NCBI RefSeq assembly: GCF_001308875.1
Contig: NZ_KQ465112.1
Span: 62,001-126,000 of the forward strand
Length of the DNA: 64,000 bases
Origin: Lysinibacillus sp. ZYM-1
GTDB taxonomy: Bacteria > Bacillota > Bacilli > Bacillales_A > Planococcaceae
Direction of reading: 5' to 3'
In this document: positions 1 to 64,000 of the stretch, in pieces
Numbering within the stretch: position 1 is the stretch's first letter
Layout of the letters: each line of letters opens with the position of its first letter
Notes under the pieces: model-generated
Databases searched by the model: none
Seen by the model: the letters and a program-made list of their open reading frames with translations, nothing else
Told to the model about the DNA's origin: nothing
Made by a program: the position numbers and the translations under genes

Positions 1-1
1 T

Positions 2-1702
2 TTTCATGAAAATGGAACAATTAATGAAGCAAATAGTGAGCAGGAACAAGAAGAGAAGTTATGGAGAGAAGGAACTAAACGCTTTCATCATCTATATTAC
101 AAAAACGATGGAATTGGTTTTCATAAACCGTACAAACGCCAAATTGTTGCTATTAATATAGATACTAGATCCTTCGTTTTAATAACAAAAGGACCATTTG
201 AAGTCAATCAGCCTGATGTTTCTCCAGATGGTAAATATATCGTGTTCAGTTCAAGCACAGAAAATCAAAATTCTCTTTTTGGAGGACAGATCTATCGCGT
301 GCCAGCTTCCGGAGGAGAAGTGGAGTTGCTATACAGTGATTCGGAAGCAAGCTCACCTTCTTATTCACCTGATGGAAAGTGGATAGCATTTTTTGGAAAC
401 CATGCAGATCAGAGGGAATTGCTTGTCATACCTTCAGATAATGGAAATGTAAGGTGTTTAAGTGAAAAATATCAAGATACACTCATGGATATGACTTTTA
501 CAGATATGCGTAACCTCAGATATGCACTTCGCCCTCAATGGTCTAATAATAGTAGATATATTTATGCTCTTAGTACTCGTGAAGGACGAAATGAAATTGT
601 TAGATTCTCAAATGATAAAAATGACGATCGTCCAGTAATAATTGTTGGTGGAGACCGAGCTATTTTTCAATTTTCATTTGATAGAGAAGAGATGATTAGT
701 ATTGCCTATTCGACAGTTAATCACCCAGGTAAGGTATCTGCAATTAGAATTGATGAAACGAAAACAGTTGATTGTAAGTATCGGTATCCAACAGAAGCTT
801 TTTCTCAATTAAATGTGCCGATCTTTCCTGAGAATGAGGTTCGGCTGGATGACTGCAACGATAAGTTATTATCCGAACTAATCGTAGTTGAACCTGAGGT
901 TTTTTCGTATAGATCTGTTGATAACTGGTATATGCAGGGTTTTATTTTAAAACCAGCAAACTTTGATCCTGAGAAAAAATATCCCGTTTTGTTAGATATA
1001 CATGGAGGACCGCATTCTGCATATGGTTTCACCTATTTCCATCAATTACAATTATTTGCTGCCCGAGGTTACGCAGTTATCTATACTAATCCACGAGGCA
1101 GCTCAGGATTTGGTGTTGAATTTACTAATGCAGTACATGGTGATTATGGTGGAAAGGATATGAATGATATTTTGAATGGGCTAGAGTATGCCTTACAAAA
1201 AAATCAATATCTTGATGAAAATAGGTTGGCTGTTAATGGAATTAGTTACGGTGGATTTATGGTAAATTGGCTCATATCTCACACCGATAGATTTTTTGCA
1301 GCTGTTTCAGAAGGTTGTATTTCGAACTGGATTTCAATGTATGGTACAAGCGATATAGCACCATATTTTATTGAACAGGAGTTTCTTGGAAAAACAGAAG
1401 TGGAGAATCTTTGGAAATTTTCACCTCTTGCTTATGTAGATAATGTAAAAACACCACTTTTACTTCTACATTGTGAAGATGATTTGAGATGTCCAATGGA
1501 GCAGGCTGAGCAATTTTATTCTCATATTAAGCGTCGAGGTGGAGAAGTAGAACTAATTCGTATCCCGCAATCAAGTCATGGGCTCCTCCAATACGGTAAA
1601 CCTAAATTAAGAATAGCTAGATTGAATTCGATGCTTGATTATATAAACGCACATTTGCCTGTAGAAGATTTCTCGAACCTAGTAATTACTAAGAAACAAT
1701 AA
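2..1702 (+). CDS. S9 family (prolyl oligopeptidase-type) peptidase, 5' end outside the window
   Basis: The reading frame is open from base 2, so the start codon lies upstream of the window. The N-terminal part has WD40/TolB-like beta-propeller repeats (QPDVSPDGKYIVFSS; SPSYSPDGKWIAFFG). The C-terminal part is an alpha/beta-hydrolase domain with nucleophile serine in NGISYGGFM (about base 1240), the acid in HCEDDLRCP and the histidine in SSHGLLQYG. This order is typical of S9C acylaminoacyl-peptidase or dipeptidyl-peptidase-like enzymes that cleave short peptides. No signal peptide can be judged because the start is missing. It lies 69 bases upstream of a beta-lactamase-fold hydrolase on the same strand, which suggests a peptide-degradation operon. 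Substrate unknown. Confidence 0.93.
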   Translation, partial: FHENGTINEANSEQEQEEKLWREGTKRFHHLYYKNDGIGFHKPYKRQIVAINIDTRSFVLITKGPFEVNQPDVSPDGKYIVFSSSTENQNSLFGGQIYRVPASGGEVELLYSDSEASSPSYSPDGKWIAFFGNHADQRELLVIPSDNGNVRCLSEKYQDTLMDMTFTDMRNLRYALRPQWSNNSRYIYALSTREGRNEIVRFSNDKNDDRPVIIVGGDRAIFQFSFDREEMISIAYSTVNHPGKVSAIRIDETKTVDCKYRYPTEAFSQLNVPIFPENEVRLDDCNDKLLSELIVVEPEVFSYRSVDNWYMQGFILKPANFDPEKKYPVLLDIHGGPHSAYGFTYFHQLQLFAARGYAVIYTNPRGSSGFGVEFTNAVHGDYGGKDMNDILNGLEYALQKNQYLDENRLAVNGISYGGFMVNWLISHTDRFFAAVSEGCISNWISMYGTSDIAPYFIEQEFLGKTEVENLWKFSPLAYVDNVKTPLLLLHCEDDLRCPMEQAEQFYSHIKRRGGEVELIRIPQSSHGLLQYGKPKLRIARLNSMLDYINAHLPVEDFSNLVITKKQ

Positions 1703-1771
1703 TGAGAGGGTAATAGTTAGATCTATCCGATCTAAATTATTTTATACAACAACGCTGAAGGAGGAAAAGAT

Positions 1772-3208
1772 ATGAAAGTAGATGTAAATTTTCAAGCATT
1801 TGAAGAGGCTGGCCAAAAGATAGTGGAAAAACATAAGATTCCTGGTGCCTCTGTTGCAATTGCCAAAGAAGGGGAGATCCTTTATCATAAAGGTTTTGGA
1901 TTCCGCAATGTGGAGGACTCACTTCCTATAACTGAAGATACTGTTTTCGGTATTGGATCGATTACAAAATCATTTTCCTGTGTGGCTATTATGCAACTGC
2001 AGGAAGTCGGTAAATTGAATGTGCTTGATCCTGTAATTAAGTACTTGCCTGAATTTAAAGTTAAAAATAAAGAGGCATTAAAACATATCACTATTCACCA
2101 CTTCATGACACACACTGCAGGATTACCTCCAATGCCTTCTTTATTTTACGCAATGAAAAGGTCACTGGATATTGACCCTTCTGTAAAAAATTACCCAGGC
2201 TTAAATATTACTTTTGAAGATCACGAACCAATCGACACTTATGAACAACTTATGCAGTTTATTGACGAACAAGATATTGAGTTACTGGGAGCACCTGGGA
2301 CACATTTTAGTTATTCCAATGATGCGTATGCTTTATTAGGAACAATTATCGAACGAGTTAGTGGAAAAAGTTATGAACAATATGTTTATGATCATATCCT
2401 TACGCCTTGTGGTATGGAAAACAGCTATTTCACGATTGAGGAGTACGGTGATTATGAAAATATCACCACTTGCTATACAGAGGATAGAAGCGATGGAACA
2501 AAACGTGTTTTTGCTGCACCGATTTGGTGGGATTCAACTTCAATGCGAGCAGCAGGCTTTCTGAAATCTACAGCGAGAGACATGCTATTGTATGCAGAAA
2601 TTTTCCGTAATACTGGAGTAGTAAACGGTAAGCGAATATTATCTGAAGAAAGTGTAAAAGAAATGATTAAACCTCATATTCAAATACAGCCAGGAAGATT
2701 CTATGGATACGGTTTTATGATTACGCCCGATTATTTTGGAACTACTCTTATTGAACATGGTGGAGGTCTAAAGGCAATTTCAGCTCAATTAAGTATTTTG
2801 CCTAAAAAAGGGGTTTCAGGTGTTGTATTAACTAACTTGGTAAGTGTACCTGCTGCCCGAGTGATGCAACTTGCATTTAATGTTTTGGGAGGAAGAGCGG
2901 TAGACGCAAATCATCTTTCCTTTGACGAATACGATATTTCAGAAGAACGACTTAATCAGTATCAAGGTGAATATCAATCAAATGAAGGGACGAAAGTGTC
3001 AATTAAACTCAAAGATGGAAAACCAGTTTTACTCTCACAAAATGTTGAGATACCTATAACTTTTGTGAGCGAAAACCTTTTTATAGCATATTTTAACGAC
3101 TTTACAGAAATAGCTGAGATACTAGTCGATGATAACAGCGAACCATATGGTATATCATATCACTTTAGACAATTCCCTAAAGTTGCAATAAACGTGCCAC
3201 TAAACTAG
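1772..3208 (+). CDS. Serine hydrolase of the beta-lactamase / class C PBP-like family
   Basis: A 478-residue protein with a GGAGG ribosome site just before the ATG. The N-terminal domain has the family motifs: SITK (Ser63-Lys66) as nucleophile and general base, Tyr-Ser-Asn at 181-183, and a late HGGG motif replacing the KTG triad. The last ~100 residues resemble the beta-barrel tail of DUF3471-type esterases and D-aminopeptidases. There is no signal peptide, so the enzyme is probably cytoplasmic. Relatives are esterases, D-amino-acid peptidases or peptidoglycan-peptide hydrolases rather than true beta-lactamases. Between an S9 peptidase and a second PBP-fold hydrolase, a role in peptide or D-peptide turnover is an inference. 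Confidence 0.9.
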   Translation: MKVDVNFQAFEEAGQKIVEKHKIPGASVAIAKEGEILYHKGFGFRNVEDSLPITEDTVFGIGSITKSFSCVAIMQLQEVGKLNVLDPVIKYLPEFKVKNKEALKHITIHHFMTHTAGLPPMPSLFYAMKRSLDIDPSVKNYPGLNITFEDHEPIDTYEQLMQFIDEQDIELLGAPGTHFSYSNDAYALLGTIIERVSGKSYEQYVYDHILTPCGMENSYFTIEEYGDYENITTCYTEDRSDGTKRVFAAPIWWDSTSMRAAGFLKSTARDMLLYAEIFRNTGVVNGKRILSEESVKEMIKPHIQIQPGRFYGYGFMITPDYFGTTLIEHGGGLKAISAQLSILPKKGVSGVVLTNLVSVPAARVMQLAFNVLGGRAVDANHLSFDEYDISEERLNQYQGEYQSNEGTKVSIKLKDGKPVLLSQNVEIPITFVSENLFIAYFNDFTEIAEILVDDNSEPYGISYHFRQFPKVAINVPLN

Positions 3209-3268
3209 TTTATCTTCAAGTTTTTATAGTTGAACTCCGTATATAGAAAATTTGAGAGGATGTTAGTT

Positions 3269-4165
3269 ATGGGATTACAGGAACGTTTGGAAGAAATAAT
3301 ACAAGAAGCTACGGGGACGTTCGGGGTTTATGTTAAACACCTGGAATCTGGAGAGACTGCTGCAATTAATGAAAATCGTTTATTTCAAGCAGCAAGTGTT
3401 TTTAAGATTCCAATCTTGGCAACCTTATACCGTGATGTTGAAGTAGGGCGTGTCGAACTAAAAGAACGTATTAGATTGAAAGAAGAGGACTTCGTAAATG
3501 GATCAGGTATATTTAAGGAGTTAATTCCTGGAGTCGACGTTACGATAAAAAATTTAGCAACTATGATGATAATTGTTAGTGATAATGTTGGAACAGATAA
3601 ATTATTGAATATTTTAGGGAAAGAAAATGTAAATTTATTTATGAAAGAAATTGGATTATGCAATACTTATATTCATTTCAGCTGCTGGGAGCTACTTTGC
3701 GCATGTGTTGGACTACCGCCACAAAGCTTCTCACTTGACACTTATTATGAGGTAAACCGTCGATTTAAAAATGGTGAAATTGATTATAATTCAATTGTAT
3801 TTCAAGAAAGCCATGAAAATAATGTAACAACTGCAGCTGATATGGCAGCATTGTTAGAAAAAATTGCAAATAAGCAATTAATTTCTGATAAAGCTTGTGA
3901 AGATATGTTTGAAATACTTGCAAAGCAGCAGTTTCGTCATAGAATACCTTATTTATTGCCTCAAAATACAGTTGTAGCCCATAAAACTGGCACAATTGCA
4001 AGTGTTGTAAATGACTCAGGGATAGTACAGCTACCTGATAATAAAGGTAATTTCATCATTTCAGTATTTTCAATTGGGAACAAAACAGAAGCTGAGGGTG
4101 CTAGTATCATATCTAAATTATCGAGAGTTACTTATCATCATTTTCTTAATAAAGTAACTGTTTAG
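3269..4165 (+). CDS. Class A beta-lactamase-like serine hydrolase
   Basis: The ATG at 3269 is preferred over an upstream in-frame TTG at 3230 because GAGAGGA sits 8 bases before it; this gives 298 residues. It has the three class A landmarks: Ser43-x-x-Lys46 (SVFK), Ser-Asp-Asn at 104-106 and Lys-Thr-Gly at 239-241. The ExxLN motif with catalytic Glu166 of true class A beta-lactamases is not recognisable, and there is no signal peptide. It is therefore better called a beta-lactamase-related hydrolase of the kind found in Firmicute peptide-use clusters. It follows the previous gene by 60 bases with no terminator between, so co-transcription is likely. Resistance activity should not be assumed. 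Confidence 0.88.
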   Translation: MGLQERLEEIIQEATGTFGVYVKHLESGETAAINENRLFQAASVFKIPILATLYRDVEVGRVELKERIRLKEEDFVNGSGIFKELIPGVDVTIKNLATMMIIVSDNVGTDKLLNILGKENVNLFMKEIGLCNTYIHFSCWELLCACVGLPPQSFSLDTYYEVNRRFKNGEIDYNSIVFQESHENNVTTAADMAALLEKIANKQLISDKACEDMFEILAKQQFRHRIPYLLPQNTVVAHKTGTIASVVNDSGIVQLPDNKGNFIISVFSIGNKTEAEGASIISKLSRVTYHHFLNKVTV

Positions 4166-4740
4166 CATAACAGAATATAAATTAATATCTAACGTGTTAT
4201 GATAAAAAAGTATACAACTATAACATATCTCATAGCTGAATGGTAAGAAGGGTTACAACTAGTAAGTTATTTTCTTGTTAAAAATTAATTAAAGGTTTTA
4301 CGCTTTTTATAAGAATGGTGGGGTGTTCACACAAATGTTTAAAGTGAATACCCCAGGACCTGATTAAAGGTTAGGACATGTAAAAAATATGGAACTAAAT
4401 TTATACATAAAATTTCAAGATTATCCACAACCAAAGTCTTTTTTGTAAAACTTATACCATAAAGGTTCGTGTAATTACCAAATTACCTACGTAATAGATC
4501 AAGTATAGGTACTATAGTAATTGTTGGTTGGATAAATTACGCCAGGAGGTTTATAATTGAACAAAATTTGTATAAAACTTGGAGTTCATTATCTCTAAGC
4601 GATTAATAGTAGTGGTTTTTAAAATATAAAAGTGATGCATACTGAATGGTAAAAAGGGGGGATTAGCCATCAACCTTTTGAAAGAACCTGTATTTTATTA
4701 AGTAGCATACCTAGATTAACTCATTGGAAGGGCTGGCTGT
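4166..4740. other. Non-coding gap with one hairpin and one short direct repeat
   Basis: No convincing gene in 575 bases. An 11-bp inverted repeat (GGGGTGTTCAC at 4320-4330 and GTGAATACCCC at 4344-4354, one G-T pair) could fold as a hairpin but has no T-run. A near-identical 17-mer, CTGAATGGTAAGAAGGG, occurs at 4236-4252 and again with one change at 4642-4658. The promoter of the RpiR-type gene should lie toward the right end. No operator was identified with confidence. Confidence 0.4.
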
Positions 4741-5604
4741 ATGGATAATTATAATGAAAGAATTAGAAAACAATTTAATGAACTAACAAAAGGACAGAAA
4801 TTAGTTGCAAAATATATTGTTGACTTTCCAAAAGAGGTTGCATTTCAAACATCGAAGCAGCTAGGTATAGCAAGTAAAACAAGCGATACAACTGTGATTA
4901 GGTTATCATATGCTCTTGGTTATTCTGGATTTAGTGAATTGCAAAAAGAAATTCAATCTACTTTATTAGAAGATTCTTCACCAATTGTAGATCCAATTGA
5001 GGGCTTTCGATCTTCCTCCAAGTCTCTAAAAGATACAAATTTAATTCAACATGTAATTGAGAAAGATAGCTCCTATATTCGTGCAACTTTAGAACAATTA
5101 GATTATAACCAGTATAAAAAAGCTATAGATCTTTTAATTAGTTCTGAAAAACGAATAGTCATTGGCTTCCGTTCATCATATGGTCCTGCTAACTGGCTAT
5201 CATTCAGCCTTAATATTGTAGTTGGAAATACGTTTTTATATCGTGGAGAAATAGAGGATTCTAATTATTTGTTATCACTAGTCGATGAGAGAACACTATT
5301 GGTAGCTATCTCTTTTCCTAGATATACAAAAGAAACCAATTCATTTGTAAAAGCAGCAAAGAAAAAAGGGGCAAAGGTGTTAGGAATAACAGACGATGAA
5401 TTGTCTCCATTAGGGCTTCTTTCAGACATTTTGTTTAAGGTTGTTGCTCCTCCTCCAATTTCTCTAAAAGGTATTACACCAACTTTTGCATTACTTAACT
5501 TACTGATTACAGGTATAGCAGCTTCAGATGAATTAAAGGTTCAAAAGCGGATGGAGGATTACGACCAAACAAGTGATGATTTCTCTCCATTTACAAAACA
5601 GTAA
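4741..5604 (+). CDS. MurR/RpiR family transcriptional regulator
   Basis: A 287-residue protein starting at ATG after GGAAGGG. Residues 1-77 form the RpiR helix-turn-helix (LTKGQKLVAKYIVDFPKEVAFQTSKQLG, then a recognition helix near SDTTVIRLSYALGYSGFSELQ). Residues about 115-255 form a SIS sugar-isomerase-like effector domain (KRIVIGFRSSYGPANWLSF; TLLVAISFPRYTKET). Such regulators normally sense phosphosugars, including MurNAc-6-P. Some Firmicute members sit beside peptide or amino-sugar catabolic genes. It is the nearest regulator to the three upstream hydrolase genes, so control of that cluster is plausible but not shown. A strong hairpin lies 130 bases after its stop. Confidence 0.92.
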   Translation: MDNYNERIRKQFNELTKGQKLVAKYIVDFPKEVAFQTSKQLGIASKTSDTTVIRLSYALGYSGFSELQKEIQSTLLEDSSPIVDPIEGFRSSSKSLKDTNLIQHVIEKDSSYIRATLEQLDYNQYKKAIDLLISSEKRIVIGFRSSYGPANWLSFSLNIVVGNTFLYRGEIEDSNYLLSLVDERTLLVAISFPRYTKETNSFVKAAKKKGAKVLGITDDELSPLGLLSDILFKVVAPPPISLKGITPTFALLNLLITGIAASDELKVQKRMEDYDQTSDDFSPFTKQ

Positions 5605-5733
5605 TTAGATAGGGGAAATAGGGACTTAAGATTATCAATAATCTTGAACTGGAAATTAACATTCATCAGATCTAGATTCAAAAAATGCTATTTTGGTGAA
5701 GAGAAAGTATTCGATAATATAGGTAATAAAGAT

Positions 5734-5790
5734 AAAAGGTTTTTTTGATGTCACTCGGTATTCCGAGAATATAAATCAAAAGAACCTTTT
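5734..5790 (+). terminator. Long hairpin terminator after the RpiR-type gene
   Basis: A 16-bp stem (5734-5749 with 5775-5790, one G-T pair) carries an inner CTCGG-tatt-CCGAG stem at 5754-5767. The T-rich and A-rich arms make it usable on either strand. It separates the regulator from the DNA polymerase gene. Confidence 0.6.
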
Positions 5791-6026
5791 CATTTTAATG
5801 AATGTTATGGATTAAGTATGTTCATCTAACAATATGTTAGATGGTTATGAAAAAAAGGAGTACAAAATTATAAAAATAATATACACAAAAGCATGCTTTG
5901 CTTAGTCAGTAGATCAAGTGTAAAAGCACTAATATGTGATAAAATATAGATTACACTACATTTATTTAAGGTGATGTTTTGCAATTGAACAAAAGAAATA
6001 TAGTTTAATAAATGAGGTGAAAGAAA

Positions 6027-7262
6027 TTGCATAAAGGAAGAATCATTTTACATATTGACCTTAATTGCTTTTATGCCTCAGTGGAACAAATTTACGATCC
6101 CTCATTAAAAGGAAAACCCATAGCAATTGCAGGTAATCCAAAAGAACGTAGGGGTATCGTTATTACGTGTAGCTACGAAGCTAGAAATAGTGGTGTTTAC
6201 ACAACCATGAATGTCGGTGAGGCAAGAAGAAAATGCCCAGAGTTAATTGTACTTCCTCCAAATTTTGAACGATATAGAGCTGCTTCAAAATCTTTTTTTG
6301 GCTTATTGAAAGAGTATAGTGAAATACTTCAACCAGTTTCTATCGATGAGGGTTATATTCAATTGCCTATAGTAGAAGGCCAAAATGTATTGGAACATGT
6401 ACATGGTATACAAGATAGAATTTGGAACGAACTGCAATTACCTTGTTCAATAGGCATTGCGCCAAATAAATTTTTAGCAAAAATGGCAAGTGATATGAGA
6501 AAACCTATGGGTATTACAATATTACGTAAGCGTGATGTGCCATCAGTTTTGTGGCCAATGAATGTTATAGAAATGCATGGAATTGGGAAAAGCACCGCAG
6601 AGAAGTTGAAAAAGTTAGGTATACAGACAATTGGAGAATTAGCTGTGGCTGATGAATACACATTAAAACAAAAATTTGGAATCAATGGACTTCGATTGAA
6701 ACAGAAGGCCAATGGCGAGGATGACAGACCTGTTGATCCAGAAGCAATATTTGATACCAAGAGTGTAGGAAATTCGACAACATTATCGCGTGATACCACT
6801 GATAGAGATGAATTATATAAAATAATTACAACACTTTCCGAAAAGGTAGCAGAAAGATTAAAGGCTAAAAAGCTTGCGGGAGTGACTGTGAGTATTTTAA
6901 TTCGGACAGCTGATTGGGAAACTTATACGCGCAGTAAATCGATAAATAACGCGATTTTTTCAAAAGAGGATATAGTTGAACATGCGTGGAGTTTATTTAA
7001 TAAAAATTGGAATGAGGAACCTGTCCGATTACTGGGTGTGACTATTTCAAATGTAAGTGACATTAAAGAAACGACACAGCAGTTAACCTTTTTTGATTTT
7101 GAAGAACATGTTAAAGATGAACCGATTATTAAACTTGTAGATCAAATTGAGCAGAAATTTGGAAAAGGTGTAATTTTAAGAGGGTCAGATATTGTAAAGC
7201 CAGTAGGGAAACATCAAGCAAACACAAGTTTTAGTAAGGACTTTTGGGATGATCATATTTAA
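6027..7262 (+). CDS. dinB: Y-family DNA polymerase (DNA polymerase IV type)
   Basis: A 411-residue translesion polymerase starting at TTG (6027), with GAGGTGAAAG just upstream. The palm carboxylates are present: Asp11 in HIDLNCFYASVEQ and Asp107-Glu108 in PVSIDEGY. GIAPNKFLAKMASDMRKP and the helix-hairpin-helix segment MHGIGKSTAEKLKKLG follow. The C-terminal little-finger domain runs from about residue 240 to 350. The sequence resembles the Bacillus YqjH (PolY1) group. No canonical Bacillus LexA box (CGAAC-N4-GTTCG) was seen in the 420-base upstream gap, so SOS control is not evident. It is followed directly by the decayed remains of a related polymerase gene. Confidence 0.95.
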   Translation: MHKGRIILHIDLNCFYASVEQIYDPSLKGKPIAIAGNPKERRGIVITCSYEARNSGVYTTMNVGEARRKCPELIVLPPNFERYRAASKSFFGLLKEYSEILQPVSIDEGYIQLPIVEGQNVLEHVHGIQDRIWNELQLPCSIGIAPNKFLAKMASDMRKPMGITILRKRDVPSVLWPMNVIEMHGIGKSTAEKLKKLGIQTIGELAVADEYTLKQKFGINGLRLKQKANGEDDRPVDPEAIFDTKSVGNSTTLSRDTTDRDELYKIITTLSEKVAERLKAKKLAGVTVSILIRTADWETYTRSKSINNAIFSKEDIVEHAWSLFNKNWNEEPVRLLGVTISNVSDIKETTQQLTFFDFEEHVKDEPIIKLVDQIEQKFGKGVILRGSDIVKPVGKHQANTSFSKDFWDDHI

Positions 7263-7265
7263 ATG

Positions 7266-7501
7266 ATGGTAAATGTTGACTGGAAGGGGTATACCCCAAC
7301 GATTGATGAGAGCTATATGGGAATGACAGAGCTTAGCAAGGAAAGACATGCTATAACAATTGCCCAGGAAATATAAGTATGCATTTTTACTCAGCTTGTT
7401 TTGGGAAGGGGATTATTAAACGCGGTGTGAATCTTGGGAAACGATCATCCTATCAATCACAAACAAACTTTAGTAAAGATTTATTTGACAATCATGATTG
7501 A
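7266..7501 (+). pseudogene. Remnant of a second Y-family DNA polymerase gene
   Basis: Two short translated stretches match parts of a Y-family polymerase. Bases 7266-7376 encode PTIDESYMGMTEL followed by HAITIAQEI and a stop, matching the SIDE catalytic-motif region and the helix after it. Bases 7400-7501 encode FGKGIIKRGVNLGKR and then TNFSKDLFDNHD-stop. This aligns with the end of the neighbouring intact polymerase, FGKGVILRGSD through TSFSKDFWDDHI. The middle and the N-terminus are missing. The simplest reading is a paralog reduced by internal deletion to its active-site segment and C-terminal tail. Confidence 0.7.
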
Positions 7502-7531
7502 AAATCAACGAAGGCAGGTGTATGCACCGTT

Positions 7532-8284
7532 ATGCAATATGAAGAGTATGGCCCTATCAACGGTCCATTGATGATGTTCCTTCATGGGGGTGGTGTTGGA
7601 GGATGGATGTGGGAGCAACAAATTCAGCACTTTTCCAATTATCACTGTGTTGTCCCAGAACTGATGTCCTGCTCTCCATTTTCTATTGAGCAATGTGCAA
7701 GAAACCTTATACAACTCATTGAAGAAAAGGCCAATGGCAAGCAGGTGATTCTTATTGGTTTTTCATTAGGTGCCCAAATTGCTATCGAAATGTTGAGTGT
7801 CAAACCTAGTTTAATCGATTTTACGATCATTAATAGCGCTCTTGTTATCCCATCTCCTACTGCAGCATGGATGATTCGGCCCTTCATACGATTATCATTC
7901 CCGCTCATCAAAAATAAAGCATTCGCAAAACTTCAAGCAAAAACCTTATATATCGATGAGCGTTATTTTGAACGCTATTTTCATGACAGTTCTACGATGA
8001 CAATAGATACATTGATGCACGTTTTACGAGAAAATATGACCTTTTCTATCCCGCATCATTTCCACAATGCACAGGGGAACATTTTAATTACTGTTGGAGA
8101 TCAAGAGAAACGGATGATGAAAAAATCTGCACAAGCACTTGTACATAGCCACCCAAATGCCCAAGGGGTGATATTGAACAACATCGGTCATGGAATATCA
8201 TTAGCCCAACCTGTATTTTTTAATCGTTTTGTAGAGAATTGGATGAAGGAAGGTCAATTACCAGAGGGCACGGTGATTCAATAA
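7532..8284 (+). CDS. Alpha/beta hydrolase
   Basis: A 250-residue soluble alpha/beta-hydrolase fold protein. The oxyanion-hole loop FLHGGGVGG is near residue 16 and the nucleophile elbow GFSLGAQ has Ser78. The late catalytic histidine is probably in NNIGHGISLA. The acid is less certain; TVGDQEKR is the best candidate. No signal peptide is present. It stands alone on the plus strand and converges with the glycan cluster. The substrate cannot be predicted; relatives include carboxylesterases and lactonases. Confidence is high for the fold and low for the reaction. Confidence 0.88.
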   Translation: MQYEEYGPINGPLMMFLHGGGVGGWMWEQQIQHFSNYHCVVPELMSCSPFSIEQCARNLIQLIEEKANGKQVILIGFSLGAQIAIEMLSVKPSLIDFTIINSALVIPSPTAAWMIRPFIRLSFPLIKNKAFAKLQAKTLYIDERYFERYFHDSSTMTIDTLMHVLRENMTFSIPHHFHNAQGNILITVGDQEKRMMKKSAQALVHSHPNAQGVILNNIGHGISLAQPVFFNRFVENWMKEGQLPEGTVIQ

Positions 8285-8287
8285 AAA

Positions 8288-8321
8288 ACTCCATTATGAC
8301 TAACCATACTCATAATGGAGT
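8288..8321 (-). terminator. Rho-independent terminator for the minus-strand glycan genes
   Basis: A perfect 12-bp inverted repeat (8288-8299 with 8310-8321, ACTCCATTATGA and its complement). On the minus strand it is followed by six T's. It sits 8 bases past the stop of the RmlD-like gene and between two convergent genes. Confidence 0.8.
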
Positions 8322-8329
8322 CGAGGGCT

Positions 8330-9184
8330 TTAAGGAAAATAGTGAGGATATAAATCTCTATGTTGCAACATCCACTCCTTCATTTCTATGATCATTTCTT
8401 CATAGCTAGGTACCATAAAGGAAAAATCTTTTCTAGTATTAATTAATGTTTTATTGACATTGACAAGCTCATGAGGAAGAATCTTTGTTCTATGATTAAA
8501 GAAGTGTTTATTCAATAACTGAAGTAGGTCGTATTTGGATATAGGAGACGAATTGACTAGGTGATAGAGTCCTGTTATATCTTCTTGGGCTGCATGTTCC
8601 ATGGCTTTTGCCAAGGTGAGGGTTGTGACTCCCGTCCAAATAGCGCCAGTATAGCCTTGAATAGGACCTTTTTGTTGCATGAACCAATTGAAAAGCCCAA
8701 TTCCATCTATTTTCAAATCAGGGCCAATAATCGAGTTACGGAATGTTAAATGCTTGTTGTGATCAATTTCACCTAAACCCTTTGTACGATCATAGAAAGT
8801 TGTACCGTCTCGTAAACTTTTTTCATAATAGGGTGCATTTTTTCCTGAAAATACACAATCCGTACTCATATGAATAAATTTCGTCTGGCGGTTTTCAAGA
8901 AGAGATACTATGGCATGTGGTAAATAACTATTCAAAAAAATACTTTTTTCAGGAGTAGCCTCACAGTCCTCATTTAACACACCTATACAATTAATAACGA
9001 CATCAAAATAATTGTCATGTAGAAGTGAGCGTAAAAAATTTACGTCCGTAACATCACCAGTTATATTTTTTCCATAGGGGAAAGCAGTTCTCGTATAGGC
9101 TGTCACCTCATATCCTTGCTCCAATAAGTAGATGGAAATGGTATGACCAGCCATGCCAGTAGCACCGAGTACTAAAAATTTCAT
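8330..9184 (-). CDS. RmlD/CapF-like sugar-nucleotide reductase (extended SDR)
   Basis: A 284-residue NAD(P)-dependent reductase. The ATG at 9184 is chosen because GGAGG lies 7 bases before it, and it overlaps the stop of the upstream dehydratase gene as ATGA. The Rossmann motif is GATGMAG (from residue 7) and the active-site pair is Tyr-x-x-x-Lys in FYDRTKGLGE. STDCVFSG is typical of dTDP-4-dehydrorhamnose reductase and of reductases acting on 4-keto-6-deoxy-HexNAc nucleotides. Next to a CapE-like 4,6-dehydratase, the likely substrate is a UDP-4-keto-6-deoxy-HexNAc on the way to a deoxyaminosugar such as FucNAc or QuiNAc (inference). It is the last gene of the unit. Confidence 0.85.
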   Translation of the reverse strand: MKFLVLGATGMAGHTISIYLLEQGYEVTAYTRTAFPYGKNITGDVTDVNFLRSLLHDNYFDVVINCIGVLNEDCEATPEKSIFLNSYLPHAIVSLLENRQTKFIHMSTDCVFSGKNAPYYEKSLRDGTTFYDRTKGLGEIDHNKHLTFRNSIIGPDLKIDGIGLFNWFMQQKGPIQGYTGAIWTGVTTLTLAKAMEHAAQEDITGLYHLVNSSPISKYDLLQLLNKHFFNHRTKILPHELVNVNKTLINTRKDFSFMVPSYEEMIIEMKEWMLQHRDLYPHYFP

Positions 9185-10209
9185 GGTTTTCCTCCAGTCC
9201 AATGGAGAAGCTCTTCTTGAATAAAAGGTAAGGTTTGTAATTTTTCTTTGATAGCAACCACACTTAACATTTGTGTATTATTAGAATTATATTCATCCGT
9301 TAAGGTAATTTTAGGAGAGCCCTCATCCAGGTATTTTCCATAATTTAAATCCCGATTATCTGCTGGAATCCGATAAAAATCACCTAAATCTATGGCTTTT
9401 GCTGCTTCTTCCTTTGTACATAATACCTCATACATTTTTTCACCATGCCGTGTGCCGATAATTTGAATGGCATTGTTCACTTGGAAAATTTCGAGTAGAG
9501 CTTGTGCTAAATTTTCTATTGTAGCAGCGGGTGATTTTTGCACCATAATATCGCCATTTTGTGCATGTGAGAAGGCATATAGCACCAATTCGACTGCTTC
9601 CTCAAGGCTCATCATAAATCGTGTCATGTTAGGATCTGTAATGCTTAAAGGTTTTCCAGCTTTTATTTGTTCGACGAAAAGTGGGATGACGGAGCCTCGT
9701 GAAGCCATCACATTGCCATATCTTGTGCCACAAATCAACGTTTGTTTTGGATCGACCATCCGTGATTTGGCGATAAATGTTTTCTCCATCATGGCCTTGG
9801 ATATTCCCATTGCATTAACAGGGTAGGCCGCCTTATCGGTCGAAAGACAAATAATCTTTTTAACGCCAAATTGAATAGCAGCAGTTAAGACATTGTCTGT
9901 TCCTAAAATATTTGTTTTAACAGCTTCTAAAGGGAAAAATTCGCAAGAGGGGACTTGCTTAAGTGCCGCAGCATGAAACACATAATCTACGTTATACATA
10001 GCATGGTGGAGGCTCTGTATATCGCGTACATCCCCAATGTAAAATTTAATTTTAGAATGCTGATAAAGCCTTCGCATATCATCTTGCTTTTTCTCATCCC
10101 TTGAAAAAATACGGATTTCCTTAATGTCCGTATTTAAAAATCGCCTTAATACCGCATTACCAAAAGATCCTGTTCCTCCAGTAATCAGTAAAATTTTATT
10201 TTTAAACAT
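9181..10209 (-). CDS. UDP-N-acetylglucosamine 4,6-dehydratase-like (CapE/PseB type)
   Basis: A 342-residue extended SDR. The ATG at 10209 fits the start of the Rossmann fold (KNKILLITGGTGSFGNAVL), with GGGAGGTG 13 bases upstream. The catalytic segment reads STDKAAYPVNAMGISKAMMEK. Met replaces the usual catalytic Tyr in MGxxK, as in the CapE, PseB and WbjB dehydratases. These convert UDP-GlcNAc to a 4-keto-6-deoxy sugar. The neighbours, a reductase and a glycosyltransferase, fit synthesis of a surface or spore-coat glycan. No epimerase or aminotransferase is present, so the final sugar is open. Confidence 0.88.
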   Translation of the reverse strand: MFKNKILLITGGTGSFGNAVLRRFLNTDIKEIRIFSRDEKKQDDMRRLYQHSKIKFYIGDVRDIQSLHHAMYNVDYVFHAAALKQVPSCEFFPLEAVKTNILGTDNVLTAAIQFGVKKIICLSTDKAAYPVNAMGISKAMMEKTFIAKSRMVDPKQTLICGTRYGNVMASRGSVIPLFVEQIKAGKPLSITDPNMTRFMMSLEEAVELVLYAFSHAQNGDIMVQKSPAATIENLAQALLEIFQVNNAIQIIGTRHGEKMYEVLCTKEEAAKAIDLGDFYRIPADNRDLNYGKYLDEGSPKITLTDEYNSNNTQMLSVVAIKEKLQTLPFIQEELLHWTGGKP

Positions 10210-10256
10210 AGTATGGTTTGTTACACCTCCCGCATGCTTAATACCATTCACAGTTG

Positions 10257-10856
10257 TTATTTCAATCCTCTTTCATGTAAATCGCATTCCGAGTTTTCTC
10301 TTGGGTAGTTGTACCAATAAGCGAATTCATGGGTATATTTACTCGTTGGGTTTTTGTCCATAAGTGCACAATTAAAATCCCAATCGCCCGCGATATCCTT
10401 ACGAATGGTAAACTTTGCATCCCCGATAAAGCTTCTTCGAATGATTTTAAATTGTCCGGGCAATGAGTAGCGATTTGATTCATCTTTAATAAACCCATAG
10501 CCATTTTTGATGATCATGTTGTAATAATAAATATCAAATTCACCATCCACTTGTGCTAATACATTGCGGATGGCAGGTAAATAGTGGTCATCACTATCGA
10601 TGATGGCAATATAATCACCTGTTGCCTCAGCTATGCATCGATTATAGGCAACACTTGCACCGAGATTCGTTGGATGAACGATGATTTTTAAAGCTGCGCA
10701 GTTTTTTTGATAGTTCTGTAAAATGGCTAAAGTATTGTCTGTGGAGCCGTCATCTACAACGATAATTTCATAGGCATATTCTTTAGGAATACTGTCAAGC
10801 ATTGTTAAGATCCATTCTTCGCTATTAAACGCAGGTGATAAAAAGCTTAATTTCAT
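10257..10856 (-). CDS. Short family 2 glycosyltransferase
   Basis: 199 residues, all within the GT-A fold. It starts MKLSFLSPAFNSEEW with GGAGGGATAAA upstream of the ATG. Nucleotide and metal binding is indicated by VVDDGSTDNT (about 34-43) and IIDSDDHYLP (the DxD-like motif). No C-terminal membrane helices are present, unlike many GT2 enzymes, and the protein is shorter than the usual 250-350 residues. It may be a soluble single-domain transferase. It is the first gene of the minus-strand unit, and the gap to the dehydratase is about 47 bases. Donor and acceptor are unknown. Confidence 0.88.
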   Translation of the reverse strand: MKLSFLSPAFNSEEWILTMLDSIPKEYAYEIIVVDDGSTDNTLAILQNYQKNCAALKIIVHPTNLGASVAYNRCIAEATGDYIAIIDSDDHYLPAIRNVLAQVDGEFDIYYYNMIIKNGYGFIKDESNRYSLPGQFKIIRRSFIGDAKFTIRKDIAGDWDFNCALMDKNPTSKYTHEFAYWYNYPRENSECDLHERGLK

Positions 10857-11113
10857 TTTATCCCTCCATCCTTATTAGTTAGTTTAGTTATTCAGGTTTA
10901 CTGAGTAGATTCTTTATTACAATATGCGTGGATAGAGGGCTATTGTAGGCAATTGCTTGTTATCAGAAGTTTTTTAAGAGAGTAGTTTTATGAATAGTAT
11001 TATTTTTTGGTAGAGAAATATGGGGATGCAAGTGACAATTTACTAAGTTATACACGTTTGGCAGGCGTGGGCATAAACTAGGCAAGAGCGCTTTTTTAAG
11101 AAAGAGGGATTCG

Positions 11114-12202
11114 ATGAAAAAAAGGATCGCATTTATTTGTAGCGTGGAATCTTCTAAACTTTCCGATGCACACATTTTCAAAGATCTGTGTCTTGTACCT
11201 ATTTTACTAGGGGAGTATTTAGGGTATGAAGTTAGTATAGTTACGACAGAGATGAATGAAACCCTTCTGCAACAATCTTTTCCAGCTGTAAAATTTGAGC
11301 ATGTACCATTTGGAATTGATTATGTAGCAAATATGAATGCCTATTTAGTTAAGCATGCCAAGGACATCGACCTTGTATTTGCTATAGGGCCGTATCCATC
11401 CTATCTTTCCATTCTTCAAACCTATAAGCAATATAATCCTAATGGCAAAATCTATATGAAGTTAGATGTTAATCGATTTTGGCTAAATCGATTAAAAACC
11501 TATCCATACTTTTTAGAATTGCTACAGCTTTGTGATCTTCTGACCTCTGAATGTGCCTCTATTCAAACGGCTATTCGAGAGTTTACACAATTAGATGTCA
11601 AACATATCCCAAACGGCTTTTATGAGCATTTTCACACAGAGCCTGTACAGTTTCATGAGAAAGAAAATAGAATTCTATCAGTAGGACGCTTAGATGCGCC
11701 AGAGAAGCAGACCATCTTTACGGTAAAAGCCTTTCTAGCAGCACAGCTGACAGACTGGGAGCTTCGTTTAGTAGGGCCAATGTCTGAATCGTTTCAGCAG
11801 GAGCTTACAATGGTACTGGACGGTCATCCCTGTGCTACTCAAGTGACGATTGTAGGGCCCATCTATGACAAGGTGCAGTTGGAGGAGGAGTACCGTAAGG
11901 CGAAAATTTTCTGCTTAACCTCCACGGTCGAATGCTATGCACATGTTTTTGCAGAGGCTGCTAAAAACGGTTGTTATATCGTGACAACCGATGTTGATGG
12001 GGCTGCAGATATTACCCAACAACAACGTTTTGGCATTATACATCCAACACATGATTGGGAAAGTGTTGGAAAGACGTTGAGGCAAATTTCACAACAGGAA
12101 ACATTGCTAGCAGATACTTGTCAACAGCTACAAGCCTACGCTCGGAAGGAATTAAACTGGCAGCATATCGTGAAAAATGTCGCTGCATATTTAAATGAAT
12201 AA
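11114..12202 (+). CDS. Family 4 (GT-B) glycosyltransferase
   Basis: A 362-residue protein with AAGAAAGAGGG before its ATG. The C-terminal half has the GT4 signature: ILSVGRLDAPEKQ at the domain start, and the E-x7-E retaining motif in VECYAHVFAEAAKNG, close to GADI. The N-terminal half is a divergent acceptor-binding Rossmann domain. It is read divergently from the GT2/dehydratase/reductase unit across about 257 bases, so both may serve one glycan pathway under shared control. No signal peptide or membrane helix is evident, so it probably acts on the cytoplasmic face of the membrane. Confidence 0.87.
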   Translation: MKKRIAFICSVESSKLSDAHIFKDLCLVPILLGEYLGYEVSIVTTEMNETLLQQSFPAVKFEHVPFGIDYVANMNAYLVKHAKDIDLVFAIGPYPSYLSILQTYKQYNPNGKIYMKLDVNRFWLNRLKTYPYFLELLQLCDLLTSECASIQTAIREFTQLDVKHIPNGFYEHFHTEPVQFHEKENRILSVGRLDAPEKQTIFTVKAFLAAQLTDWELRLVGPMSESFQQELTMVLDGHPCATQVTIVGPIYDKVQLEEEYRKAKIFCLTSTVECYAHVFAEAAKNGCYIVTTDVDGAADITQQQRFGIIHPTHDWESVGKTLRQISQQETLLADTCQQLQAYARKELNWQHIVKNVAAYLNE

Positions 12203-12210
12203 AAGTAGAA

Positions 12211-12230
12211 CTTCTCTCGATTGAGAGGAG
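12211..12230 (+). terminator. Probable terminator after the GT4 gene
   Basis: An 8-bp stem with a four-base loop (CTTCTCTC-gatt-GAGAGGAG, one G-T pair) starts 8 bases past the stop codon. It is followed by a T-rich stretch (TATTCTTTTC). Confidence 0.55.
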
Positions 12231-12329
12231 TATTCTTTTCTTTATACCATTATTTCCTATATAATAAAAACTAGATTTATAATGTTAGTGAATCACGGGA
12301 ATCACGGGAAGACACAAGGGGAGACAAAA

Positions 12330-12770
12330 ATGGAAATACTACAAGCAACTATGAACGAACTAGAAGAGTTAACTATGCTATTTGATGAATATCGTCAGTT
12401 TTATGGGATTGAATCAGATATAAGTAGCACAAAGGCATTTTTACAATTACGATTGGCCTTAAAAGAGTCGGTTATTTTTATTGCACTAGTAGATGGCAAG
12501 ACTGTTGGATTTACACAATTATATCCAACATTTTCTTCCATCGCCTTACAACGTGCCTATATTTTAAATGATATTTATGTTACAGAGGATGCTAGAGGCC
12601 TAGGGGTGGGCAAATCATTGATGGAAAAAGTATTTCACTATTGTGAGCAACAGTATGCTCGCTATGTTACATTGCAAACGGCAGCTGATAATGTGAATGC
12701 ACGTAAGCTTTATGAAAAGCTTGAAATGAAGCAAGATGAATACTGTAATTATGTTAAATATTTTATGTAA
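12330..12770 (+). CDS. GNAT family N-acetyltransferase
   Basis: 146 residues from the ATG at 12330, which follows AGGGGAG. An earlier in-frame ATG at 12282 lacks a ribosome site. The acetyl-CoA-binding motif A is EDARGLGVGKSLM (about residues 88-100). The C-terminal motif B region is NVNARKLYEKLEMKQDEYCNYVKYF. The domain covers the whole chain. The substrate is unknown; relatives acetylate amino acids, polyamines or peptides. It has its own terminator and appears monocistronic. Confidence 0.9.
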   Translation: MEILQATMNELEELTMLFDEYRQFYGIESDISSTKAFLQLRLALKESVIFIALVDGKTVGFTQLYPTFSSIALQRAYILNDIYVTEDARGLGVGKSLMEKVFHYCEQQYARYVTLQTAADNVNARKLYEKLEMKQDEYCNYVKYFM

Positions 12771-12782
12771 GCAAAATGTGTT

Positions 12783-12808
12783 AGCATCTCATCTTATGAT
12801 GAGATGCT
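12783..12808 (+). terminator. Terminator after the GNAT gene
   Basis: A perfect 11-bp stem (AGCATCTCATC-ttat-GATGAGATGCT) followed directly by six T's, 12 bases after the stop codon. Confidence 0.92.
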
Positions 12809-12826
12809 TTTTTGTGGTCCTAAAAT

Positions 12827-12851
12827 CCCCTAGATATTTTTAATCTAGGGG
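12827..12851 (-). terminator. Terminator after the subtilase gene (minus strand)
   Basis: Inverted repeat CCCCTAGAT / ATCTAGGGG with a seven-base loop. It lies 12 bases beyond the stop of the minus-strand protease gene and has a short T-rich tail on that strand. Confidence 0.7.
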
Positions 12852-12863
12852 ACGTTATTGTCA

Positions 12864-15800
12864 TTATTTAATTTCTAACGTATAAGGTTGTGTACTTGCT
12901 TGACCATAATATTCACTAACTTCAATATAGTATTTGCCTGCATCCAGTTCAACTGTACCCATTTCAGCATCTCCAGCTCCGTAAAGATCTAAAGTTTTGA
13001 CGGTTTTCCCGTTTGCATCTAACACACGAATCACGCCATCTAGCGCTTTTTCCGTTTGAAGTGAGAAGAAAACTTCACGTTTTTGGTCATTGTTAAATTC
13101 AAAGTAATCTTTATCACCAAATGGAATACCCGCATTTAAATATTGAGTAGCTACCCATTTGTCGTCTTTTTTCGTTAGGGCAGATGGTTTGGTTGGTACA
13201 CCATTCACTAATTGGGAATCTGCATCTTCGTCTGCTCGTTTATGGTCAAACATCGTTAATGTATAGGGTTGAATGGACACTTGGCCAAGACCCATGCTAT
13301 TAACTAGAATAAAATACCCGCGATCTTTTTTAGCCTTAAAGGATGTATTTACGTCTGTCGTTCCAACCATACCAAGTAGCATTTCAAGAATATTATCGCT
13401 TATTCCAAAAGGTATGGCAGTTTCCATTTCTTTCGGATCAATTTTCATATTGCCATTCGTATCTTCAATTATAGATCCTGCAAATTTCAAGTCCTTTTGT
13501 AGCTCTTTTGGCAGTTGATTTAATTGTTCATTGGTAAATGGAACAGAGGAAAGCAACAGACTCATAACTTCATCATTGCCTTCTTGCTTATAATAATAAT
13601 AATCCTCATCGTCTTGGTAAATTAGATGATCCTTATAAGTTGTACCTGGTTGAATTTTTATAGCTTTTGCTTCTTCATGATTCTCTGGATTATAATCTGT
13701 TGGAATATCACCTATTTTACTTGTTTTCAAAGTATAAGGTTCAGCAGAACGTTCACCTGCATTCACAACGGCTACCACATATGTTTTGTCCTTTTTCAAT
13801 GGTATAACTTTTGCATCGTTTTCATTACCAGCTGAACCAAGGAGTAATGAAAGTAAACCTAAGTCATTTGTTAAGGACGATACAGGAATTAGTTCCTTTG
13901 CTTCTTCATTATATTCAAACACAGTACCAGAAGGCATTTGGTTTGCACCTTTGATAAAGCTAAAACTATAAAGGGCATCTTCCTTAGATTTAAATAAGAA
14001 GTAGTCCTCATCATATTCTGTTTGGAAATAAGCTTTTTGATCCTCTCCAATAGTAAAGCGAATAGCTTGCTTGATAATCGGATCAACATTTTCTAGACTG
14101 TCCGTTGTAAAGGAATTCATGAACATACTCATAATGCCATCAATTTCATTGCGTTTTTTTGCTGTACTTGGTGTAATCGGTAATTGTTCTTCAGGGACAC
14201 TTTCCTCGAACATGACTTCCTCTATAGGTAGTCCATCTTCATCTGGTGGGAGTGTAACAACCTCTCCTTTTAATGTATAAGGGATCATGGATTCACTGAT
14301 TGTTTCCTCTTTTTCAATGCCACCACTAAAGAACATCTCGATTGAAAATTCACTATCACTCTCATTGGATACACTTAAAACATATTCTTGATCTGGAACA
14401 GCATCGATGATCATACTAACAGCTTCACCTTTACCTGCACCGTAAGAACTTTGAATTGAGTAGGCTTCCTCTTCTTCACTGTCCTCTTTTTTAGCTTGAT
14501 TCACTTCCTCCGGTGGAATTGGATTGAAGTCATCTTTTAGATAAAGATCCATAGAGGCAGTAACACCTGGAATGCCAGATAGATCAAACTTTAATGTCGT
14601 CGGTTTTTTTACAGAAAACGTAAAATAATCTTGATCTTTTTGTTGGTCTTTGGACAATAGTGTGTAGTTTTTGCCTGCTGTATTATATGGGAACTTTTTA
14701 ATTGACTCCATTGAAGATTTATCTAATGCATCGATTGGCAAGTCCGAGTCCTTCGTAGTTTGTGCTGTAAAGATATAAGTAGATTTGCCTTTTAAGCTAT
14801 AGCTACCATTATGATCTTTCACACCAATTAGAAGCGTTCCTTTTTGGTCTGCTTTAAAGAGATAACCTTCTTTTTTTCCTACGCGAACATCATTAACATG
14901 GATCGGCTCTACTTCACCTTGCTGGTTATTTGGGTAGAAATATAAGTCAAAGGCATAATCGTAGTTATCAGCGCCTTTTAAAGTTAACTGGGTATATTCA
15001 TTCGCCTCTAACTCAACCTTGTACCATTTTTTTTCGTCTTGCTGTTCAAAAACACCCTGTTCAGTATTTAAAGTATTTTTAGCAAGAACTTTGGCGTTTT
15101 TGATACGCTCTTCTTTGGATTCAGAATAATGTTTAGGAAGATTATTTAAATCGAACTGTAAGGCTTTCACAGGATCGACAAGCCCATGACCATAAGTAAG
15201 ATCATAGCCTTTCTCACCCAAATCTTGAGCCGTCATTTCAAGAATGGCTTCAATTTCATGTGGCTTTAAATTCGGATATTTTGATTTAAGTAGGGAGGCG
15301 ATGCCTGCCACTACTGGAGATGCCATAGATGTGCCACTAAATTTGACAAATGAAGATCCTTTTTTCTCATCATGTACGGTACTGTAGATATCTTCACCTG
15401 GTGCCACGACATCGACAGATGGACCAAAATTGGAATAGCTTGATAGTTTATTGCGATCATTCGTTGAACCAACACTAATAACGCCTTGATAGGAAGCCGG
15501 GAAAGAATATTCATCAGTCGACTCATTTCCTGCCGCTGCTACAATCGTAATTCCGCTATCAATGGCTTTTTGAACAGCTTCCTTCATAAGTGGAGATTCA
15601 CCATAGCCTCCTAGACTCATATTAATGACGTCAGCACCTTGCTCAATGGCGTACAGAATACCTTGTGCAATGATAAAATCATTTGCTCCTTCTTTGCCGT
15701 TAAAGACATCAATTGGTAGTAGCTTGGCTTTCGGATTAATCCCATGTCCACCTATTCCATTGTCTTTTGCTGCGGCGATAATGCCTGCAACATGTGTTCC

Positions 15801-16382
15801 GTGATCACCTGGATAAGAAGTATTTGCGGGTGCGGCTGCATTATATGGTGTAAGTACTTGAGATTTTAGGTCGGGGTGTTTAAAATCAACACCAGAATCG
15901 ATGACAGCTACTGTTACGTCATGATCGCCAGCTAATGCTAATGCCTTATCCATTTGCAGTAGGCTTAAATGATACATCTCTTGTTTCTTTGGATCGAGTT
16001 CCTTGTTGAAAGAATGATAGACATAACTAGGGGATACACTTGTAATCCCGTTCTGCTTTAAATAGTAAGAGACGGCCTTTTCTATGGATACACCTTTGTT
16101 AAGCTGAATCACATCATAACCTAATGAAGGGATGGAGCGGATGACCTTGGAGCCAATTTTTTTATGTACGTTTTTATCAAGCCCTGAATGCTTGATAATA
16201 ATCGTATCCTTACTCATCCATTTCTCTTCATTTTTAAGATGCTTTCCTGCATGTTGTGAACTGCTTGCTAATACGTTCTTCGCCGTTTGTTGTGGTATCT
16301 CCTCCGCAAAGGCAGAAGCGGCAGGAACCATAAGTGCAGCAGATGCTACGACAGCGACTGATTTTTTTAACCAACTTTTCAA
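12864..16382 (-). CDS. Large secreted subtilisin-family (S8) serine protease
   Basis: 1172 residues from the TTG at 16382, which has AAGGAGAG just upstream; a TTG 36 bases earlier has no ribosome site. Residues 1-26 form a signal peptide (KSWLKKSVAVV...) ending AFA. An I9-like propeptide follows (about 55-125). The S8 domain carries the catalytic triad Asp162 (VIDSGVD), His194 (HGTHVAG) and Ser352 (FSGTSMASP). The long C-terminal part (about 440-1172) has at least four beta-rich units resembling pre-peptidase C-terminal (PPC) domains, for example near YDYAFDLYFYPN and near QDYFTFSVKKPTTLKFDL. A nutritional or biofilm role is likely; no cell-wall sorting motif is seen. Confidence 0.93.
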   Translation of the reverse strand: MKSWLKKSVAVVASAALMVPAASAFAEEIPQQTAKNVLASSSQHAGKHLKNEEKWMSKDTIIIKHSGLDKNVHKKIGSKVIRSIPSLGYDVIQLNKGVSIEKAVSYYLKQNGITSVSPSYVYHSFNKELDPKKQEMYHLSLLQMDKALALAGDHDVTVAVIDSGVDFKHPDLKSQVLTPYNAAAPANTSYPGDHGTHVAGIIAAAKDNGIGGHGINPKAKLLPIDVFNGKEGANDFIIAQGILYAIEQGADVINMSLGGYGESPLMKEAVQKAIDSGITIVAAAGNESTDEYSFPASYQGVISVGSTNDRNKLSSYSNFGPSVDVVAPGEDIYSTVHDEKKGSSFVKFSGTSMASPVVAGIASLLKSKYPNLKPHEIEAILEMTAQDLGEKGYDLTYGHGLVDPVKALQFDLNNLPKHYSESKEERIKNAKVLAKNTLNTEQGVFEQQDEKKWYKVELEANEYTQLTLKGADNYDYAFDLYFYPNNQQGEVEPIHVNDVRVGKKEGYLFKADQKGTLLIGVKDHNGSYSLKGKSTYIFTAQTTKDSDLPIDALDKSSMESIKKFPYNTAGKNYTLLSKDQQKDQDYFTFSVKKPTTLKFDLSGIPGVTASMDLYLKDDFNPIPPEEVNQAKKEDSEEEEAYSIQSSYGAGKGEAVSMIIDAVPDQEYVLSVSNESDSEFSIEMFFSGGIEKEETISESMIPYTLKGEVVTLPPDEDGLPIEEVMFEESVPEEQLPITPSTAKKRNEIDGIMSMFMNSFTTDSLENVDPIIKQAIRFTIGEDQKAYFQTEYDEDYFLFKSKEDALYSFSFIKGANQMPSGTVFEYNEEAKELIPVSSLTNDLGLLSLLLGSAGNENDAKVIPLKKDKTYVVAVVNAGERSAEPYTLKTSKIGDIPTDYNPENHEEAKAIKIQPGTTYKDHLIYQDDEDYYYYKQEGNDEVMSLLLSSVPFTNEQLNQLPKELQKDLKFAGSIIEDTNGNMKIDPKEMETAIPFGISDNILEMLLGMVGTTDVNTSFKAKKDRGYFILVNSMGLGQVSIQPYTLTMFDHKRADEDADSQLVNGVPTKPSALTKKDDKWVATQYLNAGIPFGDKDYFEFNNDQKREVFFSLQTEKALDGVIRVLDANGKTVKTLDLYGAGDAEMGTVELDAGKYYIEVSEYYGQASTQPYTLEIK

Positions 16383-16538
16383 TTGTATCTCTCCTTGGTG
16401 TTCTATATTAAGTCTCAACTATACTAATACGGATAAATATTAGAAAAGTTTCGTAAATGAGGAAAATTTTTCTCCTTGATTTTAAAAAATGAACAGTAAA
16501 GTGGTGAACTGTCCGTTCCATTTTATTGGTGATGCCCA

Positions 16539-17387
16539 TTATACTTCAACATTTGTCTGCTCAATTAATTGTAGTAAATCATGCTTGGAGCGGGGAAGTG
16601 AAATATTTTCTTGCAATAACTTCTTTTTTTGTAGTGCAATCGCCATTTCAAAAACCCATGGACGTTCAAGATGAGCACATTTTAGCAATTCCTCTTCATA
16701 AAACAAGGCGATAGGATCACCATTGTAAATAATTTTTCCTGCCTCCATAACAATGATTTGATCTGCCCACTCATAGGCGAGGGGAATGTCGTGAGTAGCA
16801 AGGATAATGGTTCTTTCACAGGCCTCTAATTTAGCTAGGTATTGCAAAAGTTGTGTAGCATAATAGTTATCAAGGCCTGCTGTTGGTTCGTCTAATAAGA
16901 GGACAGTTGGTTCCATCGCTAAAACACCTGCCATTGCCACGCGCTTTTTCTGTCCTACGCTCAAAAAATGAATGGGCTTATCTAGTAAATCTGTGACTTC
17001 TGTTTGTGCAACAGCCCATGCTATTTTTTCCTCGATTTTTTCCGTAGACCATCCAAGGTTCAGTGGCCCAAATGCTATATCTTGCTTGACAGTTCCTGAA
17101 AAAAGCTGATTATTGGCATCTTGAAAGACGATACCGACCTGTTGACGAAGGGCCTTTAATGCTTTTCTACTATATTGAAGTTCGTTTCCATCAAATGAAA
17201 TGGTTCCAGCAGTTGGTTTCAAAATGCCATTAAGATGTTGAAATAAAGTGGATTTTCCTGCCCCGTTATGACCGAGAATAGCGATTTTTTTCCCTTTTGG
17301 AATGTCTAATATAATATTTGTTAAAGCCTTCGTGCCATCCGCATAGGCATAACACAGATTGTTGAGTTTAAAATAAAATGCTGTCAT
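16539..17387 (-). CDS. cbiO: Cobalt ECF transporter ATPase CbiO
   Basis: 282 residues from the ATG at 17387, which overlaps the cbiQ stop (ATGA). It has Walker A GHNGAGKST, signature LSVGQKKRVAMAG, Walker B VLLLDEPTAGLD and the H-loop LATHDIPLAYEWAD. It powers uptake by the CbiMNQ complex. It is the last gene of the minus-strand unit, whose leader carries a cobalamin riboswitch, so the substrate is almost certainly Co2+. Length and motif spacing are normal for the family. Confidence 0.95.
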   Translation of the reverse strand: MTAFYFKLNNLCYAYADGTKALTNIILDIPKGKKIAILGHNGAGKSTLFQHLNGILKPTAGTISFDGNELQYSRKALKALRQQVGIVFQDANNQLFSGTVKQDIAFGPLNLGWSTEKIEEKIAWAVAQTEVTDLLDKPIHFLSVGQKKRVAMAGVLAMEPTVLLLDEPTAGLDNYYATQLLQYLAKLEACERTIILATHDIPLAYEWADQIIVMEAGKIIYNGDPIALFYEEELLKCAHLERPWVFEMAIALQKKKLLQENISLPRSKHDLLQLIEQTNVEV

Positions 17388-18157
17388 GAGAAGCACCCTC
17401 CATATACAATGAGGAATAAAAAAATAGCCGCCATACCTAGCCAATTTCTCTTGCTATAAGAGCCCACTTCTTGCCAATAGACGATTTCACCACCACGCGC
17501 CTGCATGGCATTGTTGAGCTCACGACTGCGCTGAAACATTTCAACAAACAACGCTGCAATGAGCATGGATATTGAGCGTAACCATTGCATCGGTGAATGG
17601 TAGCCAAGCCGGGCTTGCTGAGCTAATTGAATTTTTTGCATGCTTTCTAAAAACATAAAAATAAAACGATAGGTGAGTTCTACTAACTCTACTAGTAAAG
17701 TAGGGAGATGCCATTGTCGAAGTACATAACAAATCCCTTGTACGGATGTTGTTAAAATTAAAAAATATAAACAACTAATACTACCAAGGACGATAAAGAA
17801 CAGCTGCTGCGCTGATGCAACACTTGCTCTCCCGATAAAAATTGTCCAATTCGTATATGTAACAACCCCAATATGGGCAGGTAATACATTAGTTGCTGGC
17901 GTTATCGAAATTAAGATGGATGCGAGACTCGTTAATAGGAAAAAACCAGGTAATAATAATAGCTTTGCATAGTATTTTAGTGGAATTTTCGCGCCAAAAA
18001 TGATAAAAGCACTCATTACAAAAAATGTAATGAGTGAAAGTCGTTCATCTCTCATAATAAGCGTGAATAGAAGTAATCCTAGTGAAAATATCATTTTTTC
18101 TAACGGATGAACGAACGCTAGCTTATTGAGATACGCATACTTATCAATGAGTAACAT
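17384..18157 (-). CDS. cbiQ: Cobalt ECF transporter membrane coupling protein CbiQ
   Basis: 257 residues with several hydrophobic segments (for example IFSLGLLLFTLIM, LLLPGFFLLTSLASILI and LFFIVLGSISCLYFLIL). The conserved cytoplasmic coupling helix is RSRELNNAMQARGG, the A-R-G motif that contacts the ATPase. CbiQ links the ATPase CbiO to the CbiMN substrate-capture pair. Its gene starts 5 bases after cbiN ends and overlaps cbiO by 4 bases, so it is translationally coupled. Confidence 0.94.
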   Translation of the reverse strand: MLLIDKYAYLNKLAFVHPLEKMIFSLGLLLFTLIMRDERLSLITFFVMSAFIIFGAKIPLKYYAKLLLLPGFFLLTSLASILISITPATNVLPAHIGVVTYTNWTIFIGRASVASAQQLFFIVLGSISCLYFLILTTSVQGICYVLRQWHLPTLLVELVELTYRFIFMFLESMQKIQLAQQARLGYHSPMQWLRSISMLIAALFVEMFQRSRELNNAMQARGGEIVYWQEVGSYSKRNWLGMAAIFLFLIVYGGCFS

Positions 18158-18162
18158 AGTCC

Positions 18163-18435
18163 TTAACCTTCTTTATGTTTGCCACGCATATAGCCAATAA
18201 AGTAGCCAATAAAACCCGCTCCTATAGCTGCTTGTAGCACGAATAATAAGCTTTCAATTTCACCACTAGGTGGTTCCCATAAACTGTCAAACCATGGCTC
18301 GTATTCTGCATTGATTTCCCCAATAGCAGCTTCTGCTTCACCATCTGCTCCACCGAATTCTGCTCCTTTTTGTATGAAAAGAGGGATAATGGCTAATAGC
18401 ACAACAATTGCTAAAAGTAATAAATTTCGTTTCAT
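18163..18435 (-). CDS. cbiN: Cobalt transporter accessory protein CbiN
   Basis: A 90-residue protein with an N-terminal membrane helix (LLLLAIVVLLAIIPLFI) and a C-terminal one (VLQAAIGAGFIGYFIGYM) flanking an acidic extracytoplasmic loop (GGADGEAEAAIGEINAEYEPW). This two-helix topology and the position between cbiM and cbiQ identify CbiN. CbiN assists metal loading of CbiM. It ends with a positively charged cytoplasmic tail (RGKHKEG). Confidence 0.94.
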   Translation of the reverse strand: MKRNLLLLAIVVLLAIIPLFIQKGAEFGGADGEAEAAIGEINAEYEPWFDSLWEPPSGEIESLLFVLQAAIGAGFIGYFIGYMRGKHKEG

Positions 18436-18437
18436 AG

Positions 18438-19184
18438 TTAGTGTGCCTCCTTTGTAGAAAAAACACGTAAAGATTTTAATTCGCTAATATTGTATTTTTT
18501 CAGGAAGTTCATCACAATCACTGTTAAAATCCCTTCACTCACTGCTAACGGGACTTGTGTTAAAGCAAAAATACTTGTGAACTTTGTAAGTGAAGCCATA
18601 AAGCCTCCAATCTCAGAAGGGAAGGCAAGTGCTAATTGAATGGAAGTCACCACATACGTTCCTAAATCCCCAAGCATAGCTGCAAAGAAAACAGCTAGTG
18701 AAAACGATAACCCTATTTTTTGTGCTCCTTTAAAAACAAAGTAAGCAATAAATGGACCTACAATAGCCATAGAAAAAGCATTGGCCCCTAACGTTGTGAT
18801 TCCACCATGAGCTAAAAGTAAAGATTGAAATAATAAAACAATTGTCCCGATAACACTCATGGCTAACGGTCCAAATAAAACTGTCCCTAGTCCTACACCT
18901 GTTGGATGTGAGCAGCTTCCTGTAACAGAAGGGATTTTTAAGGCAGATAAGACAAAAGCAAACGCCCCTGACAGCCCAAGAATCATTTTTGTTTCGGGGT
19001 TTTCATCAATCGTTTTACGAATAGAGCGTAAACCTAGAATAATAAATGGGATGGAGATTACCCACCAAAAAATAGCCCATTCGATTGGTAAAAAACCCTC
19101 CATGATATGCATGGCGAAGGCACGTTTTGGCACGATTAAAAAGGCCAACAAAAAGTAACTAAGTTTCCACCAAGACAGTTTCAA
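18438..19184 (-). CDS. cbiM: Cobalt ECF transporter substrate-capture protein CbiM
   Basis: 248 residues. Residues 1-24 look like a signal peptide ending AFA. Cleavage there would expose MHIMEGFLP as the mature N-terminus; in this family the first Met and His of the mature protein bind the metal. A later conserved histidine lies in [12 protein letters not shown]. The rest is hydrophobic, as expected for an integral membrane S component. This is the first gene of cbiMNQO. A cobalamin riboswitch and a terminator hairpin lie in its 5' leader, so vitamin B12 should repress it. Confidence 0.95.
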
Positions 19185-19239
19185 TTTTCTTCCTCCTAAC
19201 TGTAAATAGATTTAAGAATGTAGCGTGCGTAATAAAAAA

Positions 19240-19268
19240 AGCACTTCTCCATTGTTGGAAAAGTGCAT
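19240..19268 (-). terminator. Riboswitch-controlled terminator in the cbiM leader
   Basis: On the minus strand, GCACTTTTCC-aacaat-GGAGAAGTGC forms a 10-bp stem (one mismatch) followed by seven T's (19233-19239). It lies between the cobalamin aptamer and the cbiM start, so it is the likely expression platform: bound cobalamin would favour termination. Confidence 0.85.
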
Positions 19269-19339
19269 AGCTAAAAAAGCAAATAACATTCTCATCTGCT
19301 AAGCCGCACACCTATCCTCGTAGGCTGAAACGATCACAT

Positions 19340-19490
19340 ATTTTCGGCAGGTCTCCTGGCTCTAGTTCAACGCTTTATAGGTCTTCCCATCCATTGGACA
19401 GTGACATGTTCTATAAAGCTCCCTATTACAGTGGCGGGACCGCGCCGGATTCGAACCGGCTTCCCTTTTAAGCAAAATGCCGAGCATTTT
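19340..19490 (-). promoter_or_regulatory. Cobalamin riboswitch upstream of cbiMNQO
   Basis: Read on the minus strand, the 3' B12 box GAGCCAGGAGACCTGCC is at 19362-19346. The core segment with GGTCCCGCCACTGTAA lies near 19445-19425, preceded by GGGAAGCC and a G/C-rich arm. These are the hallmark elements of the adenosylcobalamin aptamer. Boundaries are approximate. It controls the cobalt transporter unit through the terminator at 19240-19268. Confidence 0.93.
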
Positions 19491-19707
19491 ACACCGAAAA
19501 AACAGTAAGTTGTGAGATTTCACGACAAAGTGTATCACGAATTTCCATAAATATGCTATACTTTTTTGTAAAAAAATTCAAAAAAGAACCTCGATGTCGA
19601 AAATTCCGATTACTATTTTGTGGGAAAAAATAGGGCAAAACAAATTTTATATAGCCTACAACTCGCTTTTAAAATTGATAAATATGTCATAAATTTTTAA
19701 AGAAATA

Positions 19708-19735
19708 TTGAAATTTTAAAATAATAAGATATGAT
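19708..19735 (+). promoter_or_regulatory. Candidate vegetative promoter for the cobalamin operon
   Basis: TTGAAA at 19708-19713 and TATGAT at 19730-19735 with a 16-base spacer, about 50 bases before the start of the riboswitch. This is close to the sigma-A consensus in a very AT-rich stretch, so chance matches are possible. Confidence 0.5.
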
Positions 19736-19784
19736 AAAGACAGTTTTCAATTTAATATACTATTAAAAATTTCATATAAAACGT

Positions 19785-19945
19785 CGATAAGTGCTCGAAT
19801 AACTCGAGATAATAGGGAAATTGGTGAAATTCCAATGCAGCCCCCGCTACTGTAATAGCTGATGAACTCGCAAAGCCACCTGTGCAAACTTGGGAAGGTG
19901 CGACAGTAAAATGAAGCTTAAGTCAGGAAACCTGCTTATCTGATT
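19785..19945 (+). promoter_or_regulatory. Cobalamin riboswitch upstream of the cbi/cob operon
   Basis: The aptamer core is clear: AATAGGGAA near 19811, GGTGAAATTCCAATGC near 19823, GCCCCCGCTACTGTAA near 19840, and the B12 box AAGTCAGGAAACCTGC ending at about 19935. Boundaries are approximate. It should sense adenosylcobalamin and regulate the 17-gene operon through the terminator at 20030-20060. Confidence 0.96.
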
Positions 19946-20029
19946 GTGCATGCAAACTTTTCGGAGGGAGAAGTTGAAGCAAAAACGAGTACCTGTATTT
20001 CAATCTATTCGTTTTTATTTGGCTTCTAC

Positions 20030-20068
20030 AAACCTTTACTCTTCGTAAGAGTAAAGGTTTTTCTTTTT
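20030..20068 (+). terminator. Riboswitch-controlled terminator in the cobalamin operon leader
   Basis: A perfect 14-bp stem (20030-20043 with 20047-20060, AAACCTTTACTCTT and its complement) with a three-base loop, followed by a T-rich tract. It lies 37 bases before the first gene, in the right place for the expression platform of the upstream aptamer. Confidence 0.92.
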
Positions 20069-20096
20069 TCCAAAAGCAAATGAGGGGAGATAAAAG

Positions 20097-20468
20097 ATGA
20101 CAACGTGGAATTTAGAGGGGATGAAAACACATCTCTTTATTTGCAATGGCAGTAGCTGTATGAAAAAAGATGGGGAGGAAATTACCCAAGCTATACGGGA
20201 TGAAATACAGCAACAAGCACTAGATAAAGAAATACATACAACAAGAACGCGCTGTAATGGACGATGCAAAGATGCTTGTGTTGTTATTGCCTACCCTCAG
20301 GGGAATTGGTACCGTGTGCCATCAACGGAACATGCTAGAACACTTGTGCAGGATTTGCATCATGAATCCTTATATAACGATCATGTTTTTACACTTCAAG
20401 AAGGTACATTACAGCGAACAGCGCAAACAACAGCCATTAAAGGGATCGAAAAGGTGAAAGAGGGGTAG
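20097..20468 (+). CDS. cbiW: CbiW-like thioredoxin-fold [2Fe-2S] ferredoxin
   Basis: 123 residues from an ATG after AGGGGAG. The cysteine pattern is that of thioredoxin-like [2Fe-2S] ferredoxins: FICNGSSCMKK near the N-terminus and TRCNGRCKDACVV about 40 residues later. It is the first gene of the operon, the same position as cbiW in the B. megaterium cobI operon. Its function there is not settled; supplying electrons to the Fe-S-containing CbiH60 next door is an inference. It is followed after 4 bases by cbiH60. Confidence 0.85.
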   Translation: MTTWNLEGMKTHLFICNGSSCMKKDGEEITQAIRDEIQQQALDKEIHTTRTRCNGRCKDACVVIAYPQGNWYRVPSTEHARTLVQDLHHESLYNDHVFTLQEGTLQRTAQTTAIKGIEKVKEG

Positions 20469-20472
20469 AAAC

Positions 20473-22140
20473 ATGGCGCAAAAAGGGAAAATTTTCGTAG
20501 TAGGCTTTGGACCTGGAGATTTTAAGCATATTACGACACGTGCAGTAGAAGCTTTACAGCAAAGTGATATGATCATAGGCTATAAAACTTATGTAGAGCT
20601 TATTCAAGATTTAGTCAGTGCAAAATCGATTGTCAGTACAGGCATGACAGAAGAAGTGTCTCGTGCTCAGGAGGCTGTTCGTCAAGCAGAGGCAGGAAGT
20701 ATTGTTTCAGTAATTTCGAGTGGAGATGCGGGCGTCTACGGCATGGCGGGATTAGTGTATGAAGTGTTAATTGAGCTAGGCTGGACAGAAGCAACTGGTA
20801 TTGAAGTTGAAATTGTCCCGGGTATTTCAGCCATTAATTCATGTGCTAGTTTACTTGGTGCACCGATCATGCATGATGCTTGTACCATAAGTTTAAGTGA
20901 CCACCTAACTCCTTGGAATCTAATTGCGAAGCGTGTGGAAGCGGCAGCTATGGCCGATTTTGTCATTGCTTTATACAATCCTAAAAGTGGTCGCCGCACA
21001 AGACAAATCGTCGAAGCGCAACGAATTCTCTTAGAATATCGTTCGCCTGACACACCAGTAGGGCTGGTGAAAAGTGCCTATAGAGAACGTCAGGAAGTTA
21101 CTATGACAACATTAGCAGAAATGTTGGAACATGATATCGGTATGCTGACAACCGTGATTATCGGCAATTCCTCTACATTTTTCTATGATAATAAAATGAT
21201 TACTCCACGTGGCTACCAACGTAAATATACACTTGGTGAAGAAAAACAGCCATTGCGTCCACATCAACGTTTACGGGAAGAAAATGAGCCGTGGGCGATG
21301 AATCAAGAGACAGGGACGGCGCGAAATGACTTTGCTGCAGATCCCAATGCTGGACGAATGAATAAACCCAGTATAGCCGCTACGCCAAAGCCGAAAAAAA
21401 CAGCGCTTGAAATGGCTTTAGCGGCACTCGCAATGGTAAAAGGAACAAGTGCCATCAAAGTTACTCCGAAGCTTGTGCAGCAAAAAATAGAATCAATTTT
21501 TGAATTAGCAGTGAGCCCTGGAGTGGCCAATAAGTTTTTTACACCACAGCAAATGATGACGTTAGCAGAGGTCGTAGGGGAAGATGGTTCGATGGAATAT
21601 ACACCAGATCATCAAATTCATTTGAAAGTTCCTACGTCAGCTCCTGAACGTATCACCGAAAAATTACAGGAAGTAGGCTTCCTATTAGCACCAATTGGTG
21701 ATGTGTTGTCATTGAAAGCTTGTGATTTTTGTTACGGTGAAAAGGCAGATTCCATTCCGTATGCGGAAGAAATCCAAGAAAAGCTTGGCGGTATGTCATT
21801 ACCGAAAACGTTAAATATTGGCTTTAATGGCTGTGGTATGGCTTGTTATCGAGCAGTATTTGATGATATTGGGATTGTCTATCGCAAAAGTAAATTTGAT
21901 GTCTTTATTGGAGCAAAACCAGTCGGTCGTACGGCTCATGCCGCACAGCCTGTTGTAGAAGGTTTGGAGCCTGAACAATTAATACCGCTCATTACAGATA
22001 TTATTGAAGAATATAAAGCAAATGCTCATCCAAACGAACGGTTGTTTAAATACTTCAAGCGCGTGAAAAGGATATTGCATTTTACCTATCAAGATATGTC
22101 ATCCAAAATAAAAGTAGAGCCAGCTCCGTGCGGCGACTAG
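20473..22140 (+). CDS. cbiH60: Cobalt-precorrin-3 C17-methyltransferase fused to a sulfite-reductase-like Fe-S domain (CbiH60)
   Basis: 555 residues. Residues 1-245 form the SAM-dependent tetrapyrrole methyltransferase that methylates C17 and contracts the ring (GFGPGDFKHITTRAVEAL; GDAGVYGMAG; VEIVPGISAINSCASLLGAP). A variable linker (about 255-305) leads to a C-terminal nitrite/sulfite-reductase ferredoxin-like half-domain. Its [4Fe-4S] ligands are probably the cysteines in KACDFCYGEK and NGCGMACYRA. This fusion is the long CbiH60 form known from B. megaterium, about twice the length of ordinary CbiH. The ring-contraction product is cobalt-factor/precorrin-4. Confidence 0.94.
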   Translation: MAQKGKIFVVGFGPGDFKHITTRAVEALQQSDMIIGYKTYVELIQDLVSAKSIVSTGMTEEVSRAQEAVRQAEAGSIVSVISSGDAGVYGMAGLVYEVLIELGWTEATGIEVEIVPGISAINSCASLLGAPIMHDACTISLSDHLTPWNLIAKRVEAAAMADFVIALYNPKSGRRTRQIVEAQRILLEYRSPDTPVGLVKSAYRERQEVTMTTLAEMLEHDIGMLTTVIIGNSSTFFYDNKMITPRGYQRKYTLGEEKQPLRPHQRLREENEPWAMNQETGTARNDFAADPNAGRMNKPSIAATPKPKKTALEMALAALAMVKGTSAIKVTPKLVQQKIESIFELAVSPGVANKFFTPQQMMTLAEVVGEDGSMEYTPDHQIHLKVPTSAPERITEKLQEVGFLLAPIGDVLSLKACDFCYGEKADSIPYAEEIQEKLGGMSLPKTLNIGFNGCGMACYRAVFDDIGIVYRKSKFDVFIGAKPVGRTAHAAQPVVEGLEPEQLIPLITDIIEEYKANAHPNERLFKYFKRVKRILHFTYQDMSSKIKVEPAPCGD

Positions 22141-22154
22141 TAAGGAGAAAAGAG

Positions 22155-23069
22155 ATGAAAGCTATTTTATTTGTTGGCCATGGGAGCCGTTTAGCAGCAG
22201 GAAATGATGAGGTACGCACATTTATCGAACAAATGAAACCTCGCATTGATGAACAGTTTTTAGTGGAAACATGTTTCCTTGAATTTGCTTCCCCTAACAT
22301 TGAAGAAGGTATTACGAACTGTGTGAAGAAGGGGGCTACAGAGGTTCATGTGATCCCAATTATTTTGCTTCATGCGGGTCATTCAAAGCTACATATTCCA
22401 GCAGAGATCGAGCATGCGCGTGAACATTATCCAAATATTACATTCACATATGGTCAAACAATTGGCATTCATGAAGAAATATTTGAGATTTTACAAGATC
22501 GTTTAGTTGAAATTGGCTTTGATACGGAACAAGAGCAGCAAGATACTGCTATTTTATTGATTGCACGAGGTGGCAGTGATCCATATGCAAATGGGGATTT
22601 TTATAAAATCACACGATTATTATGGGAAAAGCTCCCTGTTAAATACGTTGAAAGTGCCTTTATGGGCGTAACGGATCCACGTGTAGAAGAAGGTATTGAA
22701 CGTTGTGTCAAACTGGGTGCTAAAAAAATTATCATGCTTCCTTACTTTTTATTCACAGGCATTTTAATGGAGCGTATGAATGTTATGTGTGAGAAATTCA
22801 ATGAACAATTTCCAGCGTGTGATATTCAAATTGCCAACTACTTTGGCTACCATGAACGTTTACAAAATGTTTTATTAGATCGTATTGAGCAAGCGGTTAA
22901 TGGTACATCAACAGGGATGCAAGATTTAGAAAATTATCGCGCTTACGCTGCTGTCCATGGACATGCCCATCATCATCACCATCATGATCACGACCATGGA
23001 CATGACCACCACCATGATCACGAACACGATCATCATGACCATCATCATGAAGAGGAGCCGGTAAAATGA
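22155..23069 (+). CDS. cbiX: Sirohydrochlorin cobaltochelatase CbiX with a His-rich tail
   Basis: 304 residues from the ATG at 22155 (AAGGAG upstream), preferred over a start at 22128. It has two tandem CbiX-type chelatase halves: FVGHGSRLAAGNDEV with the GHGSR histidine at the start, and LLIARGGSDPYAN near residue 130. LLHAGHSKLHIP carries another metal-binding histidine. The enzyme inserts Co2+ into sirohydrochlorin, the entry to the anaerobic pathway. The last ~35 residues are a run of His with Asp/Glu, probably a cobalt reservoir. The MXCXXC Fe-S motif described for the B. megaterium enzyme is absent; no cysteine follows the tail. Confidence 0.95.
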   Translation: MKAILFVGHGSRLAAGNDEVRTFIEQMKPRIDEQFLVETCFLEFASPNIEEGITNCVKKGATEVHVIPIILLHAGHSKLHIPAEIEHAREHYPNITFTYGQTIGIHEEIFEILQDRLVEIGFDTEQEQQDTAILLIARGGSDPYANGDFYKITRLLWEKLPVKYVESAFMGVTDPRVEEGIERCVKLGAKKIIMLPYFLFTGILMERMNVMCEKFNEQFPACDIQIANYFGYHERLQNVLLDRIEQAVNGTSTGMQDLENYRAYAAVHGHAHHHHHHDHDHGHDHHHDHEHDHHDHHHEEEPVK

Positions 23070-23827
23070 TTTTCATGTTAGCAGGGACGAGTGATGCAAG
23101 GGATCTAGCCCTTACATTACAAAGCGCAGGTCATGTTGTAACTGCCACGGTCGTAACTGAGTCAGCAGCCTCTAGTCTGGCGGCCGTTGGCTTACCTCAT
23201 TTAATAGGACGACTGACAGCTGAAGAAATGGCGACGATTATTACGGAACAGGGTTTTCAATTGGTAGTGGATGGCTCTCATCCATTTGCAGAGGAAGCCT
23301 CGAAAAATGCTATGGCTGCAGCTGAACTGGCACAAGTGCCTTATATTCGCTACGAACGTGCCCATGAACATTATGCCGATCCACTTATCACAGTAGTGAA
23401 GAATTATGAAGAGGCGGCCCAGTTAGCAGCAGAAAAACGTGGTGTCATTATGCTGACAACAGGCAGTAAAACACTTGCTACTTTTACGAAGGTTTTACAA
23501 GGCTTAGAAAACACAAGAGTAATTGCTCGTATGCTGCCACGACTTGACAATATGGAAAAATGTGAGGCACTTGGTGTGGCACAGCGAGATATTGTAGCCA
23601 TCCAAGGTCCATTTTCAAAGGAATTAAATGAAGCATTATTTCGTCAATACGGAGTGACTTTGATGATTACCAAAGAAAGCGGCAAGGTTGGCTCAGTTGA
23701 TGAGAAGCTAGAGGCAGCTCTTGCCTGTCAAATTGAAACAATTCTTATTGCAAGACCAAATATTAAATATGGCCAACAATATTCTACTTTTGAAGAAGTG
23801 GTACAGGCTGTACAACATACACTTTAG
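23066..23827 (+). CDS. cbiJ: Cobalt-precorrin-6A reductase CbiJ
   Basis: 253 residues, overlapping cbiX by 4 bases (ATGA). It opens with the family motif MLAGTSDARDLALTL. VVDGSHPFAEEASKNA and YIRYERAH follow, all typical of CbiJ/CobK. It reduces a double bond of the corrin ring with NAD(P)H. The late GPFSKELNEALF and TKESGKVGSVDEKLEAA segments are also family-typical. Length is normal. Confidence 0.93.
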   Translation: MIFMLAGTSDARDLALTLQSAGHVVTATVVTESAASSLAAVGLPHLIGRLTAEEMATIITEQGFQLVVDGSHPFAEEASKNAMAAAELAQVPYIRYERAHEHYADPLITVVKNYEEAAQLAAEKRGVIMLTTGSKTLATFTKVLQGLENTRVIARMLPRLDNMEKCEALGVAQRDIVAIQGPFSKELNEALFRQYGVTLMITKESGKVGSVDEKLEAALACQIETILIARPNIKYGQQYSTFEEVVQAVQHTL

Positions 23828-23839
23828 GAGGCAACAGCA

Positions 23840-24499
23840 ATGGATTTTAAAACAGATTTTAAACCATTAACAGTAGACCCAGATAAAATTTACGATTACA
23901 GTTTTTCGATTATCGCGGAGGAAATGGGGGAGCATGACTTTTCAGAAGACGAGTGGAAAGTTGTGCGCCGTGTTATCCATGCATCTGCTGACTTTGAGCT
24001 AGGACGTAGCGTTATTATTACACCAGGAGCTATTGAAGCAGGCATTAAGTCTATTCTGGCAGGACATCATGTTATTGCAGATGTGCAAATGATTGAAAGT
24101 GGTTCTGGTAAAAAACGTTTCCAAAAACATGGTGGCGATTTGCATTGTTATATTGCAGATGAGGATGTTTCAGTAGAAGCAAAAAAACAAAATACAACTC
24201 GTGCCATCATTTCAATGCAAAAGGCTTCAAAATTGCACGAAGGCGGTATATATGCCATTGGTAATGCACCAACAGCATTACTTGAATTGATTCGTTTAAT
24301 TAAGGAAGGTTTAGCAAAACCAGATTTAATTATTGGTATGCCTGTAGGTTTCGTGTCGGCAGCTGAGTCAAAAGAAGAGCTGCTTAAACTTGAAGGTATT
24401 CCGTACATTACAAATGTTGGTCGTAAAGGCGGTAGTACAGTGACGGTTGCCGCGTTAAATGCCATTTCACTTTTAGCGGATGAACAGGCGAAAAAATAA
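23840..24499 (+). CDS. cbiC: Cobalt-precorrin-8 methylmutase CbiC
   Basis: 219 residues with GGAGGC upstream. The signature VVRRVIHASADFELG holds the catalytic histidine that drives migration of the C11 methyl group to C12, giving cobyrinate. GMPVGFVSAAESKEEL and GRKGGSTVTVAALNA near the end are conserved in CbiC/CobH. The stop overlaps the cbiD start by one base (TAATG), so translation is coupled. Confidence 0.95.
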   Translation: MDFKTDFKPLTVDPDKIYDYSFSIIAEEMGEHDFSEDEWKVVRRVIHASADFELGRSVIITPGAIEAGIKSILAGHHVIADVQMIESGSGKKRFQKHGGDLHCYIADEDVSVEAKKQNTTRAIISMQKASKLHEGGIYAIGNAPTALLELIRLIKEGLAKPDLIIGMPVGFVSAAESKEELLKLEGIPYITNVGRKGGSTVTVAALNAISLLADEQAKK

Positions 24500-25632
24500 T
24501 GGAGCGGAAGCCAAAAAAGGATCCTAAGGACATGCGTCACGGTTATACAACGGGAGCCTGCGCAACTGCGGTAACAAAGGCTGCATTACTAGCCCTTATT
24601 ACAAACGAAGAGCAAGAAACAAGTACGATTCATTTGCCAATAGGCAGGGATGCTACCTTTACCATTGAAAAATGCATATTTGAAGACAAATCTGTCAGCT
24701 GTGAAACGATTAAAGATGCTGGTGATGATCCGGATGCAACACATAAGGCACTCATCGTTGGTACTGTGAGCTGGGCAGAGACACCTGGTATTCATTTAGA
24801 TGGAGGCATTGGGGTCGGGCGTGTCACAAAACCCGGCTTACCAGTGCCTGTTGGAGAGGCAGCCATTAACCCTGTGCCACGCAAAATGATTCACAGCACT
24901 GTCCAAGGAGTACTGGACGAATTTCAAATTACACGAGGCGTCAACGTAGTGATTTCCGTACCTATGGGAGAGGAGATTGCCAAAAAAACGTTAAATGGCC
25001 GACTCGGTATACTTGGAGGCATCTCAATTTTAGGCACAAGGGGAACCGTCGTGCCTTTTTCGAGTTCAGCGTATATGGCGAGTATAGTACAAGCCATTAG
25101 CGTGGCCAAAGAGGCTGGCTGTGATCATTTAGTGGTGACTACAGGTGGTCGCAGTGAAAAATTTGCGATGAAACAATATCCGCATTTACCAGAAGAAGCA
25201 TTCGTGGAAATGGGTGATTTTGTTGGTTTTACCTTAAAGCATTGTAAGCGACTGGGTATCAAACAAGTGTCCCTTGTTGGTATGATGGGTAAATTTTCAA
25301 AAGTGGCGCAAGGTGTCATGATGGTGCATTCCAAAAGTGCATCAATTGACTTTAACTTTTTAGCACAACTTGCAAAAGATGTAGGGGCAGATGGAGGAAC
25401 CATAGCAGAAGTACGAGAGGCAAACACTGCATCACAAGTTGGTGAAATCATGATGGAAAAAAAATATGATGCGTTCTTCCATCATTTGTGTGAGGCTTGC
25501 TGCTATTCCTCTATTCATCATATTAAGGGCGGTTTAACGCTTTCCACATCGATCTATTCGATGCAGGGACAATTATTAGGAAGGGCTGATGACATTGCAT
25601 CGATCGATGAAATTGATTGGGATCGGGGATAA
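24499..25632 (+). CDS. cbiD: Cobalt-precorrin-5B C1-methyltransferase CbiD
   Basis: 377 residues. The N-terminal signature [17 protein letters not shown] and the [18 protein letters not shown]-like segment (here [18 protein letters not shown]) are characteristic. The central [10 protein letters not shown] and [23 protein letters not shown] stretches also match. It transfers a methyl group from SAM to C1. It overlaps the end of cbiC by one base, and cbiET begins inside its last 44 bases. Confidence 0.95.
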
Positions 25633-26809
25633 CGGAATAGCAAGCTTATTACCTCAATACCGCCAGTGGATTGAAGACTGTGAGGTACTTGTTGGTGGTG
25701 AGCGTGTGCTTGGTTTTTTCCCAGACTTTACGGGTGAAAAAATTATCATCAAAGGAGGTCTTTCAGCGCTTGTTGGGAGATTGTCTGAGGAAACAAGAAC
25801 TACGGTCATTCTTGCGTCAGGAGATCCATTATTTTATGGTATTGGGGGCTATCTAGCTAAAAAGCTAGATATTGAGGTTTATCCATATATGAGCTCCGTC
25901 CAGCTTGCCTTTGCGAAGATGGGAGAAAGCTGGCAGGATGCTTATGTAACGAGTATTCATGGTCGACCAATGAAAGGCTTGGCACAACGCATCGATGGGA
26001 AAAAGAAAATAGCCCTGTTAACAGACGCTGAAAATAGCCCAAATGCGCTCGCCCGATATTTAAAGCATTTTGGTATGACCGAGTATCGTGCATTTGTAGC
26101 CGAAAATCTACAGGGTGAAGATGAAAAATATGATTGGTACTCGCTAGATGACATGGAGACCACTCAATTTTCTCCTTTAAATGTCGTTATTTTAAAGCAG
26201 ACAATTGAACCAAAGCGCTACACACTCGGTATTGATGATGAAGAGTTTTCGCAACGGAAGCCGGATAAAGGACTCATTACAAAAAAAGAAATTCGGGTCT
26301 TAAGCTTACAAGCGATGCAGCTACAAAAAGATAGCGTTATTTGGGATATTGGCACATGTACAGGATCTATGGCCATCGAAGCAGGTAAACTTGCACCTGA
26401 GGGACAAGTATTTGCCGTCGAAAAAAATGCACCTGATTTAGAAAACTGTCTCCACAATCAGCAAAAGTTCCGTGTTGATATAACAGCTATTCATAGTAAA
26501 GCCCCAGAGGGACTAGATAATTTCCCAGACCCTGATGCCATTTTCATCGGCGGTACCGGTGGCGAAATGGTTGAATTACTGCAATTGTGCTGTAACCGTT
26601 TGAACACAAATGGTCGCATTGTCTTAAATGCTGCGACAATTGAAAATTTATATAAAGCCGTGGAAGCGTTTAAAGCTTGTAATTTTGCGGTTGATATTTT
26701 ACAAGCACAGCTTGCACGCAGCAAACCGATTTTAGATATGACACGCTTTGTGCCATTAAATCCAATATATATTATTTCGGCTTATCGAAAGGAAGAAAAT
26801 CATGACTAA
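25589..26809 (+). CDS. cbiET: Fused precorrin-6Y C5,15-methyltransferase / C12-decarboxylase CbiET
   Basis: 406 residues. The N-terminal half (CbiE) has [12 protein letters not shown] and [15 protein letters not shown], a tetrapyrrole methyltransferase fold. The C-terminal half (CbiT) is a class I SAM methyltransferase ([32 protein letters not shown]) that also decarboxylates at C12. The fusion matches cobL-type and Bacillus enzymes. The ATG at 25589 has GGAAGGG nearby; an ATG 18 bases later, nearer the usual CbiE start, is an alternative. Either start lies inside cbiD. Confidence 0.93.
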
Positions 26810-27509
26810 TCTAGGTGTTTTATACGGCTTGGGCGTCGGTCCCGGCGATCCAGAATTAATTACAGTAAAGGCATTTCGTGTGATTCAGGAATCACCTGTT
26901 ATTGCCTATCCTAAAAAGCTAAAAGGCAGTAAAAGTTATGCCCATCGTATTGTAGATGTTTATATTAATCCAGAAGAAAAAGATATGCTTGGACTTGTAT
27001 TTCCTATGACGAAAGATGAAGCTGTCCTTGAGCGTGAATGGACAAAATCAGTCGAACTTGTCTATGGAAAATTACAAGAGGGCAAGGATGTGGCCTTTGT
27101 TACAGAAGGCGATCCATTATTATATAGTACGTTTATCCATATGATGAAGTTAATGCAAGACATGCATCCAGATGTAGAAATTCGTACGGTTCCAGGGATT
27201 TCTTCGTTTAATGGTTCCGCTTCTCGACTTGGAATTGCGTTAGCTGATGGCGATGATCGTGTTGCAATCATTCCTGCTCATGACGATTATGCGGCAATGC
27301 GTGAAGCTATTGAAAGTCATGATGCTGTTGTCTTTATTAAAGTAGCAAAAGTAATTGATTTAATGCTCAAAGTACTACGTGATTTAGATTTACTAGATAA
27401 AGCATCTGTGGTCACAAAAGTAACTTCTGACGAAGAAGTCATTTGGGATGTACGTGAGTTGGATGGTGTCGATTTAGAATATTTAACATTAATGGTGGTG
27501 CGTAAATAA
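26802..27509 (+). CDS. cbiL: Cobalt-factor-II / precorrin-2 C20-methyltransferase CbiL
   Basis: 235 residues, overlapping cbiET by 8 bases with GGAAG upstream. It has the tetrapyrrole-methyltransferase opening [17 protein letters not shown], then [16 protein letters not shown] and [16 protein letters not shown]. It adds the C20 methyl group that is later lost in ring contraction. The conserved proline-rich segment SPVIAYPKK is typical of CbiL/CobI. Confidence 0.95.
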
Positions 27510-28294
27510 TGAAGAAGATCTATATAGTCGGCGCTGGTCCTGGCGATCCAGATTTAATTACAGTTAAAGGTTTACATATGTTACAGACAGCTGACGTTGT
27601 CATGTATACAGATTCTTTAGTCAGTGAAGATCTCATTGCGAAAGCTAGACCAGATGCGGAGGTTATTCGGACAGCTGGCATGCATTTAGAGGAAATGGTG
27701 GCTGTCATGGCTGATCGAGTTCATGCTGGGAAAATAGTGGCTCGTATGCATACAGGTGATCCAGCAATGTATGGTGCGATTATGGAGCAAGTAGCGCTAT
27801 TAAAAAAACAAGACATTGGCTATGAAGTTATTCCAGGGGTTAGCTCTGTTTTTGCATCGGCAGCCGCTATCGGGGCTGAGTTAACGATCCCTGATTTAAC
27901 TCAAACTTTAATTTTAACACGTGCTGAAGGGCGTACTCCTGTCCCAGAATTTGAAAAATTACGTGATTTAGCGAGCCATCATTGTACAATCGCTTTATTC
28001 TTAAGTGCAACGCTCACAAAGAAAATTGTGAAAGAACTACAAAGTGCTGGTTGGGCTGACGATACGCCAGTAGCAGTTATTCAACGAGCTTCATGGCCAG
28101 ATCAAAAAATTGTCCGTACGACTTTAATAGAATTAGATGAAGCTATGCGTGTGAATGGGATTCGTAAGCATGCGATGATTCTAGCAGGCTGGGCATTAGA
28201 TCCTGATATTCATGATAAGGATCAATATCGCTCGAAGTTATACGATGCTTCCTTTACACATGGCTTTAGAAAAGGTGTGAAGACAAGTGATTGA
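27509..28294 (+). CDS. cbiF: Cobalt-precorrin-4 C11-methyltransferase CbiF
   Basis: 261 residues with start and upstream stop overlapping by one base. Motifs in order: VGAGPGDPDLITVKG, the DSLVSEDLI region, RMHTGDPAMYGAI and EVIPGVSSVFASAAA. These define the C11 methyltransferase branch of the tetrapyrrole methylases. It follows cbiL directly, as in most anaerobic cobalamin operons. Confidence 0.96.
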   Translation: MKKIYIVGAGPGDPDLITVKGLHMLQTADVVMYTDSLVSEDLIAKARPDAEVIRTAGMHLEEMVAVMADRVHAGKIVARMHTGDPAMYGAIMEQVALLKKQDIGYEVIPGVSSVFASAAAIGAELTIPDLTQTLILTRAEGRTPVPEFEKLRDLASHHCTIALFLSATLTKKIVKELQSAGWADDTPVAVIQRASWPDQKIVRTTLIELDEAMRVNGIRKHAMILAGWALDPDIHDKDQYRSKLYDASFTHGFRKGVKTSD

Positions 28295-29408
28295 GTTACA
28301 AGAGGGCGTATTACCAGAAGTTGATCAACGCAATCCGTATGCTGTTGTTGCGATTACGAAGCATGGTGTTCAAATAGGTCGTCGCCTTCAGCAAACTTTT
28401 GCGGCGAGTGATTTATATTATATGAGTAAGTTTGAACAAGGCGATGAAGCAGAAAAGCATATTCAAATGTTTACTGGAACAGTGCGCTTGTTATTGCCGA
28501 CTCTATTTAAACAATATAAAGGTTTGATTTTAATTATCTCTTTAGGTGCAGTTGTACGAATGATTGCGCCGATTTTAAAAGATAAAAAGACGGATCCTGG
28601 TGTTGTTGTGATTGATGATCGAGGCGAAAACGTGATAAGTGTCTTATCAGGACATCTTGGTGGTGCCAATGAACTAACGCATGAGGTAGCAGCAGCACTT
28701 GGTGCAAACCCTATTATTACAACAGCTTCCGATGTGCAAAAGACCATTCCTGTCGACTTATTTGGCGCACGTTTTGGCTGGGTATGGGATAGTGCCGATA
28801 AATTGACGCCAGTAAGTGCTTCTGTCGTCAATGAGGAACATGTAGCCATTGTTCAGGAAACAGGTGAACGTGATTGGTGGATGCGTGATACACCAATGCC
28901 TGAGCAAATTAAAATTTATCCATCTACATTGGCGGCCATTGAGGCTAAACCTCATGCTACATTATTAATAACGGACCGTATTATCGAATCAGAAGAAGAG
29001 ATTCTGCTAGAAAATGGTGTCATTTACCGACCAAAATCAGTTGTGTTAGGGATGGGTTGTAATCGTGGTACATCTTTGGAAGAAATTGAACAAGTCATTG
29101 ATGAAACCTTGGCAGAGCTTAAACTTTCCAAAAAAAGTGTGAAGGCACTTTGTACAATTGATCTCAAGAAAGATGAGCAATGTTTCCTGGCTATTACCCA
29201 AAAATATGATTGGGAGTTTGTCACCTATTCACCGACAGAATTAAATGAAATCGAGTTCCCATCACCCTCAGAAACGGTCTTTAAATATACAGGGGCGTAT
29301 GGTGTCAGTGAACCTGCGGCTATGCACTATGCACAAGTGGAATCACTCATCTTAGAAAAGAAAAAATCGGGTAATGCTACGATTTCAGTTGCTAGATACC
29401 TATTTTAA
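28287..29408 (+). CDS. cbiG: Cobalt-precorrin-5A hydrolase CbiG
   Basis: 373 residues from a GTG that overlaps cbiF by 8 bases. The central region has the CbiG core (LILIISLGAVVRMIAP; VVVIDDRGENVISVLSGHLGGANELT). The C-terminal domain begins VVLGMGCNRGTSLEEIEQ. The enzyme opens the ring lactone and releases the C20 two-carbon unit as acetaldehyde. Domain order and length are as expected. Confidence 0.95.
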   Translation: MIELQEGVLPEVDQRNPYAVVAITKHGVQIGRRLQQTFAASDLYYMSKFEQGDEAEKHIQMFTGTVRLLLPTLFKQYKGLILIISLGAVVRMIAPILKDKKTDPGVVVIDDRGENVISVLSGHLGGANELTHEVAAALGANPIITTASDVQKTIPVDLFGARFGWVWDSADKLTPVSASVVNEEHVAIVQETGERDWWMRDTPMPEQIKIYPSTLAAIEAKPHATLLITDRIIESEEEILLENGVIYRPKSVVLGMGCNRGTSLEEIEQVIDETLAELKLSKKSVKALCTIDLKKDEQCFLAITQKYDWEFVTYSPTELNEIEFPSPSETVFKYTGAYGVSEPAAMHYAQVESLILEKKKSGNATISVARYLF

Positions 29409-29419
29409 GGAGGAAGTCC

Positions 29420-30787
29420 ATGCAAACAAATCGCTTTGTACTAGCTGGGACCGGCAGTGGTGTAGGCAAAACTACTTTTACCATTGGACTGATGAAAGCT
29501 CTACAAAATAAAGGGCAAGTCGTGCAGGGCTTTAAATGTGGACCTGATTACATCGATCCAACCTATCATACGGCAGTAACAGGTCGAGTATCGCGCAATA
29601 TTGATAGCTGGATGTTCTCGCATGAAGCTGTACGTGATATTGTAGCACGCGCAAGTATCGATGCAGATGTGTCTATTATTGAAGGTGTGATGGGCTTTTA
29701 TGATGGCAAAAGTCCATTATCAGATGCTGGCTCTGCCGCAGATATTAGTGTGGTGACAGAGAGTCCTGTTATTTTAATCGTCAATTGTGCAAGCATGGCT
29801 AGAAGTGTTGCTGCAGTTGTAAAGGGCTTCCAACTACTATCAGATAAACCGAATATCGTTGGTGTGATTGCTAATCAAGTTGGTAGTGTTGGCCATTATG
29901 AAATTGCCAAGGCTGCTATTGAACAAGAATGTGGAATCCCTGTTATTGGCTACTTAAAACGTGAGGAAGGGATTGATATCCCAAGTCGTCATTTAGGATT
30001 AGTACCTGCCATTGAAAGAGGAGAGCTTCATTCATTCTTTGACAAACTAGGTGACTTGATGGCTGAGACCATTGACTTAGATCAATTACTCAATCTAACA
30101 AAGGCCCCAATTCTTCATGAATCAGGCAATTTATTTGCAGAGGAGCCTGCACAAAATATTTGTCTCGCTGTGGCAAAAGATGCGGCATTTAATTTTTATT
30201 ATGAAGAAAATTTGGCTTTATTACGGGCGAAAGGTGCGACATTACAATTCTTTTCACCACTGGCCAATGAGCCTGTACCAGCAGAAGCGGATGGCTTATA
30301 TATTGGGGGTGGCTTCCCCGAAGAATTTGCGCAGACACTTGCAGCAAATACAGTTGTTAAACAATCCATACGTGAAGCCATTGCCAAAGGTCTGCCAACA
30401 TTGGCTGAATGTGGTGGCTTTATGTATTTAACAGAGGCTATTACAGATAGCCATGGGGAGCGTTACGACATGGTAGGTGTAATACCAGGGGAAGTAGCCA
30501 TGCAAACAAAGCTAGCAGCACTTGGCTATCGTGAAATTTTTGGTACAGTAGATAATTTCTTAATCGGTCCAGAGGATCAGGCGAAGGGGCATGAATTCCA
30601 CTATTCCAAATATAGCGGCTCTCATAGCGCACCTGCCTACGAAACGATTGGACGTTTTGGCAAAAAGCAAGAGGGCTATCAAATAGGAAATTTGGTGGCT
30701 GGTTATACGCATTTTCATTTTGTATCAAACCCAAAGCTAATTAACAATTGGTTAACAGCTTGTAAGAAGGTGAAGAAAGATGACTAA
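29420..30787 (+). CDS. cbiA: Cobyrinate a,c-diamide synthase CbiA
   Basis: 455 residues with AAGGAGG upstream. The N-terminal ATP-binding domain has GTGSGVGKTTFTIGLM and GFKCGPDYIDPTYH. The C-terminal class I glutamine amidotransferase domain has its nucleophile in LAECGGFMYL and a late histidine in GYTHFHFVSNP. It amidates side chains a and c of cobyrinic acid using glutamine and ATP. The next gene starts inside its last 8 bases. Confidence 0.96.
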   Translation: MQTNRFVLAGTGSGVGKTTFTIGLMKALQNKGQVVQGFKCGPDYIDPTYHTAVTGRVSRNIDSWMFSHEAVRDIVARASIDADVSIIEGVMGFYDGKSPLSDAGSAADISVVTESPVILIVNCASMARSVAAVVKGFQLLSDKPNIVGVIANQVGSVGHYEIAKAAIEQECGIPVIGYLKREEGIDIPSRHLGLVPAIERGELHSFFDKLGDLMAETIDLDQLLNLTKAPILHESGNLFAEEPAQNICLAVAKDAAFNFYYEENLALLRAKGATLQFFSPLANEPVPAEADGLYIGGGFPEEFAQTLAANTVVKQSIREAIAKGLPTLAECGGFMYLTEAITDSHGERYDMVGVIPGEVAMQTKLAALGYREIFGTVDNFLIGPEDQAKGHEFHYSKYSGSHSAPAYETIGRFGKKQEGYQIGNLVAGYTHFHFVSNPKLINNWLTACKKVKKDD

Positions 30788-31418
30788 TTATTTTCCCATT
30801 CATATCAATCTCGAATATAAAACGGTTGTAATTATAGGCGGTGGTCACGTAGCCACACAAAAGGTGGCATCCCTATTACCGGCACAGGCGAAGATCGTTA
30901 TTGTCAGTCCAACACTACATGAAGATTTACAGCCATTAACTGAAATGGGGCAAATTACTTGGAAACAAAAAGAATTTGAACCACGCGATTTGGATGATGC
31001 AATCCTCATTATTGCTGCCACGAATGTGACGGCTGTTAACGAAGCAGTACAAGAAGCGGCACAGCATTGGCAATTAATCAATCGAACAGACATGCAAAGT
31101 GAAAGTGATTTTATTACGCCTGCGACAGTTCGCCGTGGACCTTTAGTATTAACTGTTTCGACATCGGGAGCAAGTCCAGGGCTAGCGCGCAAAATTAAAG
31201 CAGATTTAGAAGATCAATTCGATGATGCCTATGAAGATTACGTCTGCTTTTTACAGCAAGCTCGGTTAATGATTGCTGCAAAGTATGATAAAGGTCCACA
31301 AAGACGCGCGGCATTACAGGCCTTGCTAGAACCGAACATCCTTGAATGGACACGTCATGGTGAGATGGATAGACGTGAAGCTTATTTACAACAACTATTG
31401 ATGGGAGAAAAGCAATGA
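30780..31418 (+). CDS. Precorrin-2 dehydrogenase (SirC/Met8/CysG-B-like)
   Basis: 212 residues. An N-terminal NAD-binding domain (VVIIGGGHVATQKVASLLPAQAKIVIVSP) is followed by the siroheme-synthase dimerisation and central domain (FITPATVRRGPLVLTVSTSGASPGLARKIKADLE). It oxidises precorrin-2 to sirohydrochlorin, the substrate of CbiX. Some relatives also chelate iron; activity with iron or cobalt cannot be told from sequence. It overlaps cbiA by 8 bases and cobA by 4. Confidence 0.92.
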   Translation: MTNYFPIHINLEYKTVVIIGGGHVATQKVASLLPAQAKIVIVSPTLHEDLQPLTEMGQITWKQKEFEPRDLDDAILIIAATNVTAVNEAVQEAAQHWQLINRTDMQSESDFITPATVRRGPLVLTVSTSGASPGLARKIKADLEDQFDDAYEDYVCFLQQARLMIAAKYDKGPQRRAALQALLEPNILEWTRHGEMDRREAYLQQLLMGEKQ

Positions 31419-32185
31419 AGGATGGAATAGTTTATATTGTTGGCGCAGGACCTGGGGATCCAAAGCTTATTACGGTCTATGGTCTAGAATGTATTCAAAA
31501 AGCTGATATTATCGCCTATGACCGTCTTGTAAATCCAAAATTGCTCGATTTTGCAAAAAAGGATGCGGAGCTCATTTATTGCGGTAAATTACCAGGAAGG
31601 CACCACCTGATTCAAGATGAAATTAATGCATTACTTGTGGAAAAGGCGCAGCAAGGCAAAGTTGTCACTCGCCTTAAAGGTGGGGATCCATTCGTTTTTG
31701 GTCGTGGTGCAGAAGAGGCCGAAATTTTAAAAAATCATGGAATTGCTTATGAAATTGTTCCAGGTATAACTGCAGGTATTGCGGCACCTGCTTATGCGGG
31801 AATTCCTGTTACACATAGAGACTTTGCCACAAGTTTTGCCCTCGTGACAGGACATGGCCGAGAAGAAAAAGGACAAGATTTTTTGAATTGGCCAGCATTA
31901 GCAACTGGTATTGATACCGTGGCTTTTTACATGAGTGTTGGCAATATTGCCTACATAGCTCGAAAATTGATCGAAAATGGACGTAGAGCAACAACACCTG
32001 TAGCGGTCATTGAGTGGGGAACAACTGCTCAACAAAGAACTATTACAGGGCAATTAGATGAAATAGCGAACATTATTGAACGTGAAGGATACCATAATCC
32101 TTCCATGATTGTAGTTGGCGATGTCGTCAATGTACGTGAAAAAATCCAATGGTTTGAAGAACAGGGTCTTGCTTTTTCAGAATGA
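31415..32185 (+). CDS. cobA: Uroporphyrinogen-III C-methyltransferase (SUMT)
   Basis: 256 residues, ATGA overlap with the previous gene. It has the full SUMT signature set: VGAGPGDPKLITVYG, YCGKLPGRHHLIQDEIN, RLKGGDPFVFGRGAEE and PGITAGIAAPAYAGIPVTHR. It makes precorrin-2 from uroporphyrinogen III with two SAM. With the dehydrogenase before it and CbiX, it supplies cobalt-sirohydrochlorin from the general tetrapyrrole pathway. Confidence 0.96.
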   Translation: MKDGIVYIVGAGPGDPKLITVYGLECIQKADIIAYDRLVNPKLLDFAKKDAELIYCGKLPGRHHLIQDEINALLVEKAQQGKVVTRLKGGDPFVFGRGAEEAEILKNHGIAYEIVPGITAGIAAPAYAGIPVTHRDFATSFALVTGHGREEKGQDFLNWPALATGIDTVAFYMSVGNIAYIARKLIENGRRATTPVAVIEWGTTAQQRTITGQLDEIANIIEREGYHNPSMIVVGDVVNVREKIQWFEEQGLAFSE

Positions 32186-32217
32186 TCGTATAAGAAGAGC
32201 AAAGGGAGGAAGCAAAC

Positions 32218-32778
32218 ATGACAGTCATAGAGGCATTAAAAAAGCGTCGAGCTATTCGAAATTACACAACACAACCCGTAGAAAAAGAGAAAATTGAGCA
32301 AATTTTACAATCAGCTACATTCGCCCCTAATGACAGAATGCGTGAGCCTTGGCATTTTTATGTCATTCAAGGTGAAGCTATGGAGCGTTATGAGGATATG
32401 GCGAGTGCCTATTTACAAGAACGCTTTCCAACAAAACCGAATTTAGTGGAAAGCTCTTTAAAGGTTGTACAAACAACGCCCGTCGCTATTGTTGTGACAG
32501 CAGATATTGTGGAAGGGGATCCTGATGCGACAGCAGATAATGTTTTTGCTGTATGTAGTGCCATTATGTCTATGTGGCTAACAGCAGAGGAGCTAGGTCT
32601 TGGCTTCGTCTGGCGCACACGTGGTGTTGGACTTGTTCATGATCCGCGTATGCATTCGTTTATTGGTGCAAGTGAAGCGCAAAAAGTAGTCGGTACGATT
32701 TTTATTGGCTACCCACAAGAACTGGAACTCAACGACAAGAAGCGTACGCCATTTGAAGAAAAGACAACTTGGCTGTAA
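32218..32778 (+). CDS. Nitroreductase-family protein of the cobalamin operon (CbiY position)
   Basis: 186 residues with AGGGAGG upstream. It opens MTVIEALKKRRAIRNY, the FMN-binding arginine motif of nitroreductases. APNDRMREPWHFYVI and a late VVGTIFIGYP segment follow. The B. megaterium cobI operon has a gene called cbiY in the same position, function unclear. BluB, which makes dimethylbenzimidazole, is a distant family member, but this protein is shorter, so a BluB role is not supported. It may reduce flavin or the corrin cobalt before adenosylation (inference). Confidence 0.85.
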   Translation: MTVIEALKKRRAIRNYTTQPVEKEKIEQILQSATFAPNDRMREPWHFYVIQGEAMERYEDMASAYLQERFPTKPNLVESSLKVVQTTPVAIVVTADIVEGDPDATADNVFAVCSAIMSMWLTAEELGLGFVWRTRGVGLVHDPRMHSFIGASEAQKVVGTIFIGYPQELELNDKKRTPFEEKTTWL

Positions 32779-32791
32779 GGAGGCTAACAGC

Positions 32792-33328
32792 ATGGCAAGA
32801 AAAGGCTTGTTTTTAGTGTATACAGGCGAAGGAAAAGGTAAAACGACAGCATCCCTAGGCGTCACATTACGTGCAGTTGGACGTGGCTTAAATGTGCGCT
32901 ATATGCAATTCATAAAATCTCCAGAGCGCACTTACGGTGAGCAAATTGCCCTGCGTAAGCTAGGCGTGGAAATGGAGCAAATGGGCATTGGCTTTACTTG
33001 GACCAAGACACCTGAGGAGCATCGTGCAGCCTTAGCAAAGGCGTGGAAAAAAACGAAGGCAGCTCTACAAGATGATAGCATTGATTTATTAGTGCTAGAT
33101 GAGTTAAACAATGCATTGGCTATTAGCAAATTTCCAATCGATGACGTTCTGCCACTGGTGGAAGTCATAGAGGCTATTCAGCAACGCCCTTCGACAATGC
33201 ATCTAGTAGTGACAGGACGGAGTGCCAATCCCGCATTGCTGGCAATGGCTGATTTGGTTTCTACGATTGATGCCACAAAGCATTACTATGATGAAGGTAT
33301 TCCAGCGGTGAAAGGGCTTGAATTTTAA
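32792..33328 (+). CDS. btuR: Cob(I)yrinic acid a,c-diamide adenosyltransferase (BtuR/CobO)
   Basis: 178 residues from the ATG at 32792, with AAGGAGG 10 bases before it. The N-terminal P-loop is VYTGEGKGKTTASLG, typical of CobA/BtuR/CobO. DLLVLDELNNAL holds the Walker-B-like segment, and VVTGRSANPALLAMADLVS closes the fold. It adds the 5'-deoxyadenosyl group to Co(I). The stop codon lies within a hairpin (33305-33343). Confidence 0.95.
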   Translation: MARKGLFLVYTGEGKGKTTASLGVTLRAVGRGLNVRYMQFIKSPERTYGEQIALRKLGVEMEQMGIGFTWTKTPEEHRAALAKAWKKTKAALQDDSIDLLVLDELNNALAISKFPIDDVLPLVEVIEAIQQRPSTMHLVVTGRSANPALLAMADLVSTIDATKHYYDEGIPAVKGLEF

Positions 33329-33343
33329 AGCTCCCTTCACCGC
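33305..33343 (+). other. Hairpin overlapping the btuR stop codon
   Basis: GCGGTGAAAGGG (33305-33316) can pair with CCCTTCACCGC (33333-33343) with one bulge, enclosing the stop codon. There is no T-run, so it is not a standard terminator. It could slow transcription or protect the upstream mRNA from 3' decay. Confidence 0.45.
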
Positions 33344-33386
33344 CTGAGTAAGGCATTTATTCTGAGTTAGATGATGGGTGCGAGAG

Positions 33387-33462
33387 AATACTCATAAAAC
33401 GAAGGGCAAATATCCGTGTTACGCAAGAAATACTCACAGTGCAGAGATAGTATCCGCGTGAC
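33387..33462. repeat. Two degenerate tandem intergenic repeats
   Basis: Two units start 42 bases apart (33387 and 33429). Each begins AATACTCA and ends TATCCG(T/C)GT(T/G)AC after a 14-16-base variable middle. The only sizeable gap inside the cobalamin operon (33329-33489) is largely made of them. They do not encode a protein. Confidence 0.5.
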
Positions 33463-33489
33463 ACCAATAATGACGGAGGATAAATGACT

Positions 33490-34989
33490 ATGCCAGCAAA
33501 ATCAATCATGATTCAAGGGACAGCTTCCGATGTTGGAAAAAGTATGATCTGTACGGCGTTGTGTCGTATATTTTCAGATGATGGCTTTAAAGTTGTCCCT
33601 TTTAAATCGCAAAATATGGCGCTTAATTCATTTGTGACAAAAGACGGTGGAGAAATTGGGCGTGCACAAGGGGTACAGGCTGAAGCTGCCCGTGTGGTTG
33701 CGACTACTGATATGAATCCCATTTTGCTGAAACCCAAGCAAGATATGATGTCTGAGGTCATCGTCCATGGGAAGCATTTTTTAAATATGGATGCCAAAAC
33801 TTATCGCAATAATTTTGTACAGGAAGCGATGCCAATCGTAGAAAAATCAGTACGTACGCTACAAGATACATATGATGTTATTGTCCTAGAAGGGGCAGGT
33901 AGTCCAGCAGAGATTAACTTAAAGGATCGCGATATTGCTAATATGCGAATGGCACATTTAGCAGATGCAGCTGTTGTGCTAGTTGCCGATATTGATCGTG
34001 GTGGAGTCTTTGCCTCGATTGTTGGTACACTGGCACTGCTAGATGAGGCGGAGCGAGCACGGGTTAAAGGGCTGATCATCAATAAATTTAGAGGCATGCG
34101 TGAATTATTGGATGATGGTTTGACATGGGTGGAGCAAGAAACAGGCATCCCAGTGCTTGGTGTTGTGCCCTATTTAGAAGTCAATATTGAAGCCGAGGAT
34201 TCACTCGCTTTATCATCATTGCGCTTTAAAAAGCCAAAGCCGGGGGAATTTGCCATAGATGTGGCGATGATTCGTTTACCCCGTATTTCAAACTTCACAG
34301 ATGTCGATCCGTTTTTCGATGAGCCAGAAGTAGGGGTTCGGTTAATTGGAAAAGTTCATGAACTAGGTACGCCAGATTTGCTCATACTACCAGGAACAAA
34401 AAGCACCATGGATGATTTAGCTTGGTTAAAGGCACAAGGATTCGACCAAGCCATCGCACGTTTACGTGACCATGGCACTAAAATTATTGGAATTTGTGGC
34501 GGTTTCCAAATGCTTGGTGAGACACTGCTAGATCCAGATGCAGTGGAAGGTAATGGTGAATCTGCTCATGGTCTTGGGTTATTGCCAATCGAAACAATCT
34601 TTGTAGGGAATAAAAAAACGGTACAAATGACTGGAACAAGAGGGCAGGATACACTGATGGGCTATGAAATTCATCTGGGGCGAACGAAAATTTTACGTGA
34701 TGAAGTCACACCGTTTTTACAGCTTGAAGATGGCCGTGAAGATGGCGCAGTTAGTCAGGATGAACAGGTGATTGGCACGTATTTTCACGGAATATTCCAT
34801 AATCGCACCTATACCCGTCAGCTTATCAATGACATACGAGTAAGGAAAGGCTTAGCTGCTTTACCAAGTGAGGTAAAAAGTGATGCTGAACGAAGAGAAG
34901 ATGCTTACAATATGTTAGCCAGCCACGTACGAGCAAATCTTGATATGAATAAAATATATGAATTATTATCTTTAGAGGTATCTGTATGA
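33490..34989 (+). CDS. cbiP: Cobyric acid synthase CbiP/CobQ
   Basis: 499 residues from the ATG at 33490, 10 bases after GGAGG; an ATG at 33484 (501 residues) is nearer the ribosome site than usual. The ATP-binding N-terminus is SIMIQGTASDVGKSMICTAL. The glutamine-amidotransferase nucleophile is in IIGICGGFQMLGE and the late histidine in IGTYFHGIFHN. It amidates side chains b, d, e and g of adenosylcobyrinate a,c-diamide. The stop overlaps the following methyltransferase start (ATGA). Confidence 0.95.
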   Translation: MPAKSIMIQGTASDVGKSMICTALCRIFSDDGFKVVPFKSQNMALNSFVTKDGGEIGRAQGVQAEAARVVATTDMNPILLKPKQDMMSEVIVHGKHFLNMDAKTYRNNFVQEAMPIVEKSVRTLQDTYDVIVLEGAGSPAEINLKDRDIANMRMAHLADAAVVLVADIDRGGVFASIVGTLALLDEAERARVKGLIINKFRGMRELLDDGLTWVEQETGIPVLGVVPYLEVNIEAEDSLALSSLRFKKPKPGEFAIDVAMIRLPRISNFTDVDPFFDEPEVGVRLIGKVHELGTPDLLILPGTKSTMDDLAWLKAQGFDQAIARLRDHGTKIIGICGGFQMLGETLLDPDAVEGNGESAHGLGLLPIETIFVGNKKTVQMTGTRGQDTLMGYEIHLGRTKILRDEVTPFLQLEDGREDGAVSQDEQVIGTYFHGIFHNRTYTRQLINDIRVRKGLAALPSEVKSDAERREDAYNMLASHVRANLDMNKIYELLSLEVSV

Positions 34990-35822
34990 CAAGAAAAGGA
35001 CCATTAGCCATTAACTTTGAAGCATTATGGCAAGAAGGTATGAAAGACTGGCATGGGCATATGCCTGACCGTATGGTGAACGATCAGCTAGAAGAGCAAT
35101 TTTGGGCACAATCCGTTGCACGAAAAAACATGGGACAAACCGATCCATATGCCGCACGCATTTTTCAGGAGCTTCAAAAAAGTATTGAGCCTCAGCATTC
35201 TGTATTAGAAATTGGACCTGGCTGGGGCAATTACACGTTCCCTTTAGCAGATAGAGTGGACAAGCTAACATGTGTGGATAGCTCTGAAAGTATTTTGCAT
35301 TACTTACAACAGTGCATGCCGCATCAGGAGCACGTTTCATATGTACATGCAAAATGGGAAAGTTTGGAAAGAGATGAGATTGAGCCACATGATATCGTCT
35401 TAGGTGTAAATTGTTTTTACCGTATGTATGAAATCAAAGCAGCCTTATCTCATATGAATCGACTGGCGACCAAACGTGCCATTATTGGGATGACGACAGG
35501 CCCTATTCAGCCACACTATGAACGATTATATGAAAAGTATGGCTATGATATCAAATTCCCCCGTAGAGATTATATTGAATTTTTAAATCTATTGTATGAA
35601 ATGGATATTTACGCTGATTGCCAAATCATCCCTTTGGAGCGTATTTATGAATATGAAAGCTATGAGCAACTTGTGATTACTCAAAGTAAAAAAATATTAA
35701 ATACAGATTTTCAGCTAGCACACCTCGAGGAATCGCTGCAACCTTTTATTGAAGAAAAAGATGGACGTTATTACTATCGTCATGATTTTCAAGCAGCCCT
35801 GGTTTCTTGGCAACCAAAATAA
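34986..35822 (+). CDS. Class I SAM-dependent methyltransferase closing the cobalamin operon
   Basis: 278 residues, translationally coupled to cbiP by an ATGA overlap and followed by the operon terminator. SAM motif I is VLEIGPGWGNYTFPLA (about residue 75), with an acidic motif II at TCVDSSESILHY. The post-I region HDIVLGVNCFYRMYEIKAAL fits small-molecule methyltransferases. There is no tetrapyrrole-methylase fold, and all ring methylations are already covered by cobA, cbiL, cbiH60, cbiF, cbiD and cbiET. Its substrate is unknown. A link to lower-ligand or corrinoid modification is conjecture. Confidence 0.82.
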   Translation: MTRKGPLAINFEALWQEGMKDWHGHMPDRMVNDQLEEQFWAQSVARKNMGQTDPYAARIFQELQKSIEPQHSVLEIGPGWGNYTFPLADRVDKLTCVDSSESILHYLQQCMPHQEHVSYVHAKWESLERDEIEPHDIVLGVNCFYRMYEIKAALSHMNRLATKRAIIGMTTGPIQPHYERLYEKYGYDIKFPRRDYIEFLNLLYEMDIYADCQIIPLERIYEYESYEQLVITQSKKILNTDFQLAHLEESLQPFIEEKDGRYYYRHDFQAALVSWQPK

Positions 35823-35827
35823 ACGGC

Positions 35828-35862
35828 AAACCTTTGGAGAAAGCTTTCACCAAAGGTTTTTC
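35828..35862 (+). terminator. Terminator of the cobalamin operon
   Basis: AAACCTTTGG (35828-35837) pairs with CCAAAGGTTT (35850-35859), with an inner GAAAGCTTTC palindrome extending the stem, followed by a short T-rich tail. It starts 6 bases after the last stop codon. Confidence 0.88.
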
Positions 35863-35918
35863 TTATGGGGTACGATAGGGTACAATAAAACGATAGAACA
35901 TGAAGTGAGGTGGCATAT

Positions 35919-36851
35919 GTGCAACTACATTTTTTAGGAACAGGCGCAGGCATGCCTTCGAAAGAACGAAATACGAGTGCCCTGATGGTAAAGCTGTTAG
36001 ACGAAATAAGTGAAATGTGGCTTTTTGATTGTGGAGAAGCGACTCAACATCAAATTTTACACACCTCGTTAAAGCCGCGTAAGGTGACGAAAATTTTTAT
36101 TACCCATCTTCATGGCGATCATATTTTCGGATTGCCAGGTTTTTTAAGCTCCCGTTCGTTTCAAGGAGGGGACGAACCTCTAACATTATTCGGCCCACCA
36201 GGGTTACAGCAATGGATTGAACAAACTTTTGCATTATCCAAGACTCATTTAACATATCCCTTGCACTTTGTAGAAGTTCAAGAAGGGGTCATTTTTGAGG
36301 ATACCTATTTTACGATACATGCCAAGGAATTGCGCCATGTAGTCCCATGCTACGGCTATCGTATTGAACAAAAGGATTTACCTGGCGAATTATTAATCGA
36401 AAAAGCCAAGACTTTAGGTGTTCCCATGGGGCCACTTTTAGGACAATTAAAAAAAGGACATGATATCGTGCTTGAAAATGGCGACGTAATACAAGCGAAA
36501 GAAGTTGTTGCACCGGCCAAAAAAGGCTTCACACTGACGATTTTAGGTGACACTAAATATTGTGAAGAAGCCGTTCATTTATCAATGGGCGCTGATATCA
36601 TTGTGCATGAAGCAACCTTTGACGGCACAACAACGGATTTAGCAGCCAGTTATGGTCATGCAACCAATGTAGAGGCAGCAAAGGTCGCACAGCAAGCAGG
36701 GGCACAATATTTACTATTAAATCATTTAAGCGCTCGCTTTCTTCCACAGGATTTACCTCAATTTTTGGCAGAGGCGCAAGAAACTTTCCCACAAACATTT
36801 CTGACTTCCGATCAAGCTACGTATACTTGGCAAAACAATAATTTATTTTAA
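35919..36851 (+). CDS. rnz: Ribonuclease Z
   Basis: About 310 residues from the GTG at 35919. GTGAGG is 8 bases before it, and the protein then begins close to LHFLGTGAGMPSKERN, as usual for tRNase Z. A GTG 9 bases earlier is less well placed. The metallo-beta-lactamase motif is THLHGDHIFGLPG, with further ligands in VVPCYGYR, ILGDTKYCEE and LLNHLSARF. LFDCGEATQHQIL is typical of the short tRNase Z. It trims tRNA 3' ends. It has its own terminator. Confidence 0.95.
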   Translation: MQLHFLGTGAGMPSKERNTSALMVKLLDEISEMWLFDCGEATQHQILHTSLKPRKVTKIFITHLHGDHIFGLPGFLSSRSFQGGDEPLTLFGPPGLQQWIEQTFALSKTHLTYPLHFVEVQEGVIFEDTYFTIHAKELRHVVPCYGYRIEQKDLPGELLIEKAKTLGVPMGPLLGQLKKGHDIVLENGDVIQAKEVVAPAKKGFTLTILGDTKYCEEAVHLSMGADIIVHEATFDGTTTDLAASYGHATNVEAAKVAQQAGAQYLLLNHLSARFLPQDLPQFLAEAQETFPQTFLTSDQATYTWQNNNLF

Positions 36852-36857
36852 TAATGG

Positions 36858-36897
36858 AAAACATCTATTAATGGGAATGCCAATTAATAGATGTTTT
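36858..36897 (+). terminator. Terminator after rnz
   Basis: A perfect 15-bp stem (36858-36872 with 36883-36897, AAAACATCTATTAAT and its complement) followed by T's, 6 bases after the rnz stop. Confidence 0.88.
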
Positions 36898-36994
36898 TTG
36901 TTTATAGTTCCAAAGATTTTCAAGTATAAAAGGAAAAATATAGTGCGATAAATCGCTTAGTTCCCTTATAATTGAAAAAAGGGGTGTGGTTAAA

Positions 36995-37225
36995 ATGAAT
37001 CAACAAAAGATGCCACCAGCACTACTACGACTTATCGTTATCTTTCCCAACGTGCTGAGCTATTTATTACTATTTGGTCTAATCATTTTTGTCATAACAA
37101 ACTATGAAACTTTGAAAGCGACGAATAATCTAACAGTATGGATCATTTTTATTGTCGTCTTAGCACCGGCTGCTACATACACGACTTTTAGTATTGTGAA
37201 GAAGATGAGGGCGGGACATATGTAA
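36995..37225 (+). CDS. Small two-helix membrane protein, unknown function
   Basis: 76 residues from the ATG at 36995, with AAGGGG about 10 bases upstream; a GTG 9 bases earlier is possible. Two hydrophobic segments are visible: VIFPNVLSYLLLFGLIIFVI and LTVWIIFIVVLAPAATYTTF. A short basic C-terminus (KKMRAGHM) follows. No family is recognised. It has its own ribosome site and a strong terminator, so it is probably a real monocistronic gene. Confidence 0.7.
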   Translation: MNQQKMPPALLRLIVIFPNVLSYLLLFGLIIFVITNYETLKATNNLTVWIIFIVVLAPAATYTTFSIVKKMRAGHM

Positions 37226-37235
37226 GCAAACATAT

Positions 37236-37281
37236 ACGTGTTACCAGTAGAAAAATTGTTCTAGTGGTAACACGTTTTTTT
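37236..37281 (+). terminator. Terminator after the small membrane protein gene
   Basis: ACGTGTTACCA (37236-37246) pairs perfectly with TGGTAACACGT (37265-37275) and is followed by seven T's. Confidence 0.9.
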
Positions 37282-37310
37282 GACAAGGGAGGAAAAGTCG
37301 TTTATATTTT

Positions 37311-37328
37311 TGTTAGTCATAACTAACA
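37311..37328. promoter_or_regulatory. Palindromic operator upstream of the TetR gene
   Basis: TGTTAGTcataACTAACA is a perfect 7-bp inverted repeat with a four-base centre, 17 bases before the TetR start. A near-copy lies before the efflux gene (37969-37986). The pairing suggests autoregulation and control of the transporter. Confidence 0.75.
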
Positions 37329-37345
37329 TTTCGGAGGGGTTTAGC

Positions 37346-37927
37346 ATGAAAAAAGATACAAAAGAGAAGATTCTTACGGCAGCTACAAGCTTAATGACAG
37401 AAAAAGGCTACTCAAATGTTTCTGTGAAAGATATTGCCAATACTGCTGGTGTTAGTGAAATGACAGTTTTTCGTCATTTTGAAACAAAAATGGGGATTCT
37501 TCATGCGGTACTTCAAGCCCATTCATATATCCCTTACTTTGAACGTTTTTTTGCTCAAGAGTTATCAGGTAACTTAACCCATGATTTACAGCAAATTGCT
37601 CACACATATTTAGCTTATATGGAAAAAAATAAACCGATTTTTCTCATTGCGACACAAGATCGCAATAGATTACCTGAACTAATGGAGGCTATTTCCAATA
37701 CTCAAACCCAACAGTTACAAAAACTACTGGCCACTTATCTTCAGTCCCAAATCAATCAAGGAACTTTGAAGGATATGGATACATATGGGCAAGCTATAGT
37801 TTTTTTAACAAGTCTCTTCGGTTTTTTTGTCACCAATGCATTATGGGACAATCATTTTTTAAAGGATCAAAAAGAACCTTTTATTCATCAATTAGTAGCT
37901 ACTTTTGTGAGTGGAGTAAGCATATAG
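37346..37927 (+). CDS. TetR/AcrR family repressor
   Basis: 193 residues from the ATG at 37346, with GGAGGGG upstream. The N-terminal helix-turn-helix is KEKILTAATSLMTEKGYSNVSVKDIANTAGVSEMTVFRHFETKMGIL. The remaining ~140 residues form the helical ligand-binding domain (HDLQQIAHTYLAYMEKNKPIFLIATQD). Matching palindromes lie before this gene and before the downstream MFS efflux gene, a standard local-repressor layout. The inducer is unknown, probably a hydrophobic drug or metabolite. Confidence 0.93.
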   Translation: MKKDTKEKILTAATSLMTEKGYSNVSVKDIANTAGVSEMTVFRHFETKMGILHAVLQAHSYIPYFERFFAQELSGNLTHDLQQIAHTYLAYMEKNKPIFLIATQDRNRLPELMEAISNTQTQQLQKLLATYLQSQINQGTLKDMDTYGQAIVFLTSLFGFFVTNALWDNHFLKDQKEPFIHQLVATFVSGVSI

Positions 37928-37968
37928 CTTTTCCCTCACTTTGCTGCTAACTATTTTTTAAAATAAAA

Positions 37969-37986
37969 TGTTAGTTATCACTAACT
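37969..37986. promoter_or_regulatory. Second TetR-type operator, before the MFS gene
   Basis: TGTTAGTtatcACTAACT has the same TTAGT-N4-ACTAA core as the operator at 37311-37328. It lies 21 bases before the ATG of the transporter gene. Confidence 0.72.
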
Positions 37987-38007
37987 AACAAAAAAGGGGA
38001 AATTCAT

Positions 38008-39446
38008 ATGAACGAAAAAAGAAATTTAATAGTAGGGATTCTACTATCCGCATCATTTGTTTCTATTCTCAAACATTGTTACTAATAGCAATGCCACCAA
38101 TTATGGATGATTTCAAGATTGATGCCAATTTAGCTCAATGGCTCACGACTGTTTACTTATTAACAAATGGTATTCTCATACCTATAACAGCTTTTTTAAT
38201 CGGCCGTTTTTCGAATCGATTATTGTTAATCGTGGCTTTAACGTTATTTAGTGTCGGCACATTTTTAGGCGCGTTTGCACCATCCTTTACAGTTTTACTG
38301 ATTGCTAGAGTTATTCAAGCATCTGGAGCGGGGATCATTATGCCTTTAATGCAAACGGTTTTATTAACGATGTATCCAAAAGAAAAACGAGGTTCAATTA
38401 TGGGGTTTGCTGGGCTAGTAACTGGCTTGGCACCAGCAGTTGGCCCAACATTAGCAGGTTGGATTTTGGAACACCTTACATGGCGACATTTATTTTTTAC
38501 TGTACTACCAGTCTCTGTTATTGTCCTGACGGTAGCTACTATTTTTATGAAAAATGTAACGACTAAAAAAGAGGGTCAGCTAGATAGTCTTTCCATAGTG
38601 TATTCTTCATTTGGTTGGGGAGGCTTGTTATATGGTTTTAGTATAGCGGGAGCCGTTGGATTTCAAACAATGCAGGTATGGATACCATTAGCAGTTGGAA
38701 GCATTATGCTTGTCCTATTTATTAGACGTCAGCTTTTATTACCAAAACCAATGCTTGAATTTCGTGTGTTTCAATCACCAATCTTTACCATTACAACTTT
38801 TTTATCAAGTTTGGTCTATGCGCTCATGATCGGTACACAAATACTGCTAACTTTTTATATTCAAAATGTACGTCACTTGTCTGCACTTGAAACAGGGTTG
38901 GTGTTATTAATAGGTGCATTAGTGATGGGCTTTATGTCTCCAGTAACCGGTAAAATTTTTGATAAAGTTGGAGGGAAAGGCTTGGCACTAGTAGGATTTA
39001 CATGTATTTTGCTTGGTTCCAGTGTATTAATAGGGTTGTCCATGAACACGAATCTTTGGATACTTGCATTGTTGTTTACAACGATTTCATTTGGCATTTC
39101 AATGATTATGATGCCTCTTACAACAGCTGGCATGAACGCATTACCTACAGCATTGATGGCAGATGCAACAGCGATGAATAGCACATTGCGTATGGTTGGA
39201 GGAGCGTTAGTAACAGCATTATTAGTTACGATTATGAGTACTGTAACTACTTTCCAACTCCAAATAGGCGCAGCTGATGCCATGTTAACTGGGATTCGTT
39301 CAGCTTTCTTCGCGACAACCATTTTAAGTGCCATTGGATTAGTATTGTCTTTCTTTTTAGAGAAAAAAATGATGCATAACCCCAAACTCTCTATGACGCA
39401 TAAAAATAGCTTTTCTAGAGAAACTAAGAGAGGAAAGCTTTTATAA
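38008..39446 (+). pseudogene. Frameshifted DHA2-family (EmrB/QacA-type) MFS efflux transporter
   Basis: The gene begins with a good ribosome site (AAAAGGGG) and ATG at 38008 (MNEKRNLIVGILLSASFVSIL) but runs into a stop at residue 26. The remainder continues in another frame from about 38074: LLIAMPPIMDDFKIDANLAQWLTTVYLL, GRFSNRLLLI, the motif-C-like GLVTGLAPAVGPTLAGWI, and further transmembrane segments to 39446. In this family the junction normally reads LNQTLL. The data fit loss of four bases at about 38071-38073. Unless an internal TTG (38076) is used, no full-length protein is made. The 3' part shows no other damage, so the lesion is recent or a sequence error. Confidence 0.82.
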
Positions 39447-39464
39447 AAAAGAGAGGTGCTTTTT

Positions 39465-40085
39465 GTGAATCCAATAAATTGTGATTTTTCTCCAATGAAA
39501 GAAACATTAAAAGATGAGCTTCTCCAAGTGATTATGTCATTACAGCAAAGTGTGCAACAAATGGATACAGATACACATTGCCTTCTTGGCAATTTCGAAA
39601 AAATTAAAGAGAAATTTGTGACGATTGAAATGAAAGCGGCAACGTTTTATTTAAATTGTTATCTTTCCCCATTTACAGAAAAGTATCCCGAATTGTCGCA
39701 TAGTGTACAAAATATGTCACTGAGAAGACACGGTGGTTTAATTGTTATCCAGCGAGAAGATGCTATAGAGAAGCTCGTCCAGCCTGGCATTCATATCGGT
39801 GCTGACTTAACACATTCGTTATTAGAATCAATTTTTTTCCCGGGCAATCCGTTACATGATGGCGCTGTATTAGTCAATCATAATCAGATTGAATCGGCGG
39901 CAAATGTACTACCACTGTCTGAGCGTTATACAGGTGAAAGGAAATTAGGAACAAGGCATCGTGCAGCGTTGGGATTAAGTGAGGTAAGTGATGCGCTCGT
40001 TATGGTCGTATCAGAAGAAACAGGTAGGATATCGTTTGCTTTTAAAGGCAACTTATACCCCATTACCACACATGGCATTATATAG
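39465..40085 (+). CDS. cdaS: Sporulation-type diadenylate cyclase CdaS
   Basis: 206 residues from the GTG at 39465, 8 bases after GAGAGG; a GTG 9 bases earlier overlaps the ribosome site. Residues 1-65 match the helical YojJ-type N-terminal autoinhibitory region. The DAC domain has RRHGGLIVIQRE, PLHDGAVLV with Asp132-Gly-Ala, and GTRHRAALGLSE with Arg164-His-Arg. It condenses two ATP to c-di-AMP. Length matches B. subtilis CdaS (about 207), which acts in the forespore. It lies 18 bases after the broken MFS gene, so read-through from the TetR-controlled promoter is possible. Confidence 0.93.
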   Translation: MNPINCDFSPMKETLKDELLQVIMSLQQSVQQMDTDTHCLLGNFEKIKEKFVTIEMKAATFYLNCYLSPFTEKYPELSHSVQNMSLRRHGGLIVIQREDAIEKLVQPGIHIGADLTHSLLESIFFPGNPLHDGAVLVNHNQIESAANVLPLSERYTGERKLGTRHRAALGLSEVSDALVMVVSEETGRISFAFKGNLYPITTHGII

Positions 40086-40098
40086 GGATATTCCCTAT
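40082..40098. other. Short palindrome over the cdaS stop codon
   Basis: ATAGGGA-tat-TCCCTAT is a perfect 7-bp inverted repeat overlapping the TAG stop of cdaS. There is no T-run after it, so it is a weak terminator candidate at best. Confidence 0.4.
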
Positions 40099-40104
40099 GT
40101 AATA

Positions 40105-40126
40105 AATATCTCAAATTCGAGATATT
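40105..40126. promoter_or_regulatory. MhqR-like operator palindrome
   Basis: AATATCTC-aaattc-GAGATATT is a perfect 8-bp inverted repeat. Its core, TATCTCaaattcGAGATA, closely resembles the operator described for the B. subtilis quinone-responsive repressor MhqR (TATCTCGAATTCGAGATA-like, from memory). It lies about 60 bases before a MarR-type gene whose neighbours resemble MhqR targets. Confidence 0.65.
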
Positions 40127-40138
40127 ATGCTTGCTTCT

Positions 40139-40164
40139 TTATCACTTGCGTGGTAAAGTGATAA
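40139..40164. promoter_or_regulatory. MarR-type operator upstream of the regulator gene
   Basis: TTATCACTT-gcgtggta-AAGTGATAA is a perfect 9-bp inverted repeat 19 bases before the GTG start. A related sequence occurs before the dioxygenase gene (40640-40664). This suggests one repressor acts at both sites. Confidence 0.65.
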
Positions 40165-40183
40165 TAGAAGGGAGGATGAAGTC

Positions 40184-40627
40184 GTGAAAAATCATACATT
40201 AGGTACTTTAACCTGGATTCGCATGATGCGCTTTACCACACAAAGTAATCAATTATCGAATGAATTTTTAAAACGCTTTGATCTCACGACAGCACAATTT
40301 GATGTTCTTATTCAAATTAGAACCTATGCACCTATAACACAATCTCAATTAGCAGAGAAAGTAACGGTCACGCAAGGTGGAATGTCACGCATGCTGGCAA
40401 GACTTGAAAAAGAGGGATTGATTGAGCGTAAACAAAAGTGGAAAACGAAAACCATCTCGTTGACGGCAAAAGGGGAGCAAATGATTGATGCAGCGACACC
40501 AAGTCAACTTCACTTCCAGTCCTCGTTTTTTGAAGAAGTATTAACAGATGAAGAAATGAAAACTTTATATACAGTCATGACAAAGCTTGAAAAGCATAGT
40601 CGAGAAAAAAAATTGCCACTTGCGTAA
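40184..40627 (+). CDS. MarR family repressor (MhqR-like)
   Basis: 147 residues from GTG at 40184, with GGGAGGATG upstream. The winged helix covers about 30-105 ([47 protein letters not shown]; the wing near [11 protein letters not shown]). Length and order resemble MhqR (about 145 residues), which controls ring-cleaving dioxygenases and oxidoreductases against quinones. The three downstream genes fit such a regulon. Two different palindromes precede it, one MhqR-like, and a copy of the second precedes the target operon. Confidence 0.9.
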
Positions 40628-40639
40628 TTTTTTTTGCGC

Positions 40640-40664
40640 TATCACTTGCTTAGTCAAGTGAATG
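40640..40664. promoter_or_regulatory. Operator before the dioxygenase operon
   Basis: TATCACTTGCTTAGTCAAGTGAATG is given here only by its arms: CACTTG (40643-40648) and CAAGTG (40655-40660), an inverted repeat sharing TATCACTTGC with the palindrome at 40139-40164. It lies just upstream of the AAGGAGG ribosome site of the next gene. Confidence 0.6.
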
Positions 40665-40685
40665 TGACAAGGAGGATCATACAGG

Positions 40686-41627
40686 ATGAACAATTTAAGT
40701 GGACACCATCATATTTCCATGCTAACGAAAAATGGTAAACAAAATAATCATTTTTACACTAAAATTCTAGGGTTACGACGTGTAAAGAAAACAGTGAACC
40801 AAGACTCACCATCCATGTATCATTTATTTTATGGGGACCTAACAGGAGCAGCAGGTACAGAATTAACATTTTTTGAGATGCCTGTTGCGGGACGTACAGT
40901 GCGAGGGACAAATGCTATTACACGCATTGGCTTACTCGTACCAAGCTATGAAAGTTTACTTTATTGGCAAGAACGCTTTCAACAGCTATCGGTTGAACAT
41001 AGTGACATAACAACATATGCGAGGAAAGATGCCTTATTTTTTGAAGATCATGAAGGTTTGCGTATGGTTTTAATCAATCATCATGGTCAGGATACGCCCC
41101 CTCAATGGCAAACATGGGATGGCACAGACATACCAGAAGAACATCGCATTTTAGGAATGGGTACTATTGAACTTACTGTACGTTATTTACAGCGAACAGT
41201 GAATTTACTGCAAGATTTATTACACTATACAAAGATGGAAGAAAATGATAATGAAACAGTTCTTCAATCGAAAACAGGAGAAGTATTTGGAGAGATCGTC
41301 GTCAAAGAATTGGAAGGACCGAGTGAGAAACCAGGAAAAGGAAGTATTCACCATCTTGCTTTACGTGTCGCAACAGTCGAGGAGCTGCAGGCATGGGATC
41401 TAAAAATTAAAGAGCAAGGTTTGAATAGTTCAGGTATCGTCGATCGTTATTATTTCCAAAGTCTATATTTTAGAGATCGTAACGGTATTTTATTTGAAAT
41501 GGCGACAGATGGTCCTGGGTTTACGGTTGATGCTACCGTTGAAGAACTTGGGAAAGAACTAGATCTTCCGCCATTTTTAGAAGAAAAACGTGCAGATATT
41601 GAAGCGATTTTAGAGCCACTCGAATAA
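40686..41627 (+). CDS. VOC-family ring-cleaving dioxygenase (MhqA/MhqO type)
   Basis: 313 residues with AAGGAGG upstream. It has two vicinal-oxygen-chelate modules. Metal ligands are likely in SGHHHISML (N-terminal), EDHEGLRMV, GSIHHLALRV and GILFEMATDGPG (glutamate). These are Fe(II)-dependent extradiol-type enzymes, related to the Bacillus MhqA, MhqE and MhqO proteins that degrade hydroquinones. The MarR operator just upstream supports quinone-responsive control. It is the first gene of a three-gene unit. Confidence 0.9.
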   Translation: MNNLSGHHHISMLTKNGKQNNHFYTKILGLRRVKKTVNQDSPSMYHLFYGDLTGAAGTELTFFEMPVAGRTVRGTNAITRIGLLVPSYESLLYWQERFQQLSVEHSDITTYARKDALFFEDHEGLRMVLINHHGQDTPPQWQTWDGTDIPEEHRILGMGTIELTVRYLQRTVNLLQDLLHYTKMEENDNETVLQSKTGEVFGEIVVKELEGPSEKPGKGSIHHLALRVATVEELQAWDLKIKEQGLNSSGIVDRYYFQSLYFRDRNGILFEMATDGPGFTVDATVEELGKELDLPPFLEEKRADIEAILEPLE

Positions 41628-41643
41628 GGAGAGATAACCCATA

Positions 41644-42699
41644 ATGGAAAAATACCGTATTGATCAATCACAAGGACTTGAATTTGGACTGTATTCTTTA
41701 GGGGATCATATTCCAAACCCATTAACAGGAGAGCGTATTTCTGCTCAGCAACGACTAAAAGAACTAGTAGAAGCAAGTCAATTAGCAGAACAAGCAGGTA
41801 TTGATGTATTTGGTGTGGGAGAAAGTCACCAATCGTACTTCACAACACAGGCACATACAGTAGTGTTAGGTGCCATCGCACAAGCAACATCGAACATTAA
41901 GCTGTCAAGCTCTGCTACTGTGCTGAGTGTCTCCGATCCTGTGCGTGTATATGAGGATTTTGCCACAATTGATTTATTATCAGATGGGCGAGCAGAAATT
42001 GTTGCAGGACGTGGTTCCCGAGTAGGGGCCTATCATTTACTTGGTGTTGATTTACATGACTATGAAGAACTTTTTGAGGAGAAATTAGAGTTACTCATGA
42101 AAATTAATGCAGAGGAGCTTGTGACGTGGGAAGGTCAATTCCGTGCCCCACTCCATCACGCTCAAATTTTACCACAGCCGAAAAATGGTTCTTTACCAAT
42201 TTGGCGGGCTGTCGGAGGTCCACCTGCAAGTGCCATCAAAGCAGGATATATGGGAATTCCGATGATGTTAACGACATTAGGAGGGCCTGCTGTAAACTTT
42301 AAGCCATCCGTAGATGCTTATCGAGAAGCGGCAGAGCGACAAGGCTTTGATCCGAATGAATTGCCAGTTGCCACAACAAGCTTGTTTTATGTGGCAGACA
42401 CAACAAAAGAGGCGTTGCAAGGTATGTATCCACATCTAAACGGTGGTTTCCAAGCGATTCGTGGCGGAGGTTATCCAAAGCAACAATTTGCACAAGCAAC
42501 CGATACACGTGATGCTTTAATGGTCGGAAGCAAGGAGCAAATTATTGAGAAATTACTTTATCAATATGAGCTTTATGGTATGCAACGATTTATGGCTCAA
42601 ATTGATTTCGGTGGCGTGCCATTTGATAAAATCATGAAAAACATCGAAATCATCGGTAATGATATTATTCCTGCAATGAAAAAATATACAGCAAAATAA
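41644..42699 (+). CDS. LLM-class flavin-dependent oxidoreductase
   Basis: 351 residues with AAGGAGAG upstream and a 16-base gap from the dioxygenase. It is a luciferase-like TIM-barrel protein: EFGLYSLGDHIPNP near the N-terminus, GVGESHQSYF, SSSATVLSVSDPVRVYEDFATIDLLSDGRAEIVAGRGSR compressed in the typical central region, and GVPFDKIMKNIE near the end. The family oxidises substrates with O2 and reduced FMN. The FMN reductase encoded next is a natural partner. The substrate is not predictable; an aromatic or quinone-derived compound is suggested by context. Confidence 0.9.
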   Translation: MEKYRIDQSQGLEFGLYSLGDHIPNPLTGERISAQQRLKELVEASQLAEQAGIDVFGVGESHQSYFTTQAHTVVLGAIAQATSNIKLSSSATVLSVSDPVRVYEDFATIDLLSDGRAEIVAGRGSRVGAYHLLGVDLHDYEELFEEKLELLMKINAEELVTWEGQFRAPLHHAQILPQPKNGSLPIWRAVGGPPASAIKAGYMGIPMMLTTLGGPAVNFKPSVDAYREAAERQGFDPNELPVATTSLFYVADTTKEALQGMYPHLNGGFQAIRGGGYPKQQFAQATDTRDALMVGSKEQIIEKLLYQYELYGMQRFMAQIDFGGVPFDKIMKNIEIIGNDIIPAMKKYTAK

Positions 42700-42712
42700 G
42701 GAGTGAACAGTC

Positions 42713-43279
42713 ATGAAAATTTTGGCACTTGCTGGTTCTATTGTCGGCTCCAAAACAAGAACAGCTATGCATAAATTTGTCGAGCTATTACAAAAAAAAT
42801 ATCCAGAGCATGAAGTGACGCTCCTGGACCTCGCTGACTATCAGCTAGTATTTAGTGATGGACGTAATTACTTTGACTATGAAGGTGATACAAAATATGT
42901 GACAGAAACTATCATGGCTGCAGATGCCATTGTTATTGGTACGCCAACATTTCAGGCATCTATTCCAGCAACATTAAAAAATATTTTTGACCTCTTACCA
43001 GTCAATGCCTTTCGCGATAAAGTGGTCAGTGTCATTGTCACAGCAGGTACATCAAAGCACTACTTAATGGTGGAACAGCAATTAAAGCCAATTCTTGCGT
43101 ACATGAAGGCGCATATCGTTCCAACCTATGTATTTATAGAAGAAAAAGATTTTTTACGCAAAGAAATTGTTAATGACGATGTCCTTTTCCGTCTTGAACG
43201 GTTAGCAGAGGATACAGTAATGGTAACAGATGCCTTTGCAGAAATTCGTGCGAAAAAAGATGCTGAGTACGATTTTTAA
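42713..43279 (+). CDS. NADPH-dependent FMN reductase
   Basis: 188 residues with AAGGAGTG upstream. A flavodoxin-like fold opens ILALAGSIVGSKTRTAMHKFVELL. The flavin-binding loops are IVIGTPTFQASIPATLKNIFDLLP and VIVTAGTSKHYLMVEQQLKP. It probably supplies FMNH2 to the preceding luciferase-like monooxygenase, as in SsuE/SsuD-type pairs. It is the last gene before a strong terminator. Confidence 0.92.
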   Translation: MKILALAGSIVGSKTRTAMHKFVELLQKKYPEHEVTLLDLADYQLVFSDGRNYFDYEGDTKYVTETIMAADAIVIGTPTFQASIPATLKNIFDLLPVNAFRDKVVSVIVTAGTSKHYLMVEQQLKPILAYMKAHIVPTYVFIEEKDFLRKEIVNDDVLFRLERLAEDTVMVTDAFAEIRAKKDAEYDF

Positions 43280-43287
43280 AGATTAGT

Positions 43288-43327
43288 AGAAACGCTGTGT
43301 AGTATTAGGACACAGCGTTTCTTTTTG
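43288..43327 (+). terminator. Terminator of the dioxygenase operon
   Basis: AGAAACGCTGTGT (43288-43300) pairs perfectly with ACACAGCGTTTCT (43310-43322), followed by TTTTT. It starts 9 bases after the stop codon and faces the convergent DUF2332 gene. Confidence 0.92.
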
Positions 43328-43335
43328 CTAAAAAG

Positions 43336-44361
43336 CTAGCTGTTTGACCATTTAAACCATCGAGCATGTCCATCTGCCCGTTCCATTGTACGAATAGACG
43401 AAATGGTGCCATGATTTATAAAGTCTTGATGTAGTTGTAAGTCAAATAGATTATTATAGCAATGATAAAGAGGTCGCACCATGCTTATTTCTTTTAATTG
43501 CTCCATTAGCACATGACGTAATTCTAATGGCATTTGATTGGCGACATGTGTATGATAGACCACTAACATGGCCTCTTGTTCAATTGTTTGACTAAGTTCT
43601 TTGACTAGTTGAATGGCATCACCTTTTATTAGCTGAATATCCAACCTATGGAAAATTGGAAGTACTTCATTTAACAACATTCTTCGCTCGTGGTGTTCTG
43701 GCCAAATTAAAGCTTGTAGCCATTGACTTTCTTCAATTCGCCTGAGATCAATAGGATTTAAATCAATGCCGATCCTTTGACTAACAACAAGTGGCTTTGA
43801 CACAGAATCAGGAAGTGTTTCCCCTCGGTTTTCTGAGAATAATATGCAGTCATAGTCAGTATTGATTATGGATAATTGATGATTGTAGCAATAATTGTAG
43901 TGATCCATACCAAGCTGAAGTCCAGCACTTGCCCCTATCTCTATGAAAGCCAATGGTTGTTGATGCTTGTGATAAATTTCAGTCATCATAGGATAAAGAT
44001 AGGTACAACGCCGAATCTCATTCGTTTGGACAAGTTTTTCTTGTAACAATGTCTTTAATTCTGCTGCATGCTCCATTACAAATGTTTTAAAAACAGGGTA
44101 AACCTCCTGAATGGGGTGTGGAGTTGTAGTAAAAGACGCATAATAATTAGCTAAAGGATCTTTCAATGATGCTAGTAAATAGTGAACCGCTGCTAACAAT
44201 AAATTTGGTGCAGGTTGATTTTGTGGAATCAAAGAGGCAATCTCTAATAGCTCCTCATCAGCAGCAATTTTATTGGCTAAATGTTCATATAGTGGGCTAG
44301 AGCCTTCGCACTCCTGTTTGGCAAACATTCGAAACTGACGACTTAATGTAGTATAAGACAT
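43336..44361 (-). CDS. DUF2332 family protein
   Basis: 341 residues from the ATG at 44361, with AAGGAGTG upstream; a GTG 9 bases earlier overlaps that site. Family features include RQFRMFAKQECEGSSPLYEHL at the start. The central FIEIGASAGLQLGMDHYNY resembles a SAM-binding glycine-rich loop. MLVVYHTHVANQMP lies near the end. Members of DUF2332 are widespread and uncharacterised; a methyltransferase-like fold is plausible from the loop but unproven. It stands between a convergent operon and a divergent LysR gene. Confidence 0.85.
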   Translation of the reverse strand: MSYTTLSRQFRMFAKQECEGSSPLYEHLANKIAADEELLEIASLIPQNQPAPNLLLAAVHYLLASLKDPLANYYASFTTTPHPIQEVYPVFKTFVMEHAAELKTLLQEKLVQTNEIRRCTYLYPMMTEIYHKHQQPLAFIEIGASAGLQLGMDHYNYCYNHQLSIINTDYDCILFSENRGETLPDSVSKPLVVSQRIGIDLNPIDLRRIEESQWLQALIWPEHHERRMLLNEVLPIFHRLDIQLIKGDAIQLVKELSQTIEQEAMLVVYHTHVANQMPLELRHVLMEQLKEISMVRPLYHCYNNLFDLQLHQDFINHGTISSIRTMERADGHARWFKWSNS

Positions 44362-44481
44362 GTATGTCACTCCTTTTTTACCATCATCTATTTAATTTTC
44401 AGTCTATTATTATTGTATAATTTAGTAAATTAAATATATTTAATGAACTTGATCAAGAATATTAATCAAGGAGGAGAAAAC

Positions 44482-45363
44482 ATGGAGTATAAATGGATAC
44501 AATCCTTTATAGTAGCAGCTCAAACTTGTAATTTTCGAACAGCAGCGCAACAACTTCATTTATCACAGCCTAGTATTACGGTTCATATTCAACAGTTAGA
44601 AGAATTTTTACACGTACAATTATTTAAGCGTGAAAGAAATCGCGTGCAATTAACAGATGCTGGGAAGCTTTTTCAACTAGAGGCACAGCAAATGATCCAC
44701 CAGTGGGAGCAAAGTATTGAACGTATTCGTTTAGCAAGTAAAGGCGTGCAAGAAAAGGTTATTATTGCAATGACACCATTAATGGTGGAAACCATTTTAC
44801 CACATGTTATGTATCAATTTATGAATGACAACCCTGCCTTGGAGATATCGATTTTAGTTGAGGATTCTGCTAAAATTGAAGATTTAGTTAATCAGCATCA
44901 AGCACATATAGGTATTTCCTTATTACCAACACGCTTTCGACATTGGCATCAAGAGTTGCTTATTGAAAGTCCACTAGAATTAGTGATTCCACTAGATGCT
45001 TATGACGATGAAACAGGGACTTACATCGATAATGAGGAGCTATTTCAAACATATACATTGTTTACGCATCATCATCCAACTATTTGGGATGAGCTTTTAC
45101 ATAAATTAAGAGAAAACTATGTATTGACAAAGCACGTATCTATTTCTCAATCATATGTGGTAAAAAGATTAATAAAAGATGGGTTAGGGATGTCTTTTTT
45201 ACCTCGTATGATTGTCAGAAAAGAACGTATGGAGGGGCGTTTTAATATTGTTCCTTTTGAAGGCTTTACTTTGCCAAATGTACCCGTCTATTTATATTAT
45301 AAAGATTCGACAAAAGTTCCAAATGGCTTATTAGCGTTATTGCTAACTAGAAATTATTTATAA
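44482..45363 (+). CDS. LysR family transcriptional regulator
   Basis: 293 residues from the ATG at 44482, with AAGGAGGAG upstream. The N-terminal helix-turn-helix is YKWIQSFIVAAQTCNFRTAAQQLHLSQPSITVHIQQLEEFLHVQLF. A periplasmic-binding-protein-like effector domain begins near residue 90 (KVIIAMTPLMVETILPHVMYQF) and ends GLLALLLTRNYL. It is divergent from the DUF2332 gene across 120 bases, its most likely target. The effector is unknown. Confidence 0.93.
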   Translation: MEYKWIQSFIVAAQTCNFRTAAQQLHLSQPSITVHIQQLEEFLHVQLFKRERNRVQLTDAGKLFQLEAQQMIHQWEQSIERIRLASKGVQEKVIIAMTPLMVETILPHVMYQFMNDNPALEISILVEDSAKIEDLVNQHQAHIGISLLPTRFRHWHQELLIESPLELVIPLDAYDDETGTYIDNEELFQTYTLFTHHHPTIWDELLHKLRENYVLTKHVSISQSYVVKRLIKDGLGMSFLPRMIVRKERMEGRFNIVPFEGFTLPNVPVYLYYKDSTKVPNGLLALLLTRNYL

Positions 45364-45399
45364 TTCACATGATTCAAAAATGAAAGAATAGCTGTGACG

Positions 45400-45443
45400 T
45401 AAAGCATTAATTTTCCGTTTGGAAAGTTTATGCTTTATTTTTT
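45400..45443 (+). terminator. Terminator after the LysR gene
   Basis: TAAAGCAT (45400-45407) pairs with ATGCTTTA (45430-45437), with an inner TTTCC-gttt-GGAAA stem, followed by TTTTTT. Confidence 0.8.
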
Positions 45444-45872
45444 AGGTTGTTTATAAAGAGAATGAGCATTTTAAGGGATAAGATGATTTCTTTGTTGGAG
45501 ATTTAAATTGGTAGCACCAAAAAACAATAATCGTATAAAAGTTGAAATATGTGCACACTCTTTTTGTGCATACTTTTTAGTAGGTTACTATTTAGTGGCC
45601 GTATTACTTTAAAGTGCGTACTTTTTTTTTGTTTTTGAGTACTGCATAATCAATTTTGTCAGATGAAGAAAATGATATGGTCATACTGACTAATCGTTCT
45701 TTAAAATTTAAAAGAAATCTAAAGAGGGTTTTTTAGATGTGATTTTTTAGCGGGATAATATGGTTTAAATTCGGCTGTAAGAATAGTATCGTTTAAAACG
45801 TTTTCAAACAGATTCGTTAAATTTTTAATGAATGAATATCAAGGTAGTTTTCTAATAGTAGGAGATGTTTAT
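45444..45872. other. Non-coding gap before the CFA synthase pseudogene
   Basis: No gene is supported in about 430 bases. A small AAAGT-gcgt-ACTTT hairpin with a long T-run (near 45611-45632) looks like a second weak terminator. The right end should contain the promoter of the cyclopropane synthase gene; no clear operator was seen. Confidence 0.4.
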
Positions 45873-47035
45873 ATGGTTGAAGAACTTCTTTATAAAAAAA
45901 TACTCAAAAATCTCTTTTCAGACCCTGTTCAATTTACGCTTTGGAATGGTGAGACCATAAAATATGGTGAAGGACAACCTCTGTTTCATGTAACATTCCA
46001 TAAGCCTCTATCAAAAAAAGAGATTGCTAAGGACCCTTCCATCGCATTCGGGGAAGCCTATATGAATGGAGATCTAGAAATACAAGGAGACCTTGAAAAA
46101 GCAATGCAATCTATTTATAAAAAGCAGGAAAGCTTTTTAGGTGATCGTACATTGCAATATTTCAAAAGTAAATGGAATTTCTCAAAACAAAAAAATAAAG
46201 AAGATATAGCTCACCATTATGATATCGGGAACGATTTCTATAAACTGTGGCTCGATGACACAATGACATATTCTTGTGCGTATTTTCAAAACAATTATGA
46301 TTCCCTAACAACAGCCAACATAATAAAATCAATCATATTTTAAAAAAGTTAAATCTTCAAAAAGGGGATACTTTATTAGACATTGGTTGGGGTGAACTGA
46401 TTACCACTGCCGCGAAGCAATATGGCGTTAAAGCAATGGGCGTAACATTAAGTGAGGAGCAATATGCAAAGACTGTTGAGCGCATTAAGCAAGAGGGACT
46501 TACAGATTTAGTTGAAGTATCATTACTCGATTATCGTGATATTCAAGATCGTAAGTTTGATAAAATTGTTAGTGTAGGTATGATTGAGCATGTTGGAAAA
46601 GACAACATTACGAAATATTTCGAGACAGTTAATCAACTACTAAATGACGGTGGGATTTCACTGCTTCATTGTATTACTTCTCCAACTAACGGTGCTACCA
46701 ATTGTTGGATTGAAAAGTATATATTCCCTGGTGGATATGTTCCAGCTATCAATGAATTAATCACTAATATGACAAACCAACAATTTTTTATTGTTGATGT
46801 TGAAAGCTTACGTAGACACTACGGTAAAACCCTACAACATTGGGCTCAAAACTTTGAAATGGCATTAGAGGAAATTCGCCAGACAAAAGATGAACGATTT
46901 ATTCGTATGTGGCGCTTATATTTAAATGCCTGTGCAGCTTCATTCTTTACTGGGAATATTGATCTACATCAATTTGTATTTACAAAAGGCACCAACGATA
47001 CAATTCCTATGACGCGTTCTTATATGTATGAATAA
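45873..47035 (+). pseudogene. Broken cyclopropane-fatty-acyl-phospholipid synthase gene
   Basis: The frame from ATG 45873 (GGAGA upstream) encodes MVEELLYKKILKNLF to HHYDIGNDFYKLWLDDTMTYSCAYF, the CFA-synthase N-terminal part, then stops at 46343. The rest continues in a different frame (about 46317-47035): HILKKLNLQKGDTLLDIG, VTLSEEQYAK, GMIEHVGKDN, IEKYIFPGGYVP. One missing base near 46314-46318 restores the frame. The SAM-binding loop reads DIGWGELI where the family has DIGCGWG, a two-residue in-frame loss at about 46385-46392. The gene thus has two independent lesions and should be inactive. Confidence 0.85.
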
Positions 47036-47080
47036 AAGAATAATTAGGATAGTTTGTTCTTAACAAGGAGAGGGAAAATA

Positions 47081-47374
47081 ATGAACGAAATTATACTCAA
47101 TGTAGTTTTAAAAGCTAAAGCGGGGAAAGGTGAACTGCTTAGAAAAGAGTTATTAAATTAAGTTGAAGCATCTCGAGTGGAAGAGGGGTGTATACAATAT
47201 ACGCTTCATGAATCAGTTGAAAATAGAGATACATTTGTTTTTTACGAAAGATGGAAAGATGAAGAAGAGCTTACATTTCATGTTAATACGGAACATTATA
47301 AATACTGTGGCCAACAAACAGAGCCGCTACTTGAAAAACAAGAGGTTCATCGTTTACAAATAATAAGTTCTTAA
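47081..47374 (+). pseudogene. Antibiotic-biosynthesis-monooxygenase (YgiN-like) gene with an in-frame stop
   Basis: A ribosome site (AAGGAGAGGG) precedes ATG 47081. The 98-codon frame reads MNEIILNVVLKAKAGKGELLRKELLN, then TAA at 47159-47161, then VEASRVEEGCIQYTLHES and TFVFYERWKDEEELTFH. EEGCIQYTLHES and FYERWKDEEEL are typical ABM-domain segments of small ferredoxin-like quinol monooxygenases. The stop replaces one residue without shifting the frame, so only a 26-residue fragment would be made. It adjoins the broken CFA synthase gene. Confidence 0.8.
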
Positions 47375-47493
47375 TTTAGAGCTTCTTTTCACCGTTGACA
47401 TTCTGAATGGAGCTTCTTACTTGAAACATGGGCACCTTTAATGCAAGGCGAATCCAGATGAATACGACTTTGCTCTATAAGCATTAAAAAGGA

Positions 47494-47525
47494 AAAGAGA
47501 CTGTCCTATGTTTCACAGTCTCTTT
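47494..47525. terminator. Bidirectional terminator between the ABM remnant and the HxlR gene
   Basis: AAAGAGACTGT (47494-47504) pairs perfectly with ACAGTCTCTTT (47515-47525). It has A- and T-rich flanks and lies between convergent genes. Confidence 0.85.
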
Positions 47526-47534
47526 CTTCCCTCA

Positions 47535-47918
47535 TTACGATGTTTGCTGCATAGCTATATCATCATCACGTTGTTTTAACAATACATCTTCGCCTTTATC
47601 TTGTAATACTTCAACATGTTTTTCGCCCCAAGTGCAAAGCATGTTCAGAATAGGTTCCATCCCTTGTCCATAGCCCGTTAAGGAATATTCAACTTTTGGC
47701 GGTACTTGATTGAAGACCTTTCGATGAATTAATCCAGACTGTACTAGTTCGCGTAATTGGCTTGTGAGCATTTTTTGTGAAATCCCTGGAATCAATCGTC
47801 GAAACTCATTTGTACGAATTATACCATGGTGGTTTAAATGACAAAGAATGACTGGTTTCCATTTACCACCAATGACTTCAAGTGTAGCTTCTACACCAAT
47901 ATTATAAATTTTTTGCAT
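47535..47918 (-). CDS. HxlR family transcriptional regulator
   Basis: 127 residues starting at ATG 47918 with AGGAGG upstream. The winged-helix domain covers most of the chain: IGVEATLEVIGGKWKPVILCHL, RTNEFRRLIPGISQKMLTSQLRELVQSGLIHRK, and QVPPKVEYSLTGYGQGM as the wing. An HxlR-type inverted repeat lies in its upstream region (47964-47976). Related Bacillus regulators (HypR, YodB) sense quinones or aldehydes through a cysteine near the N-terminus. Here no cysteine precedes the GGKWKP segment; the ones visible (PVILCHL, LCTWG) are later, so thiol sensing is uncertain. Confidence 0.92.
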   Translation of the reverse strand: MQKIYNIGVEATLEVIGGKWKPVILCHLNHHGIIRTNEFRRLIPGISQKMLTSQLRELVQSGLIHRKVFNQVPPKVEYSLTGYGQGMEPILNMLCTWGEKHVEVLQDKGEDVLLKQRDDDIAMQQTS

Positions 47919-47963
47919 TGTAAACCTCCTATAACATTCAAAAGTAACTAAAAGTACCCTACG

Positions 47964-47976
47964 TACCTTTTAGGTA
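47964..47976. promoter_or_regulatory. Candidate HxlR operator
   Basis: TACCT-ttt-AGGTA is a perfect 5-bp inverted repeat within GTACCTTTTAGGTATG, 46 bases before the HxlR start and between divergent transcription units. The form is like operators of HxlR/YodB regulators; unverified. Confidence 0.5.
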
Positions 47977-48010
47977 TGTATGTATATTACTACACACAAT
48001 GAAAAAAATC

Positions 48011-48152
48011 AAAGGAGATAGGATCCTATACTGGAAGCTTTACTATTCACTAACAATCGTTAGCACATACGCCTAAATATGGATTCTTAATGTTGATGTT
48101 TGCAGCGGTTGTTATTCTATTAGGGCTACTTTTTGATAAAAAGAAACAATAG
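48011..48152 (+). pseudogene. Possible internally deleted remnant of the gene divergent from HxlR
   Basis: A strong ribosome-site-like AAAGGAGATAGGA (48011) is not followed by an ATG. Downstream, the frame 48054-48152 encodes a single hydrophobic helix (YGFLMLMFAAVVILLGLLFD) ending KKKQ-stop, which looks like the C-terminal end of a membrane transporter. The arrangement fits a gene whose 5' leader is fused to its own 3' end by deletion. The family cannot be assigned from so little sequence. Confidence 0.35.
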
Positions 48153-48684
48153 CGAGTGTCGCCCTTTTTTAAAATAAGAAAGTGCTTTTCTCTAATGAGG
48201 ATTTATAGGCTTGAATTGCATTATAGGTCGATGTGGAAAAACCTAGCCAACTGTGTTTAAGATGTCAAAAAGCAAAAAAAATAGGTGATGTCTTGAATGT
48301 CATGGCTAAATAATAAAAAGGAAGCTCACTATGGCTTCCTTTTTATGTTTTTGTCGAATATAATCTTTTATATGTATGATTCATCATTATGCTTGCCATT
48401 TAGGGTTCCTGCTGAGATGATAAAATTTCATGAATGTAAATTATCTGAAAGCTGTCCCATGTATGCGATTGATGATGCTATATTTTTTTCGAAAAAGGGT
48501 ACATACAATAGTAAAATTAAATTTCCTCCAGTTAAAATGTTCATTCAGTTATGAAAAAATTATGATGGGGATATTTATAGAAAGAAATCTAAAAAAGCCT
48601 TTATAATTAGAGATAGAAGCTATCCTGTTTAATTTGTGGAAATGATTCAATTTACGCCACAACAGTATGTAAGGGGGAATAAAC
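48153..48684. other. Non-coding gap containing an orphan terminator
   Basis: No convincing gene in about 530 bases. The only clear element is the hairpin at 48315-48344. An 85-codon frame across 48297-48554 passes through that terminator and is not accepted. Confidence 0.45.
48315..48344. terminator. Orphan hairpin terminator
   Basis: AAAAAGGAAGC (48315-48325) pairs perfectly with GCTTCCTTTTT (48334-48344). No intact gene ends near it, so it may have belonged to a lost gene. Confidence 0.8.
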
Positions 48685-48963
48685 ATGGTATTTTCTCTTT
48701 TTAAAAAAAAGAAAGAGCCACAGCCATTAAAAAATAGAGTCGAGTTTTGCATCACTAATTTATCACTAGGTGCAGCAGATGCATATGATATCCTACTAGA
48801 ACGTGATGATATTGACATAGAGGAATCTGGTTGTACCTCGCATTGTGAAATCTGTGAGCAAGGTATTTTTGCAATTGTTAACGGGGAAATTGTCACTGCG
48901 GACGTTGCAGAGGCGTTGGTACAGGCTATTGATGAAGAATTAAAACAAAATCCACTTTTCTAA
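48685..48963 (+). CDS. DUF1450 (YuzB-like) small protein
   Basis: 92 residues with AAGGGGG upstream. It has the YuzB/DUF1450 layout: VEFCITNLSLGAADAYDILL, then GCTSHCEICEQGIFAIVNGEIVTADVAEALVQ. The conserved cysteines in FCITN and GCTSHCEIC suggest metal or Fe-S binding, but the function is unknown. Compared with YuzB, it has an N-terminal extension with a lysine-rich stretch (LFKKKKEPQPLKNR). It has its own terminator. Confidence 0.87.
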   Translation: MVFSLFKKKKEPQPLKNRVEFCITNLSLGAADAYDILLERDDIDIEESGCTSHCEICEQGIFAIVNGEIVTADVAEALVQAIDEELKQNPLF

Positions 48964-48965
48964 GC

Positions 48966-48999
48966 AAAAAACAGCTTGTGAACAAACAAGCTGTTTTTT
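48966..48999. terminator. Bidirectional terminator between the DUF1450 and namA genes
   Basis: AAAAAACAGCTTGT (48966-48979) pairs perfectly with ACAAGCTGTTTTTT (48986-48999), giving T-runs on both strands between convergent genes. Confidence 0.93.
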
Positions 49000-49012
49000 G
49001 ATAGAAATTAGA

Positions 49013-50023
49013 TTACCAACCACGAACGTATTGTACGGGTGGTTGTACTTCTTCCCCTAATTCTTTGGCCGCGTGTAGTGGCCAGTATGGCTCACGTAAT
49101 AAGACACGAGCTAAGAAAATTAAATCTGCCCGGTTATTTTGGAGGATTTCTTCGGCTTGAATTGCTGTTGTAATAAGGCCCACTGCGCCAGTAGGGATGT
49201 CAGCTCCATGTTTAATGGCTTCAGCGTGAGAAACCTGGTAGCCTGGAAAAACATTAATGGCAGCAGTGACAACGCCACCTGTCGATACATCTACTAAATC
49301 TACACCTTGTGATTTCATCCATCGACTAAAGACGATGAAGTCTTCCATTGTCGTGCCATCTTCTGCGTAATCTTCGGCAGAGACACGTACCAATAATGGT
49401 CCATCCCAGACACTGCGAATCGCATCAATGACTTGACGAAGTATACGATAGCGATTTTCCTGTGAGCCTCCGTATTGATCTTCTCGCTTGTTCGTAGCAG
49501 GTGATAAAAACTCACTGATCAAATAGCCATGTGCCCCATGGATTTCTAGTACATCAAAGCCTGCTTTTGCAGCACGAATTGCCGCTTGTTTAAATGCTTC
49601 AATCACATGATGAATGTCATCTTCTGTCATTTCTGTTGGTGTTTGATAGTCTTGATTAAAGGCAATGGCCGATGGAGCAAAAATTTCACCATCTACTGCT
49701 GCTTTACGTCCAGCATGTCCAAGCTGTATGCCCGCTTTCGCCCCATATGCTTTTACACCTTCCACTAATTCCCGCAAGCCTTTGATATGCGCATCATCCC
49801 AAATACCAAGGTCTTTGTTGGAAATCCGTCCTTCCGGTACAACGCCTGTAGCTTCTAAAATGATTAATCCTACTTGCCCGGCTGCCCGTGTTGCATAATG
49901 GACTTTATGAAAAGGTGTGACCATACCATCATCTTCAGCAGAGTACATACACATTGGTGCCATAACAACACGATTTTTTAAGGAAATTGATTGTAATTGA
50001 TAAGGTTCAAATAATTTACTCAA
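49013..50023 (-). CDS. namA: NADPH dehydrogenase NamA (old yellow enzyme, YqjM type)
   Basis: 336 residues. FMN-binding and active-site landmarks: [15 protein letters not shown] with the YqjM-class cysteine, [19 protein letters not shown], the [11 protein letters not shown] loop and [18 protein letters not shown] with the substrate-binding His pair. [14 protein letters not shown] and [17 protein letters not shown] follow. It reduces activated C=C bonds of enones and nitro compounds with NADPH, a detoxification role. It lies downstream of proC on the same strand. Confidence 0.95.
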
Positions 50024-50071
50024 AATAAAGCCCCCTAATTCCTAGTGATAAACTCTATTTTGCACTTAATA

Positions 50072-50875
50072 TTAACCATTTGCAAGAGAACGAGATCGTG
50101 CTTCTGCTTCTTTAATACAAGCCTCAATTGCTTCATAAAATTGATATTGCTCCAGAGCCTGAATGCCAGCCTCTGTCGTGCCGCCCGGACTTGTTACCTT
50201 TTTACGTAAGACATCAGGTTCATCTACCGATTGCTTGAGCATTTCGGCAGTACCTGCAAGTGTTTGCGTCATCAATAATCGTACTGTATCTTTCGATAGA
50301 CCTATCTTTGTCCCTACACGTTCGAAGGCTTCCATTAAATAATAAATGTAAGCTGGACCACTACCAGAAAGGGCTGTTACAGCGTGTAATTGATCCTCTT
50401 CGACCTCAATAACCGAGCCGACAGCCTCTAATAACTGGAGGAAAGTGATACGCTGTGCAGCAGACACCTCATTATTGAATGCAATACCACTAGCTGACAT
50501 GCCAATTGTGGCAGAAGTATTAGGCATCACGCGAGCTACTGGGCGATCTCCTAAAAACTCTGTAATGGTGTCAATGGCAATACCCGCTAGAATCGATAGG
50601 ATGGCAGATTGTGCTGTGATTTTTGGTTTTAAATCGCGCATTGCCGCAACAGCATCTTTTGGCTTCATCGCCAAAATGATCAAATCTGCCTGCTGATAAA
50701 TTGCGTGATCAAAAATGTAGTGGATACCATATGTTTCATGTAAGAATTGTAAACGTTCTTTGTCAGAGCGATTGGTGACGTAAATTTCCTGTGGTGAAAA
50801 AACCTTTTGCTTAATCCACCCTTGAATCAATGCCTCTGCCATTGAGCCTGCACCGATAAATAATATTTTTTTCAT
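50072..50875 (-). CDS. proC: Pyrroline-5-carboxylate reductase
   Basis: 267 residues from the ATG at 50875, with GGAGG 8 bases before it; a TTG 6 bases earlier is less likely. The N-terminal Rossmann motif is LFIGAGSMAEALIQGW and the active-site region is ALSGSGPAYIYYLMEAFERVG. The C-terminal signature is KVTSPGGTTEAGIQALE. It makes the last step of proline synthesis. Its leader is a T-box with a CCU specifier, so uncharged tRNA-Pro should raise its expression. Confidence 0.96.
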   Translation of the reverse strand: MKKILFIGAGSMAEALIQGWIKQKVFSPQEIYVTNRSDKERLQFLHETYGIHYIFDHAIYQQADLIILAMKPKDAVAAMRDLKPKITAQSAILSILAGIAIDTITEFLGDRPVARVMPNTSATIGMSASGIAFNNEVSAAQRITFLQLLEAVGSVIEVEEDQLHAVTALSGSGPAYIYYLMEAFERVGTKIGLSKDTVRLLMTQTLAGTAEMLKQSVDEPDVLRKKVTSPGGTTEAGIQALEQYQFYEAIEACIKEAEARSRSLANG

Positions 50876-50904
50876 GAACAAAACCTCCAGTTCAAAATAA
50901 AAAA

Positions 50905-50940
50905 GCGCTCTCGTCCTTATCTAGAAGGACGAAAACGCTC
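50905..50940 (-). terminator. T-box-controlled terminator before proC
   Basis: On the minus strand, GAGCGTTTTCGTCCTT pairs with AAGGACGAGAGCGCT around a six-base loop and is followed by six T's. It lies directly after the T-box sequence, so it is the regulated terminator. Confidence 0.9.
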
Positions 50941-50941
50941 T

Positions 50942-51136
50942 CGTTTCCGCGGTACCACCTTTGTTTGCCAATGTTGGCACAACTTTTAGCCCTTTTATCG
51001 CAAGGGAGACGGTTATGTTTTCATAACTGCTCAGAAATAGGTTCGGTAGTGGGAGTGGGTGATGTTACTCTCAGCAAATGTAACACTCTCTAACACCTTC
51101 ACCAACTACTTACTCGGCTTCTTCAACGCACAAAAA
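50942..51136 (-). promoter_or_regulatory. T-box leader of proC, probable proline specifier
   Basis: On the minus strand the T-box motif AAAGGTGGTACCGCG lies at 50962-50948, just before the terminator. A K-turn-like GAGTAAGTAG is near 51115, at the start of stem I. The 3' side of stem I reads CCGAACCTATTTC; the CCT at 51041-51039 is in the usual GAA-NNN-A specifier context and is a proline codon. That agrees with control of proC by tRNA-Pro. Confidence 0.9.
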
Positions 51137-51263
51137 TAATTAGATTATTCAAAATTATAGTGATGGATTGGCAACCTGTCAACAGGAAGATGACGAAAAC
51201 AGAAAAAACTTGTAAAATAGAATGAATCATTATTCACTAGCGAGAAAAAAGGGGGAGACAACT

Positions 51264-52211
51264 TTGTCTATATACAAAATAGAAATACCAACACCCTATG
51301 AAGTAGGAGATGTCAATGCATTTATTGTCAAAGGTGAAGCACTTAGCATTTTTGATGTTGGACCAAAAACAGTAGAAGCCTATGATGCTCTGAAATGGGG
51401 GATTCGCGCTGCAGGCTACGACATGCGAGATATTGAACAGGTTGTGCTAACTCATCATCACCCTGATCATGCAGGGTGGGTCGATGCTTTTCCACATGCT
51501 GAAATTTTAGGCCACGCCTATAATGATAAATGGTTACGTCACGACGAAGAGTTTTTACGTTATCACGAGCAATTCTACAGTGAACGTTTATTTGAACATG
51601 GAGTGCCACAAGAATATATTCCAAAAAGTGTGCACGTGCGTCGTGAATTAGAACTTGTAGGTGAACGTCCATTGACACAAATTTTGGCGGATGGAGATGA
51701 AGTACCTGGACATCCAGGATTAAAGACAATTGAAACATTAGGTCACGCACAAAGCCATTTTATTTTTTGGGATGAAAAAACACATCATGTTATTGGTGGA
51801 GATTTATTACTTGAAAAAATAACGCCAAACCCTTTAATAGAACCACCATTAGATCGTTCATTGGAACGTACGAAATCGTTACTACAATATAATGAATCCC
51901 TAGAAATTTTACGCCAATTGCCTGTCAAAATGATGTATACAGGACATGGGGCTGAACTAGAAGACATCCCATTTTTAATCGATAAACGACTAGAAAGACA
52001 GCATCAGCAATCCATGAAAGTTTATGAATTATTGGGGGACGACCAATTAACGGCTGTGCAAATGACGAAACGCTTGTATCCAGCTATTTTCCAGCATATG
52101 CTTGGTTTAACCTTGTCCAAAACGTTGGGGCATTTAGATTATTTAGAGGCAAATGAGTATATTATATCAACGAAGACGGAAGAAGGTATCTATTTATTTA
52201 AAAGAAAGTAG
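51264..52211 (+). CDS. MBL-fold metallo-hydrolase
   Basis: 315 residues from a TTG at 51264 with AGGGGGAG upstream. An ATG at 51222 is in frame but has no ribosome site. The metallo-beta-lactamase motif is LTHHHPDHAGWVDAFP, with further metal ligands in ETLGHAQSHFIF, GGDLL and TGHGAE. The C-terminal ~70 residues form a winged-helix-like segment (QMTKRLYPAIFQHMLGLTLSKTLGHLDYLE) as in YqgX/BLACT_WH-type members. The substrate is unknown; relatives hydrolyse thioesters or lactones. Confidence 0.9.
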   Translation: MSIYKIEIPTPYEVGDVNAFIVKGEALSIFDVGPKTVEAYDALKWGIRAAGYDMRDIEQVVLTHHHPDHAGWVDAFPHAEILGHAYNDKWLRHDEEFLRYHEQFYSERLFEHGVPQEYIPKSVHVRRELELVGERPLTQILADGDEVPGHPGLKTIETLGHAQSHFIFWDEKTHHVIGGDLLLEKITPNPLIEPPLDRSLERTKSLLQYNESLEILRQLPVKMMYTGHGAELEDIPFLIDKRLERQHQQSMKVYELLGDDQLTAVQMTKRLYPAIFQHMLGLTLSKTLGHLDYLEANEYIISTKTEEGIYLFKRK

Positions 52212-52219
52212 GACTATAT

Positions 52220-52969
52220 ATGAAAAGCAAGACGATCTTCGTGACAGGTGCAACAAGTGGTGTAGGCTTAAAAATAACAGAATTACTAGTAGCACAAGGT
52301 CATACAGTTTATGCCACAGGCCGCAATGCCGTAGCTTTAAAAGTATTAGAACGTTTGGGAGCCAATGTCATCCAAGCTGATTTAACTAATTTACATACAC
52401 TCGACGCTGTTTGTACACAGCTTCCACCCATTGATGTCGCTATCCTTTCAGCTGGTGTAGGAAAGTTTGCTGTGGCGCCTAAGTTAATGGATGAGGATAT
52501 TGCACAAATGATTGAATTAAACATTAGTGTACCTATTTACCTTGCCAAACGATTAGCTTCCACGATGATTGAGCGAAATCAAGGGCATTTGATTTTTATT
52601 GGTTCACAGGCAGGAAAGGTAGCCACTCCAAAAGCGAGTGTTTATGCAGCTACGAAACATGCGATTGTGGGCTTTACAAATGGACTACGCATGGAGCTTG
52701 CACCATATCATGTGAAAGTGACTGCCATTCATCCAGGTCCAATTGATACCCCATTTTTAGACAAGGCCAATGATGAAAGTGGCTATCGCGCATCTTTAGG
52801 TAGATTTTTATTATCAGCTGAAGAAGTGGCGCAAGCAACGGTAAAAACAATTGAACGACCAGTTCGCGAGGTCAACTTACCGAAAATCATGGGATTATCA
52901 AGCAAACTGTATGCATTGGCACCTGCAACCATTGAATTTTTAGGCAAATCATTCTTCCATAAGAAATAA
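52220..52969 (+). CDS. Short-chain dehydrogenase/reductase
   Basis: 249 residues starting 8 bases after the MBL gene. Classical SDR motifs: TGATSGVGLKI for cofactor binding, the LSAGVG (NNAG-like) segment, catalytic Ser in FIGSQAGK and Tyr-x-x-x-Lys in VYAATKHAI. After this, IHPGPIDTPF is the usual PG motif. The C-terminal segment resembles the DltE/YqjQ-like group. The substrate is unknown. It probably shares a transcript with the preceding gene, and a terminator follows. Confidence 0.92.
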   Translation: MKSKTIFVTGATSGVGLKITELLVAQGHTVYATGRNAVALKVLERLGANVIQADLTNLHTLDAVCTQLPPIDVAILSAGVGKFAVAPKLMDEDIAQMIELNISVPIYLAKRLASTMIERNQGHLIFIGSQAGKVATPKASVYAATKHAIVGFTNGLRMELAPYHVKVTAIHPGPIDTPFLDKANDESGYRASLGRFLLSAEEVAQATVKTIERPVREVNLPKIMGLSSKLYALAPATIEFLGKSFFHKK

Positions 52970-52979
52970 CGAACATCCA

Positions 52980-53014
52980 ACTGTAAACATGCTCTATGCA
53001 TGTCTACAGTTTTT
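52980..53014 (+). terminator. Terminator after the SDR gene
   Basis: ACTGTAAACATGC pairs with GCATGTCTACAGT with one mismatch/bulge, followed by TTTTTTC, about 11 bases after the stop codon. Confidence 0.8.
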
Positions 53015-53042
53015 TCATAATCGCAAAGAGAAGGGGGATACA

Positions 53043-53837
53043 ATGTATACAATTGGACAAGTGGCTAAATTTTTAGGCATTTCTAGAGATACCATAAAAT
53101 ATTATGAGGAAAAGGCATTGGTCAAGCCACAGCAAAATAGTGAGAATGGCTATAGAACCTATAATCGATTTGATATATATGATCTAACAACTGTCAACTT
53201 TTATCGAGAATTGGATTTGGAAATTAAAAAGATTCAAGAATTACGAAAAGGCAAAAGTATTGAAGGAATCCAACTTCTATTAGAAGAGAAAGAACAAGAA
53301 GTGTTAGAGGAGATAGCCTATAAAAAATTACTATTAAAAAAGCTCCAAATTGTCAAAGAAGATTGCCAAAAAATTCAACAGTATTTAGGAACGTATACCA
53401 TAAAAGAAATGAAGCCTCTAGCAATAATGGGAACAATCGACCATTATACAGCTTATGAAGAATATGACGCACTGAAAGAAAACACCGATAGTTTAAAAAA
53501 GGCGGTAATTCTGACATCACTAAGAAGAGTTATACGCTTTAATGAACAGGGCATGCAAGAAGATAAATTTATGATTGTGAAAAAACTAGAAGAAAACGAG
53601 AAAGCCTTAGACGAACAAGTTTTATTTCATCCTAAATGTTTGTATACAGTGATTGAAGATGGAAGATGGTCAACAGGTGGCAAAAATACGGACGATAAAG
53701 TGGAAGCGACTATAAGAAAAGTAGCCAAAGAGAATGGTTATGAACTCTTAGGTCTTGTTTATATTAACTTATTACTGGCTACTTATGAAGAGGGACTAGA
53801 ACGTATTTTTTTAGAAATGTATGTACCAATAAAATAG
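53043..53837 (+). CDS. MerR family transcriptional regulator
   Basis: 264 residues from the ATG at 53043, with GAAGGGGG upstream. The helix-turn-helix is YTIGQVAKFLGISRDTIKYYEEKALVKPQQN. A coiled-coil dimerisation helix follows (about 70-125, IKKIQELRKGKSIEGIQLLLEEKEQ). The C-terminal part (about 140-264) looks like a GyrI/BmrR-like ligand-binding domain (LYTVIEDGRWSTGG; LLLATYEEGLERIFLEMYVPI). It is not metal-type, since it has few cysteines. The adjacent CPBP protease gene is a possible target. The ligand is unknown. Confidence 0.9.
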   Translation: MYTIGQVAKFLGISRDTIKYYEEKALVKPQQNSENGYRTYNRFDIYDLTTVNFYRELDLEIKKIQELRKGKSIEGIQLLLEEKEQEVLEEIAYKKLLLKKLQIVKEDCQKIQQYLGTYTIKEMKPLAIMGTIDHYTAYEEYDALKENTDSLKKAVILTSLRRVIRFNEQGMQEDKFMIVKKLEENEKALDEQVLFHPKCLYTVIEDGRWSTGGKNTDDKVEATIRKVAKENGYELLGLVYINLLLATYEEGLERIFLEMYVPIK

Positions 53838-53920
53838 TCTTTTGAATAGAAATATGTATTGACCTGTGAGTAACCCCCAGGTTTAAGCTGAAGGTATTCA
53901 GAACGAAAAGGGGAATTTAC

Positions 53921-54742
53921 ATGAATAGAAAAAAGAAGCTAAAAAGACCGGTAGCGAGTTTTATTGTCCTAACTAATGTTATTTTTTGGCCACTTTTTTG
54001 CCTTGTAGGAGCCGTCAAGATGTTAGGGTTTCCTACATGGGTTTTTGATGTAGTACGCTGTCTTTCAGCTTGGTCATCTACCTTTGCCTTTGCTATACTA
54101 TTTCCAAAAATTTATCCTGGGCAGCATTTTTTTCATTTTGTGCAACAAAAATTCAAGAATCCACTTCGATTTTCTGTGATTCTTTCTGTCTTGTTGGTTC
54201 AAGCCACCATCTTTATAATCATCTTACTTTTTGTTATGAATAATGAAAAAGTAGATGCTATTTTTACTTTTTCTTCTTGGGGAATGTTAAGTTACTTTTT
54301 CTTTAAAAATCTTTTATCAGGACCTTTAGGGGAAGAATTAGGGTGGCGAGGCTTTGCACTGCTTGAGCTTCAAAAGAAATATGCGCCATTACAATCTGCG
54401 ATTATTATAGGATTTTGGTGGGGAATTTGGCATTTACCTATTTGGTTTACAACAGGATTTACAGGGTTGGATTTAATGAAATACATCATATTCTTTATGC
54501 TATCCATCATCTCTACCACTATCATCATGACAGCCTTCTATACGATCAATCAAAATTTAATGATTCCTATTATGATCCATCAGTTATTCAACTTTTTTAT
54601 TGGTATCATAAACGAGAACTTCATCGATTTAATGATGTATAACGCTATTCTTTATTCAACAGCGGCTATTCTACTCATACTAATGAATCCAAAGAATGTA
54701 TGGTCTAATAAAAAATATACTACATATTCAATGAAAAATTAA
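53921..54742 (+). CDS. CPBP-family intramembrane glutamic protease
   Basis: 273 residues, mostly hydrophobic, with about seven or eight membrane segments. The Rce1/CPBP motifs are GEELGWRGFALLELQ (motif 1, EE-x3-R), FWWGIWHLPIW (motif 2, histidine) and MIHQLFNFFIG (motif 3). Family members process prenylated or bacteriocin-type peptides or act in immunity; no bacteriocin gene is seen nearby. AAGGGG precedes the start. Confidence 0.9.
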   Translation: MNRKKKLKRPVASFIVLTNVIFWPLFCLVGAVKMLGFPTWVFDVVRCLSAWSSTFAFAILFPKIYPGQHFFHFVQQKFKNPLRFSVILSVLLVQATIFIIILLFVMNNEKVDAIFTFSSWGMLSYFFFKNLLSGPLGEELGWRGFALLELQKKYAPLQSAIIIGFWWGIWHLPIWFTTGFTGLDLMKYIIFFMLSIISTTIIMTAFYTINQNLMIPIMIHQLFNFFIGIINENFIDLMMYNAILYSTAAILLILMNPKNVWSNKKYTTYSMKN

Positions 54743-54776
54743 AAAAGAATCCAGTTTATACACTGGATTCTTTTTT
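54741..54776 (+). terminator. Terminator after the CPBP gene
   Basis: AAAAAAGAATCCAGT pairs perfectly with ACTGGATTCTTTTTT across a six-base loop, and overlaps the stop codon region. Confidence 0.93.
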
Positions 54777-54920
54777 GTTGTAATTTATATAATATACATT
54801 TATGTCTATAGTAAAAAAGTGTTTTTTTGAGTGTCTATCATAGATTATCGTGGGAACGATGTATAGATAAACTGACTTTTTATAAGAAAAATAAAAGTCT
54901 ATAAATTTATAAAAATACAC

Positions 54921-54949
54921 TTGTTTTTATTTTTATAACATGATACTAT
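54921..54949 (+). promoter_or_regulatory. Promoter of argGH
   Basis: TTGTTT at 54921-54926 and TACTAT at 54944-54949 with a 17-base spacer. This leaves a 67-base leader to the argG start. Confidence 0.6.
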
Positions 54950-54950
54950 T

Positions 54951-54990
54951 CGTGTATAAACTTTTAAATGAATGTATAAACATACATATC
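54951..54990. promoter_or_regulatory. Candidate arginine-repressor region of argG
   Basis: Just after the -10 box, TGTATAAAC occurs twice (near 54953 and 54972). The second copy lies in AATGAATGTATAAACATAC, which loosely resembles ARG boxes bound by AhrC/ArgR. Position at the transcription start suits repression by arginine. The match is imperfect. Confidence 0.35.
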
Positions 54991-55016
54991 TATAGAGCAA
55001 TGGAGGCGCATTTTTG

Positions 55017-56210
55017 ATGGCAAATAAAAAGGTTGTACTAGCATATTCAGGCGGACTTGATACTTCGGTAGCAATTCCATGGTTAAAAGAACAAGGTTGG
55101 GACGTTATTGCGGTATGTCTAGACGTTGGTGAAGGGAAAGATCTTGAGTTCGTGAAGAATAAAGCTCTTCAAGTAGGAGCGATTGAGTCTTATATGGTGG
55201 ATGCAAAGGATGAATTTGCTGAAAACTATGCATTAATTTCATTACAAGCTCACACATGGTATGAGCAAAAGTATCCTTTAGTATCAGCTCTTTCTCGTCC
55301 ACTAATCTCAAAAAAATTAGTAGAGATTGCGAACCAAGTAGGGGCGGACGCTGTAGCTCATGGCTGCACAGGAAAAGGAAATGACCAAGTTCGTTTTGAA
55401 GTTTCCATTAAAGCATTAAATCCTGATTTAGAGGTACTAGCACCTGTACGTGAGTGGGGCTGGAGCCGTGATGAGGAAATCGAATATGCGATGAAACATA
55501 ATGTACCAATTCCTGCAACATTGGATTCACCATTTTCAATTGACCAAAACTTATGGGGCCGTGCGAATGAAGCAGGCATCATGGAAGATCCATGGGTGTC
55601 TCCACCAGAAGAAGCATACGGTCTAACTGTTTCAGTTGAAAATGCACCAGATGAATCAGAATATGTAGAAATTGAATTCGTGGCTGGTAAACCAGTTGCT
55701 TTAAACGGAAAAGAAATGAAACTTGCTGATTTAATTCAAGAATTAAACGCAGTTGCAGGTGCACATGGCGTAGGACGTATCGACCATGTGGAAAATCGTT
55801 TAGTTGGTATTAAATCTCGTGAGGTTTATGAAATTCCTGGTGCTAAGGTGCTGTTAACAGCTCATAAAGAGCTTGAAGATTTAACGCTTGTAAAAGAATT
55901 AGCACACTTCAAGCCAGTGATTGAGAAAAAACTATCTGAATTAATTTACGATGGTTTATGGTTCTCACCATTACGTGATGCACTTGAAGCATTCCTTGCA
56001 CAATCACAGCAATATGTGAACGGTACAGTGCGTGTGAAATTATTCAAAGGTCATGCCATTGTGGAAGGACGTAAATCACCAAATTCACTATACAACGAAA
56101 AATTAGCCACATATTCGAAGGAAGACCAATTCAACCACGCTTCCGCAGTAGGATTTATCGAGTTATGGGGTCTACCAACTGTAGTGAACTCATCTGTTAA
56201 TAAAAAGTAA
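55017..56210 (+). CDS. argG: Argininosuccinate synthase
   Basis: 397 residues from the ATG at 55017, with GGAGG upstream. It starts [20 protein letters not shown], the PP-loop ATP pyrophosphatase motif. [14 protein letters not shown] binds substrate, and [15 protein letters not shown] and [16 protein letters not shown] are family-typical. It joins citrulline and aspartate with ATP. argH follows after 80 bases, so the last two steps of arginine synthesis are together. Confidence 0.97.
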
Positions 56211-56221
56211 TTTTCACAAGC

Positions 56222-56260
56222 AAGGTGTGGTAAAGCATATGTGCTTTAGCTACACCTTTT
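56222..56260 (+). terminator. Hairpin between argG and argH (possible partial terminator)
   Basis: AAGGTGT and TAAAGCA pair with TGCTTTA and ACACCTT, separated by a small internal loop, followed by TTTT. It may attenuate argH relative to argG, or mark a 3' processing site. Confidence 0.5.
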
Positions 56261-56290
56261 GAAAAGTAATAAAGGAAAAGGTGAGCTGAC

Positions 56291-57673
56291 ATGACAAAAC
56301 TTTGGGGTGGACGTTTCCAAAAATCGGCAGAAGCATGGGTAGATGAGTTCGGTGCATCCATTGGCTTTGACCAACAACTTGTCCTTGAGGATCTTGAAGG
56401 TAGTGTTGCACATGTCACAATGCTTGGTGCAACAGGGATTTTACCAACAGCTGACGTAGAGTCCATACTAGGTGGTCTTGCCCAACTGAAAGAAAAGGCC
56501 ATAGCAGGTGAACTTGAATTTACCATTGCCAATGAAGATATACACTTAAATTTAGAAAAGATGCTAATTGATTTAATTGGTCCTGTTGGGGGCAAACTAC
56601 ATACAGGACGTAGCCGCAATGACCAAGTTGCGACAGATATGCATCTATTCTTGAAAAAGCGTGTCCAAGAAACAATTGATTTAATCGCAACATTCCAACA
56701 AACATTATTAGGTAAAGCTGAGGAGCATATTGAAACAATTGCGCCAGGCTATACACATTTACAGCGAGCTCAGCCGATTTCTTTTGCCCACCATTTAATG
56801 GCCTATTTTTGGATGTTAGAGCGTGATAAGCAGCGCTTTACAGAATCCATTAAACGCATTGATATATTGCCATTAGGGGCAGGAGCTATGGCAGGAACAA
56901 CTTTCCCAATCGACCGCTTAAAATCAGCAGAATTGCTTGGATTTAGTGAGGTTTATGCCAACTCAATGGATGCAGTAAGTGACCGTGATTTTATTGTTGA
57001 ATTTTTAAGTAATTCATCTTTGTTAATGGCACATTTATCACGTTTTGCTGAGGAAATCATTCTATGGTCTACTGATGAATTTAAATTTATCGAATTGGAT
57101 GATGCCTTTTCAACAGGTTCTTCCATTATGCCACAAAAGAAAAATCCTGATATGGCCGAGTTAATCCGAGGCAAAACAGGGCGCGTTTATGGGAATCTGA
57201 TGGGCTTGTTAACCGTTTTAAAAGGTACACCATTAACGTACAACAAAGATATGCAGGAAGACAAAGAAGGGATGTTCGATACCGTACATACCATTCTTGG
57301 TTCACTCAAAATCTTTGAAGGCATGGTTCGTACGATGACTGTCAATACGGAGCGGTTGCATCAAGCTGTTCATGCTGATTTCTCGAATGCTACAGAGCTA
57401 GCTGATTACCTTGCCACAAAAGGTATGGCATTCCGTGAAGCACATGAAGTGACAGGCAAACTTGTTTTCACATGTATTCAAAAAGGCATTTACTTATTAG
57501 ATTTATCACTGGAAGAGATGAAGCAAGAAAGCGAGCTAATTGAATCGGATATTTATGATGTATTAGCGCCAGAAGCGGCCGTTCGACGCCGTCATTCCCT
57601 TGGTGGAACTGGCTTTGATCAAGTCAAAATCCAAATTGAAAAAGCCAAAGCTTGTGTTGTTGTCCAAAATTAA
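56291..57673 (+). CDS. argH: Argininosuccinate lyase
   Basis: 460 residues, with AAGGAAAAGGTGA upstream. The fumarase/aspartase superfamily signature is [16 protein letters not shown], with the catalytic Ser in the flexible loop. [17 protein letters not shown] and [14 protein letters not shown] are specific to ArgH. It splits argininosuccinate into arginine and fumarate. It ends the argGH unit. Confidence 0.97.
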
Positions 57674-57710
57674 TTATTGCGTGCATGTCCATGTGACTTT
57701 TGCATAGATA

Positions 57711-57742
57711 TTCATTAAAGCTGTCCTGTGAGGCACTATGAA
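57711..57742 (+). promoter_or_regulatory. PyrR-box-like hairpin in the argH-CMD gap
   Basis: The sequence GTCCTGTGAGGC at 57723-57734 matches the PyrR RNA-binding loop pattern UCCNGNGAGG. It can sit in a hairpin closed by TTCAT/ATGAA (57711-57715 with 57738-57742). Downstream lie further pairing arms (CTTTTTCA/TGAAAAAG) and a terminator at 57814-57846, the general form of a pyr attenuator. No pyrimidine gene follows in this window, so the assignment is tentative. Confidence 0.35.
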
Positions 57743-57813
57743 AACCTTATCCTTTTTCAACAAAGCCAGAGGGTGATGTGAAAAAGAGAAACCTTACATA
57801 CGTGAAGGACAAT

Positions 57814-57846
57814 CCCCAATTCTGGAGACGCGGAATTGGGTTTTTT
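57814..57846 (+). terminator. Terminator between argH and the CMD gene
   Basis: CCCAATTC pairs with GAATTGGG around a loop containing TGGAGACGCG, followed by six T's. It could end argGH or act as the terminator of a leader for the next gene. Confidence 0.85.
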
Positions 57847-57877
57847 GTATAACAAAATGTTGGGAGGGATAAAGTGT

Positions 57878-58255
57878 ATGAATGAACGTTTTACAAAGGG
57901 GATTGAAACAATTAAACAATATGTCACAGAGGAAGATGCAGCAAGGATGATCGGATCCGATGCATTAGCTGATGTGGCGCCGGATTTACGTAAAATGATT
58001 ATTGAATTTGCGTATGGGGATGTTTATGCACGCCCTGGACTTGATACAAAAAGTCGGGCACTTGTCGTTATCACAGCAGTTGTTACACAAGGAGCAGCTC
58101 CACAAACCAAAACACATATTCAACGTGGCTTGCATGCTGGTTTAACACAAACAGAGATTGTAGAGGCACTTTTACAATTAGTACCTTACATCGGTTTCCC
58201 GAGCGTACAAAATGCCTTAACGATTGCTCAGCAAGTCTTTACAGAAAAGAATTAA
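57878..58255 (+). CDS. Carboxymuconolactone decarboxylase family protein
   Basis: 125 residues from the ATG at 57878, with GGGAGGG upstream. The all-helical CMD fold is shown by DLRKMIIEFAYGDVYARPGLDTKSRALVVITAVVTQGAAPQTKTHIQRGLHAGLTQTEIVEALLQ, given here as a span of about residues 40-102. The protein has no cysteines, so it is not an AhpD-type peroxidase. It resembles the PcaC-like branch. No beta-ketoadipate genes are nearby, so the reaction is not assigned. Confidence 0.9.
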   Translation: MNERFTKGIETIKQYVTEEDAARMIGSDALADVAPDLRKMIIEFAYGDVYARPGLDTKSRALVVITAVVTQGAAPQTKTHIQRGLHAGLTQTEIVEALLQLVPYIGFPSVQNALTIAQQVFTEKN

Positions 58256-58335
58256 ATCATGAATAAACGATTGGGCAATGGTTCATAATAATAGCGGAAA
58301 CACTTATTAATCTAAATTGATGGGGAGGATGCAGA

Positions 58336-58413
58336 ATGAGTAATAGTCAAACACCCAAAGACCAGGAATCTCAGGAAAGTCCGCCACAGCTGAGGAAGGT
58401 TGAAGCTTCTTAA
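58336..58413 (+). CDS. Possible 25-residue peptide gene
   Basis: ATG 58336 follows a strong GGGGAGG. The peptide begins MSNSQTPKDQESQESPPQ and ends LRKVEAS. It is hydrophilic with no membrane segment. A perfect terminator follows at 58520-58550, so a short transcript of about 230 bases is likely. It may be a small protein gene, a decayed gene (lysine-rich frames continue after the stop), or an sRNA. Confidence 0.4.
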   Translation: MSNSQTPKDQESQESPPQLRKVEAS

Positions 58414-58519
58414 AACTTAAGCCTAAAGGTGAAGCAGAAATGTCTGTTTTACTGTAGATTAAGGTGAAGCGTAAACCGTTCCAGTAAAAAAAATCAAATA
58501 GAAGCAATAAGTGTCCATG

Positions 58520-58550
58520 GATCCAGAATTATTATTCTGGATCTTTTTTT
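58520..58550 (+). terminator. Terminator of the short transcript
   Basis: GATCCAGAAT-tatt-ATTCTGGATC is a perfect 10-bp stem followed by seven T's. Confidence 0.9.
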
Positions 58551-58633
58551 GGTTCTATTAGTCGGATGTTGAAGTGTTCATGTAGATGGAGATGAATGAA
58601 CTAAATATCGCTCAAGGACAAAAATACCTACAT

Positions 58634-58672
58634 TTGACAATAGAAAAATTCTGTATTACTGTAAGTAGAACA
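58634..58672 (+). promoter_or_regulatory. Promoter and possible operator of the GntR-DUF1648 unit
   Basis: TTGACA at 58634-58639 and TACTGT at 58657-58662 with a 17-base spacer form a good sigma-A promoter. An imperfect palindrome (TGTATTACT...AGTAGAACA) overlaps the -10 box, a usual place for a GntR/YtrA repressor. It lies 50 bases before the gene start. Confidence 0.55.
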
Positions 58673-58713
58673 GATTCTGTTTGGTTATTAGTATTACAGA
58701 TTGGAGGGGCGAA

Positions 58714-59091
58714 ATGCAAATAAAATTAGATCCAAGTGATGAATTGCAGCTCTATAAACAATTAGCCAATCAATTAATTGAATTGATCGCTAAAGGTGAG
58801 TTGAAAAACGGGGATACATTACCATCTGTACGTGCCATGTCTACAGATTTAGGGATTAATGTCAGTACGGTAAGTAAGAGTTATCATGAGCTTGAAGAAA
58901 AAGGCTTAATCGAATTAAAACCAAAAGCAAAAGCCATCATTATAGGTGGCCAAAAGCGGGAGCTGGAAGAAACAGAGGTTGAAAAGGTAGAAAATGCTTT
59001 AAAGCCAATAATGGCGGAAGCTTTTGCACGCGGGCTAGAAAAAGAGCAAATGACAAATTTGTTCCAGCGAATTTTAAAACAATGGAAGTAG
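58714..59091 (+). CDS. GntR family (YtrA-type) regulator
   Basis: 125 residues from the ATG at 58714, with GGAGGGG upstream; an in-frame start at 58681 has no such site. The winged helix spans about 10-75 (LYKQLANQLIELIAKGELKNGDTLPSVRAMSTDLGINVSTVSKSYHELEEKGLIEL). The short C-terminal helix is typical of the YtrA subfamily, which lacks a ligand domain. It precedes a DUF1648 membrane protein by 7 bases. The pair recurs in Firmicutes, usually with autoregulation. Confidence 0.92.
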   Translation: MQIKLDPSDELQLYKQLANQLIELIAKGELKNGDTLPSVRAMSTDLGINVSTVSKSYHELEEKGLIELKPKAKAIIIGGQKRELEETEVEKVENALKPIMAEAFARGLEKEQMTNLFQRILKQWK

Positions 59092-59098
59092 GGGTATT

Positions 59099-60178
59099 AT
59101 GCTTTTAATGGTAGGCATTTTTATCTTCGTCGGAATTTTGGAAGCAATGACACCACATTTAACAAGAAAAACAACTGTTTTTGGTGTTTCGATCCCAGAA
59201 CCCTATGTTAAACATCCGCAATTACAGTCCTGGAAAATACGCTATAGCCAAATCGTAGGAGGCATTGCAACTGTTTGTTTACTAGGGCAAATAGGACTAT
59301 ACCTTTCTGCTATGCAAGAAAATAAGGTGGCTCTAGTATCCTTTATTTTTTTATATGTGATGCTCCTTTTTTCATCCGCTCTTTACTTGAGTTATCATGT
59401 CAAAATAAAAAAATTAAAAGATCAGGAGCAGTGGGAGATACAGATTAAAAAAGTGTATGTTACTGATTTGTCAATACGCCAAAAAGATGAAACGCTGCCA
59501 CCACTTTTTTTTATCTTACCAATGATGATGACATTTGCATTGATAACATTTACGTATATGAATTATGATTCGATTCCTGATGTATTTGCAACACATTGGA
59601 ATTCGGTGGGCGAGATAGATGGCTGGACCGAAAAGTCTTGGCTCTCTGTCATCAGTATGCTGCTTATCTTATTGACGATACAAATTAGCTTTTTCATCAT
59701 AAGCCGAGGCATGAAAAGTGCCAAAATACAATTGAGCGCACAGGCTAAAGAAGCGTCAATCCATCGAGAGCTGGCTCAACGTAAATATGGTAGCTGGTAT
59801 TTAGCATCTATTAACTTTAGTATGACTATTCTTTTTGTGGTTTTACATTATACAACTGTTATTTTAAAAGATCAGACAGCTTCATACTTTTTCCCACTTT
59901 TTATTGTCTTCAATGTGGTTACTTTAGGTGGTTTATTAGTATTAATTTGGAAATTTACTAAAAGTAATGAACGTTTTGATGAGGTACATACAAACGAATC
60001 AGCGGTGTCTGATGATCGATATTGGACATGGGGCATTTTTTATTGCAACAAAAACGATCCATCCTTGTTAGTTCAGAAAAAGTTCGGAATTGGCTGGACT
60101 GTCAATTTTGCAAACAAATGGTGTTACATCATGATCGGTATTACATTACTACCAATTCTATTGGTGATTTTCACATAG
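59099..60178 (+). CDS. DUF1648/DUF5808 membrane protein
   Basis: 359 residues with about eight hydrophobic segments. The DUF1648 signature is IPDVFATHWNSVGEIDGWTEKS (about residues 160-180). The C-terminal DUF5808 segment is FYCNKNDPSLLVQKKFGIGWTVNFANKW. The family includes SdpI-like immunity proteins, but no toxin partner is evident. It is probably co-transcribed with the YtrA-type regulator and the lipoprotein hydrolase after it. Confidence 0.88.
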   Translation: MLLMVGIFIFVGILEAMTPHLTRKTTVFGVSIPEPYVKHPQLQSWKIRYSQIVGGIATVCLLGQIGLYLSAMQENKVALVSFIFLYVMLLFSSALYLSYHVKIKKLKDQEQWEIQIKKVYVTDLSIRQKDETLPPLFFILPMMMTFALITFTYMNYDSIPDVFATHWNSVGEIDGWTEKSWLSVISMLLILLTIQISFFIISRGMKSAKIQLSAQAKEASIHRELAQRKYGSWYLASINFSMTILFVVLHYTTVILKDQTASYFFPLFIVFNVVTLGGLLVLIWKFTKSNERFDEVHTNESAVSDDRYWTWGIFYCNKNDPSLLVQKKFGIGWTVNFANKWCYIMIGITLLPILLVIFT

Positions 60179-60191
60179 GGAGGAAGATTGA

Positions 60192-61481
60192 ATGAAAAGG
60201 TTGTTGGTGTTATGCTGTACACTTTTGCTCTTAGCTGCCTGCGGGCAAAAGGAAGCAACTGCTGAAAATAATGAGGCAAAGAGGGAAAATACTATGAACG
60301 AACAGTTTATCGGAAAATGGGAAGGAAATATTGAAACGCCGAATGGGCTACTACCAATTATTGTTGATTTACAGAAGGATAGTGGTACACTATCCGTGCC
60401 AGCTCAAGGCTTATCCAATTTCCCATTTAACAGTGTGAAATATACAGGTAATCAAGTAACAGTATCCATCAATTTAAATGGCTCTGTTATTGCTATCAAT
60501 GGTACATTCAAAAACGAACAAATTGAGGCTACATTCCAACAAAATGGCGGAAAATTCCCACTTCTATTAAAGGCTTATAAAGAAGAACCTGTAACCTATG
60601 AAACATTAAAAATTCCTGTTCAACAAGGTGACTTAATAGTAGCACTTCAAAAAGCTAGTACAACGCCATCACCAGTCGCAGTTATGATAGCTGGTTCTGG
60701 ACCAACTGATAAGGATGGTAATTCAGCTATAGCTGGTAAAAATAATAGCTTAAAAATGATTGCTGAAGGGTTGGCACAAGAGGGAATCGCTACTGTACGC
60801 TATGATAAGCGAGGCCTTGGTGATAATAGTGGGCTTTTAACAAAAGAAGAAGATGTGAATTTTGACCAATATGTTGAGGATGCGGTGCAAATCATTCAAT
60901 CATTGCAAGCCGATAAAGCCTATACAAGTGTTCATGTAATTGGACATAGCGAAGGTTCTTTAATTGGATTGCTAGCAGCCCAAAAAACAGGGGTAGAGTC
61001 CGTTGTTTCCATTGCAGGTGCTGGGCGACCAATGGATGAAGTATTATTAGAGCAATTAAAAGGTCAGCTAGCACCAAATCTTTTCAAAGAATCGACGGAC
61101 ATTTTGACAGCCCTAAAGCAAGGGGAGCAAATAAAAAATATTTCGCCACAATTACAAGCAATCTTCCGTCCATCCGTACAACCATTCCTAATTTCAATGC
61201 TAAAATATAATCCAGCAACAGAGCTTGGGAAAGTAAAAAGTCGTGTACTACTTGTACAAGGAACGACTGATTTACAAGTGAAGGAAGTCGATGCTGAAAC
61301 CTTAAAGAAAGGTAATCAAGATGCAAAGCTTCTTTATATGGAGGGCATGAACCATGTATTAAAAAACGCACCAGCAGATCGTGCCGAGAACTTAGCAACC
61401 TATGCAGATCCAACATTGCCACTACATGATGAATTACTACCAGCAATTGAGCAATTTATTAACAATGACAATGGAAAGTAG
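60192..61481 (+). CDS. Lipoprotein alpha/beta hydrolase
   Basis: 429 residues with GGAGG upstream. The N-terminus is a lipoprotein signal with lipobox LAAC (Cys17). Residues about 30-125 form a small beta-rich domain (FIGKWEGNIETPNGLLPIIVDLQ). The alpha/beta-hydrolase domain has GSGPTDKDGNS near the oxyanion loop, the nucleophile in VIGHSEGSLIGL, and the late histidine in MEGMNHVLK. It should be anchored on the outer face of the membrane. This architecture resembles YpfH/BD-FAE-type esterases; the substrate is unknown. Confidence 0.9.
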   Translation: MKRLLVLCCTLLLLAACGQKEATAENNEAKRENTMNEQFIGKWEGNIETPNGLLPIIVDLQKDSGTLSVPAQGLSNFPFNSVKYTGNQVTVSINLNGSVIAINGTFKNEQIEATFQQNGGKFPLLLKAYKEEPVTYETLKIPVQQGDLIVALQKASTTPSPVAVMIAGSGPTDKDGNSAIAGKNNSLKMIAEGLAQEGIATVRYDKRGLGDNSGLLTKEEDVNFDQYVEDAVQIIQSLQADKAYTSVHVIGHSEGSLIGLLAAQKTGVESVVSIAGAGRPMDEVLLEQLKGQLAPNLFKESTDILTALKQGEQIKNISPQLQAIFRPSVQPFLISMLKYNPATELGKVKSRVLLVQGTTDLQVKEVDAETLKKGNQDAKLLYMEGMNHVLKNAPADRAENLATYADPTLPLHDELLPAIEQFINNDNGK

Positions 61482-61492
61482 GCTAATTAACC

Positions 61493-61807
61493 GTGGGTGT
61501 ATTTGTATATTTAATCATCATGCTTCCATTTCTCATCTTTGCCATTGTATTATCGCAAGGAAAAGGGACATTTTTAATAGCTGGCTTTAACACAATGTCA
61601 CAGGAAGAAAAAGAAAAGTATAACGAAATAGCACTTGCAAAATTTATGGGTAAAATGATGTATGGTTATTGTTTTTGTGTACTGCTATGGGTGCTGAATG
61701 AATTATTTCATACACAATGGTTATTTAGTGTAGGGCTTGTTCTTTTCATAGTACTTACGATATTTTTAATGATCTATATGAACACAGGCAATCGATTTAA
61801 AAGATAA
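61493..61807 (+). CDS. DUF3784 small membrane protein
   Basis: 104 residues from a GTG with a weak ribosome site, 11 bases after the hydrolase stop. Three hydrophobic helices are visible. The family motif GKGTFLIAGFNTMSQEEKEKYN lies after the first helix, followed by ALAKFMGKMMYG. The function of DUF3784 is unknown. It appears to be the last gene of the GntR-led unit and ends before a strong terminator. Confidence 0.85.
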   Translation: MGVFVYLIIMLPFLIFAIVLSQGKGTFLIAGFNTMSQEEKEKYNEIALAKFMGKMMYGYCFCVLLWVLNELFHTQWLFSVGLVLFIVLTIFLMIYMNTGNRFKR

Positions 61808-61809
61808 AG

Positions 61810-61858
61810 AATACAAATGGACTTGATCAGTATAATGACAAGTCCATTTGTATTTTTT
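61810..61858 (+). terminator. Terminator after the DUF3784 gene
   Basis: AATACAAATGGACTTG pairs perfectly with CAAGTCCATTTGTATT (16 bp), followed by TTTT, 3 bases after the stop. Confidence 0.93.
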
Positions 61859-61861
61859 GTT

Positions 61862-61899
61862 TGAGAATCATTATCAACTAGCGAAAATTCTGTTAAACT
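61862..61899 (+). promoter_or_regulatory. Fur box and promoter of the AraC-type gene
   Basis: TGAGAATCATTATCA (61862-61876) matches the 7-1-7 Fur consensus TGATAATNATTATCA at all but one position. It overlaps a promoter of TTATCA (61871-61876) and TAAACT (61894-61899) with a 17-base spacer. Iron should repress the downstream gene. Confidence 0.85.
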
Positions 61900-61942
61900 A
61901 GAGGCATGTCAATGGTTAATCTAGAAGGAGTGCTAGAGCTCA

Positions 61943-63925
61943 ATGAAATTAAGCGATCATATACTTTTATGGAATCACGCGTATATTAAAATAATGGATA
62001 TACGTTTTATGAAGATGGAACAAGGAGAAGCTTTTGGCCCGTATCGATTGCCAGCAAATGCTTTTCTTTATACTAAAAGAGGCGGTGCTCAAATATGGAT
62101 TGATAAAAATAGCTATTTGGTACAGACCTTTCATGTTCTGCATGCAGGAAAAGGGGTGTGTATACGGATTGTAGCGGAGAAGGAATTTGAATATTATATG
62201 ATTTTCTATAAAGCAACGCTATCATTACCAAAGCGGCAAGAAATTGTAGCTTTATTGGAAAACGACAATCCGTTCCGATATCAGTATGCTTTTGCGCCAG
62301 CTAACCCACTTACACTACTTGATAAAGCGGAGCAGATGAATATAGTTTGGTTGCAATCTGATGATAAAGAGTTGAAAAATTTACATATAAAATCTTTGTT
62401 TTATCAATATGTCTATGAATTATTCCGACAAATGCACACACAAGGGATTCACCCAGTAAAGCAAGATTTAGTCACAGAAGCAGCTCGTTACATAGAGGAA
62501 CATTATCATATGCCTTTGACGCTTGAAAAATTGGCTCAGGAATTATCATGTAGTGTTGGTTATTTATCAAAGCTGTTTAAAGAAAAAATGCATACGAGCC
62601 CGATTCATTATTTGGGTGCAATACGTATAAAACAAGCAGCGAAATTACTAGTACAAACAGATGCGACATTGCAGGAAATTGCCGAGCATGTCGGCTATCC
62701 CGACGGCTATTCATTAAGCCGAAGCTTTAAACGACATAAAGGCATATCTCCAGTTCAATTTAAAGTAGCGTGGAGACAAAAACGCCAAGGTGAAGATGAA
62801 GAATTGCCACTTTGGAAAAGAAGATATGCTATTCTCCCTCATAAAATCGAGTGGTATATTGATGATGAAATTGAAAATCATTATCAACGAAAGGGAGCAA
62901 GCGAAATGTATAAGTTTAAAAACATGAAGGTAACGGCCATGACGTTGCTTATGTGCCTATCATTGTTACTAGCAGCATGCACAAATGCAACAAATACAAA
63001 CGGCGCCTCACCAGCGGCAAATCAAGTAGAAACAAAGGCGAATAGTGGGCAAGAAGTGATGCAAGAAGGAAAAACAAGAATTGTTTCTACGCCAAGAGGG
63101 GATGTAGAAATTCCAGCACAACCACAACGTGTTGCAGCTGACCAATATATGGGACAACTTTTAAAGCTAGGAATTATTCCAATCGGTGTCCGTGAAGGAA
63201 TGTTAACGGAAGGGTGGATAGAAAAATCAGATATTCCTCAAGAAACACTAGATAAAATTGAAAATTTAGGTAACTTTCCAATGAACCCCGAAAAATTAAT
63301 TATGTTAGAGCCAGATTTAATCATTGGGTCGATTGAGAAAAACATTGAACAATATGAAAAAATTGGAACAACGGTTTTTATCCCCTATTGGGAAGAACTT
63401 TCAACTGCAGGGCCTTTGGAAAAATTCAGAAGAATTGCTGAAGTATTTGGAAAAGAGCAGGAAGCGGAGCAATGGATAGAAGAATATGAACGTAAGGTAG
63501 AAGATGCTCGAAAACAAATAGATGGCATCATTAAAGAAGGCGAAACGGTGTCAATCGTGCAATTAAGCCCTACAGGTTTGTTTGTGTTAGCTGCTGAGGG
63601 TGGGAATTATGGTAGTAATACCATTTATCAGATGTTGAAATTACCTCCGACAGAACAAGCATTAAATATGAAAGAAGGCTTTGAAAATATCTCATTAGAG
63701 GTGCTACCAGAGTATTTAGGTGATCATGTATTCGTCTATGTGAATTCGCAGGAAGATGCAGAAGAGATTTTGAACAGCCCAATCTGGCAAGGAGCCCCTG
63801 CTGTGAAAAATGGCCATGTTTATATGTATGGTGAATTCGATGATGAATTTGTGATGGAAGATCCGTATTCTTTAGATCTTCAACTTGAGAAAATTGTCAA
63901 AGTTTTATTAGAGAAAAAGCAGTGA
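61943..63925 (+). CDS. AraC-type regulator joined in frame to a siderophore-binding lipoprotein
   Basis: 660 codons. Residues 1-170 form an AraC-like ligand-binding part. Residues 176-278 carry two helix-turn-helices (LTLEKLAQELSCSVGYLSKLFKEKM; LQEIAEHVGYPDGYSLSRSFKRHKGISP). A linker (279-321) follows. From Met322 there is a complete lipoprotein with lipobox LLAAC (Cys346) and a Peripla_BP_2 Fe-siderophore-binding domain (RIVSTPRGDVEIPAQPQRVAA; LEPDLIIGS). B. subtilis Btr is also AraC plus a FeuA-like domain, but it is cytoplasmic with no lipoprotein signal. Here the full ORF would place a signal sequence mid-protein, so two products are likely. Confidence 0.85.
   Translation: MKLSDHILLWNHAYIKIMDIRFMKMEQGEAFGPYRLPANAFLYTKRGGAQIWIDKNSYLVQTFHVLHAGKGVCIRIVAEKEFEYYMIFYKATLSLPKRQEIVALLENDNPFRYQYAFAPANPLTLLDKAEQMNIVWLQSDDKELKNLHIKSLFYQYVYELFRQMHTQGIHPVKQDLVTEAARYIEEHYHMPLTLEKLAQELSCSVGYLSKLFKEKMHTSPIHYLGAIRIKQAAKLLVQTDATLQEIAEHVGYPDGYSLSRSFKRHKGISPVQFKVAWRQKRQGEDEELPLWKRRYAILPHKIEWYIDDEIENHYQRKGASEMYKFKNMKVTAMTLLMCLSLLLAACTNATNTNGASPAANQVETKANSGQEVMQEGKTRIVSTPRGDVEIPAQPQRVAADQYMGQLLKLGIIPIGVREGMLTEGWIEKSDIPQETLDKIENLGNFPMNPEKLIMLEPDLIIGSIEKNIEQYEKIGTTVFIPYWEELSTAGPLEKFRRIAEVFGKEQEAEQWIEEYERKVEDARKQIDGIIKEGETVSIVQLSPTGLFVLAAEGGNYGSNTIYQMLKLPPTEQALNMKEGFENISLEVLPEYLGDHVFVYVNSQEDAEEILNSPIWQGAPAVKNGHVYMYGEFDDEFVMEDPYSLDLQLEKIVKVLLEKKQ
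62872..62886 (+). promoter_or_regulatory. Internal Fur box inside the coding sequence
   Basis: TGAAAATCATTATCA matches the Fur 7-1-7 consensus except at one position. It encodes the peptide ENHYQ of the linker. A weak promoter (TTGATG at 62859-62864, 17 bases, TATCAA at 62882-62887) overlaps it. It lies 20 bases before the internal lipoprotein start. Confidence 0.72.
62906..63925 (+). CDS. Embedded Fe-siderophore ABC transporter substrate-binding lipoprotein
   Basis: 339 residues from ATG 62906, in the frame of the AraC-type ORF. AAAGGGAG (62890-62897) is 8 bases upstream, an ideal ribosome site. The protein begins MYKFKNMKVTAMTLLMCLSL followed by LLAAC, a full lipoprotein signal (Cys25), then a low-complexity spacer and a Peripla_BP_2 domain. 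A Fur box precedes it. Independent expression as a surface siderophore receptor is the best reading. Its permease and ATPase genes are not in the window, which ends shortly after. Confidence 0.72.
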   Translation: MYKFKNMKVTAMTLLMCLSLLLAACTNATNTNGASPAANQVETKANSGQEVMQEGKTRIVSTPRGDVEIPAQPQRVAADQYMGQLLKLGIIPIGVREGMLTEGWIEKSDIPQETLDKIENLGNFPMNPEKLIMLEPDLIIGSIEKNIEQYEKIGTTVFIPYWEELSTAGPLEKFRRIAEVFGKEQEAEQWIEEYERKVEDARKQIDGIIKEGETVSIVQLSPTGLFVLAAEGGNYGSNTIYQMLKLPPTEQALNMKEGFENISLEVLPEYLGDHVFVYVNSQEDAEEILNSPIWQGAPAVKNGHVYMYGEFDDEFVMEDPYSLDLQLEKIVKVLLEKKQ

Positions 63926-63962
63926 CCAACAATACTTGAACTTGTATTAACATGAACATTTA

Positions 63963-64000
63963 CCCTCCCTGTTTGCTTGTTTTTAGACAAATGAGGAGGG
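63963..64000 (+). terminator. Hairpin at the window end, probable terminator
   Basis: CCCTCC (63963-63968) and GTTTG pair with CAAAT and GGAGGG (63995-64000). Any T-run would lie beyond the window. Confidence 0.5.

Follow-up and report, generated by a model that had tools for sequence, protein, structure and literature searches.

Does an open reading frame in which an AraC-type regulator is fused to a siderophore-binding lipoprotein give one product or two, and if two, how is the second one controlled? This question is raised by positions 61943-63925 of the window, i.e. the whole stretch of 64,000 nt of Lysinibacillus sp. ZYM-1 DNA that was analysed, and judging from its sequence and that of its relatives it seems that one DNA stretch probably makes both sensor and catcher.

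The fused open reading frame

The regulator and the lipoprotein are joined in frame, as a single open frame of 660 aa on the forward strand (as are all features below). Residues 197-273 match HTH_18 (E 2e-19), i.e. an AraC/XylS domain, and residues 402-630 match Peripla_BP_2 (E 1.4e-23), i.e. an SBP fold. The lipoprotein half is complete and FhuD-like, and with Foldseek its SBP part matched FtsB, FhuD2 and BSU3320 (TM by target 0.83-0.87). In the AlphaFold2 model (mean pLDDT 86.6, pTM 0.48) the linker is disordered, and a helix of moderate confidence (residues 325-345), flanked by two disordered stretches, occupies the signal-peptide region. By direct reading of the sequence, a Shine-Dalgarno-like element (AGAAGGAG, 61923-61930) would serve the long product. 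Further upstream lies a Fur-like box (TGAGAATCATTATCA, 61862-61876), with one mismatch from TGATAATNATTATCA (the form of the 7-1-7 Fur consensus used here), so that the initial annotation was right in placing the same type of box before the whole frame as at the junction. Such an upstream box (at most 2 mismatches, at most 170 nt before the model start) is present in 43 of 56 clusters of relatives.

At the junction, a ribosome site, a start codon and a complete lipoprotein signal had been described, and all of these are there: an internal Shine-Dalgarno sequence (AAAGGGAG, 62890-62897, duplex energy -8.9) precedes an ATG at 62906, which opens a nested gene of 339 aa (62906-63925) that begins with a lipoprotein signal peptide (62906-62980, recognised from the sequence and the predicted helix) with lipobox LAAC and its Cys codon at 62978-62980 (residue 346). 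Taking as nested start the codon with the best Shine-Dalgarno sequence in its window, and handling the background alike, a start is found in all 53 lipobox clusters (52 ATG, 1 GTG), with the lipobox Cys 14-24 codons further on, and the duplex energy of the Shine-Dalgarno sequence does not exceed -7 in 50 of them, versus 147 of 1021 background windows. The nested gene has the features of a lipoprotein gene (an own start with Shine-Dalgarno sequence, n-region, h-region and lipobox Cys), and its short product looks like an exported, lipidated siderophore receptor, as far as can be predicted.

A Fur-like box in the linker codons

The junction box (TGAAAATCATTATCA, 62872-62886) likewise has one mismatch from the consensus, and, as in promoters of the Fur regulon, this 7-1-7 box is found close to a -10-like element, 11 nt after it; both its position and its translation into the linker peptide ENHYQ are as initially annotated. 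In the whole 64 kb, Fur-like 15-mers with at most 2 mismatches are found at the upstream and junction boxes (1 mismatch each) and at 10522 (2 mismatches). Since at least three such places also occurred in 10 of 100 shuffled windows, the number of boxes in the window is, by itself, not beyond chance.

The comparison of relatives, however, points to far more than chance at the junction. In the main set, all 145 fusions with a lipobox have a Fur-like 15-mer there in one frame, with at most 2 mismatches in 131 and with 3 mismatches in 14 (L064 is outside the 145 because its lipobox, LNAC, escaped the lipobox pattern). By cluster, the best 15-mer of the linker, which is the box by definition, lies in a single frame in 56 of 56, and it has at most 2 mismatches in 49 of 56, versus 10 of 436 same-length windows elsewhere in the same frames (the limits of the linker being approximate, because the end of the HTH was set by a regular expression). 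Each of these 10 background windows is the first of its frame, where the open frame extends back towards the upstream promoter. Among 20 control regions outside the 56 clusters, 10 are unbroken and bear a lipobox, and a box with no more than 2 mismatches is found in 9 of these, the exception being L240. The mean number of mismatches in the linker box is 1.11, versus 2.55 upon synonymous recoding and 4.99 upon codon shuffling, a comparison in which synonymous recoding is weak per cluster (median p 0.16) and strong only when pooled.

DNA or peptide under selection

The ENHYQ-like peptide might of course be conserved as protein, its resemblance to a Fur site being accidental. DNHYQ is indeed the commonest form (12 of 53 clusters), and the peptide and the codon use of the frame alone suffice for the recoded mean given above, both of which fit such an explanation. 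It is contradicted, however, by the codon tests, as the peptide is variable (29 variants among the 53 clusters, e.g. DNHYQ, ENGYQ, DIDYQ and ENHFQ), while its codons hardly vary. Among codons ending in T or C (53 clusters), the T:C ratio is 163:1 within the box and 4335:1845 outside it in the same ORFs, and in the 13 clusters with a GC content of at least 0.46 it is 36:1 versus 795:673. When 19 clusters are pooled, the AraC part and the receptor part have synonymous divergences (pS) of 0.450 and 0.440, respectively, and the box one of 0.016, with none at all inside the box in 15 of the 19 clusters; silent changes in the box occur in the other 4, and in L006 and L187 its divergence is hardly below that of the rest of the ORF. 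The dip around the box runs from about codon -27 to +14, with gaps. Because pairs within clusters, as well as related clusters, are not independent, p-values are rough. With silent sites frozen in the box while the peptide varies, it is the DNA rather than the peptide that seems to be conserved, as had been suspected when an alignment of the synonymous sites in the ENHYQ codons was initially proposed; an accidental resemblance can practically be dismissed.

A putative nested promoter and a direct repeat

The promoter-like pair that was annotated at the junction consists of a -10-like TATATT (62855-62860, read as Tyr-Ile), preceded at 17 nt by a -35-like TTCTCC (62832-62837). This -35 is weak, a generic promoter scan reported no promoter at the junction, and the promoter is seen only through relatives aligned on the -10. 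These do support both elements: an in-frame TATANT is present in 38 of the 53 lipobox clusters (as YI, YS, YN or YT), this hexamer codes 40 of the 45 Y[ISNT] dipeptides just 5' of the box versus 93 of 368 elsewhere, and the -35 at 17 nt reads T in 97%, T in 97% and G in 79% of the 38 clusters. TATANT was not found in 15 of the 53; in 8 of these (L006, L007, L083, L100, L102, L173, L194 and L197) 58-64 nt separate the box from the start, and a clear promoter was not seen.

Absent from the initial annotation is a direct repeat, the distal half of which (GAATTGCCACT, 62801-62811) is followed at an offset of 22 nt by a proximal half (GATATGCTATT, 62823-62833) that overlaps the -35. In the 38 TATANT clusters, offset 22 stands out among offsets 8-60 (z 11.2), with the two halves translated in different frames. 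Distal halves match their own proximal half in 7.13 of 11 positions, versus 5.95 for the proximal halves of other genes (p 3e-5). Upstream of the whole ORF the repeat score is about background (mean 12.84 of 22 for 38 genes versus 12.49 for 256 control windows). In its own genome, the tandem pattern is found at 8 places with at most 3 mismatches (1 exact, 1 with 2 and 6 with 3 mismatches), versus 5 for the reversed control pattern, and the sole exact match is the junction itself (62801-62833). Third-position divergence (in TATANT clusters with at least 3 members, 11 by our count) is low in the distal repeat (0.028), the proximal repeat with the -35 (0.065), the -10 (0.000) and the box (0.006), as opposed to 0.224 in the spacer between -35 and -10, 0.238 in the AraC part and 0.246 in the SBP part; element by element, this is a promoter-like footprint.

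Operators of AraC/XylS regulators are typically direct repeats with halves some two turns apart, which lie at the -35 or cover it. The repeat at the junction resembles these in its 22-nt spacing and its overlap with the -35, which makes it a putative operator, and together with the -35 it suggests that the AraC part itself may control the promoter. Its spacing, position and exclusiveness suggest that it would be a target of the AraC part of the very same fusion.

Alternatively, there could be two products with the nested promoter under Fur only, in which case the repeat would be the site of another regulator or an accessory element, and the long protein would act elsewhere. This would agree with the Shine-Dalgarno sequence and start varying least of all elements (53 of 53), with the repeat being unclear in clusters without TATANT, and with stand-alone SBP genes, 7 of 13 of which have a TATANT before their Fur-like box, while the score at offset 22 was not raised in the 12 tested (L237 was left out, its measured box being 5' of its AraC ORF rather than in the SBP promoter). 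That the repeat is not raised at stand-alone genes can, however, equally be held against it, as can the exact 22-nt distance, the position over the -35, the specificity of the repeat for each paralogue, its nearly frozen third positions, and the lack of a second exact site for the window's regulator in its own genome. Control by Fur only is considered improbable.

Maintenance of the fusion, and fusions without the box

The own genome contains seven full-length AraC-SBP fusions, without internal stops. A scan of named genomes with one protein gave 8 loci, of which 7 were full-length matches. Relatives of the fusion were found in 19 of 32 genomes of the genus, 23 of 200 of the family and 41 of 398 of the class (11 of 145 genera), where per-genome numbers are lower bounds, as only the best 3 (class) or best 6 (family) candidates per genome were scored. 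In a search with the AraC half of 24 hand-picked genomes (23 of which were chosen for already having fusions), 104 of 106 places belonged to open frames that are 587 aa or longer.

The fusion might still be incidental, i.e. neighbouring genes with a missing stop codon, of which only the short lipoprotein and an ordinary AraC regulator with a C-terminal extension matter. The disordered linker would allow for this, as would the split arrangement of L237, in which the promoter elements keep the same order. Against it stand the 104 long open frames, the linker pN/pS of 0.54 (a value blurred by the constraint that also acts on silent sites there), and the fact that fusions without a signal peptide have remained fused, as in Btr. 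The in-frame fusion itself is maintained, and an incidental origin of this kind seems highly improbable.

Junctions without the box, which the initial annotation had named as speaking against its two-product reading, do exist: seven fusions without signal peptide (L230-L236) have such a junction, with boxes at chance level (5-7 mismatches), as does one lipobox fusion, L240, the best 15-mer of which has 4 mismatches and is in a different frame. The seven are placed inside the tree of signal-peptide fusions, the root of which is unsure because only one distinct Btr-type row, on a long branch, passed the filter. Four further fusions without lipobox keep partial boxes (L183 and L190 with 2, L199 and L247 with 4 mismatches).

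With the signal peptide in its middle, the long form could also be a type II membrane protein, with the AraC part inside, the signal peptide as anchor and the SBP part outside, which would either signal across the membrane or be cut by signal peptidase II at the lipobox into regulator and receptor. In support, the would-be anchor has all the parts of a lipoprotein signal peptide, lipobox included, and is predicted as a helix, and the fusion is seldom broken. On its own, however, such a protein leaves the conserved promoter elements, Fur-like box, Shine-Dalgarno sequence and start codon unexplained, as well as the joint absence of box and signal peptide in the seven fusions. It is thought rather unlikely, but it is compatible with a nested sensor-receptor gene, and the chances of the two overlap.

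A probable nested sensor-receptor gene

Taken together, the locus is quite likely a nested sensor-receptor gene, the long protein of which would sense ferri-siderophore and activate the nested promoter once Fur is off. Given the upstream Fur-like box, iron scarcity would release Fur from the upstream promoter, giving some long AraC-SBP protein. Its SBP domain would then bind ferri-siderophore and thereby switch on the AraC part, as is suggested by the biology of Btr and AraC; this step would be different if the hydrophobic signal peptide in mid-protein carried the sensor domain across the membrane, as it may. Next, going by the anatomy of the DNA, the long protein would bind within its own coding sequence, at the direct repeat, whose halves are separated by two helical turns and which reaches into the -35, and the bound AraC part would activate the linker promoter, provided that Fur is also off the box just after the -10. 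The nested transcript would finally give the short lipoprotein, for which start, ribosome site and signal peptide are supported by conservation, and which, once exported, would act as receptor of an importer of the FecCD type. Downstream of paralogue L007 lie genes for a FecE-like ATPase and two FecCD permeases, and an SBP was not found in the five downstream genes scanned.

Of known systems, Btr (YbbB) of Bacillus, a one-component AraC-SBP regulator that controls bacillibactin uptake, comes close, with an AraC half and a FeuA-like binding domain in one protein, as is the case here for HTH_18 and Peripla_BP_2. The receptor of Btr, FeuA, is a separate gene, and Btr is not known to have an internal signal peptide, whereas the window fusion has a lipobox signal in mid-protein, and a single SBP domain would fill both roles via the nested gene. 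Btr (NF049932) is the top NCBIfam match for all four fusions scanned, with scores of 92.5 bits (window protein) and 75-128 bits (three paralogues), below the curated equivalog cutoff of 900. In the accessible text of one source, Btr (YbbB) of B. pumilus is listed under Fur, with its gene upstream of feuA (PMC3896406).

Stand-alone siderophore-binding lipoproteins (FhuD, FeuA and YfiY type) share the SBP fold (3hxp, 8xet, 4b8y) and lipobox with the window receptor, and 7 of 14 genes examined have TATANT, Fur-like box, Shine-Dalgarno sequence and start in the same order, but they lie outside any regulator. As far as the accessible texts go, SpaO, AerR and pIGRK Rep, which have in-frame internal starts, also give two products from one frame, but here the short product would have its own Fur-type promoter and a signal peptide (and hence another compartment than the long form), and the operator of the long product apparently lies within the same codons. 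The HTH_18 and Peripla_BP_2 pair is already in print: in siderophore gene clusters, 229 of 6,023 Peripla_BP_2 genes have a co-occurring domain, which is HTH_18 in 98.7% of these, and the accessible text makes no mention of a nested gene, internal Fur box or signal peptide (PMC13293324). No nested regulator-receptor gene was found among the literature matches listed, from a library with few subscription papers.

Implications

If the locus were annotated as one regulator of 660 aa, the receptor would be overlooked together with its promoter and control, and the design is not rare, given the 106 AraC-half places, mostly fused, in 24 selected genomes. If true, it is a clean case of coding sequence, regulatory sequence and a second gene in the same codons under measurable selection. 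It would also suggest how paralogous siderophore sensors and receptors keep matching specificity, since the DNA of a single ligand-binding domain would be read for the sensor and again for the receptor, so that their specificities cannot drift apart. More tentatively, and possible rather than likely, self-contained nested genes may form a large family in Bacilli, each expressing one ligand-binding domain as sensor and as exported receptor, with operator, Fur box, promoter and ribosome site in the linker codons, the long form of which may sit in the membrane, read siderophore outside and be freed by signal peptidase II, while some fusions later lost signal peptide and nested promoter to become Btr-like cytosolic sensors. 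From the series of nested, vestigial and erased junctions, nested sensor-receptor genes seem to become plain fused sensors.

Anatomy and distribution of the fusion

The 660-codon ORF at the window's end (61943-63925) combines an AraC-type HTH (HTH_18, residues 197-273 in the domain search) with a siderophore-binding domain (Peripla_BP_2, residues 402-630), with the two separated by a linker and a complete lipoprotein signal peptide that starts at an ATG of its own (62906) and has its lipobox Cys at residue 346. Fur-like boxes with one mismatch each occur at 61862-61876 and 62872-62886, and the junction box, internal ATG and lipoprotein signal with Cys described in the initial annotation are indeed all present. 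The AlphaFold2 model (built on a 51-sequence alignment) predicts two confident domains, i.e. a strand-rich N-terminal part plus HTH and the siderophore-binding part (SBP), the latter having FtsB, FhuD2 and BSU3320 as structural matches; residues 296-327 and 347-374 are predicted to be disordered, and a helix at 325-345 is predicted at lower confidence.

Btr already has the AraC-SBP pairing (PMC3896406), which is also on record as a domain pair (PMC13293324). By NCBIfam the fusions are not Btr equivalogs (92.5 bits for the window protein versus a cutoff of 900). None of the literature matches listed, which cover the literature incompletely, deals with a nested regulator-receptor gene.

The genome of the window holds seven such fusions including the window gene, the six paralogues being stop-free and 28-40% identical to it along almost the full length, and all seven carry a Fur-like box (at most 2 mismatches) both upstream of the ORF and at the junction. 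Relatives occur in 19 of 32 genus, 23 of 200 family and 41 of 398 class genomes (11 of 145 genera), with per-genome counts being lower bounds, since few candidates were scored per genome; the relatives with names are Lysinibacillus, at 76-90%, and Paenibacillus, at 56, 59 and 67%, which points to a Lysinibacillus as the source of the window. In all, 150 long open frames were collected and grouped at 70% identity into 56 clusters; all but one of the frames (149) fit the family profile along its length. One region of ~21 kb (G000:C13:87661-108674, loci L109-L110) is a siderophore sensor-receptor island: besides three nested fusions it contains four AraC-SBP frames of shorter length (427-544 aa; two of them were run against Pfam) and five SBP lipoproteins as separate genes.

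Conservation of the junction

The best linker 15-mer lies in a single common frame in 56 of 56 clusters, with 0, 1, 2, 3 and 4 mismatches in 21, 16, 12, 6 and 1 of them, respectively, and the 145 individual ORFs in which a lipobox was recognised keep the common frame throughout (45, 49, 37 and 14 at 0, 1, 2 and 3 mismatches). Nine of ten further unbroken lipobox-bearing fusions, taken as controls, have at most 2 mismatches. A start codon stands 14-24 codons ahead of the lipobox Cys in all 53 lipobox clusters (52 ATG, 1 GTG), and an anti-Shine-Dalgarno (SD) duplex energy of -7 or lower is reached in 50 of the 53, versus 147 of 1021 identically handled background windows.

In 32 of the 53 clusters the signal peptide has a second Cys, placed exactly 8 residues ahead of the lipobox one (e.g. 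LCLTLLLSAC); in the window gene it is codon 62954-62956. None of the 12 stand-alone SBP lipoproteins of the same genome has a Cys at this position, and two of them have one at another place in the signal.

The early proposal that the DNA site rather than the peptide is under selection is borne out by codon choice and synonymous divergence. Box codons end in T or C 163 and 1 times, versus 4335 and 1845 times in the remainder of the ORFs, a count slightly biased to T by choosing the box as best 15-mer; in the 13 clusters with GC >=0.46 the ratios are 36:1 versus 795:673. Recoding the linker with own-ORF codon use gives a mean of 2.55 mismatches versus 1.11 observed (pooled Fisher p ~1e-9; median single-cluster p 0.16). 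Synonymous divergence is the less biased test, because the place of the box is set by the cluster's first member only, and pooled over 19 clusters it amounts to 0.450 in AraC, 0.440 in SBP, 0.228 in the linker before the -10, 0.193 in the -10 region, 0.016 in the box and 0.141 in the SD region. In the box it is zero in 15 of the 19 clusters, lowered in L003 (0.167 vs 0.442) and L175 (0.146 vs 0.224), and not lowered in L006 (0.286 vs 0.291) and L187 (0.200 vs 0.209); the dip runs from about codon -27 to +14, interrupted by gaps. Judged from these sequence comparisons, the conserved thing at the junction box is the DNA, not the peptide.

A putative nested promoter and operator

An in-frame TATANT, read as Tyr plus Ile, Ser, Asn or Thr, starts 5-20 nt before the box in 38 of the 53 lipobox clusters. 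Alignment on this element reveals a TTG (97, 97 and 79%), which puts a -35 hexamer at a 17-nt spacing before the -10. It also brings out a word of approximately AT-NN-[TG]-CC-A-T that occurs twice (62801-62811 and, overlapping the -35, 62823-62833 in the window gene). When the sequences are compared with themselves, the match score is highest at offset 22 (7.13 of 11, z 11.2), the remaining offsets from 8 to 60 having a mean of 2.68 (sd 0.40) and a maximum of at most 3.82; as 22 is not divisible by 3, the two copies of the word fall in different reading frames. Third-position divergence is 0.028 in the distal repeat, 0.065 in the proximal repeat with the -35, 0.006 in the box and 0.000 in the -10 (a value that leans on the cluster's first member, TATANT being the entry criterion), versus 0.224 in the spacer, 0.238 in AraC and 0.246 in SBP, so that by sequence the candidate binding elements are nearly fixed and the spacer is free.

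The distal half is closer to its own proximal half than to those of other genes (p 3e-5), and the exact tandem of the window's gene matches its genome at the junction only. Upstream of the whole ORF the repeat is at about background, and the offset-22 score is not raised at the 12 stand-alone SBP genes. Since in the AraC family direct repeats two turns apart that overlap a -35 are typically activator sites, the likeliest binder of the putative operator would be the protein encoded by the same DNA. Eight clusters (L006, L007, L083, L100, L102, L173, L194 and L197) keep the box, 58-64 nt from the start, with no recognisable -10 or tandem repeat; their nested promoter, if any, is differently built.

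Maintenance of the fusion and natural controls

A search of 24 genomes (mostly selected for having fusions) with only the AraC half as query gave 106 places. All but two of them (104) are in open frames of at least 587 aa, one of these with an internal TAG and the members without signal peptide included; the other two are L237, which is split, and L238, a frame-shifted copy. The pN/pS ratio is 0.21 for AraC and 0.13 for SBP; the linker's 0.54 is not a clean measure, its silent sites being constrained as well.

Homologues lacking the junction box, which had been named as counting against a nested gene, do occur: the seven fused members L230-L236, which also lack the signal peptide, resemble a box no better than by chance (5-7 mismatches) and show no elevated repeat score, and L240, a control in which the lipobox is present, has a box with 4 mismatches in a different frame. 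Without a lipobox, L183, L190 and L247 retain a partial box (2, 2 and 4 mismatches), and L199, which lost the Cys, has one with 4. In the tree (bootstrap unsettled, root unsure) these 11 members without a signal peptide or its Cys fall inside the signal-peptide group, with three label changes. In the linkers of L183, L190 and L247, whose signal peptide is gone, the peptide still reads as a decayed form of operator, -10 and box (e.g. NPSGLSPSFI..LYS..ENGSHSQ), apparently a fossil of the nested promoter.

L237 is truly split: its AraC ORF lies in an open frame of 369 aa, and the lipoprotein gene that follows is separate, with TATATT, Fur-like box, SD and ATG arranged as in the fusions. Ahead of its AraC gene, the open frame from 868 reads DNNNHYQLKV over the site TAATAATCATTATCA, a Fur-like box that the frame runs straight through.

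Genomic neighbours and possible function

Five genes follow the L007 paralogue: one for an ABC exporter-like protein, one for an ATPase resembling FecE (its score is below the FecE cutoff), two for FecCD permeases and one for a pyridine nucleotide reductase. Because none of these five genes is an SBP, the SBP part of L007 is likely the receptor of the neighbouring FecCD importer, for which it would need to work outside. At L113:7043-8767, an ABC exporter-like protein (ABC_membrane + ABC_tran) separates the nested gene from the FecCD permease genes that belong to it. Downstream of the window gene come a membrane protein, for which Pfam gives no hit, and an M20 peptidase; its product would need a shared permease.

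At the level of sequence, the nested-gene anatomy and selection on that anatomy are established. From these observations we infer a circuit for an autoactivated nested sensor-receptor gene, of which Fur action, ligand sensing, self-activation and export would be the parts.
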